In this document: in pieces, positions 1-34,131 of the stretch | Layout: the number at the start of each line of letters is the position of its first letter | How positions within the stretch are numbered: the first letter of the stretch is position 1 | Assembly (NCBI GenBank): GCA_018333535.1 | Contig: JAGXTA010000148.1 | Coordinates: 1-34,131 of the forward strand | Direction: 5' to 3' | DNA: 34,131 bases | DNA from: Deltaproteobacteria bacterium | GTDB taxonomy: Bacteria; Desulfobacterota; BSN033; UBA1163 | Notes under the pieces: generated by a model | Told to the model about the DNA's origin: nothing | What the model saw: the letters and a program-made list of their open reading frames with translations, nothing else | The model's database searches: none | Translations under genes and position numbers: made by a program

Positions 1-110
1 AGACCTCCTTGCTTGCCACGTGCTTCAACCTGGCTCGGATGATCACGATTCTTGGCGTATCGGGGTTAATCGAAAAACTGATGACTCTTAGAGCCCCCGT
101 CTTGGGATAA
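1..110 (+). pseudogene. 3' end of an IS transposase gene (left copy)
   Basis: The reading frame from position 3 to the TAA at 108-110 encodes a tail including TSLLATCFNLARMITILG. The Asn/Leu-rich 'A..NL.R...' pattern resembles the C-terminus of DDE transposases of the IS5/IS1182 type. It is identical to the tail at the right end of the window, in inverted orientation. Only the C-terminal end lies in the window, so the family is uncertain and it cannot be said whether the gene is intact beyond the edge. Confidence 0.6.
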
Positions 111-278
111 TATCCCGAACATGCAGCCGTGTTGGGTGAAAAAGAAGAGAAAAAGCTTTGTCAGTGGGGCTGCTACGACCGTCTATCTCTATTCAGTTTT
201 CAAAGAACGTTTTATATCGTGATTAGATCAAGTTTGACTTAATCAACCCTCATGCCCTCCCCATTGTGACACAGTCTC
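1..278. repeat. 278-bp terminal inverted copy of an IS end (left)
   Basis: Positions 1-278 are the exact reverse complement of 33822-34099, without a mismatch by eye. The block holds the transposase tail (1-110) plus about 170 bp of non-coding IS end. Identity stops after GACACAGTCTC. On both sides the following sequence is a similar G-rich GGGAGAGGG(a/t)TGGGGTGAGGG host repeat, so the exact IS terminus cannot be fixed. Confidence 0.85.
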
Positions 279-305
279 CTTGGGGAGAGGGATGGGGTGA
301 GGGGA

Positions 306-2576
306 TTACATTTGAAATAACCTCATATGGGCAATAACAGCTTGTCCCAGAGATATTCCACCATCATTGGTTGGAACAAGGTGGTGTGTATAGACATCAA
401 AACTTGAATGTTTCAATCCTTCTACGACAAGGGAGAGAAGAAGGATGTTCTGGAAAACCCCTCCGCTCAGGACCACACGATTCAAGCTTTCCGAAGAGCG
501 CATGAATTCGCAAGTCTCAACGATCATACGGGCGATGGTTCGATGAAACTTCCCGGAGATTTTAGAATTTGAAACTCCTTCGGTCAAATCCCCGACCACA
601 CCCCTGATCACCTCGGTTGAGTCAATGACAAAGGGGGATTCTTCTTTAAGAAGATAGAATGGATATGTTTCTTTTATCTCCCTGTCGGCAATCATCTCCA
701 GTTCAATGGCGGCCTGCCCCTCATAATTTACCTCATCCCTTATGGAAAGAAGAGATGAGATCGCATCGAAGAGACGGCCCATACTCGATGTCCATGGTGT
801 GTTGATCTTTTTTTCAATCGCCCTCTTCAGGATGTCCCACTTTTTGGAATCCATCCTTTTTAGCAAATCAATTTTTAATTCCTCTAACCCGTCTCCAAAA
901 GCCTCCGAAAGACAGACCATGGCCATGCGCCAGGGCTGCTTGATAGCCATCGAACCTCCGGGCATCGGGACCTTTTTCAGGTGGGCGAGGCGGACAAATT
1001 CCCTCAAATTGGCTTTTAAAAATTCGCCTCCCCAGATCGTGCCGTCCGTTCCAAAACCTGTTCCATCCATCGCCACGCCGATGACCTCTCCTTCGATTCT
1101 GTTTTCAACCATACAACTGACGATATGGGCATGGTGGTGCTGAACCCCGACCGTTGGCAGGTCAGGAATGGAGAGGGCGTATTTGGCAGAGAGATAATCG
1201 GGATGAAGGTCGTAGGCCACTGCCTTTGGTTCAATATAGAAGAGTCTCTTGAAATGCTCGATCCCTTCTTCGAAGGAGGTCAAGGTTTCAAGGTTTTCAA
1301 GGTCTCCGATATGATGGCTTAGAAAAGCATAGGGTCCCCGTGTAAGGCAGAAAGTATTTTTCAACTCACCCCCACAGGCAAGAATCATCTCAAGGGGAAA
1401 AGAGAGTTTTATAGGGAAGGGGACATATCCTCTTGATCTCCTGATGATATAGGGATTTCCCTCAAAAACCCTTGTGACCGAATCGTCGCACCTCATATGA
1501 ATTTCGCGGTTGTGGAGAAGAAAATAGTCGGCGATCTTCCCGAGGCGGTTTTTTGCTTCCTCATCCCTGTAAGCGATGGGCTCGTCGCTCACATTGCCGC
1601 TTGTCATGACGAGTGTTTTAAGGGAGCCGTTGAGAAGAATGTGATGAAGCGGTGAGTAGGGAAGCATCACCCCCAGGGTGTCCTGATGGGGAGCAACCGA
1701 ATGAGCGATTGAAGAATCTCTCTTTCTCTTAAGGATGACAATGGGCCTTTCCACATCGGCAAGAAGTTTTTCTTCTTCCCGGTTCACTTCACAGAGGTTT
1801 CTCACCTCTTCCATATCCCTGCACATCACGGCAAAGGGTTTGTCCTCACGGAATTTTCGCGATCTGAGGTTAGAGACTGCCTCCTCATTTTTTGCGTTGC
1901 AAGCGAGGTGAAATCCTCCCAGGCCTTTTATGGCGATGATGAATCCTGCTTCGATGAATTCCAGCGTCTTTGCAAGGGAATCGCCGGAAACCTCCTTTCC
2001 CTCCCTATCCTGCAGCCACAGGGATGGACCGCAGGACGGGCAGGCATTGGGCTGGGCGTGAAAGCGGCGGTTGGCTGGATCGTCGTATTCTTTTTGACAG
2101 ATTGGACACATCGTGAAAGAAGCCATGGTCGTCTTATGACGATCGTAGGGAATGTCCTTGATGATCGTGAACCTCGGACCACAGAGCGTGCAGTTGATAA
2201 AAGAATAACGGTATCGGAAGTCCTGAGGTGAGAAGAGCTCTGAAAGACACTGATCACAGGTGGCTAAATCCGGAGAGATGAGGACGAATTTATCCTCTGT
2301 CTCTTCGCTCTTTTTAATTTCAAACAGGGTATAGCCCAGAGGGTTAAGATAGCTCACATCAAAAGTTTCGATCCGGGCCAAAGGAGGAGCGAGCTTCGGG
2401 ATTTCCTGAATAAACTGATCGAGATTTCCATCATCGCTTTCGGCATCGACGAAGACCCCTTTTTCATTGTTGAGGACCCATCCTCGAACGGAATGCTTTC
2501 GGGCTAAGTTATAAATAAACGGCCTGAAACCAATTCCCTGCACCATTCCCGTAATTCGGATTTCCGCCCGTTTCAT
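306..2576 (-). CDS. hypF: Carbamoyltransferase HypF, [NiFe] hydrogenase maturation
   Basis: HypF uses carbamoyl phosphate and ATP to make the thiocarbamate on HypE that becomes the cyanide ligands of the hydrogenase active-site iron. The 756 residues have the full domain order: an acylphosphatase domain (1-90, VQGIGFRPF), two CX2C...CX2C zinc fingers (C107/C110/C129/C132 and C157/C160/C179/C182), a YrdC-like domain (about 200-385) and a Kae1-like domain with the HHHAH metal motif near 480-484 and DGTGFGTDGTIWGGEF just after. Length is normal for the family. It is the last gene of the minus-strand hydrogenase block, 9 bp after the maturation protease. Other hyp genes are not in the window, so they must lie elsewhere. 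Confidence 0.96.
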   Translation of the reverse strand: MKRAEIRITGMVQGIGFRPFIYNLARKHSVRGWVLNNEKGVFVDAESDDGNLDQFIQEIPKLAPPLARIETFDVSYLNPLGYTLFEIKKSEETEDKFVLISPDLATCDQCLSELFSPQDFRYRYSFINCTLCGPRFTIIKDIPYDRHKTTMASFTMCPICQKEYDDPANRRFHAQPNACPSCGPSLWLQDREGKEVSGDSLAKTLEFIEAGFIIAIKGLGGFHLACNAKNEEAVSNLRSRKFREDKPFAVMCRDMEEVRNLCEVNREEEKLLADVERPIVILKRKRDSSIAHSVAPHQDTLGVMLPYSPLHHILLNGSLKTLVMTSGNVSDEPIAYRDEEAKNRLGKIADYFLLHNREIHMRCDDSVTRVFEGNPYIIRRSRGYVPFPIKLSFPLEMILACGGELKNTFCLTRGPYAFLSHHIGDLENLETLTSFEEGIEHFKRLFYIEPKAVAYDLHPDYLSAKYALSIPDLPTVGVQHHHAHIVSCMVENRIEGEVIGVAMDGTGFGTDGTIWGGEFLKANLREFVRLAHLKKVPMPGGSMAIKQPWRMAMVCLSEAFGDGLEELKIDLLKRMDSKKWDILKRAIEKKINTPWTSSMGRLFDAISSLLSIRDEVNYEGQAAIELEMIADREIKETYPFYLLKEESPFVIDSTEVIRGVVGDLTEGVSNSKISGKFHRTIARMIVETCEFMRSSESLNRVVLSGGVFQNILLLSLVVEGLKHSSFDVYTHHLVPTNDGGISLGQAVIAHMRLFQM

Positions 2577-2585
2577 GCTTTCATT

Positions 2586-3032
2586 CTAACTTTCTTTGAG
2601 TACCGCTTCAATAATTTTGGGAATGCTGGCTTTGACCTCATCGCTTAGCTCCATCCCCCATTCAAATATTTTGGGTTCAACCCCGATGACGACCGTCTCC
2701 ATGTCGAATCCCATCTTTTTAGCCATCTTCAGGGATTCGAGCAGACCGATTTCATGGAGAGAGATAGGCTTCTGATCCTTCGGCATGAGGTCTTCGGATT
2801 TGCATCTGTAGATCGTCCCGATCTCTCCTCCTGCTTTCATGGCGTCGACGACGATCAGCTTTTTGACGCCTTCGAGGTAGGACAGCAAGTCCATGGTAAA
2901 CGTTCCAATATCGAGCAATTCGATATGAGGAGGCAGAGGCATCTTTTGCATCTCATGAATGACATGGACTCCAACACCTTCGTCCTTATAAAGAAGGTTT
3001 CCCATTCCAACAATCAGGGTCTTTTCTGACAT
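2586..3032 (-). CDS. Hydrogenase maturation protease (HycI/HyaD family)
   Basis: This endopeptidase removes the C-terminal tail of the hydrogenase large subunit after nickel insertion. The start MSEKTLIVGMGNLLYKDEG carries the family's GxGNxLxxDEG motif, and a second acidic site lies in VDAMKAGGE. An upstream in-frame extension to 3083 is possible but would run through a perfect hairpin and adds residues unlike the family, so I use the ATG at 3032 (another ATG is at 3038). The protein is 148 residues, a usual length. It sits directly downstream of the large subunit whose predicted 15-residue tail is its expected substrate. Confidence 0.9.
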   Translation of the reverse strand: MSEKTLIVGMGNLLYKDEGVGVHVIHEMQKMPLPPHIELLDIGTFTMDLLSYLEGVKKLIVVDAMKAGGEIGTIYRCKSEDLMPKDQKPISLHEIGLLESLKMAKKMGFDMETVVIGVEPKIFEWGMELSDEVKASIPKIIEAVLKES

Positions 3033-3052
3033 GGCCATTTTATAGAACAGAA

Positions 3053-3080
3053 AGGCTGCTCGGGGTTGGCCGAGCAGCCT
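3053..3080 (-). terminator. Intercistronic hairpin between the hydrogenase large subunit and its protease
   Basis: An 11-bp perfect stem (AGGCTGCTCGG / CCGAGCAGCCT) encloses a 6-nt loop and, read on the minus strand, is followed by TTCTGTTCT. The T-tract is weak, so it may be an attenuator or an mRNA-stabilising hairpin that keeps hydrogenase subunits more abundant than maturation proteins. Confidence 0.55.
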
Positions 3081-3106
3081 CAAAGGTCGAATCTTATCAA
3101 CGAGAT

Positions 3107-4585
3107 TTAGATCACCTTAAACTCATAGGCTTTCTTGGTGTCGGCGTGCAGCACGTGCACAGCGCAACCCAGTCAGGGGTCAAAGGCGCGGACGACTCTT
3201 ACCACATTAAATGGATTTTTAATATCCTTCACCGGTGTTCCTACCAGCGCCTGTTCAATCGGGCCTAGCTGTCCCTTGTCGTCTTTTGGGCCGGCGTTCC
3301 AGATCGTGGCGCTACAGACCTGATAATTGTCGATCTTGTGATCCTTGATCGTAATCCAGTGCCCGAGCGCGCCCCTCGGGGCTTCGCTCAGACCAAACCC
3401 TGTCGCTTCCTTTGGAATGTCGGCTTTGGCAAACGAGGGCGCTCCGGGTTTAAGCTCCATGATCCACTTATCCATGGCATCGGCCACGAGCTTGCATTCT
3501 TCAGCCCTGGCCGCGGTTCTTCCGAGAATGGAAAAAGCCTTGTCGCCCAGATCCCTGAAGCGAATCTCTTTCTTCGCATCCACTCCTAAGAATTTATTAG
3601 CATGCTTGCTCAGGACGGGGTTGGCTACCCACATCCTCGCCAGCGGGCCGACTTCATGGGGAAGGTCCCGATACCTTGGAGCTTTTACATAGGAATAACC
3701 TGTCTTCTTGTCCGGAGCAGGAACAGTCATTCCTTTGCCGGGATGAAGTCCGGTTGTTTTATCGTCATACCAGGAGTATTTGACATATTCTTTAATCTGG
3801 GTTTGATCAAGAGGCAAATCTTTGCCCTCGGTATAAGACCCGGGCTTAAAAAGGAAGTTCTTTTCATCATCGTCCAGAGGGAAAACCCCAAAGGAGAGAA
3901 GGTTTTTGCATCCGGCTCCAACTTCAAAGAGGTCTTTATAAGCTCCTGCCACAAGATAGACGGTCGGTAGATAGGTTCCGTCGATGAACTCCTTGATCTC
4001 TTTTAACCTCCATTTTAAGGAGACCATTTTGTCCACCGTTGGAACCTCTGTGGCTCCTCCAACAACCATGCCATAGACATGGGGTGCTCTTCCCCCGAAG
4101 AGGGCAACCATCTGATGGCATTTCTGCCGGATGTCGAGCGCTTTGATATACTGGTCGACAGCCACTTTGTTGGTTTTCGGATCGAGGCGATAATCGCCTT
4201 CATACCGTGGGATGAAAGGCTCTGTATCAGGCCCTTTCACATAATCCAGAGCAGCCAGGTGGTAAAAATGGAGAATGTGTGACATCAGGTAATCCGATCC
4301 GAAGATCAGATTCCGGATAATTCTTCCGTTGGGCGGCGGTTTCACCTTGAAAGCATTGTCAAGACACCGGACCGATGCAGTCCCGTGGGCAGTGGGGCAG
4401 ACCCCGCAGATTCTCTGAACAATCTGAGCGGCATCCCGGGGGTCTCTTCCCTTGAGGATGTTTTCAAAACCCCTGTACAGCATGCCCCAGGATTTGGCAT
4501 CCTTCACTTTCCCGCCATCTATTTCCACCTCAATTTTGAGATGTCCTTCTATTCGAGTAATCGGATCAATATATAATTTTGTCAT
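3107..4585 (-). CDS. hysA: Periplasmic [NiFeSe] hydrogenase large subunit (selenoprotein, UGA = Sec)
   Basis: Catalytic subunit of an H2-oxidising group 1 hydrogenase. The N-terminal nickel motif is RICGVC (about residues 58-63). A plain ORF ends at UGA (3173-3175) right after the residues AFDP, exactly where the family has DPCxxCxxH. Reading that UGA as selenocysteine gives DP-U-LGCAVH and continues 15 more residues to TAA at 3107-3109, a typical tail for cleavage after His. Total about 492 residues with Sec at 471. The medial-cluster Pro-to-Cys change in the small subunit is the other hallmark of [NiFeSe] enzymes, which supports Sec rather than truncation. It needs selABCD elsewhere. A normal gene caller will miss the active-site ligands. 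The gene starts 18 bp after the small subunit, so the two are co-transcribed. Confidence 0.93.
3137..3169 (-). promoter_or_regulatory. Candidate bacterial SECIS hairpin
   Basis: Just downstream of the UGA the mRNA can fold with GUGCA/UGCAC closing a CGUGC loop, extended outward by GC/CG pairs and GGU/ACC. The apical loop lies about 17 nt after the UGA and contains GU, which fits the position of bacterial SECIS elements bound by SelB. Inferred by eye, not by folding. Confidence 0.55.
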
Positions 4586-4603
4586 TCCACGTCACCTCCT
4601 TTC

Positions 4604-5524
4604 CTAACCCGTAGTCTTTTCATAAAAGGGCGCAAACCGATCGGGATAACCCGGTTCCGTGCACCCCAGGCAGAGTGAATTATGGATACACCAGTTGACA
4701 TTATTATTCCATCCTCTTTTCCAGCAATCCGAAAACGATTCCGGCCCTTTACAGCCCAGTTCCAGCCGGCATCCCTCCTCGCCGAACAATTTGGCGAACT
4801 TTTTCTCTTCATAATAAGAACGGTAGGCGCAGTTGTCATGGACATTCGTTCCAAAGAAGAGGGTTGGCCGGCCATCAGAATCGAGCTCGGGAATTCCAAA
4901 CATCAGGACATGGGCAATGGTTCCCACCATCCAGTCGGGATGGGGCGGACAACCGGGAATGTTGATCACCGGAGTCTTAATCCCATGGTCCTTAAAGAAG
5001 TCCATGACCCCTTTCGAATCGGTCGGATTGGGTTTCCCTGCAGGGATGCCGCCATAAGCTCCGCACTGACCGAGCGCAAGCACGGCGGCCGCTTTGGGTC
5101 CAAGATCTTTCATCATCTCCACAAAAGTGACTTCTTTCCCTTTCAATTTACCGGGGATACAATATTTTCCTCCGGCACCGGTTGCGATCGATCCCTCAAC
5201 AGCCAGGAAGAATTTCCCCTTGTTCTTGTCAGCTGTCTGGAATAGGTATTCAAAGGCCTTGTCTCCGGCGGAAGCCATTATTGTGGGGTGGTATTTGAGG
5301 CTGATGATCTTTAAGAGGACTTCGGCAATGTTTGGGTGAACGGTGTTCAACAGGGAGACAGAACATCCTGTACATCCACTACCCTGAATCCAGACGACCG
5401 GCGGGTTCCCTGCTGCCGCTTTCTCCATAGCCGCGACGATCTCAGGGATGAGACTGCCCGATACGCTAATAGCCGCGCCAGTTGCCCCGCAAAGTTTTAA
5501 AAACTGCCTTCTCGAAATAGACAT
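4604..5524 (-). CDS. hysB: Periplasmic [NiFeSe] hydrogenase small subunit, Tat-exported
   Basis: Electron-transfer subunit with three iron-sulfur clusters. A Tat signal is clear (SRRQFLK at 4-10, then a hydrophobic stretch), so the mature heterodimer is periplasmic. The proximal cluster begins in GSGCTGCSVS, GCPPHP follows, and the last 60 residues hold the distal and medial ligands. At residue 279 the sequence is NWCIHNSLCLGC, where standard [NiFe] enzymes have Pro (NWP). The extra Cys allows a [4Fe-4S] medial cluster, as in [NiFeSe] hydrogenases. There is no C-terminal membrane anchor, so electrons likely go to a soluble cytochrome c. The 306-residue length is normal, and a G-rich Shine-Dalgarno (GGGGGGTGA) precedes the ATG. 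Confidence 0.95.
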   Translation of the reverse strand: MSISRRQFLKLCGATGAAISVSGSLIPEIVAAMEKAAAGNPPVVWIQGSGCTGCSVSLLNTVHPNIAEVLLKIISLKYHPTIMASAGDKAFEYLFQTADKNKGKFFLAVEGSIATGAGGKYCIPGKLKGKEVTFVEMMKDLGPKAAAVLALGQCGAYGGIPAGKPNPTDSKGVMDFFKDHGIKTPVINIPGCPPHPDWMVGTIAHVLMFGIPELDSDGRPTLFFGTNVHDNCAYRSYYEEKKFAKLFGEEGCRLELGCKGPESFSDCWKRGWNNNVNWCIHNSLCLGCTEPGYPDRFAPFYEKTTG

Positions 5525-5658
5525 CTTTAAATCACCCCCCTTTTGCTAAGGTTTTTATTTTGCTAAACATTCTTTTTAAAGATACGAAATAATGAGGCAC
5601 CTCCTTTCTAAAAATATTTTTATTGCATCGGCCAACATTGAAAGATGAGTGGCAAGTT

Positions 5659-5686
5659 TATCTATCATATTCAATTGTTTTGTCAA
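5659..5686 (-). promoter_or_regulatory. Possible sigma-70-type promoter for the hydrogenase operon
   Basis: On the minus strand TTGACA (5686-5681) is followed after 16 bp by TAGATA (5664-5659). It lies between the cdhB-like gene and the hydrogenase small subunit, leaving a leader of about 130 nt that contains an AGGAGGTGCCTC palindrome. The -10 box is imperfect. Confidence 0.35.
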
Positions 5687-5707
5687 AGAGATCGAATCAT
5701 TAACCCC

Positions 5708-6249
5708 TTATAGGTTCATCAGCAGGTGGTTCCAGTAACCCTCCCATTTTTCGGCGTTGAGGATTGGCAGGGCATAATCAGCATTAGGGTGGCTATGGCG
5801 ACAGAGAGCCATTGTTTTGAGATGGGGGGCAAAATGCTTGAGCGTGGAAAATCCCTGTTCCCCCAGGTCACACCGGACACCCGAAAAGATCACCAGGTCA
5901 TGATTTCCCTCTTTTTTTCGCCTTTCCAATCCCGGAAGGTAAGATGATGGATGATCTCTATGATATCATAGATACTGTCCGGGATGGTTCCAAACTCCAG
6001 CGTCTTCTTTTTGACATGAGCTGTGGCACAGATGGGAATCCGGGCTTTTTTGGCCAATGCCAGGCAATATTGCAGGTGCAATTTATCTCCGATAAAATGT
6101 TCAATGGCCCGCGCCCCTATGACCAGAAGCGGCCTGACCGCTTTTTGAATCAGGCTGGCACATGCCCTTGGATCTTCGATGACTTTCGCTCCTCTTAATC
6201 CGGTTAAGACATTGACCTGAAAAAACGGGGCCCTCATCCCTTCAGACAT
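5708..6249 (-). pseudogene. cdhB: CO dehydrogenase/acetyl-CoA synthase epsilon subunit (CdhB-like), -1 frameshifted
   Basis: Two overlapping frames together give one protein of the CdhB family (epsilon subunit of the acetyl-CoA decarbonylase/synthase complex, which binds the CODH component). The first frame (6249-5890) has KAVRPLLVIGARAI and KKARIPICATA; the second (5929-5708) continues with HDLVIFSGV, HLKTMALCRH and NADYALPIL, in the expected order and spacing for a protein of about 180 residues. The frames join at an A7 run at 5912-5918, which in the first frame reads A_AAA_AAG, the classic -1 slippery heptamer. It may be a true frameshift mutation, a sequencing error in the homopolymer, or programmed slippage. 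The start at 6249 has AAAGGAGA before it. It precedes the hydrogenase genes, linking H2 to C1 metabolism. Confidence 0.78.
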
Positions 6250-6422
6250 TCTTTCTCCTTTCCGACAATCTTCTCCATCCTTTCAAAAGTGATATTTTCT
6301 TCAGGGAGATTCTTTTTCGGCTTGGTGGAGGGAGCAAAGATAGGTTTCTTCGAGTTTGAAGACTCCACCAGCCCATTGGGTAGCGGAACCCCACATTTAG
6401 CCCCTAACATTTCTTTTGCCAT
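6234..6422 (-). CDS. Small hypothetical protein upstream of cdhB-like gene
   Basis: A 62-residue ORF that I do not recognise. It is rich in Lys, Pro and Ser in the middle, has a charged C-terminus and two Cys, and shows no signal peptide or membrane segment. Its stop overlaps the start of the cdhB-like gene by 16 bp, which suggests translational coupling. The ATG follows TTTAAA with no visible Shine-Dalgarno, so the start is uncertain; an internal ATG at codon 5 is an alternative. It could be a remnant of a larger CODH-related gene. Confidence 0.45.
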   Translation of the reverse strand: MAKEMLGAKCGVPLPNGLVESSNSKKPIFAPSTKPKKNLPEENITFERMEKIVGKEKECLKG

Positions 6423-6458
6423 TTTAAATGTAATTTGATAAAATAAGTGTCAATCTAT

Positions 6459-6478
6459 TCATGAATAATTTTTCATGA
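6459..6478. promoter_or_regulatory. Palindromic operator candidate between divergent genes
   Basis: TCATGAA-TAATTT-TTCATGA is a perfect 7-bp inverted repeat with a 6-bp spacer in the AT-rich gap between the minus-strand cdhB-like/hydrogenase block and the plus-strand winged-helix regulator gene. A TTGACA hexamer (minus strand, 6453-6448) lies next to it. Spacing fits a dimeric winged-helix repressor. Confidence 0.5.
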
Positions 6479-6610
6479 TTTATAATTCTTCTATAAAAAG
6501 ATGTCAAGCCTCTTCAATCATTCTTCAACTTGTGGTATTGTGTAAAACGTAAGGGCCGATGTTCAATGAAAAAGGAGTGAAGTAAGTTCCAATGGAGGAG
6601 GTAGGAAAGA

Positions 6611-6895
6611 ATGTCAGAGTGGACATTTCTCACTAATCATGCGAGAGTGCTTATGCAGTTGGCTAATCAGTCCCAAATAACTGCAAGGGATTTATCATCC
6701 CTTATCGGGATTACCGAAAGGTCAGTTAGAAGTATTATCGCCGATCTCGAGGCAGAAGGTTACATCGAGAAGTTAAAAGAAGGAAGACGAGTCAATTATA
6801 AAATTCATACCAAGTTGCCTTTCCGGCATCCCACTCAAAAAGATCATTCCATAGAAAAACTCTTAAAAGCATTGGGCTGTAAACCGGCAAAGTGA
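6611..6895 (+). CDS. Winged helix-turn-helix transcriptional regulator
   Basis: A 94-residue one-domain DNA-binding protein. Residues about 8-65 form a MarR/ArsR-like winged helix: LTNHARVLMQLA, then ITARDLSSLIGITERSVRSI (recognition helix) and a wing around EKLKEGRRVNYKI. No ligand-binding domain or cysteine sensor motif is visible. A good Shine-Dalgarno (GGAGGAGGTAGG) precedes the ATG. It is divergent from the CODH/hydrogenase block and a palindrome lies in the shared promoter region, so it may control that block or itself; this is inferred from position only. Confidence 0.82.
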   Translation: MSEWTFLTNHARVLMQLANQSQITARDLSSLIGITERSVRSIIADLEAEGYIEKLKEGRRVNYKIHTKLPFRHPTQKDHSIEKLLKALGCKPAK

Positions 6896-7081
6896 ACTCA
6901 ATTTAGCCGGTAGGCACTTTCCCCCTAACAAAGACCCAGCATTTATGTTACGAATGTGAGACCTATATACCATAGATTTCTTCTTGAGGGCAGGGGTAGA
7001 CCCCTTCAAATTTATGGACAGAAAAGGAATCCTGAGGCGCTGTTTTTGATGTCTGACAAAAACGAGGCATAGGTTGAGCGT

Positions 7082-8509
7082 ATGATTGAGAGAAACCATC
7101 GTAAAACAAAAATCGTCTGCACCATCGGTCCGGCGAGCGAATCCTCACAGGTTCTTAAATCAATGATAAAGGCCGGCATGGATGTGGCAAGGCTCAATTT
7201 TTCTCACGGGACCCATGAGAATCATCTGAGAAAGATCAAAGAGATCCGCACATTGTCGGACCGGCTAAAAAGGCCCGTGACCATTCTGCAGGATCTTTCC
7301 GGCCCCAAAATCAGGGTCGGCAAAGTGAAAGAGGGAGGAATAGGCTTAAAGCGGGGAGAAAAATTCATCCTGACCAATCGGAAGATTTTGGGAGATGAGA
7401 AAGGGGTTTCTGTTACTTATCCGTCCCTCCCCATGGAGGTCAACTCAGGAGACACGCTTCTCCTTGCCGATGGAGCGATCGAGCTCCAGGCTTTGAAGAG
7501 CAATGACCAGGATATTGAGTGCCGGGTGATTGTGGGAGGCACACTCACGTCCAATAAGGGGATCAACTTTCCAACCGGAACGATCCGCATCTCTCCCTTT
7601 ACGAAGAAAGACCGGGAGGACCTTCTCTTCGGCATTCGAAACGGAGCCGATATGGTCAGCCTTTCCTATGTCAAAGATGCGGGAGATATTGAAAGGGTTA
7701 AGAGATTCTTAAAAAAATATTCAACCTTTATCCCGGTCATTGCCAAGATCGAGAGGAAAGAGGCTCTGGAAAAGATTGACGAAATCCTTTTAGCCTCGGA
7801 TGGAATCATGGTTGCCCGGGGAGACCTGGGCGTGGAAACTCCGATCGAAAAGGTCCCCAATGTCCAGAAAATGTTGATCCGGAAGGCAAATGCTTTGGGC
7901 AAGCCCGTGATCACTGCCACCCAGATGCTCAGATCGATGGTTGATCACAACCGTCCCACGCGGGCAGAGGCGACGGATGTGGTCAACGCCATCTATGACG
8001 GGACGGATGCGGTCATGCTCTCGGAGGAGACAGCCATTGGCCGGTTCCCCGTTGAAACCGTTCAGATGATGGCTAAGATTGCCTGCGCGGCCGAGGAACA
8101 GTTTCCATTCGATCAATTCTTGAACCGGGAGATGACGGAGGCGACGGGTCTTCCTCAGGCCATCAGCTATGCGGCCTCGTTCCTGTCCGAGAAGGTGAAC
8201 GCCGTGGCCATTGTTGTTCCTACCGAATCCGGGAGCACGGCACGGTGGGTATCGAGGCTTCGGCCCCGGCAGCCCATCATTGCCCTGAGCCGCCATTTCT
8301 CGACCATCAGAAGTCTCAATCTCTGCTGGGGGGTCACGCCCCTTCTTGTCTCTGACTGGAGGGATACGGATGATATGCTGGAAAGGGCGAAGAGGATGCC
8401 GAAGAAATCGGGCATGGCTTCAAAAGGAGACCGGATCGTTATCATCGCTGGAGTGCCCATCAGCATCCCCGGCACCACGAATCTTATTAAAGTGGAAGTG
8501 GTAGAGTAG
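7082..8509 (+). CDS. pyk: Pyruvate kinase
   Basis: Converts phosphoenolpyruvate and ADP to pyruvate and ATP in glycolysis. The 475 residues show the family's landmarks: KIVCTIGPAS and MDVARLNFSHG at the N-terminus, DLSGPKIRVG, the B domain (about 70-170), the catalytic VIAKIERKEAL with its Lys, IMVARGDLGVE for Mg2+/K+ binding, the signature ATQMLRSMVDHNRPTRAE, and DGTDAVMLSEETAIG. The C-terminal allosteric domain is complete. It stands alone between the regulator and the two-component genes; the histidine kinase starts 28 bp downstream, so co-transcription is possible. Confidence 0.97.
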   Translation: MIERNHRKTKIVCTIGPASESSQVLKSMIKAGMDVARLNFSHGTHENHLRKIKEIRTLSDRLKRPVTILQDLSGPKIRVGKVKEGGIGLKRGEKFILTNRKILGDEKGVSVTYPSLPMEVNSGDTLLLADGAIELQALKSNDQDIECRVIVGGTLTSNKGINFPTGTIRISPFTKKDREDLLFGIRNGADMVSLSYVKDAGDIERVKRFLKKYSTFIPVIAKIERKEALEKIDEILLASDGIMVARGDLGVETPIEKVPNVQKMLIRKANALGKPVITATQMLRSMVDHNRPTRAEATDVVNAIYDGTDAVMLSEETAIGRFPVETVQMMAKIACAAEEQFPFDQFLNREMTEATGLPQAISYAASFLSEKVNAVAIVVPTESGSTARWVSRLRPRQPIIALSRHFSTIRSLNLCWGVTPLLVSDWRDTDDMLERAKRMPKKSGMASKGDRIVIIAGVPISIPGTTNLIKVEVVE

Positions 8510-8537
8510 ATTAAACAGATCATCAGGAGAGCTTTCT

Positions 8538-10031
8538 TTGAAACTCGGCACAAAGTTGACTCTTTCTCTTTCTCTTATCATCCTTGTCGTGCTCTCGGGG
8601 TATGGCACTCTTCATATTTTATCCCGAAGGGACATCCTCATCAGAAAGATGAAAGCGGAGGTGAGGAGCATTGGCCGAACTTTAAAAGTTTCCCTCGAAA
8701 AGATCTCATTGCCAAGAGAGATGGAATATGTTCAAGAGCTGATCGATTCCGTTGAGGAGGACGAGAAAACCCTGGGGATCATCGTCTACCACACGGGGAA
8801 AAACCTCATCTTTAAATCCCGCTCATTAGAAGGGGATATCGAACCTTATTGGGATTTGATCAAAAAGTCCATTCAAGAGGATTTTTCTTATGAAGAGCTT
8901 GGAGTTTATAAAAAGGTTCATGTTTTTTCGTACACCTTTCCTCTCAAAGACAGAAGAGGTCGCAATATTGGCGGCGTTTCGATTCTTCAACGCACCTCTT
9001 TCGTAGAGGAGGATATTAAGAAAGCGGAATGGAGCGTCTTGATCACGATCCTTATCATGATAGGAGGGACATTGACATTGGTCCATTTTAGTACGAGAAA
9101 ATGGATTACCGAACCTATCTCTCAGTTGATGGGCGGAATCAAAAATATGGCGAAAGGGGATCTCCAGACAAGGATCGAGTTGAGAAGAGGGGATGAACTC
9201 TCTGAGCTGGGGCATGCGTTTAATCAAATGGCGGGCGATTTGAAAGAGGCCCAGGACCGGATTATCGAGGAGGCTGAGACAAAATTGAAATTAGAAAGGG
9301 ACCTCCGCCAGTCCGAGAAATTGGCCACGATCGGACAATTGGCCTCGGGACTGGCTCACGAGATCGGCACCCCTTTAAATATCATCAGTGGAAGGGTGGA
9401 ATTGGCAAAGAGAAAACTCGATGATAAAGAGGGGGTCCAAAAAAATCTGGACATCGTCCTCCAACAAACCGAAAGAATCACGAAGATCATTCAGCGACTT
9501 CTTGGGTTTGTCAGAAAAAAGAAACCTGAGCAAGGGAATCTAAATATCACCGCATTATTGGAGATGACGCTCGATTTTCTTGACCATGAAATTCAAAAAC
9601 AGAAAGTAAAGGTGGTCAGGGAAACGGAAGACCCTCTCCCCTCCGTGATGGGAGATCCAGACCAACTTCAGCAGGTCTTTTTGAACATCGTTCTCAATGC
9701 TATTCAGTCTATGCCTGAAGGCGGGACGCTTCATCTTTCAGCGTCAACCCAAGTGACCTCCAAGGAGGGCCTTGAAGATGGACAGCGTCGATATGTGGTG
9801 GTCAAGGTGCAGGATACAGGAATGGGAATGGAACGGGAAGTGATGGACAACATTTTCAACTCTTTCTTTACGACAAAAGAAAAAGACAAAGGGACTGGCC
9901 TGGGTTTGACCGTGAGCCAGGGTATTGTTCAGGACCATGAGGGATGGATTGAGGTAGAAAGCGAAACAGGAAAAGGTTCCTTATTTAAGATTTATCTTCC
10001 CTCTTATCAAGGTGAGGTGAAAAATGAGTGA
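8538..10031 (+). CDS. Membrane sensor histidine kinase of an NtrC-type two-component system
   Basis: Starts at TTG with AGGAGA at proper distance. A transmembrane segment at about 5-27, an extracytoplasmic sensor domain of about 140 residues, a second segment at about 168-188 and a HAMP domain (about 190-240) lead into a HisKA domain with phospho-acceptor H274 (LAHEIGTPLNIISG) and a HATPase domain with DTGMGM and GTGLGLTVSQGIV. The 8-bp overlap with the downstream sigma-54 response regulator shows the pair works together. The sensed signal cannot be told; the sensor domain is unlike a PAS domain at a glance. Confidence 0.94.
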   Translation: MKLGTKLTLSLSLIILVVLSGYGTLHILSRRDILIRKMKAEVRSIGRTLKVSLEKISLPREMEYVQELIDSVEEDEKTLGIIVYHTGKNLIFKSRSLEGDIEPYWDLIKKSIQEDFSYEELGVYKKVHVFSYTFPLKDRRGRNIGGVSILQRTSFVEEDIKKAEWSVLITILIMIGGTLTLVHFSTRKWITEPISQLMGGIKNMAKGDLQTRIELRRGDELSELGHAFNQMAGDLKEAQDRIIEEAETKLKLERDLRQSEKLATIGQLASGLAHEIGTPLNIISGRVELAKRKLDDKEGVQKNLDIVLQQTERITKIIQRLLGFVRKKKPEQGNLNITALLEMTLDFLDHEIQKQKVKVVRETEDPLPSVMGDPDQLQQVFLNIVLNAIQSMPEGGTLHLSASTQVTSKEGLEDGQRRYVVVKVQDTGMGMEREVMDNIFNSFFTTKEKDKGTGLGLTVSQGIVQDHEGWIEVESETGKGSLFKIYLPSYQGEVKNE

Positions 10032-11376
10032 GACCCTCCATAAAGTCTTGGTGGTGGATGATGATTTGGAGATGTGCGGGTTGCTCTCCGACGTTCTCAA
10101 AGGGGAGGGATTCTCTGCCATCACCACCCATGACAGTTTAGAGGCTTCAAAGATTCTCAAAAAAGAAGAGTTCGACATCCTCATCACCGATTTAAAGATG
10201 AAGGGACTGAAGGGTCTTGACCTCCTTGAAGAAACGAAACGGGTATCTCCTTTAACGCCGGTGATCATCATCACAGCCTTTGGGACGATTGAGTCGGCCA
10301 TCCAGGCGATGAAGATGGGGGCTTATGATTACATTACCAAACCCTTTCAAATGGATGAACTCATCCTGACGGTGAGAAAGGCCCTTGAAAATCGTTTTTT
10401 GAAAAAGGAGGTCGTAAGATTAAAAAAGGAGGTGGAGACCCGATATCATTTTCATCAGCTTATTGGGAAAAGCGCTTCCATGCAAAAAATCTACGACCTC
10501 ATTGAAAGGATTCGTGACAGTTCCATCAATGTTTTCATCACCGGAGAAAGCGGGACAGGCAAGGAACTGGCCGCAAAGGCGATCCACTACAGTGGCATCA
10601 GAAAGGGAGGCCCCTTCATCGCAGTGAATTGCGCAGCCATTCCTGAAACCCTTCTTGAGAGCGAGCTCTTCGGCTATAAGAAAGGGGCGTTCACCGACGC
10701 GAAATCGGACAAGAAAGGGCTTATTTTTGAAGCCAATGAAGGAACGCTTTTTTTGGATGAAATCACGGAGATGCCTCCTACGCTCCAGGCTAAGTTACTG
10801 AGGGTGCTCGAGGAGAGAGAGGTCAGGCCCCTCGGAGATACGACTTCCTATCCCATTGATTTGAGAATCATCTCCACTTCAAACTGTGATATCACATCAT
10901 CGATCCAGCAAGGTCGATTTCGTGAGGATCTCTATTATCGTTTGAAGGTGATCGATATCGACATGCCGGCCCTTCGGGAAAGAAGGGAAGATATTCCCAT
11001 TCTCGTTCAGCATTTCATCCAAAAATTCAGCAAAGAACTGAAGAAGGCTGTTTCAACCGTTTCAGGAGATGCCTTAAAAATTCTATTAAACTATCCCTGG
11101 CCCGGAAATGTAAGAGAATTGGAGAATATCATTCAGAGGGCGATCACCCTGAGCCAGCATGAAGTTATTTCTCCGGAGAATTTACCGGCGTCTATCATTC
11201 AAAAGGCAGATGAGAAATTGTTTGAGAAGGCGGTGGAAGAGAAGTTTACCCTGGATCAATTGGAGAAGGAATATATCAGGAGAGTTCTGATTGAAACAGG
11301 AGGGAATAAGTCTAAGGCGGCTGAAAGACTGGGCCTCGATCGAAAAACCCTCTATCGAAAACTCCAGGAAGAATAA
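10024..11376 (+). CDS. Sigma-54-dependent response regulator (NtrC family)
   Basis: Enhancer-binding activator of RNA polymerase with sigma-54. It has a receiver domain (1-120) with phospho-acceptor D56 (ITDLKMK), an AAA+ domain with Walker A GESGTGKE (174-181) and the sigma-54 contact loop GAFTDA (221-226), R-finger region and DLYYRL, and a Fis-type helix-turn-helix at the end (NKSKAAERLGLDRKTLYRKL). It overlaps the histidine kinase by 8 bp. It is the only sigma-54 activator in the window and is a candidate regulator of the three repeated sigma-54 promoters, the first of which is 1.3 kb downstream; that link is inferred. Confidence 0.96.
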   Translation: MSETLHKVLVVDDDLEMCGLLSDVLKGEGFSAITTHDSLEASKILKKEEFDILITDLKMKGLKGLDLLEETKRVSPLTPVIIITAFGTIESAIQAMKMGAYDYITKPFQMDELILTVRKALENRFLKKEVVRLKKEVETRYHFHQLIGKSASMQKIYDLIERIRDSSINVFITGESGTGKELAAKAIHYSGIRKGGPFIAVNCAAIPETLLESELFGYKKGAFTDAKSDKKGLIFEANEGTLFLDEITEMPPTLQAKLLRVLEEREVRPLGDTTSYPIDLRIISTSNCDITSSIQQGRFREDLYYRLKVIDIDMPALRERREDIPILVQHFIQKFSKELKKAVSTVSGDALKILLNYPWPGNVRELENIIQRAITLSQHEVISPENLPASIIQKADEKLFEKAVEEKFTLDQLEKEYIRRVLIETGGNKSKAAERLGLDRKTLYRKLQEE

Positions 11377-11581
11377 TCTTCCTTCGTCACCCCGTGGCTA
11401 TATATTTCCCCATTATTATCCGCCCCCCCCAGCACGAGATCGTCGTATACAGAGCTTCCTGAGAGGTTGCATTTTCTTCCAACTCGCCAGATTCGGGCGA
11501 AATTGACTTTTTCTACAGGTTCAACGACCGAGCTAACCTGCGCGCCATTCTTGCGCGTCTGGTTGAGCGATATTAGGCTGT

Positions 11582-11860
11582 TTATCGATTAACCGATACT
11601 TTCCCCTCATTGTATTTATGAATCAACATTGAGATAAGGGATTGATACGGTATGCCCTCTTCAACTGCTTTTGCACGAATTTTCTTTAAATCTCGTTCAG
11701 TCATTCGGATATTGATCCGCTTCTGTTTGTTCAGGCTATAGCGGGCATATTCCTCGTATTGCTTTTTTTCTTTTTTAGTGAGGTCAGAAACCCATTCTTC
11801 ATTTTCAAGTGATTTTGCCAATTCCCTCTCGTCTTTATCCAAATATGCTGCTTTTTTCAT
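11582..11860 (-). CDS. CopG/BrnA-type antitoxin
   Basis: A 92-residue antitoxin candidate. The N-terminal half is charged and probably flexible and toxin-binding. The C-terminal half has a ribbon-helix-helix-like pattern: KRINIRMTERDLKKIRAKA followed by EEGIPYQSLISMLIHKY, typical of the CopG-like antitoxins paired with BrnT toxins. It overlaps the toxin gene by 4 bp (ATGA) and is the second gene of the pair, as in other BrnTA modules. It is expected to bind the pair's own promoter. Confidence 0.85.
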   Translation of the reverse strand: MKKAAYLDKDERELAKSLENEEWVSDLTKKEKKQYEEYARYSLNKQKRINIRMTERDLKKIRAKAVEEGIPYQSLISMLIHKYNEGKVSVNR

Positions 11861-12135
11861 TTTTTGCCTCCTAAGTACTTCTTTGTTGCTTTGCTGTTTG
11901 GTATTATTGTTTTCAAAAATATTCTTTCGTTATCCTCCACATATGGCACCGAATAAATATAATCTTCAATCTTTACCAGGAAAACTTTCTGATTCGGATA
12001 TTTTGCCGGATTTGGATGTTTTATCCGGTCAACCAAATCTCCTGATGCGAATGCCAATTCAACCTGTTCAAACGACACACCACGCACTTTCTTGAGCCTC
12101 TCGTTCTTCACATCATTCCAGTCAAAATATTTCAT
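11857..12135 (-). CDS. BrnT-family toxin
   Basis: A 92-residue protein with the BrnT pattern of an RNase-like fold: FDWNDVKNERLKKVRGVSF at the start, then FEQVELAFASGDLVDRI, a central strand KVFLVKIEDYIYSVPYV and a basic C-terminus ending in KATKKYLGGKK. It is first in a two-gene operon with its antitoxin (4-bp overlap) and follows a near-consensus promoter. The family members cut RNA in a ribosome-independent way; activity here is inferred by family. DUF4258-type toxins look similar and cannot be excluded. Confidence 0.8.
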   Translation of the reverse strand: MKYFDWNDVKNERLKKVRGVSFEQVELAFASGDLVDRIKHPNPAKYPNQKVFLVKIEDYIYSVPYVEDNERIFLKTIIPNSKATKKYLGGKK

Positions 12136-12163
12136 AAACGTGTGCCTATTGTATTCCTCTTAC

Positions 12164-12192
12164 ATAATAACGACGATTCTTGTTTCTGTCAA
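12164..12192 (-). promoter_or_regulatory. Strong sigma-70 promoter of the toxin-antitoxin operon
   Basis: On the minus strand TTGACA (12192-12187), exactly 17 bp, then TATTAT (12169-12164). The start codon of the toxin is about 29 bp below the -10 box. Confidence 0.75.
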
Positions 12193-12250
12193 ATCGTTTT
12201 TATAAAAATAATTTAGCTGTTTGAAATAATCTTTTTAAAATCTCTCCCTA

Positions 12251-12481
12251 CCGTCCGGCGCCAAAGTCCCAATGCTTCGTTTGGCGTGAGCAGTGCGGGT
12301 CTGGACGGCGGCGCCTCCCTTTGCCCCGTTGTCTACGGGGATAAAAAGGCTAAAGGGAGGAGAAACATTTCCCCCTTTTGCCTTCCGGGTCAGAGACCCC
12401 GCCTACCGGCCCCGGTCCCGACCGAGGGCGGGTCCAGCAGGCGCTCTGGGTCGGAGACCAAAGAGGGATGAAGGGGGATTA
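12251..12481. repeat. GC-rich structured intergenic segment with nested inverted repeats
   Basis: This part of the 764-bp gap between the toxin-antitoxin pair and pal is far richer in G+C than its surroundings. It holds CCGTCC (12251-12256) pairing with GGACGG (12303-12308) around a perfect CGCCAAA/TTTGGCG stem (12259-12265 / 12280-12286). A second hairpin follows (CCTCCCTTTGCC with GGCTAAAGGGAGG, ending at 12360), and then outward-facing ends TTTCCCCCTTTTGCC and AAAGAGGGATGAAGGGGGATT that resemble small palindromic intergenic repeats. I see no credible coding frame. It could be remnants of one or two small repeats or a structured RNA. Confidence 0.5.
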
Positions 12482-12620
12482 GATAACGTTTTTCAAAGAG
12501 CTAAAGTGTTACGAGGGTTTTTTTGACTGTGGGTGAGCGAAGTCCTGCGCCTTTAATTCAATTTCTGCACTGCCTCCCTCTTATTCTCTTCCTTTCTGGT
12601 TCAACTCAAGGATTGTCCCA

Positions 12621-12640
12621 TTTTGACACAGGCTGTTTCG
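12621..12640 (+). promoter_or_regulatory. Conserved upstream activator-site candidate, copy A
   Basis: TTTTGACACAGGCTGTTTCG, with an ACAG-G-CTGT dyad, is kept in all three copies. It is 99 bp upstream of the sigma-54 -24 element (12624 to 12723), a normal distance for an enhancer-binding protein. Confidence 0.6.
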
Positions 12641-12720
12641 TTTTGCCCCGCTTTTTCCCCTTTTACATTTTTATTGAGTTTTCAATGATTGAAATCTAAA
12701 GGGAATTTGGTTTTTAAACT

Positions 12721-12738
12721 TTGGTATCCTCTTTGCTC
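12721..12738 (+). promoter_or_regulatory. Sigma-54 (-24/-12) promoter, copy A
   Basis: TTGGTATCCTCTTTGCT has the invariant GG (12723-12724) and GC (12735-12736) exactly 10 bp apart. Transcription would begin about 12747, at the foot of the hairpin's 5' arm. Confidence 0.72.
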
Positions 12739-12747
12739 TTAGAAGAA

Positions 12748-12834
12748 ATGAAGGGGGCCCGGTCAGTTTGCCATCACCTCCTCTTGATGGATGTGAATTG
12801 AGCGGGAACTCTCTATGATCAGGCCTCCTTCAAT
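12748..12834 (+). ncRNA. Structured RNA hairpin, copy A (leader of pal or small RNA)
   Basis: The 5' arm GAAGGGGGCC..GGTC (12750-12764) pairs with GATCAGGCCTCCTTC (12817-12831). An inner 6-bp stem CCATCA/TGATGG (12771-12776 / 12785-12790) displays the loop CCTCCTCT. The string ATCACCTCCT (12773-12782) equals the 16S rRNA anti-Shine-Dalgarno tail. No T-run terminator follows, so the transcript may continue into pal. Family not recognised. Confidence 0.6.
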
Positions 12835-12862
12835 ATTATCAGGTAATCTTTGTAATCTTTAA

Positions 12863-12876
12863 TGACGTGTTCGTCA
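12863..12876 (+). promoter_or_regulatory. Small conserved hairpin before pal
   Basis: TGACG-TGTT-CGTCA is a perfect 5-bp stem. In copy C (33681-33694) the stem is TGATG/CGTCA, keeping pairing by a G-U wobble. It ends 11 bp before the Shine-Dalgarno of pal and might affect its translation. Confidence 0.4.
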
Positions 12877-12899
12877 CCCACATTGAAAGGAGGTTTATC

Positions 12900-13544
12900 A
12901 TGGAAAGGAGGTTTGTCGTGATTAGAAAGGGTTTCATCGTCATCCTCATCCTCTGCTTGGGCCTCATTTTGATAGGGTGTCCAAAGAAGACAGTCGTTAA
13001 AGAGGATCCATCTATAAAAAAGGCAGAAGAGGTGGCAATAGAAAGAGAGAAGGCGGAAAGGGCTGAAGCCGAACGCAGGGAAAAAGAAGCGAAGGAATTG
13101 GCTCGAATAAAAGAAGAAGAGGCTAAGAGAGAACCGGCCAAGAAAGAGTTCGAGGAGAGTTTAGTTGCCAAGAAGACTCCCGGAATTGAAGGAGAGGTCT
13201 TCGAAAGCAAAATGCTGAAGATGATTCATTTCCATTTTGACAAATATGATATTCGCCCTGAATATGCGGAGATTCTGAAGGAAAATGCAGCGGTGTTGAA
13301 AAAATTTCCTACAGTGAAGATTCAGATTGAAGGGCATTGTGATGAAAGAGGAACCATTGAATATAACCTTGCTCTTGGAGAAAGACGAGCGAACAGCACG
13401 AAAAGGTATCTCCTTTCTCTGGGCCTTCCTGGAGATCGTATCTCTACAATCAGCTATGGAGAGGAAAGCCCCTTAGACCCTGGTCATCGTGAGGAGGCAT
13501 GGGCAAAAAATCGAAGGGCTGCATTCATCATTTTATCCAAGTAA
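12900..13544 (+). CDS. pal: Peptidoglycan-associated lipoprotein Pal (OmpA-like domain)
   Basis: Outer-membrane lipoprotein that ties the outer membrane to peptidoglycan, usually in the Tol-Pal system. A signal peptide ends in the lipobox LIGC with lipidated C27, then a Lys/Glu/Ala-rich charged helix (about 35-100), then an OmpA domain (about 105-214) with HFHFDKYDIRPEY, IQIEGHCDERGT and RRANSTKRYL, including the Asp and Arg that hold diaminopimelate. I chose the ATG at 12900 (AAAGGAGG 7 bp before). A second identical Shine-Dalgarno followed by GTG at 12918 offers a shorter start with an equally good signal peptide. Tol genes are not in the window. It lies directly behind the copy A sigma-54 module. 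Confidence 0.94.
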   Translation: MERRFVVIRKGFIVILILCLGLILIGCPKKTVVKEDPSIKKAEEVAIEREKAERAEAERREKEAKELARIKEEEAKREPAKKEFEESLVAKKTPGIEGEVFESKMLKMIHFHFDKYDIRPEYAEILKENAAVLKKFPTVKIQIEGHCDERGTIEYNLALGERRANSTKRYLLSLGLPGDRISTISYGEESPLDPGHREEAWAKNRRAAFIILSK

Positions 13545-13575
13545 GAAGCCATTTTTTTACGGGAAGGAGGGGCAT

Positions 13576-13854
13576 ATGCGGAAATTGAACAGATGGGCTT
13601 TCGTTGTCTTTCTTTTGATTTTCATTTCAGGATGCAATCCTTTTCAGGAGATGCGCGAAGCGAGAGATGCAGCGGAAAGAGCAAATAAAGAAACGAAGAT
13701 GATTCTGGAGAACATAAAGGGTTACGCAGAGAAAGCGGAAGCGGCGGCACAAAGGTCAGAGAAGGCCGCTGCTTCATCAGAAAATTTTTCGAAAAAGGCA
13801 GAGGCAGCCAGCCAGAAAACTGTAGGAACTTTTGAGAAACGCCCGAAGAAATAG
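13576..13854 (+). CDS. Small Ala-zipper-like lipoprotein with C-terminal lysines (Lpp-like)
   Basis: A 92-residue lipoprotein: signal peptide with lipobox FISGC (lipidated C20), then one long Ala/Glu/Lys heptad helix (EARDAAERANKE..., KAEAAAQRSEKAAASSE) and an end in FEKRPKK. This looks like Braun's lipoprotein and OprI in layout, though not clearly in sequence. The C-terminal Lys could be the residue linked to peptidoglycan by an L,D-transpeptidase, and such an enzyme is encoded next door (14102-15043). AAGGAGGGG precedes the ATG; the longer frame upstream is not used. It follows pal by 31 bp, probably in the same transcript. Confidence 0.82.
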   Translation: MRKLNRWAFVVFLLIFISGCNPFQEMREARDAAERANKETKMILENIKGYAEKAEAAAQRSEKAAASSENFSKKAEAASQKTVGTFEKRPKK

Positions 13855-13875
13855 AGGAAGGGAGGCGAAAACGGA

Positions 13876-14070
13876 ATGCATTGAAAAGGAACAGGATTAA
13901 AAAGTATCCGATTAGGATGGAGTCTCGTCCTTTTTTTGAGTATTCTGCTTGGCTGCGCAACGACAAAAGAGATCGAGCAGACAAGGGTGGCGACCGGGGT
14001 GACGATGAAAGCAGCCCAGGAAGCTGCAAAGAAGTCGGAAGCCATCTTTGAGAAGAAATTGAAGAAATAA
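13876..14070 (+). pseudogene. Second small Lpp-like lipoprotein, interrupted by UGA at codon 3
   Basis: The ATG at 13876, with GGAAGGGAGG before it, reads Met-His-UGA and then stays open to TAA at 14068. Past the UGA the frame has a full lipoprotein signal (KGTGLKSIRLGWSLVLFL then SILLGC) and a mature part of 38 residues, starting CATTKEIEQTR and ending FEKKLKK, very like the upstream lipoprotein. No other ATG or GTG start precedes the signal peptide. A single base change (for example CGA to TGA) explains it. Suppression or Sec insertion cannot be ruled out, but no SECIS-like fold is evident. It is a paralogue of the gene at 13576. Confidence 0.6.
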
Positions 14071-14077
14071 ATATATC

Positions 14078-14172
14078 GAAGGAGGCTTGGTCAGAATGCC
14101 TTCACCTCACATCATCGAAATCGGATGTAATATCGATGGGAATCCCCCTTCTCTGGTCGATAGCTTCCTTCA
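14078..14172. repeat. Promoterless copy of the hairpin (copy D) overlapping the L,D-transpeptidase 3' end
   Basis: GAAGGAGGCTTGGTCAG (from 14078) and CTGGTCGATAGCTTCCTTC (to 14171) form the same outer arms as copies A-C, with GGCC changed to GGCT/AGCT in a pairing-preserving way, and TTCACCTC in the centre. No sigma-54 promoter or upstream site precedes it. Its minus strand is the last 22 codons of the L,D-transpeptidase gene. It lies between two convergent genes and may serve as a two-way terminator. Confidence 0.6.
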
Positions 14173-15043
14173 CTTTTTCAAAATCGACAAGATTCTTGAT
14201 CCCCTTCCCCCCCAATCTCTTAAGGGTAAACTGGAAAAAGTCAGGGACCCGATGATAGATGTCCTCATGGACTTCAACGAAGATGCGTCCATCTTTAAAC
14301 CCGATTTTAACGGGCTCATAGATGATATGGACAGGGGTTCCAACAGGAACCAAGGGATAGAGACTAACAATATCCTCAGGGTAAAGACGTATACACCCAT
14401 GGGTGACCAATCGCCCAACGGCCCATGGAAAATTGGTGCCATGAATTCCATACCCTCTTATGGACAGACCCAGCCAGTGAGAGCCGAGAGAATTGTCTGG
14501 GCCTGGAGGAATTGATTTTCGGCCTTCATATTTTTCCAGGAGAGAGAGGGGAATATGCCAGGTGGGAGAGACTCTCTTCTCTTTAATATGAAACCGTCCT
14601 ACTGGAGTGAAATTTTCAGTGACCCCTATTCCGATTGGAAATGTTTTGACCATGGATATCTTTTTGAAAAACAGATAAAGCCTCATCTCAGGAATATTGA
14701 TTACTATTCCGTCCCACTTCCCTTCGGGTAATACCCAGAAGGTTGGAATGATTAATTCCAATCCCTCGGGAGGAACCCATGGATCAAGGTCTTTATGAAG
14801 GATCTGAATTTCTGAAAAGCCAAGATCGAAGTCTCGGGCTATATCTAACAAAGTATCATCTTTTTGAACAATGTAAGTCTGAGGGGCACCGATGACGGTA
14901 ATTGCCTGGATATCGATTCCATAGGGAAGAGTTGGAAGCCGATAAGTGAATGCACCATTTCCAGCAAGCAGGGAGGAATGGAATAGGCCGACGAGAAGGA
15001 GGTTGATAAAAGTGATTGGTAATAGAATAGGGAATTTTTTCAT
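14102..15043 (-). CDS. L,D-transpeptidase with LysM domain (YkuD/ErfK family)
   Basis: Forms 3-3 cross-links in peptidoglycan or attaches lipoproteins to it. The 313 residues hold a signal peptide (1-28), a LysM domain (about 56-101, YIVQKDDTLLDIARDFD) and a YkuD catalytic domain (about 111-245) with HGTN at 201-204 and THGCIRL with nucleophile C217. A C-terminal part of about 70 residues follows. The classical SHGC motif is THGC here. It is convergent with two small Lys-ended lipoprotein genes and divergent from a DacA-like gene (69 bp), so a role in anchoring these lipoproteins is likely but inferred. The Shine-Dalgarno is weak. Its 3' end doubles as repeat copy D. Confidence 0.93.
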   Translation of the reverse strand: MKKFPILLPITFINLLLVGLFHSSLLAGNGAFTYRLPTLPYGIDIQAITVIGAPQTYIVQKDDTLLDIARDFDLGFSEIQILHKDLDPWVPPEGLELIIPTFWVLPEGKWDGIVINIPEMRLYLFFKKISMVKTFPIGIGVTENFTPVGRFHIKEKRVSPTWHIPLSLLEKYEGRKSIPPGPDNSLGSHWLGLSIRGYGIHGTNFPWAVGRLVTHGCIRLYPEDIVSLYPLVPVGTPVHIIYEPVKIGFKDGRIFVEVHEDIYHRVPDFFQFTLKRLGGKGIKNLVDFEKVKEAIDQRRGIPIDITSDFDDVR

Positions 15044-15112
15044 ATCATTGAATTAATAATGGAATTCTTTATGAATTGTCAATTCTGGAGAATTCTATGG
15101 AGGGGGAAAAAG

Positions 15113-16336
15113 ATGATTCGTTCTTTTAAAAAAGGATGGTGGCCAATTCTTTTATTGACCTTCTTTCTGATCATCTTCACAAATCAAACTTTTTCCCAGA
15201 CAATACAGCCAAACCTCCGTATCCATGCGCAATCGGCTGTCTTAATGGATGCCATCTCAGGTCAGATCCTCTATGAGCAGAACCCCCAATTGAAGATTGC
15301 GCCCGCCAGCTTTGTCAAGCTTCTCACTCTCTATGTGGCCTTTGACGCCCTTCGCGATGGACATTTGAAAAAGGACGCCTTGGTATCGGTAAGCCAAAAG
15401 GCCTGGGGGATGGGAGGATCAAAAATGTTCATTAAACCAGGAGAAAGGGTAAGAGCGGAGGATCTGCTCAGGGGGATCACGGTTGCCTCGGGAAATGACG
15501 CATGCGTGGCCCTCGCCGAGCATATGGCAGGGACCGAAGAAGCCTTTGCCTCGAAAATGAATGAAAAGGCAAAACTGGTTGGATTAAAGGATTCTCAGTT
15601 TAAAAACTCTCACGGAATGCCCGCCCAGGACCAGTACACCACGGCATTCGATATTGCCATTTTGGCCAGACAGTATATCGAAGATCATCCGGAAGCACTG
15701 ATCTATCATTCCCTCACCGAATTCGAATACAACGGAATCCGGCAGCAGAACCGAAATGCTCTGCTTGGGATGAACATTGGAGTGGATGGGTTGATGACAG
15801 GTTATCTGGAGAAATCGGGTTATCTCCTCGTGGCCACAGCGAAACGAGACGGTCAACGAATGATCGCCGTGGTCATGGGTTGCGACACCCCACGGAGAAG
15901 GACCCAGGAGTCACGAAAATTGCTCGAATACGGGTTTAAGAATTTCTCGACGCTTGAAGCGGTTAAGAAGAGCGACATCTTCGGGCCGGAGAAAGTGGTC
16001 AAAGGAAAGTTGAACAAGGTCCATCTTATTCCGGCCGAAGGGGCATGGGTGACCGTACCAAAAGGCAAAGAGAATTCTATTTCTGTAACCACCGAAGTGC
16101 CAAAACCTATTACCGCTCCGCTCCAGGCGGGACAGGCAGTGGGAAAGATCGTTATTCAATCGGAGGGCAAGGCGCTGAAGGAGATTGCTCTTTTTTCTTC
16201 GTCCGACGTCCCAGAAGGGATATACCTTTCCTGGCCGCTGATTGCCATAGGCGTCTTATTTTTTCTTCTCGTTGGTCTTTTGGCATTCTGGTTGGCCCAT
16301 CGGTCCCGGCGAAGGAAATTCCGATCACAACAATAG
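15113..16336 (+). CDS. DacA-like penicillin-binding protein (peptidase S11), altered KTG motif
   Basis: D-alanyl-D-alanine carboxypeptidase family, which trims peptidoglycan side chains in the periplasm. A signal peptide (1-28) is followed by the catalytic S66-x-x-K69 (ASFVK), SGN at 126-128, and DGLMTGYLEKSGY where the family has KTG: M228 replaces the Lys that helps bind the substrate carboxylate. ATG for AAG is one base. The C-terminal PBP5-like beta domain and an anchoring hydrophobic helix (about 370-395) are present. I chose the ATG at 15113 behind GGAGGGGG; an upstream ATG at 15059 in frame lacks a good ribosome site. Activity may be reduced or changed. It belongs to the envelope cluster. 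Confidence 0.92.
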   Translation: MIRSFKKGWWPILLLTFFLIIFTNQTFSQTIQPNLRIHAQSAVLMDAISGQILYEQNPQLKIAPASFVKLLTLYVAFDALRDGHLKKDALVSVSQKAWGMGGSKMFIKPGERVRAEDLLRGITVASGNDACVALAEHMAGTEEAFASKMNEKAKLVGLKDSQFKNSHGMPAQDQYTTAFDIAILARQYIEDHPEALIYHSLTEFEYNGIRQQNRNALLGMNIGVDGLMTGYLEKSGYLLVATAKRDGQRMIAVVMGCDTPRRRTQESRKLLEYGFKNFSTLEAVKKSDIFGPEKVVKGKLNKVHLIPAEGAWVTVPKGKENSISVTTEVPKPITAPLQAGQAVGKIVIQSEGKALKEIALFSSSDVPEGIYLSWPLIAIGVLFFLLVGLLAFWLAHRSRRRKFRSQQ

Positions 16337-16423
16337 GCAATAGGCGCAACGACTTTGTACGGAGAAAAGTCCACTTTTGTCAAGGGCTCCATTCTTGGAA
16401 AAAGATGAGATTACATCGAAAAA

Positions 16424-17602
16424 ATGAAATGGATAATTGTCATATGGATTCTTCTGGGATGGTCCTCATATCCATTACCGAGTGATCTCTGGGCAGCCCA
16501 GGCTGAACGGGTTGAAAAGGAGCTTTCTGAAAAAAAGGGGGAGTTCGAGAGAATCAAAAAGAACCTTCTCCTGAAACAGAAAGAGAAAGAGGATATCCTG
16601 AGGAAGGAGTTTTCGATCCGGAAAAGCCTCAACCGAACGCAAAAGGATCTTCACAAAAAGGAGAAGGTACTTAAACAGAAAAGAGCCGGGTTGGACCAAA
16701 TCAAAAGAAGGATTCGTGATACAGAGAACTATATTTCCATCCTCGCCAGGGATGTGAAAAAGACCGAGAATAAACTCGGTTCGGATTTACAGACCCTTTA
16801 TAAAGTGAATCGGGTTCCCCCGGAGGCGTATTTAATCAGCCTGTCCTCTTGCGGAGATTTCCTAAAGGTGGACAAATACCTACGCACATTGGTCGAACAT
16901 CAAACAGAGTTAACGAAAGCATATAAGCATGAACTTGTCTTAAAACTCAATGATAAGAGAAAACTGGTTCGAAATCGAATTCAATGGCAGCAATCGATCT
17001 ATGAAGAAGAGAAAAAGAAAGAGAAGGTCAGAAAGCTCAGGAAGGCAGAACAGGCCAAGCTGAAATCAACGTTGAATCAGAAAGCAACCTCCGAGAAGTC
17101 GATCACAGAGATAGAAAAAAGGAGCAGGTTAATTCAATCCCTGATAGACAAACTGGAGCGGGAAAGGCGGGTTCTTTCGTACGGGAAGTCGAAGTATGGG
17201 ATGCTCAAAGGAAAATTGCGGTTGCCGGTTCAGGGGAAGGTCGTCAGTCTCTTCAAGGAGAGAGAACAGAACGGCATTGAGATTAAGGCATCGATTGGTG
17301 CCCCGGTCCGGGCGATTCTTCCAGGTAAGGTCGTCTATGCTGATTGGTTCAAAGGGTTCGAGAATCTCATTATCATAGACCATGGAGATGGGATGTTGAC
17401 TATTTCCGGCAACTGCTCCAAATTGATTAAAAAGCGCGGCGATACTGTTTCCGAAGGGGAAATCATTGCTCGAGTAGGAAATTCGGAATCAGACCGAGCC
17501 CCTTCCTTTTATTTTGAAATTCGGCATCGGGGTAAACCTCAGGATCCTCTGGAGTGGATTTCAAACTACAAAAAAAGTCCAAAAGGGACCGATTTGGAAT
17601 AA
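16424..17602 (+). CDS. envC: EnvC-like murein hydrolase activator (coiled coil + degenerate LytM)
   Basis: Signal peptide (cut near LWAAQA), then a long coiled coil of about 210 residues rich in Lys/Glu/Arg, then a LytM/M23 domain (about 265-385). The zinc ligands of true M23 peptidases are missing: NGIEIKAS in place of HxxxD and SGNCSKL where active enzymes have a GH; FYFEIRHRGKPQDPLEW at the end is typical of EnvC. So it should activate amidases at division rather than cut peptidoglycan itself. Length of 392 is normal. It follows the DacA-like gene by 87 bp. Confidence 0.87.
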   Translation: MKWIIVIWILLGWSSYPLPSDLWAAQAERVEKELSEKKGEFERIKKNLLLKQKEKEDILRKEFSIRKSLNRTQKDLHKKEKVLKQKRAGLDQIKRRIRDTENYISILARDVKKTENKLGSDLQTLYKVNRVPPEAYLISLSSCGDFLKVDKYLRTLVEHQTELTKAYKHELVLKLNDKRKLVRNRIQWQQSIYEEEKKKEKVRKLRKAEQAKLKSTLNQKATSEKSITEIEKRSRLIQSLIDKLERERRVLSYGKSKYGMLKGKLRLPVQGKVVSLFKEREQNGIEIKASIGAPVRAILPGKVVYADWFKGFENLIIIDHGDGMLTISGNCSKLIKKRGDTVSEGEIIARVGNSESDRAPSFYFEIRHRGKPQDPLEWISNYKKSPKGTDLE

Positions 17603-17616
17603 GGATCAAACCTCTA

Positions 17617-18330
17617 ATGAAACGGGAGCGGAAATTCTACCTAAAGATAATCCTCGGGGTTTATTTCATCTGGTTGATATTCTTTGGGGCCGTTGGCCGG
17701 TATGCCTCAATCCTTCCCACGCAAGACTTCACCTCTTATATGGACAGGCAAATCCCTTTTATTCCAGAGTTTGTCTGGCCCTATGTGCTCTGCTATGTCT
17801 TTCCTTTTCTGCCTCTCTTTATTGTAAAAGATTGGCATCGTTTCAATCGGGGGCTGCTAAGCATTATTCTTGCCAATTTCTCTGCATTCATCGTATATCT
17901 ATCAATTCCGATCTCTTTTCCAAGGCCTGAGCTTGCCCAGAGCCTACCAGAACGTTTGCTTCCGTTCATATATGGGATTGATTTTCATCCTGGGGCGAAC
18001 AAGCTGCCAAGCCTCCATGTGACTTTCACCTGGATCGTTTATTTGGTATGCCGAGGACAGCGATTGAACCGATTTGGGGAAGCTATCATTTTCTTATTGG
18101 CAGTTGTAATCACACTTTCAGCCTTATTTGTAAAACAGCACATTGTTTTGGATGTTGTAGCAGGCATATTTTGGGCATTTTCGGCCTGGATACTGGCTGG
18201 ATATCTTTATCGGTTTTTGACAAATCCTTATATAGACGCACGAGCCGGACTGAAGCAAATGACAAAAAACCTTGTCCCCATTGTTATTATATTTGGTGCT
18301 GTCCTTTTAACTGTTGTTTTTTTCCAATGA
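17617..18330 (+). CDS. PAP2-superfamily membrane protein (inositol-phosphorylceramide-synthase-like)
   Basis: A 237-residue polytopic protein with about six membrane helices. It keeps the phosphatase/phosphotransferase motifs in the PAP2_3 form: FPRPELA, PSLHVTFTW and FVKQHIVLDVVAG, giving the catalytic His pair and Asp. A role in removing or moving a phospholipid or undecaprenyl-phosphate head group is possible; the substrate is unknown. A start at 17554 inside envC is open, but the ATG at 17617 behind AAGGA avoids the overlap and begins with the usual charged MKRERKFYLK. Confidence 0.8.
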   Translation: MKRERKFYLKIILGVYFIWLIFFGAVGRYASILPTQDFTSYMDRQIPFIPEFVWPYVLCYVFPFLPLFIVKDWHRFNRGLLSIILANFSAFIVYLSIPISFPRPELAQSLPERLLPFIYGIDFHPGANKLPSLHVTFTWIVYLVCRGQRLNRFGEAIIFLLAVVITLSALFVKQHIVLDVVAGIFWAFSAWILAGYLYRFLTNPYIDARAGLKQMTKNLVPIVIIFGAVLLTVVFFQ

Positions 18331-18449
18331 AAACGTTGATCGTGATGACCCATTTAGTCTTGATATGCTTTACAGGCATCATTCGGAATTTAATGATTAC
18401 ACTTAAATTTACTGGCATTAGAATCTTCTTGATAACTGGGTAAACAAAC

Positions 18450-19712
18450 GTGAAGCGACTTAAAAATGAAAAGAAGAGGCGCATGCGGAAGTTGGTCCTT
18501 TTGGGGATTTTATTCGTTTCCCTCTTCCTTTCACTATACTTCTTTTTTCCAAAATTGACTGTTCCCCCACCGGAACAAGAACCGCAACCGGAACCACAAC
18601 TCCATGTTATTGAAGGAAGTGTTAAAGAGAGAGGCACGCTCTATGAATCGTTGGTGCATAAGAAGATTCCCATTCGATGGATCGACCTGATCGTTTCGGA
18701 ACTAAAACCCTATGTGGATTTTAATAGGATCAAGGGAGGAACCTACCGTTTCATCACAGATGTGGGAGGAGAACTGGTGCGGTTCCTCTTTGAGAAAAGC
18801 CCCACAGAGGTGTATGAGATCGAAAAAGGGCCTCAGGGGTATGTGGTACAAAAGAAAGAAGTTCTTTTGGAGAGATATTTAGTAAAGGTGGTAGGAGAAA
18901 TTCGTTCATCTCTTTTCGAAGCTATGAATGCCATCGGAGAAGAAGATCAGCTAACCATCTCCTTTGCCGAGATCTTAGCCTGGGAAATCGATTTCTATAA
19001 GGACGTCAGGGAAGGGGATCGGTTCAAGGTGTTTGTTGAAAAAATTTATAAGGGAGACCAGTTCATTCAGTACGGGACGATCCATGCCGTGGAATATGCA
19101 AGGGGCGAGAGGATCATCAGAGGACTTCGGTATCAAGACGACTATTACGACGAAAAGGGAAACTCTTTGAAAAAGGCTTTTTTGAAAGTCCCTTTGCAGT
19201 TTACCCGAATCAGTTCTCAATTCAGCCGGGGTAGAAAACATCCGATTCTTGGAGGGGTTCAGCCTCATTATGGTATTGATTATGCGGCCCCGATAGGGAC
19301 ACCAGTATGGGCGGTGGCGGATGGAACGGTTGTTTCAGTGGGTTGGCGCGGAGGATTTGGAAAACAGGTCGTCGTGCGGCATAGGAATGGATACAAGAGC
19401 TATTACGGTCACCTATCTCGTTATGGTCCTGGGATCAGGGAAGGTATGCGTGTAACGCAAAAACAAATCATTGGATATGTGGGTTCAACTGGTCTATCGA
19501 CGGGCCCCCACCTCGATTACCGACTGACGAAGGATGGCCGATTTAAAAATCCTCTGAAGGAAGTCTTTCCCACTGGCCAGCCTATTGAGAAAGAGGAATG
19601 GGGAGCTTTTCAAAAAAAGAAGGATGAGATGATTGCCACATTGGTCGACAACAGCCCGTCTCGAAAGAGATTAGAAGATATAATAAGCGAGGTTTTAAAT
19701 AAAAGGGATTAG
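18450..19712 (+). CDS. M23 metallopeptidase with OapA/MepM-like layout
   Basis: Peptidoglycan endopeptidase candidate. Starts at GTG (18450; ATG at 18483 is an alternative) with a membrane anchor at about 15-35, a Pro/Glu linker, a domain of about 180 residues as in MepM proteins (substrate-occluding region), and a C-terminal LytM domain (about 255-385). Zinc site: H-x3-D in HYGIDYA and GPHLDYRL where many members have HLHY, so the last His is replaced by Asp, a variant common in this subgroup. YYGHLSRY supplies another conserved His. Unlike the EnvC-like protein upstream it should be catalytic. The copy B module follows 40-50 bp downstream. Confidence 0.9.
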   Translation: MKRLKNEKKRRMRKLVLLGILFVSLFLSLYFFFPKLTVPPPEQEPQPEPQLHVIEGSVKERGTLYESLVHKKIPIRWIDLIVSELKPYVDFNRIKGGTYRFITDVGGELVRFLFEKSPTEVYEIEKGPQGYVVQKKEVLLERYLVKVVGEIRSSLFEAMNAIGEEDQLTISFAEILAWEIDFYKDVREGDRFKVFVEKIYKGDQFIQYGTIHAVEYARGERIIRGLRYQDDYYDEKGNSLKKAFLKVPLQFTRISSQFSRGRKHPILGGVQPHYGIDYAAPIGTPVWAVADGTVVSVGWRGGFGKQVVVRHRNGYKSYYGHLSRYGPGIREGMRVTQKQIIGYVGSTGLSTGPHLDYRLTKDGRFKNPLKEVFPTGQPIEKEEWGAFQKKKDEMIATLVDNSPSRKRLEDIISEVLNKRD

Positions 19713-19755
19713 CTCAAATGTGGGATCATTGTTTCCTTAAGGTGCAATTGCCCCA

Positions 19756-19775
19756 TTTTGCCACACACTGTTTCG
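19756..19775 (+). promoter_or_regulatory. Conserved upstream activator-site candidate, copy B
   Basis: TTTTGCCACACACTGTTTCG matches the copy A and C sites except for CA in place of GG in the centre. It lies 100 bp before the -24 GG. Confidence 0.55.
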
Positions 19776-19856
19776 TTTTTCCCCTCTTTTTATCTTCTCT
19801 TTATTTTGTGATAGCCTCAACTAATGGAAATATGAATGGAATTTGTATTTATGCCT

Positions 19857-19874
19857 TTGGTATTCTTTTTGCTT
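19857..19874 (+). promoter_or_regulatory. Sigma-54 (-24/-12) promoter, copy B
   Basis: TTGGTATTCTTTTTGCT, GG at 19859-19860 and GC at 19871-19872, spaced by 10 bp. It points toward otsA. Confidence 0.7.
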
Positions 19875-19927
19875 TTCTTTTAATACTTAACCCTCAATCG
19901 TTACCCTGCATTTGCAGAGGTAAAGAT

Positions 19928-20023
19928 ATTAAAGGAGGCCTGGTCAGATTGGTTCACCTCCCAAACTTGAAATCGGATGTGATTTTGTCGGGACCCCCTC
20001 TCTGATTTAAGGCCTCCTTTAAT
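19928..20023 (+). ncRNA. Structured RNA hairpin, copy B (leader of otsA or small RNA)
   Basis: ATTAAAGGAGGCC (19928-19940) pairs with GGCCTCCTTTAAT (20011-20023) without mismatch. Relative to A and C a G-C pair became A-T on both arms, so pairing is kept by co-variation. The inner part GATTGGTTCA / TTGAAATC frames a CCTCCC loop. The 3' arm ends 44 bp before the otsA start. Confidence 0.6.
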
Positions 20024-20066
20024 TTTCTTAGAGGATGTTTGTCAAGGATTGATTAGGAAGCAATCG

Positions 20067-21530
20067 ATGAAAAAAAAGCATTTTCAGCGACTCATAAAGG
20101 ACAAATTGAAAGGGTATCACCTCTTCGTCCTCTCCAACCGGGAGCCTTATATCCACAACTGGAATGAGGATAGGATTGAATGTATCCGACCAGCAAGTGG
20201 GTTGACCATTGCTTTGGACCCCATGATGCGAGCTTGTGGAGGAGCATGGATTGCCCATGGAAGTGGCACTGCGGATCGCGATACCGTGGATAACAATCAA
20301 AAAGTGAGGGTTCCACCAGAGGATCCACAGTACGATTTGAAGAGGGTATGGCTTTCTAAAGAAGAGGAGGAGGGATACTATTACGGTTTTTCGAATGAGG
20401 CCCTCTGGCCGCTTTGCCACATTGCCTATACCCGCCCCGTTTTCAGACTATCCGACTGGGAATACTATAAAAAAGTAAATTATCTCTTTGCAGAAGCGAT
20501 TTTAGAAGAAATCGGCAACGAAAGACCATTGATCTTTATTCAGGATTATCATTTTGCATTACTTCCTCGGATCATCAAGGAGAGAAGACCAGATGCCTTA
20601 ACCGTTCAGTTCTGGCATATCCCGTGGCCCAATCCGGAGGCCTTTAGAATCTGTCCCTGGAAGAAAGAACTCCTCGAAGGCCTCTTGGGAAATAACCTGT
20701 TAGGCTTTCATATCCGTTACCATTGTAACAATTTTATTGATACGGTGGATCGAGAACTGGAGGCCAGACCTGACCGTGAGAGGTCTTCGATCGTCTATAA
20801 GGGTAAGACGACTTATGTCCGTCACTTCCCCATCAGTATCGATTTTGATGCCATTGACGAAAGCACAAGGAAGAGGGAAGTGGAAGAGGAGACGAAGAGG
20901 TTAAAAACCAAATACCATCTCTTTGATAAAATCATAGGGGTGGGTGTGGATCGCCTCGATTATACCAAAGGGATTCCAGAGAAATTTAGAGCGATTGATT
21001 TTTTTCTGGATCAAAACCCTGAATATAAAAAACGATTTGTGTATATCCAGTTGGGCGCGCCCAGCCGGGAACATATTCCAAGCTATAAGCAAATCAACGA
21101 TGAGATTGACGAATCGGTGGAAAGAATCAATTGGAAGCATCGAACAGAGCACTGGTCCCCGATCCTCTTTCTCCGAGAGCATATCCCTTTCCTTTCTATG
21201 CTGGCCTTCTATAAGATGTCCAATTTCTGTATGGTCAGTTCCCTTCACGACGGAATGAATCTGGTAGCAAAGGAATATATTGCGGCCAAGACCGATTCCG
21301 ATGGCGTCCTCATTCTCTCCAGGTTTACAGGCGCTTCGAGAGAGTTGAACGAAGCCCTGCTTGTCAATCCTTATGCGGCGGATGAATTTGCTCAAACCAT
21401 TAAGGAGGCTATCGAGATGACACCCGAGGAGGTGTCCCGGAGGATGAAGAAACTTAGGGAAATCGTTCGGGAAAGAAATATTTATCGTTGGGCCAACCAA
21501 ATCCTTACAAAAGCAATCCAGATTTCGTAG
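20067..21530 (+). CDS. otsA: Trehalose-6-phosphate synthase (GT20)
   Basis: Joins UDP-glucose and glucose-6-phosphate to trehalose-6-phosphate. The 487 residues show the GT20 landmarks: FVLSNREPY near the start, IQDYHFALLP, FWHIPWPNPEAFR, LLGFHIRYHCNNF, the nucleotide site VGVDRLDYTKGIPEK and SLHDGMNLVAKEY with LSRFTGASREL near the end. The N-terminal glycine loop is unusual (SGLTIALDPMMRACGGAWIA), and a related sugar-phosphate synthase activity cannot be excluded. The ATG at 20067 has AGGAAG 6 bp before it; a TTG at 20049 is the only alternative. It overlaps nothing and is followed 8 bp later by the phosphatase gene. Confidence 0.93.
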   Translation: MKKKHFQRLIKDKLKGYHLFVLSNREPYIHNWNEDRIECIRPASGLTIALDPMMRACGGAWIAHGSGTADRDTVDNNQKVRVPPEDPQYDLKRVWLSKEEEEGYYYGFSNEALWPLCHIAYTRPVFRLSDWEYYKKVNYLFAEAILEEIGNERPLIFIQDYHFALLPRIIKERRPDALTVQFWHIPWPNPEAFRICPWKKELLEGLLGNNLLGFHIRYHCNNFIDTVDRELEARPDRERSSIVYKGKTTYVRHFPISIDFDAIDESTRKREVEEETKRLKTKYHLFDKIIGVGVDRLDYTKGIPEKFRAIDFFLDQNPEYKKRFVYIQLGAPSREHIPSYKQINDEIDESVERINWKHRTEHWSPILFLREHIPFLSMLAFYKMSNFCMVSSLHDGMNLVAKEYIAAKTDSDGVLILSRFTGASRELNEALLVNPYAADEFAQTIKEAIEMTPEEVSRRMKKLREIVRERNIYRWANQILTKAIQIS

Positions 21531-21538
21531 GAGAATGA

Positions 21539-22342
21539 GTGGAATATCTTTTTGATCGAAAAGAAAAAATTCTGGCACGATTAAAGACCGCTAACCGTAT
21601 TTTTTTCTTTTTCGACTACGACGGAACACTTACCCCGATTGTCTCCCGGCCGGAGAAAGCCATTCTCTCCAAAGAGACAAGAGCCCTGCTCTTAGCCTTA
21701 AAGAAGAATCCCAAATTCCTTCTGGCCATCGTGAGCGGAAGATCCCTCAAAGATATTCGGAAATTGGTAGGTCTGAAGGGGGTTTATTATGTCGGGAATC
21801 ATGGATTGAAGGTCTTTGCACCCAAACGCGGGATAAAGAAGCTCGTTCCAGAAAAAGTTGTGCCTGAACTTGGAAGGATTCGGGACCGATTAAATAACCA
21901 ATTGAAAGATGTTGATGGGATCTTCATAGAAGATAAGGGATACATCCTTGCGATTCATTATCGAAATGTCGATCCAAGACAGGTTCCTCCTATTTTTATA
22001 GCGTTGAAGCAAGAGATTAAGGACTCCATGGTCCCCCTTTGTTTGGGGCATGGAAAGATGGTATTTGAAATCAGGCCCCAATCAATGGTAGATAAGGGAA
22101 CAGCGGTCTTAGGGCTACTGGATCAGGTCAATCAAGATGGATTGCTTCCGATTTACATCGGAGATGATCAAACGGATGAAGACGCTTTCAAACCCCTTAA
22201 AAAAATAGGTGTGACGATATTCGTAGGCCTTCCGAGTCATTCTTCGGCACAGTATTACGTGAACGACCCGCTTGAGGTCCATCATTTTTTAATGATGGTT
22301 CGAAACGAGCTCAAATTCCTCTCTCCCTTCAACCACCCTTGA
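21539..22342 (+). CDS. otsB: Trehalose-6-phosphate phosphatase (HAD family)
   Basis: Removes phosphate from trehalose-6-phosphate to give trehalose. HAD motifs are complete: nucleophile DYDGTLTPI (D26 and D28), SGRSL, the Lys region GHGKMVFEIRP and the metal motif IGDDQTDEDAF. The 267-residue length is normal. The start is GTG, with AGGAGA in front. It is 8 bp behind otsA and shares its transcript, so the copy B sigma-54 promoter probably drives both. Confidence 0.95.
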   Translation: MEYLFDRKEKILARLKTANRIFFFFDYDGTLTPIVSRPEKAILSKETRALLLALKKNPKFLLAIVSGRSLKDIRKLVGLKGVYYVGNHGLKVFAPKRGIKKLVPEKVVPELGRIRDRLNNQLKDVDGIFIEDKGYILAIHYRNVDPRQVPPIFIALKQEIKDSMVPLCLGHGKMVFEIRPQSMVDKGTAVLGLLDQVNQDGLLPIYIGDDQTDEDAFKPLKKIGVTIFVGLPSHSSAQYYVNDPLEVHHFLMMVRNELKFLSPFNHP

Positions 22343-22453
22343 AAGGGACGGTTGGGTTGATGGGGGAATTAAAAAATTGGTTTATTTTGGCGGCATTTAT
22401 TCTAAAATATTAAGGATTCAATGGTCAAATTCAATTGAAAGGAGGAAGAGAAT

Positions 22454-23926
22454 ATGGACCCGAACGTTTTTTATGTAGCTATGGAAGAAGTAGTAAAGAA
22501 ATTCCTTCTGGTCATTCCCAATCTCGCTGCGGCGATCGCCATTTTGGTCATCGGCTATATCATCGCTCGAATTATTAAGGCCGTTGTGATCAAAGTGCTT
22601 ACTTCCGCAAAGGTTTTCGGCAAGCTGGAAGAAATGAAGATCCCTGACAAAGAGCGGCCGGTGGAACTCATCGGGAGACTTGCCTTCTACCTCGTCATGC
22701 TTTTTGTCCTACTTACCTTCTTTAATGTTCTCAACCTGCCGATCATCGCAGGGCCTGTCAGCACCCTGGTGAATACGGTGATGGAGTATTTACCCCGGGT
22801 GGGTGGGGCGGCCATTATTCTCATTATTGCCTGGATCATTGCCAAAATGCTCAAATTGTTGATTTTAAAAGGCCTGGGCCTTCTTAAATTTGATGAGAAG
22901 GTGTCAAAATATTTTAAAGGCAAGCCCAGCGAAATGATTGCCGGGATAACCTTCTACCTTGTCCTTCTCTTTGCCCTCCCACCTTTTCTGGAGGCCTTGA
23001 AACTAAGTTCGGTGACAAAACCCCTGAGCGACATGTGGGGTGAATTTACCGGCATCCTTCCGAACTTGCTCGCTGCGGCCATCATCATCCTTATCGGATT
23101 TTTTATCGCAAAGATCGTTCAAGAGATCCTCGTCAATCTTCTGGTAGGTTTTGGTATCGACCGGGGAGCCGAGCGGATCGGGATCGATAAAGATTTGAAA
23201 GGGCTGAAGATTTCCGGGATGATCGGGACTGTCGTTTATATTCTTGTGTTGATTCCCGTCTTCATCGCCGCTCTCGATGCCCTCAACATCCCTTCGATTT
23301 CAGGTCCAGGGAGAGACATGTTAACCATCATCTTGAATAAGCTTCCCTCCATTTTTGCTGCATCCATCATCCTTGTTCTCGCCATCGTATTGGGGAGAAT
23401 TCTTCAAACCCTTTTATCCCAGATCCTCGCCGGTGTCGGTTTCGACCGACTCTTGGAGGCATTGGGACTCAAACAGGTGGGCAACCGAATGCCTTCCCAG
23501 GTTGTGGGGATCATTGCCTTTGTCTATATCCTCTTCTTTGCGGTCATGGAGGCGGCAGAGGTTCTCCATTTCGGGATGCTTGCCAACCTCAGTGGCGACT
23601 TTATCGTATTCGTCTCGAAAGTGATCCTGTCGCTCATTATCCTTGGCGCAGGTATCTTGATCGGAAACTGGGTGAAAGGGTTGACTCAGGGGGCGGCCAA
23701 GGAGAGGCCTTTCTTGGCGACGCTTGCGAAGGTGGCGATCGTGGTGTTTGCCCTGGCCATCGCGTTGCAGAATCTCGGGATCGCCAATGAGATTGTGACC
23801 GTAGCCTTTGGTCTTCTCCTGGGTGCCATTGCCATTGCAGCGGCCATTGCCTTTGGCATTGGATCGAAGGATATTGCCGGCCGGGAGGTGGATATTTGGG
23901 TAAAAAAATTAAAAGGGGAAAAATAG
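22454..23926 (+). CDS. Multi-TM protein with repeated 'conserved TM helix' units, mechanosensitive-channel-like
   Basis: A 490-residue membrane protein with about ten to twelve hydrophobic helices arranged as repeats: FLLVIPNLAAAIAILVIGYI, YLPRVGGAAIILIIAWIIAK, ILPNLLAAAIIILIGFFIAK and LPSIFAASIILVLAIVLGRI share the pattern (x)LP.(l)xAA.IIL.(i)G..IA. This is the TM-helix repeat found in MscS-like proteins of bacteria. The end has GIGSKDIAGREVDIWVKK, like the first part of an MscS pore region, but the cytoplasmic beta domain is absent. The neighbouring trehalose genes fit an osmotic role. AAGGAGGAAGAG lies before the ATG. Confidence 0.8.
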   Translation: MDPNVFYVAMEEVVKKFLLVIPNLAAAIAILVIGYIIARIIKAVVIKVLTSAKVFGKLEEMKIPDKERPVELIGRLAFYLVMLFVLLTFFNVLNLPIIAGPVSTLVNTVMEYLPRVGGAAIILIIAWIIAKMLKLLILKGLGLLKFDEKVSKYFKGKPSEMIAGITFYLVLLFALPPFLEALKLSSVTKPLSDMWGEFTGILPNLLAAAIIILIGFFIAKIVQEILVNLLVGFGIDRGAERIGIDKDLKGLKISGMIGTVVYILVLIPVFIAALDALNIPSISGPGRDMLTIILNKLPSIFAASIILVLAIVLGRILQTLLSQILAGVGFDRLLEALGLKQVGNRMPSQVVGIIAFVYILFFAVMEAAEVLHFGMLANLSGDFIVFVSKVILSLIILGAGILIGNWVKGLTQGAAKERPFLATLAKVAIVVFALAIALQNLGIANEIVTVAFGLLLGAIAIAAAIAFGIGSKDIAGREVDIWVKKLKGEK

Positions 23927-23980
23927 AAGCCAAGAACATCGATTCCGATGATCAATCTGTTTCGACCTTTTGACTGGCAA

Positions 23981-24034
23981 GTGTCCCCCAAGCCCTGCCT
24001 TGCCTGCCTGCGGGAGGCAGGATCAAGGGGCACA
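23981..24034. repeat. Palindromic intergenic repeat
   Basis: CCTGCCT-GCGGG-AGGCAGG (24003-24021) is a perfect 7-bp stem inside an outer CCTTG/CAAGG stem (23998-24002 / 24024-24028) and a further GTGTCCCC/GGGGCAC pairing. No gene or T-tract. It looks like a small dispersed palindromic repeat. Confidence 0.6.
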
Positions 24035-24141
24035 ATTCAATAGATGTTTCATTTCCGGGAAGCCCCGTGCTGTGCCTGATGTAGGCAGTGGCAGGGGGCT
24101 TCACACCCCAGCATGGCGAGAAGGGGGAAAGCCTTTCCACT

Positions 24142-24828
24142 ATGCCGGAGTTAAGCGATTGGAATAACGAAATGGTGAAGGAAGGCAATCCTTTCTATTT
24201 TTATACCTCATCCAATCTGGTTGAGTTGACCGGAGAAAGGGCTGATACGTTAGAGGAGTTGTTGACCATCCTGAAGCAATGCAGTGGGTCGGCCATCTTC
24301 TACCACGTTTTTCAGAGCTTTCGGGACCGCCATTTCGCCATCGAGAAGTACCATTCCGACTTCGCCCAGTGGATTTCAACCTCCCTGGACGACGAGGTGC
24401 TCGCCGAAAAGTTGGGCGCTTTAGATGTCAGGGATTTTATTTCCATCCGGGACATGCGGGAATCAATGATCCAGGTCATCGAGCATCACCTCCAAGAACA
24501 CCCCGCATGTAAAGAACGGACCGGGAAAACACCCTTCTTCTTATCCCAATCGATCAGTGTGGCCATGCCAACCCAATATGCTGTCCGGAACCTGGAGGGT
24601 TTCTGCCAGGTGATGGAGAGGGTTGGCGTCTTTTCCATCCACTACCACCTGGTGGAAGCAAGGCTCCGGTTGGGGATCCATACCAATGACTTCTCCTACT
24701 GGTTTCGAACGAGCCTGAATAGAGAGGGACTTGCGAAAAAGATTGAGGAGATCGATATCTATCTACATCCGTTGGAAGAGATCCGAAAGTTGATCCTGCG
24801 GAAAGTCCAAGAGGAGATAAGAACCTGA
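24142..24828 (+). CDS. DUF5752 family protein
   Basis: About 228 residues with two similar halves: FYFYTSSNLVELTG...SAIFYHVFQSFRDRHF...FAQWISTSL and, later, NLEGFCQVMERVGVFSIHYHLVEARLRLGIHTNDFSYWFRTSL. Each half has a Y/F-H pair, a DF.xW core and an acidic helix, which suggests an internal duplication. Function unknown; the family is often found next to trehalose synthase-like glycosyltransferases, as here, where the stop codon overlaps the next start (TGATG). It may help or regulate that enzyme. The start may be 24142 or 24172; neither has a strong ribosome site, and the frame upstream runs through repeat DNA. Confidence 0.75.
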   Translation: MPELSDWNNEMVKEGNPFYFYTSSNLVELTGERADTLEELLTILKQCSGSAIFYHVFQSFRDRHFAIEKYHSDFAQWISTSLDDEVLAEKLGALDVRDFISIRDMRESMIQVIEHHLQEHPACKERTGKTPFFLSQSISVAMPTQYAVRNLEGFCQVMERVGVFSIHYHLVEARLRLGIHTNDFSYWFRTSLNREGLAKKIEEIDIYLHPLEEIRKLILRKVQEEIRT

Positions 24829-26057
24829 TGGCCTTCGTCAGTTTAACGGATTACGAACCGATTGTCGGAAAGCAGTGCATCGAGGAACTTTACCTCTTAG
24901 CCGAAGGGTTGAAAGGGAAACGCATCAAGATGGTCAACTCCACTGCCGTCGGTGGAGGGGTTGCAGAGATCTTAAATCGCATAATCCCACTCTTAAATGA
25001 TCTCGGCATTACAACCCTATGGACGGTGATTAAAGGAGGAGAGGATTTTTTTGAAGTGACAAAAAAGATTCACAACGCCCTCCATGGAGAGGGGCTCTCC
25101 TTTCCACCCAGAATGAAGGAAATTTTCTTAGAAGTAAGTCGAGAAAATTTGAGATATATCGATCTCGAACAGGATGTCATCGTCATCCATGATCCCCAGC
25201 CCATTGTCTGTATTGAGAGCAAAGATCGAACTCATGCGAAATGGGTCTGGAGATGCCACATCGATATCTCTAATCCAAATGAAGAGGTGTGGGATTTTTT
25301 GAAAGGCTATGTGGAGCATTACGATGTTGCCCTCTTTTCTTCCCCCCGGTTTTCGAAGCAATTATCCATTCCTCAATTCCTCTTCTTTCCCTCGATCGAT
25401 CCTCTCTCCGACAAAAATAGAGACCTCGAACCGGAATTCATCAATCAGGTGTTGGACCGGTTTCACATCCCTCAGGACAAACCCATCGTCACTCAGATCT
25501 CCAGGTTTGACCGCCTGAAAGACCCCCTCGGGGTGATCCAGGCCTATCGCCTCGCGAAACGATATACGGATTGTCGGTTGATTTTGGCGGGAGGTGGAGC
25601 GAGCGATGATCCGGAAGGCGAATTGGTTCTCGATGAAGTCCGAGCCGAGGCAAAAGGGGATCCAGACATCCACATCCTTTCCCTCCTCCCGACCAGCTCT
25701 CTTGAGATCAATGCGCTCCAGAGGGCGTCCACCCTCATCCTTCAGAAGTCGATCCGGGAAGGGTTTGGCCTGACCGTCACAGAGGCCCTGTGGAAGAAGA
25801 AACCGACGATCGGAAGCGCGGTCGGAGGCATCCCCGCTCAGATCATTCCGAACTTCACAGGGGCCCTGGTCCACTCCATTGAAGGAACGGCGTATCAGAT
25901 ACGATACCTCCTGAGCAATCCTGAGATTGCAAGGAAACTGGGTGAGTGCGGCCACGAATACGTCAAAGAGGAATTTCTGATCACCCAGGCCCTGCGACGT
26001 TATCTTTTGCTTTTTCATGTTCTCTCCCATCCAGGAGAGAGGATCATCTTTCTTTAA
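24828..26057 (+). CDS. treT: TreT-like trehalose synthase (GT4 glycosyltransferase)
   Basis: The family makes trehalose from an NDP-glucose and glucose, often reversibly. Of 409 residues, the N-terminal half has NSTAVGGGVAEILNRIIPLL (glycine loop, acceptor side) and VIVIHDPQPIVCI; the C-terminal half has VTQISRFDRLKDPLGVIQAY, LAGGGASDDPEGE and the nucleotide-sugar motif SIREGFGLTVTEALWKKKP with the ExFGxxxxE pattern. Start ATG overlaps the DUF5752 stop by one base, so translation is coupled. Together with otsAB 3 kb upstream the organism would have two trehalose routes. Another glucosyl product is possible. Confidence 0.85.
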   Translation: MAFVSLTDYEPIVGKQCIEELYLLAEGLKGKRIKMVNSTAVGGGVAEILNRIIPLLNDLGITTLWTVIKGGEDFFEVTKKIHNALHGEGLSFPPRMKEIFLEVSRENLRYIDLEQDVIVIHDPQPIVCIESKDRTHAKWVWRCHIDISNPNEEVWDFLKGYVEHYDVALFSSPRFSKQLSIPQFLFFPSIDPLSDKNRDLEPEFINQVLDRFHIPQDKPIVTQISRFDRLKDPLGVIQAYRLAKRYTDCRLILAGGGASDDPEGELVLDEVRAEAKGDPDIHILSLLPTSSLEINALQRASTLILQKSIREGFGLTVTEALWKKKPTIGSAVGGIPAQIIPNFTGALVHSIEGTAYQIRYLLSNPEIARKLGECGHEYVKEEFLITQALRRYLLLFHVLSHPGERIIFL

Positions 26058-26176
26058 TCCTCCTCCTTCCTCTTCCCCAAAACCACCCAAGACAGAGGGA
26101 GCGACCTCAAACCCGTCGGAACCAGAGGGCTTCTCACCGGTGCATTAACACCCATGGAGTTGTGAAAATTTTCTCC

Positions 26177-26205
26177 TTGACAAACATTTCAAATAATGAT
26201 ATTTT
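26177..26205 (+). promoter_or_regulatory. Sigma-70 promoter of the RpiR-type regulator
   Basis: TTGACA (26177-26182), 17 bp, TATTTT (26200-26205), in an AT-rich stretch that also has GAAAATTTTC (26164-26173), a possible operator half of RpiR type. Confidence 0.6.
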
Positions 26206-26245
26206 TTTTTCATAATTTTAAAAAAATGTAAAAAATATTTCATTT

Positions 26246-27106
26246 ATGTTGCCTTTCAATAAATTACTCAAAGAGAAAAACGTCTTTCTGACTCCGTCGC
26301 AACGGAAATTGATGCAATACATTCTTTCCCATGACGATGAGTCTATTTTTCTTAATGTTGAAGACCTGGCGAAAAAGGTCGATATCAGTGTAGCAACTGT
26401 CGTCAGGCTTTCTAAGGCCTTGGGATTTAAAGGGTTTCCAGAATTTCAGAAAGAACTGAGACTTCTCTTCAGAAATAAATTAACCACTACATCACGCCTT
26501 CAAAAGACTGTCAAAAAGGTGACTAACGAAGGGGATGTCCTGAGCAAAGTCCTTCAGACAGACATCCATAATATCGAAGAGACATTGAAGCAGATTTCCG
26601 CGATGGAATTTAAGCAATTTGTAAAGGCGATTGATTCGGCCCAAAGGATCATCATCGTGGGATTGAGAAGCGCCTATTCCTTGGCCATTTTTTTGGGCAT
26701 CTCCCTGGAGTTTCTGCAAAAAAATGTCTGGGTGATTCAGCTCGGCATAGGAGACATGTGGGACCGATTGTTAGGGTTGGGAAAAGGGGATCTCGTCATC
26801 GGGATCAGCTTTCCAAGATATACAAAGCAGACCGTGGAGGTGCTTCGATTTGCGAAAGAGAGAGGGAATAACACACTGGCTATCACCGATAGCCTTATCT
26901 CTCCTTTGACCCAATACGCAGATCATGTTTTAACAGCCCGTTATCAAATGGATTCCTTCGTTGAATCTTTCACAGCCCCTCTTAGTCTCATCAATGCCAT
27001 CGTCACAGCCCTCGGGGTTTGCAGTAAAAAGAGCACGATGAAATCTTTAAAGGGACTGGAAGAAATCTGGGAACGCCAGCAGATTTATTACAACACACCC
27101 AAATAG
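26246..27106 (+). CDS. RpiR/MurR family transcriptional regulator (HTH + SIS)
   Basis: 286 residues: an N-terminal HTH_6 domain (1-80; AKKVDISVATVVRLSKALGFKGF is the reader helix with the usual KxLGFxGFPEF) and a C-terminal SIS domain (about 125-265; IIIVGLRSAYSLAIFL, VIGISFPRYTKQTVEVL, TDSLISPL) that binds a phosphosugar or related acid. No Shine-Dalgarno is visible before the ATG. It is first in a plus-strand run followed by the TAXI-TRAP importer, so it probably controls uptake of that substrate. Confidence 0.9.
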   Translation: MLPFNKLLKEKNVFLTPSQRKLMQYILSHDDESIFLNVEDLAKKVDISVATVVRLSKALGFKGFPEFQKELRLLFRNKLTTTSRLQKTVKKVTNEGDVLSKVLQTDIHNIEETLKQISAMEFKQFVKAIDSAQRIIIVGLRSAYSLAIFLGISLEFLQKNVWVIQLGIGDMWDRLLGLGKGDLVIGISFPRYTKQTVEVLRFAKERGNNTLAITDSLISPLTQYADHVLTARYQMDSFVESFTAPLSLINAIVTALGVCSKKSTMKSLKGLEEIWERQQIYYNTPK

Positions 27107-27192
27107 ATCGTTGAGGGGGGAGAAGAAAGGAGGTGAAGTTGGTAGGGGAGGTAATTCAATCCAGAGAATTTCTAATATGAAGGAGGTGTTTT

Positions 27193-28155
27193 ATGAGGAA
27201 GTTATTTTATATCAGTTTGGTTGTGGTTTTGGCTGTGAGTCTGATAGGGGTTGGCCATTCTATTGCGAAAAAGAAATTCCTGACCCTTGCCTCCGGAAGT
27301 CCGGGAGGGGTCTATTATCCTCTGGGTGGAGGGATGGCGGTTGTGATTCAGAAGACCACGGACCTTCGTTGTGCCGCCGAATCCACCGGCGCTTCCGTTG
27401 AAAATTGTCGGCTCGTGGGGGTCGGAGAAAGTGACATGGGGATGGTCATGGGAAGCATTGCCTTCAAGGCCATTCAAGGACAAGAACCTTTTGAGAAAAA
27501 ATTCCCATTAGCTGCTTTATTCCAGATGTATCCTGCCCCCGAACATATCGTCACGGTTTCAGGGAAAGGGATTAAGTCTGTGAAGGATCTGAAAGGGAAG
27601 AAAGTCTCCATTGATGTGCCTGGCAGCGGATGTGCGGTCATGGCCAAAGCGATTTTGGAGGAATATGGGTTTAACCTTGAGAAAGATCTGACGATTGCTC
27701 ATCTCTCCCAGTCTGAATCGGTGCAGGCCTTGAAAGACGGGGTGATCGATGCAGTCTTCTTTAATTTCGCTTACCCTGGCTCAGCCGTGTTGGACCTGGC
27801 AGCCACGCGAGATATCATGCTCATTCCGGTGGAAGCGGCCATGGCTGATCAGATCGTTAAAAAATATCCCTACTATGTCAAAATAACCATACCCGCTAAA
27901 ACTTATCCCAAAGTGGATCATCCTGTGCTCTGCCTCGGAGATTCCAATGTGCTCATCGCCAATAAACAGATGGAAGAGGATGTGGCCTACAAAATTGTAA
28001 AGGCCATCTTTGAAAATGTGGATAAAGGAAAATGGGCGCTGAAAGATATTCATCCGATCGCCGCTCAGTTGACCCCCTCCAATGCGGTCAATAGTCCTGT
28101 TGCGTTACATCCGGGCGCGATCAAATATTTTAAAGAGGTAGGAGCGATCAAATAA
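27193..28155 (+). CDS. TAXI-family TRAP transporter solute-binding receptor
   Basis: Periplasmic binding protein for a TRAP importer. Signal peptide (1-25, ending around GHSIAKKK), then the TAXI core: LTLASGSPGGVYYPLGGGMA, STGASVENCRLVGVGESDMGM, HIVTVSGKGIKSVKDLKGKK and VQALKDGVIDAVFFNFAYPG. Members bind organic acids or amino acids (glutamate, aspartate); the ligand here is unknown. 320 residues, normal. Strong ribosome site GGAGG before ATG. Confidence 0.95.
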   Translation: MRKLFYISLVVVLAVSLIGVGHSIAKKKFLTLASGSPGGVYYPLGGGMAVVIQKTTDLRCAAESTGASVENCRLVGVGESDMGMVMGSIAFKAIQGQEPFEKKFPLAALFQMYPAPEHIVTVSGKGIKSVKDLKGKKVSIDVPGSGCAVMAKAILEEYGFNLEKDLTIAHLSQSESVQALKDGVIDAVFFNFAYPGSAVLDLAATRDIMLIPVEAAMADQIVKKYPYYVKITIPAKTYPKVDHPVLCLGDSNVLIANKQMEEDVAYKIVKAIFENVDKGKWALKDIHPIAAQLTPSNAVNSPVALHPGAIKYFKEVGAIK

Positions 28156-28159
28156 GGAA

Positions 28160-28210
28160 AGGAAAAGGGGGAAAGGTTGGCCTCAAGCATTCTTGGGCCA
28201 TCCTTTTCCT
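28160..28210 (+). promoter_or_regulatory. Intercistronic hairpin after the receptor gene
   Basis: AGGAAAAGG pairs with CCTTTTCCT, and TGGCCTCAAG with CTTGGGCCA inside it. A stem here is typical for a receptor gene made in excess over the permease: it would protect the receptor mRNA or stop part of the transcripts. Confidence 0.55.
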
Positions 28211-28227
28211 CCTCATTCCGAATGTAA

Positions 28228-28707
28228 ATGAAGATTAGAAAAACATACTATCTTTTTGGGGTGATCTTCTTCATCCTTGGAATATCATTGCTTAGCTTCG
28301 GGGAGAAGGGTTTTAGATTTTACCTTCGATTGGAAAGTTTTGAGAATAACGAAGTACTGCTCGATTATCCTTTGAATCCTGGAGAGGAATTTTATCTGCA
28401 CTACATCCATTCCTCCGATAAAACTCCAGTCTGGGACACCTTCAGAATTAATGATAAAGGTCAGCTCATTCTCATAGAGGAAGCTTTTCTTTGGTATGGG
28501 GCAGGCCTTGAATTTCTGAATCACAGAGAGATCCAATTAGCCTATGACGGAAAATGGACTAAGGTTCGGTTAAACAGGATTTTCCCTGAACTTGTTATTC
28601 GAGTCGGAAGCATTGCGAAACAGAGGCTCATTTTCAAAGATAGATCAATATATTTAGATAGCCTGGTGAGACCGGGAGAGGGCATCATCCTCTCCGTCAC
28701 TCGATAG
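28228..28707 (+). CDS. DUF1850 domain protein of TRAP operon
   Basis: 159 residues. A membrane helix at about 7-25 could be a signal anchor, with the rest outside the membrane: LNPGEEFYLHYIHSSDKTPVWDTF is the DUF1850 signature, with IHS and W conserved. The family is nearly always encoded between TAXI receptor and fused permease genes, as seen here, and may be a small accessory of the transporter. Function unknown. No strong ribosome site. Confidence 0.8.
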   Translation: MKIRKTYYLFGVIFFILGISLLSFGEKGFRFYLRLESFENNEVLLDYPLNPGEEFYLHYIHSSDKTPVWDTFRINDKGQLILIEEAFLWYGAGLEFLNHREIQLAYDGKWTKVRLNRIFPELVIRVGSIAKQRLIFKDRSIYLDSLVRPGEGIILSVTR

Positions 28708-28715
28708 GGAGAAAA

Positions 28716-30677
28716 ATGTTAGACAAAGAATTTGATCAAGAAATCCAGAAAGCCGGGGAGAAGGGGAAGGAGCTTTTAGAAAAATTTGAGGGGAAGGCAC
28801 GGGATCTGAAAGGATGGTTAAGCCATTTCATCACCTTGCTCGCCATCGGAGCATCTTTATATCACCTCTTTTATGCCTATTTCCATCCCTTCTTTGCTTT
28901 GGACCATCGAGCCATTCACTGGGGATTCATGTCCTCCCTGATCTTCCTGCTCTATCCTTTCTCGAAGAAGATCTCGCCCAAGAAGAGACCCAGCCTTTTC
29001 GATCTCGCCTTCTGGCTTGTCTCTATTGGCATCTGTCTCTGGATCTTCATTAACTCCTATGACATCATGAACCGGGCCGGGAGATTTCTTGATGTGGATA
29101 TCATCATGGGAACCATCCTTATCCTTCTCGTCTTGGAGGCTGCCAGGAGATCCACGGGTTGGCCCGTCCCCGTTGTGGCTATTTTCTTTTTACTTTATGC
29201 CCTTCTCGGCCCCTATCTGCCAGAATTCCTGATTCATAAAGGATATAGCATCAAAAGAATATCCACCTATCTTGCACTGTCCACAGACGGGGTGTTCGGT
29301 GTTCCTCTGGGTGTTTCAGCCAATTTTATATTTTTGTTTATTCTATACGGCGCCATCCTTCAGAAGTCAGGGGCCGGAAAATTTTTCACAGACCTGGCTT
29401 TCAGCCTGACAGGCTGGACAAGGGGAGGCCCGGCAAAGGCAGCAGTCGTTTCAAGTTGTTTCTTTGGGATGATCTCAGGGAGTTCCGTGGCCAACACAGT
29501 GACCACAGGTTCCTTCACCATCCCCTTGATGAAGAAGACGGGATACCCTCCCCATTTTGCCGGAGCGGTGGAGGCCTCGGCTTCAACCATGGGGCAGATC
29601 ATGCCACCCATCATGGGCGCTGCCGCTTTTCTCATGGCAGAATTTCTTGGGATCCCATATATCAAGGTTTGTATAGCCGCGGCGATCCCTGCAGTGCTTT
29701 CCTTTTTTGCCATCTTCATGCAGGTCCATTTTAAGGCGGTCCTGATGGGGATTAAAGGAATCCCCCGTGCGGACCTTCCAAGCCTTAAAGCGACATTATG
29801 GGGTGGGTGGCACCATCTTATCTCTATCACCCTCTTGGTCTACTTTCTCATCCTAAATTTTTCGCCTGAGAGGGCTGTCTTCTGGGCGATTCTGGCCACC
29901 ATCCTCTGTAGTTATCTGAGGAAACACACTCGAATGGCTCCCAAGGATATCCTCGAAGCCTTTAAACAAGGGGCCGTCGGTTCTGTGGAAGTAGCGGCTG
30001 CCTGCGCCGCTGCCGGCATCATCATCGGATGTATTACCATGACCGGACTGGGCCTGAAGTTCTCCTCACTGATTGTGGACCTCTCAGGGGGGACTCTTTT
30101 GCTGGCGCTGCCATTCACGATGATCGCCTGTCTGGCATTGGGGATGGGGGTTCCCACCACTGCACAATATATTATCATCTCTGCCCTTGTGGCTCCTGCC
30201 CTTATCCAGCTGGGCGTGGTAGCCATCGCAGCCCATCTCTTTATCTTCTATTTTGGGACGAGAGCGGATATCACGCCTCCTGTAGCGTTGGCTGCTTATG
30301 CGGGGGCCGGGATCGCCGGTTCAAACCCGATGAAGACAGGGGTCACTGCTTTTCAGCTGGGGATTGCCGGTTATATTGTCCCCTTTATGTTTATTTATGG
30401 CCCGGAGCTCCTCATCATCGGACCTGCTCACAAGGTGATCCTTGCAACGTTGACGGCAACTTTCGGTGTATACTGCCTGGCCGCCGGAGTCCAAAACTGC
30501 CTTTTTATAAAGACCACCTTTTATGAAAGGATTCTTCTTTTAATCACCTCCTTTCTTCTCATCAAACCAGGCCTGATCACTGATCTCGCGGGCATCACCC
30601 TTTTCGGGATCGTTTATTTGTCTCAAAGGTTGAGACAGAGAAAGAAGAGGATGGAGGAAGCAACAAATACTTTTTAA
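28716..30677 (+). CDS. TRAP transporter fused permease (4TM + 12TM)
   Basis: A 653-residue membrane protein joining the small (about 40-190) and large (about 190-640) TRAP subunits in one chain, as in the TAXI class. Conserved parts are SSCFFGMISGSSVANTVTTG, TIPLMKKTGYPPHFAGAVEA, STMGQIMPPIMGAAAFLMAE and GMGVPTTAQYIIISALVAPA. Imports the receptor's ligand using an ion gradient, probably sodium. GGGAGA lies before the ATG, 8 bp after the DUF1850 gene. The stop overlaps an upstream start of the aminotransferase by one base. Confidence 0.96.
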   Translation: MLDKEFDQEIQKAGEKGKELLEKFEGKARDLKGWLSHFITLLAIGASLYHLFYAYFHPFFALDHRAIHWGFMSSLIFLLYPFSKKISPKKRPSLFDLAFWLVSIGICLWIFINSYDIMNRAGRFLDVDIIMGTILILLVLEAARRSTGWPVPVVAIFFLLYALLGPYLPEFLIHKGYSIKRISTYLALSTDGVFGVPLGVSANFIFLFILYGAILQKSGAGKFFTDLAFSLTGWTRGGPAKAAVVSSCFFGMISGSSVANTVTTGSFTIPLMKKTGYPPHFAGAVEASASTMGQIMPPIMGAAAFLMAEFLGIPYIKVCIAAAIPAVLSFFAIFMQVHFKAVLMGIKGIPRADLPSLKATLWGGWHHLISITLLVYFLILNFSPERAVFWAILATILCSYLRKHTRMAPKDILEAFKQGAVGSVEVAAACAAAGIIIGCITMTGLGLKFSSLIVDLSGGTLLLALPFTMIACLALGMGVPTTAQYIIISALVAPALIQLGVVAIAAHLFIFYFGTRADITPPVALAAYAGAGIAGSNPMKTGVTAFQLGIAGYIVPFMFIYGPELLIIGPAHKVILATLTATFGVYCLAAGVQNCLFIKTTFYERILLLITSFLLIKPGLITDLAGITLFGIVYLSQRLRQRKKRMEEATNTF

Positions 30678-30688
30678 TGGAGGGAAGC

Positions 30689-32038
30689 ATGAAGAAGGAA
30701 CCCAATCCGGACCATGTCTTTTACAGAAATTTAAGAAAATTTTTTCCCACCTCAGACCGAGGGGAAGGAGTGTATATTTATGACACAGAGAGAAAAAAGT
30801 ATATTGATGGCTCCGGCGGGGCTGCGGTTGTTGGGATTGGTCATGGGGTGAAGGAGATTACAGAGGCGATGGTCCGTCAGGCCAATAGGATTTCGTTCTC
30901 CCACGGGTCGCACTTTACAAGTCAATCAGCGATCGATCTGGCCTCAAAACTGGTACAGCTTTCACCCAAGGGTTTGAATAGGGTTTACTTTCTATCGGGA
31001 GGCTCCGAGGCGGTTGAAACAGCAGTAAAATTGGCCAGGCAATACCAGGTGGAAAGAGGGAAGCCCCAGAAGTATAAGGTCATCTCACGCTGGACGAGCT
31101 ATCATGGGAATACCCTTGGAGCCTTGGCCCTTTCCGGACATACGGGGAGGAGGAGACATTATCTTCCATTGATTCAGCATACCCCCCACATCGTCCCCGC
31201 GTACTGTTACCGGTGTCCATTTGGGCTCGAACCTGAAAAGTGCGACTTAGAGTGCGCCCTCGATCTGGAAAAGACCCTTCTCTACGAGGGGCCGGACTCT
31301 GTCTCTGCGTTCATTGCTGAGCCGATAGTGGGCGCTACCGCAGGAGCCCTGGTTCCGAAGGATGGATATTTCGAGAAAATCAGGGAGATTTGTGATCGAT
31401 ATGACCTATTGTTCATTGCCGATGAGGTGATGACCGGCATCGGACGGACGGGCAAGAATTTTGGGCTTGACCACTGGAAGGTTGTCCCGGACATGATCGT
31501 TGCGGCCAAAGGGCTCAGCAGCGGATACACCCCCCTCTTTGCCGTCGTGGTCAAAGAAGAGATTTTTCAGACCATAAAGGAAGGTTCAGGTGCCTTTGTC
31601 CATGGACATACTTATAATCAGAATCCTCTTTCATGCGCCATTGGCTGTGCGGTGATCGATTATCTCATAAAACATGATCTGGTCTCGAGGTCGGCCAAAA
31701 TGGGAGAACATTTCCTTCGTTCCCTTCAGTCTTTAAACCGGCATGAAATCGTTGGGGACGTGAGAGGAAAGGGTCTTTTTGCAGGGATTGAGTTTGTAAA
31801 GGATAGAAAGACCAAAGAGCCATTCGATCCCAAGCTGAAACTCAATGGTCTCATCGCCAATCGTGCTTTTGAAAAGGAATTGATCACCTATCCCGGTGGT
31901 GGAGGGGCAGATGGAATAAAAGGGGATCACTTGCTCCTCGCGCCCCCCTTCATTATTACGGAAGAGCAGATTGATAAGATGGTCTCAATTCTCGATGAGA
32001 CAATCGTCGAGATTTCTAAAGAGATTCATCAAAAATAG
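30689..32038 (+). CDS. Class III PLP-dependent aminotransferase
   Basis: Moves an amino group from an omega-amino or alpha-amino acid to a keto acid. 449 residues: SGGSEAVETAVKLARQY, FIADEVMTGIGRTGKNFG and the PLP Lys in IVAAKGLSSGYTPL (K274 in this start). An insert with YCYRCPFGLEPEKCDLECA has four Cys, seen in a subgroup of these enzymes; a metal site is possible. The ATG at 30677 overlaps the permease stop; I prefer 30689 because GGAGGG is just before it. Substrate not known; its place behind a TAXI-TRAP importer points to the imported compound or its product. Confidence 0.9.
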   Translation: MKKEPNPDHVFYRNLRKFFPTSDRGEGVYIYDTERKKYIDGSGGAAVVGIGHGVKEITEAMVRQANRISFSHGSHFTSQSAIDLASKLVQLSPKGLNRVYFLSGGSEAVETAVKLARQYQVERGKPQKYKVISRWTSYHGNTLGALALSGHTGRRRHYLPLIQHTPHIVPAYCYRCPFGLEPEKCDLECALDLEKTLLYEGPDSVSAFIAEPIVGATAGALVPKDGYFEKIREICDRYDLLFIADEVMTGIGRTGKNFGLDHWKVVPDMIVAAKGLSSGYTPLFAVVVKEEIFQTIKEGSGAFVHGHTYNQNPLSCAIGCAVIDYLIKHDLVSRSAKMGEHFLRSLQSLNRHEIVGDVRGKGLFAGIEFVKDRKTKEPFDPKLKLNGLIANRAFEKELITYPGGGGADGIKGDHLLLAPPFIITEEQIDKMVSILDETIVEISKEIHQK

Positions 32039-32052
32039 AAGAGGGAGAAGAG

Positions 32053-33414
32053 ATGGAAAAGAAACCGATCAAAATTATGGATACCATCTTTAGGGATGCC
32101 AGTCAGAGTAAAATCGCTACCCGCATGAAATTGGAGGATATGCTTCCCATCGCCGAAAAACTGGATAAAGTAGGATACCACTCGGTGGAAATGTGGGGAG
32201 GGGCAACCTTTGACTCCTGCATTCGCTACCTGAATGAGGATCCCTGGGAAAGGGTCCGGGAGTTAAAGAAGCGAATGCCGAATACAAAGATGCAGATGGT
32301 GATCCGGGGGCAGAGCCTCGTAGGGTACCGTCATTACCCGGATGATGTGGTGGTCTGTTTTGTGGAGAAGGCAGCGGAGAACGGGATTGATATCTTTCGG
32401 CCCTTTGATGCTCTGGATGATGTCAGAAATTTAAAAACGGTGATTGAGACCGTAAAGAGGATCGGCAAAATTGCTGAAGGAACGGTCTGCTATACTATCA
32501 GCCCGGTCCATACCACCCGACTCATTCTGGATAAGGCCCGGCAGCTTGAGGATTTAGGGATTGATTTGTTCTGTTTAAAAGATATGGCAGGGCTTCTCGA
32601 CCCCTATACAGCTTACAAAATTATTAAACGATTAAAAAAATCTCTTAACGTCCCCATCCACCTGCACACCCACGATACCTGTGGAATGGGAGCTATGAGC
32701 TGTCTGAAAGCGGTCGAAGCTGGGGTGGATATTATTGATACGGTTCTATCCCCTTTTTCCGAGGGAACAGGACAGCCGCCAACGGAGAGCCTTGTAATGG
32801 CATTAAAAGGAACTCCTTACGATACAGGTTTAGATTTGAATCTGCTGGCTGAGATTGCTGACGATGTGAGAGAGATGAAAAAGAAGTATAAAGAGTTTGA
32901 GACGGATATGGGCGGCGTGGATTCAAAGATCATGGTGACTCAGATTCCGGGAGGGGTGATGTCCAATATGGCGGCCCAGCTCAAACAGGTCGGGGCCCTT
33001 CACCGGCTGAATGAAATTCTTGAAGAAATCCCGAAGGTGAGAAAGGACTTGGGATATATTTCACTGGTCACTCCAACCTCACAAATTATTGTGGTTCAGG
33101 CAACGGTCAATGTCATTACCGGAGAGAGATATAAAATCATCACCAACGAGACAAGGGAACTCCTGAGAGGTGGATATGGTGAAACGCCGGGTCCTGTCAA
33201 TCCAGAACTTCAAAAACGGGTCTTGAAAGATGAAGAGCCCATTACGTGCAGGCCAGCGGATCTTATTCCAAATGCCATGGAGCGTCTGCGAAAAGAGCTC
33301 AAAGGGATTTCAACATCCGAGGAAGATCTCTTAACCTATGCCCTCTTTCCGCATATTGCACTGAACTTCTTCAAGCGGCGAACCCCCGAGTTAAACCTGT
33401 TAGAGAGCAATTGA
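32053..33414 (+). CDS. Biotin-dependent carboxyltransferase subunit (PycB/OadA/5S-like)
   Basis: Catalytic carboxyltransferase domain of the pyruvate carboxylase B / oxaloacetate decarboxylase alpha / transcarboxylase 5S family. 453 residues: IMDTIFRDASQSKIATRM (DxxxRDxxQS; the usual LRD is FRD), GATFDSCIRYL, LFCLKDMAGLL with the carbamylated Lys candidate, and HLHTHDTCG supplying metal ligands. The conserved C-terminal part is present up to the domain edge, but there is no biotin-carrier domain, so the carrier and carboxylase must be separate. It converts between pyruvate and oxaloacetate, which fits an aminotransferase next to it producing a keto acid. Ribosome site GAGGGAGAAGAG. Confidence 0.9.
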   Translation: MEKKPIKIMDTIFRDASQSKIATRMKLEDMLPIAEKLDKVGYHSVEMWGGATFDSCIRYLNEDPWERVRELKKRMPNTKMQMVIRGQSLVGYRHYPDDVVVCFVEKAAENGIDIFRPFDALDDVRNLKTVIETVKRIGKIAEGTVCYTISPVHTTRLILDKARQLEDLGIDLFCLKDMAGLLDPYTAYKIIKRLKKSLNVPIHLHTHDTCGMGAMSCLKAVEAGVDIIDTVLSPFSEGTGQPPTESLVMALKGTPYDTGLDLNLLAEIADDVREMKKKYKEFETDMGGVDSKIMVTQIPGGVMSNMAAQLKQVGALHRLNEILEEIPKVRKDLGYISLVTPTSQIIVVQATVNVITGERYKIITNETRELLRGGYGETPGPVNPELQKRVLKDEEPITCRPADLIPNAMERLRKELKGISTSEEDLLTYALFPHIALNFFKRRTPELNLLESN

Positions 33415-33447
33415 ACTGCCCCTTCTATCCATTCCCCCATTGACCCA

Positions 33448-33467
33448 TTTTGCCACAGGCTGTTTCG
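33448..33467 (+). promoter_or_regulatory. Conserved upstream activator-site candidate, copy C
   Basis: TTTTGCCACAGGCTGTTTCG, differing from copy A by one base, again 99 bp ahead of the -24 GG. Confidence 0.6.
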
Positions 33468-33547
33468 TTTTGCCCCGCTTTTTCCCCTTTCGTATTTTTA
33501 TTGATTTTTCAATGATTGAAATCTAAAGAGAATTTGCCCTTTTAACT

Positions 33548-33565
33548 TTGGTATCCTTTTTGCTT
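33548..33565 (+). promoter_or_regulatory. Sigma-54 (-24/-12) promoter, copy C
   Basis: TTGGTATCCTTTTTGCT, GG at 33550-33551 and GC at 33562-33563, 10 bp apart. Start expected near 33574, at the hairpin foot. Confidence 0.72.
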
Positions 33566-33573
33566 TTAAAAGA

Positions 33574-33661
33574 ATTGAAGGAGGCCCGGTCGGTTTGTCA
33601 TCACCTCCTCATGGTGGGTGTGAATTGAGCGGGAACTCTCTCTGATCAGGCCTCCTTCAAT
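33574..33661 (+). ncRNA. Structured RNA hairpin, copy C
   Basis: ATTGAAGGAGGCC.GGTC (33574-33591) pairs with GATCAGGCCTCCTTCAAT (33644-33661), one mismatch and one wobble. Inner stem CATCA/TGGTG holds the loop CCTCCTCA; the G-U pair here stands for an A-U pair in copy A. ATCACCTCCT at 33600-33609 equals the 16S rRNA tail. Confidence 0.6.
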
Positions 33662-33743
33662 ATTATCAGTTAATCCTTCATGATGTGTTCGTCACCCCCT
33701 GTTTATACGGGACAGGCACGAACCATCAAAATAGTCGATAACC

Positions 33744-33768
33744 ATCCTCCCCCTCGACGGGGGAGGAT
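33744..33768. repeat. Perfect 10-bp inverted repeat
   Basis: ATCCTCCCCC-TCGAC-GGGGGAGGAT. No T-tract on either side; resembles the small palindromic repeats that lie around it. Confidence 0.6.
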
Positions 33769-33821
33769 TGAGATGGGGGTGGCCATCGCCTGTTCCCCCT
33801 CACCCCAACCCTCTCCCTCCA

Positions 33822-34099
33822 GAGACTGTGTCACAATGGGGAGGGCATGAGGGTTGATTAAGTCAAACTTGATCTAATCACGATATAAAACGTTCTTTGA
33901 AAACTGAATAGAGATAGACGGTCGTAGCAGCCCCACTGACAAAGCTTTTTCTCTTCTTTTTCACCCAACACGGCTGCATGTTCGGGATATTATCCCAAGA
34001 CGGGGGCTCTAAGAGTCATCAGTTTTTCGATTAACCCCGATACGCCAAGAATCGTGATCATCCGAGCCAGGTTGAAGCACGTGGCAAGCAAGGAGGTCT
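33822..34099. repeat. 278-bp terminal inverted copy of an IS end (right)
   Basis: Exact reverse complement of 1-278. Outside the matched end, the host side is GGAGGGAGAGGGTTGGGGTGAGGG when read in the direction of the left copy, similar to the left flank, so both IS copies may sit in the same kind of host repeat. Confidence 0.85.
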
Positions 34100-34131
34100 C
34101 CGCATTGACCCCAGTGCGTCCCCGTAATAAA
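33990..34131 (-). pseudogene. 3' end of an IS transposase gene (right copy)
   Basis: The minus-strand frame from the window edge to TAA at 33990-33992 gives 46 residues, LLRGRTGVNAETSLLATCFN at the front. 'RG...VN.E..L...'F/YN' is the usual end of IS5/IS1182-type transposases. Identical to the left copy where both are present. The rest of the gene lies outside the window. Confidence 0.65.

Follow-up and report, generated by a model that had tools for sequence, protein, structure and literature searches.

The stretch of DNA analysed here (34,131 nt; hereafter the window) is contig C148 of a MAG of 4.39 Mb in 192 contigs (G000). It encodes a sensor histidine kinase and a sigma54 response regulator, the likely activator, by prediction, of three modules that we call A, B and C, each with a conserved upstream block, a sigma54-type promoter and a hairpin (Table 1). 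A fourth hairpin, copy D, spans both meeting ends of two convergent genes, a small alanine-rich lipoprotein (lpp-like) frame and an L,D-transpeptidase (LDT) gene, the product of which carries the YkuD catalytic domain (PF03734, E = 1.3e-26, residues 113-240). The stop codon of the lpp-like frame (14068-14070) lies 7 nt ahead of the stem of D. This frame (..LSILLGCATTKEIEQ..KKLKK and stop) has no clear in-frame start codon, and a frameshift or an unusual start is possible; its counterpart in a relative, G007, is longer and alanine-rich. Elsewhere we noted a minus-strand pair of a CopG antitoxin and a weak BrnT toxin-like gene (11582-12135) between the response regulator and copy A, a GC-rich intergenic inverted repeat (CCTCCCCC..GGGGGAGG) downstream of copy C (33700-33800) and of its counterpart in G006, and a CRISPR-like array with the repeat GTCGCTCCCCGCGCGGGAGCGTGGATTGAAAC on another contig (G000:C147:4300-5300).

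Table 1. Features of the window that bear on the hairpin copies
Feature	Position	Strand	Remark
Sensor histidine kinase	8538-10031	+	
Sigma54 response regulator	10024-11376	+	likely activator of the modules (predicted)
Copy A, upstream block	12617-12649	+	CCCATTTTGACACAGGCTGTTTCGTTTTGCCCC, putative activator site
Copy A, sigma54-type -24/-12 promoter	12722-12736	+	TGGTATCCTCTTTGC, pattern only
Copy A, hairpin leader	12747-12840	+	precedes Pal/OmpA-like lipoprotein gene
Pal/OmpA-family lipoprotein gene	12867-13544	+	downstream of copy A
lpp-like lipoprotein frame, 3' part	about 13895-14070	+	ends ..KKLKK and stop
Copy D, hairpin	14078-14172		spans both gene ends
Copy D, outer stem	14078-14087 / 14162-14171		5' arm / 3' arm; T-rich tract beyond 3' arm
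Copy D, inner stem	14102-14109 / 14123-14130		TCACCTCA / GGATGTAA
LDT last 22 codons and stop within copy D	14102-14170	-	
L,D-transpeptidase (YkuD domain; ErfK/LdtE-like)	14102-15043	-	last 22 codons are the 3' part of D
Copy B, conserved upstream block	19752-19784	+	
Copy B, 26-nt flank	19905-19930	+	resembles lpp end beside D (16/26; 0/2000 shuffles)
Copy B, sigma54-type promoter	19858-19872	+	TGGTATTCTTTTTGC
Copy B, hairpin, otsA leader	19928-20029	+	otsA ATG at 20068
otsA-like trehalose-phosphate synthase	20068-21530	+	downstream of copy B
Copy C, conserved upstream block	33444-33476	+	
Copy C, sigma54-type promoter	33549-33563	+	TGGTATCCTTTTTGC
Copy C, hairpin	33574-33667	+	no gene directly downstream in window

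The original prediction, made on the window alone, described the hairpin of copy D as the last codons of the LDT gene read on the minus strand, and this proved correct in its coordinates: the minus strand of D reads KEAIDQRRGIPIDITSDFDDVR and a stop, with 22 codons and the stop inside the hairpin. TTTTT stands beside the stem on the plus strand and a weaker T-rich side on the minus strand. A simple terminator scan called no terminator at D, the loop of which is long (about 65 nt), and a search for a sigma54 promoter upstream of D found none. Should the lpp operon mRNA end at D, it would be fully complementary to the end of the LDT transcript, which is an ordinary convergent overlap.

The relationship of D to the other copies was likewise confirmed. 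The minus strand of copy B reads KEALNQRGGPDKITSDFKFGR and a stop in a single frame with a one-codon gap relative to D, and a local alignment within the window gives 73% identity over 118 nt (E = 1.6e-16). Copies A and C had been said to align at the DNA level and to carry stops in this reading, and they do (KEA-stop-S-stop-RVPAQFT.. in A, KEA-stop-SERVPAQFT.. in C). Compared alone with D they match weakly (E about 0.001-0.003, local alignment); they are clear family members, however, because they match via B and via the copies of relatives: B and C match at E = 5e-8, and C matches the D copy of G007 at E = 1e-7. A and C are 90% identical across the whole module, including upstream block, promoter and hairpin, and B and C are 76% identical in the promoter part. 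The possibility that the similarity of A-C to D is no better than that of shuffled sequence can be dismissed, since models built without any D copy still detect D at E of about 1e-17. An nhmmer model of 14 hairpins lacking both D copies detected them at E = 9.7e-18 (D of the window) and 9.6e-20 (D of the relative), and a model from genera g3 and g4 alone, which are without this LDT gene, found D at E = 2.5e-17, A at 9e-10 and C at 1.6e-9. With both arms removed, the coding segment of D matched B, G016b, G014c and G009a better than any of 1000 shuffles, while G012a/b and G007b beat nearly all of 1000. From these comparisons we are very sure that copy D is homologous to the hairpins of A-C.

We surveyed the relatives with a 15-hairpin model, covering 17 genomes of the window's family f1 (Thermodesulfobacteriota; the window's genus is g1 and the sister family f2) and six class relatives outside f1. 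Ten of the 17 f1 genomes carry clear copies, at one to four per genome, whereas the six relatives outside f1 carry none; all those of G000 are on one contig. The hairpin of G011, with the same block and promoter, was found by a model that did not contain it. Weak extra matches in G006:C261, G010 and G015 and 32-nt matches in G013 were not counted as copies, and reverse-strand matches are due to the near-palindrome. The full arrangement, an upstream block CCCATTTTGCCACAnnnTGTTTCnTTTnCCCC (motif CCCATTTTGCCACA-N3-TGTTTC), TGGTATYCTTTTTGC some 70-85 nt further on and then the hairpin, is found in A-C of G000 and in G007, G016, G013, G005, G009 and G006. Promoters recognised by sigma54 have a -24/-12 pattern; TGGTATYCTTTTTGC agrees with it, and here the sigma54 assignment is one of pattern only. 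A search for orthologs of the response regulator at E <= 1e-150 found it in 12 f1 genomes but not in the six class relatives outside f1, and in G006, G016, G013 and G005 the module lies about 20-70 nt downstream of the orthologous gene. In G006 it follows the regulator directly, without an intervening CopG/BrnT-like pair.

Most copies stand 30-170 nt ahead of a co-directional start codon. The following gene encodes a Pal-like lipoprotein (A, and twice in G012) or otsA (B, G007b and G014c) and, by eye, an HflK-like protein (G005) or a response regulator (G009a); no gene stands right downstream of the hairpins in C, G007a and G006. The hairpins of G012 (before pal-like genes) and G014c (before otsA) lack the sigma54 promoter block, as D does, so that hairpin and promoter are separable; G012 lacks the response regulator as well. 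Block and promoter sites without a hairpin also occur in f1 genomes, for example ahead of a P-type ATPase-like gene (G016) and of HflK-like genes (G013 and G014). Judged from this context, the hairpin is likely a leader element of a sigma54 regulon. This would likely be a small, hitherto undescribed regulon (lipoprotein and trehalose genes, with peptidoglycan enzymes adjoining) with its own conserved leader. We found no description of this hairpin element in the literature.

The outer stem of the family has nine pairs, 98.5% paired, three of which show compensatory changes on both sides; the inner TCACYTCC/GGATGTGA pairing is common and shows no covariation. About 13-14 nt separate the -12 GC from the start of the stem in A, C, G007a, G006, G007b and G005, so that the hairpin would stand at the very front of the predicted RNA (in A, about 3 nt past the predicted transcription start); in B, G016b, G013b, G009a and G011 the stem sits deeper within the predicted RNA. 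Many copies have T-rich stretches beyond the 3' arm, which are poor in A and C. A role in cis as a 5' stabiliser or attenuator would fit most copies, and a free small RNA would fit C, G007a and G006. The claim that the copies became regulatory RNAs gains partial support from the sigma54-type promoters upstream and from the compensatory changes in the outer stem; expression and function are inferred from sequence.

Whether a gene end had been copied into an RNA or an RNA element had been built into the gene end was left undecided by the original prediction. We compared LDT C-termini from 30 named genome loci and 20 searched genomes. Their typical ending is a motif like EALxxxxGIPVDIT, after which the sequences stop or diverge; the LDT of the window ends in KEAIDQRRGIPIDIT followed by SDFDDVR and the stop, and that of G007 has SDFDHGR and the stop at this place. 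KEAIDQRRGIPIDIT aligns gaplessly with LDTs that have no hairpin. On this comparison, of the kind suggested earlier for the last 22 residues, KEAIDQRRGIPIDIT is ancestral LDT sequence and only the tail SDFDDVR is new. Within f1 this LDT is found at E <= 1e-20 only in G000 and G007, apart from a distant 440-aa paralogue; the LDT of the window clusters with four LDTs of the sister family f2 (support 90/89), a placement consistent with inheritance within the class and loss from most f1 genomes. Because the motif is kept in hairpin-free LDTs and the protein groups with f2, the DNA under the 3' half of the D hairpin is old LDT coding sequence. Over the last 23 LDT codons the window and its relative differ at 2, 1 and 5 sites in codon positions 1, 2 and 3, respectively.

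Independently of D, the three otsA leaders read as LDT in the antisense frame of D when scored with an HMM of 49 outgroup LDT C-termini (shuffles reaching the score: 0/500 for G007b, 4/500 for G014c and 6/500 for B), and so does G009a (14/500); for the g3/g4 leaders the combined p is 0.038. A gapless PSSM gives the G007b otsA leader 13.6 bits, and among the 68,162 six-frame positions of the window only the LDT itself ranks ahead of it. Leaders other than those of otsA show no clear outgroup-LDT signal, so that the link of A, C and most other copies to the LDT rests on their homology to B and D. Two of the otsA leaders also keep a remnant of the lpp end, G014c matching the relative's D at 21/26 positions (0/2000 shuffles) in addition to the match of B to D in Table 1. 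That a leader carries worn ends of both genes is most simply explained if it was copied from the lpp/LDT junction. The phylogenetic comparison of the copies suggested earlier was of less use: in an unrooted hairpin tree D stands beside the pal leaders of G012 and is not basal, and we rejected the tree as a means of rooting because the sequences are too short and the support weak. The ancestral LDT end, the LDT signal in otsA leaders and the lpp remnant favour the first of the two options, and it is quite probable that the leaders were copied from the lpp/LDT junction. D and the G007 leader may also have undergone gene conversion, which would likewise run from gene end to leader.

The reverse order, in which the RNA element came first and was then built into the LDT gene, supplying its last codons, would explain why the hairpin stands at the LDT end in two genomes only (G000 and G007) while leader hairpins are spread over three genera, and the non-ancestral tail could have arrived with the element. 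Yet such an RNA would have needed to encode the LDT end by chance, the LDT codons that underlie its 3' half align gaplessly with element-free LDTs, and the leaders bear the lpp-like flank as well; we regard this order as improbable. A similarly small chance is given to the view that A-C transcripts are trans-acting antisense RNAs that control the LDT mRNA by pairing with its 3' end. The earlier expectation that these transcripts would be partly antisense to this end is met by strong computed pairing, with predicted duplexes of -95 (A), -113 (B) and -101 (C) kcal/mol against about -55 for shuffles and a cofold gain of -25 to -41 against about -9. However, both partners fold stably alone (-36 to -43 and -39), the complementarity follows from shared ancestry alone, and eight of the ten hairpin-carrying genomes lack such an LDT (two of these eight being less than 90% complete), which argues against pairing as the conserved role. 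Antisense control of the LDT is thus unlikely to be the reason for keeping the element, and the modelled pairing would amount to no more than a side effect confined to G000 and G007.

Somewhat less doubtful, though still unlikely, are independent sigma54-dependent trans-acting sRNAs of the Qrr/GlmY kind, whose conserved TCACCTCC loop would pair with ribosome-binding sites. The sigma54-type promoter, the neighbouring sigma54 activator, the sibling copies and the three hairpins without a gene directly after them (C, G007a and G006) would suit such RNAs, as would the loop, which we take to match the 3' end of 16S rRNA. But in the consensus structure part of TCACCTCC pairs with GGATGTGA, and the motif descends from the antisense strand of the LDT stop region; A and C have only a poor T-tract, and most copies stand close before a co-directional gene. 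Neither the window at the gathering score nor copy B at E <= 1 matches any Rfam family, GlmY and Qrr included. Far less probable than any of these is a MITE- or REP-like mobile element inserted into leaders and into the end of a gene. The element has a suitable size (about 100 nt) and near-palindromic ends (ATTGAAGGAGGCC/GGCCTCCTTCAAT), and MITEs are known to yield sRNAs and to overlap ORFs (PMC5896051). Instead of numerous sharp-ended copies scattered over unrelated sites, however, we found one to four copies per genome, with those of G000 on a single contig, at positions tied to one regulon and to otsA and pal; the homology extends past the ends into the flanks, and A and C are alike across the entire promoter module.

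We therefore prefer the reading in which the junction was copied to sigma54 leaders, where the hairpin acts in cis, and give it a probability of about 0.7. Copy D would be the shared end of two convergent units, the lipoprotein operon on the plus strand and the LDT gene on the minus strand, with a terminator-like hairpin of which one arm and half of the loop are the last LDT codons. In an ancestor of f1 this junction (lpp end, hairpin and LDT end) would have been copied, first or most visibly ahead of otsA, and the copied hairpin would have become the 5' leader of transcripts from a sigma54-type promoter with a conserved activator block. Transcription from these promoters is presumed, as is control by the response regulator of the adjoining sigma54 two-component system. 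A and C would be later duplicates of that module. The leader hairpin, predicted to start no more than about 3 nt from the 5' end in A and C, would act in cis on the mRNA as a 5' stabiliser and/or as an attenuator with partial termination at the T-rich tract, and a short leader RNA (about 100 nt) could be released as a by-product. The more specific proposal, that regulatory leader RNAs of a sigma54 envelope-stress regulon were born by copying a convergent-gene hairpin and that their 3' half is the antisense of the last LDT codons, stands in our estimate at even odds. If true, one could trace here how a riboregulator arose from the wrong strand of a protein-coding gene. The origins of regulatory RNAs in bacteria are usually untraceable because of their fast change; here the direction can be argued because the source gene still stands beside its copies in two genomes and outgroup LDTs reveal the old part.

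In position and shape copy D resembles the bidirectional terminators between convergent bacterial genes, being a T-rich-sided hairpin between converging genes; unlike these, it has one arm and half of the loop coding for protein and its copies are reused in leaders. The Qrr RNAs of Vibrio are siblings under sigma54 promoters, one of them near the activator gene, and the window likewise has sibling hairpin copies with promoters of this type, though these lack an Rfam match and are at most candidates for separate transcripts with trans targets. In E. coli, QseE/QseF (GlrR), a kinase with a sigma54 response regulator, is linked with GlmY, rpoE, a lipoprotein and the envelope, and the sigma54 promoters that it activates include one of a small RNA (PMC6075780). 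The window is alike in its kinase and sigma54 regulator, its lipoprotein and envelope link and its sigma54-type promoters, and differs in that its hairpins have no Rfam relation to GlmY, are mostly gene leaders, occur in several copies per genome and probably originate from a gene end. The Coxiella QMITE is repeated palindromic DNA that yields sRNAs and overlaps ORFs (PMC5896051). The hairpin of the window is also repeated palindromic DNA overlapping an ORF; unlike QMITE, it is low in copy number, tied to one regulon and has an identifiable source in the end of a gene.
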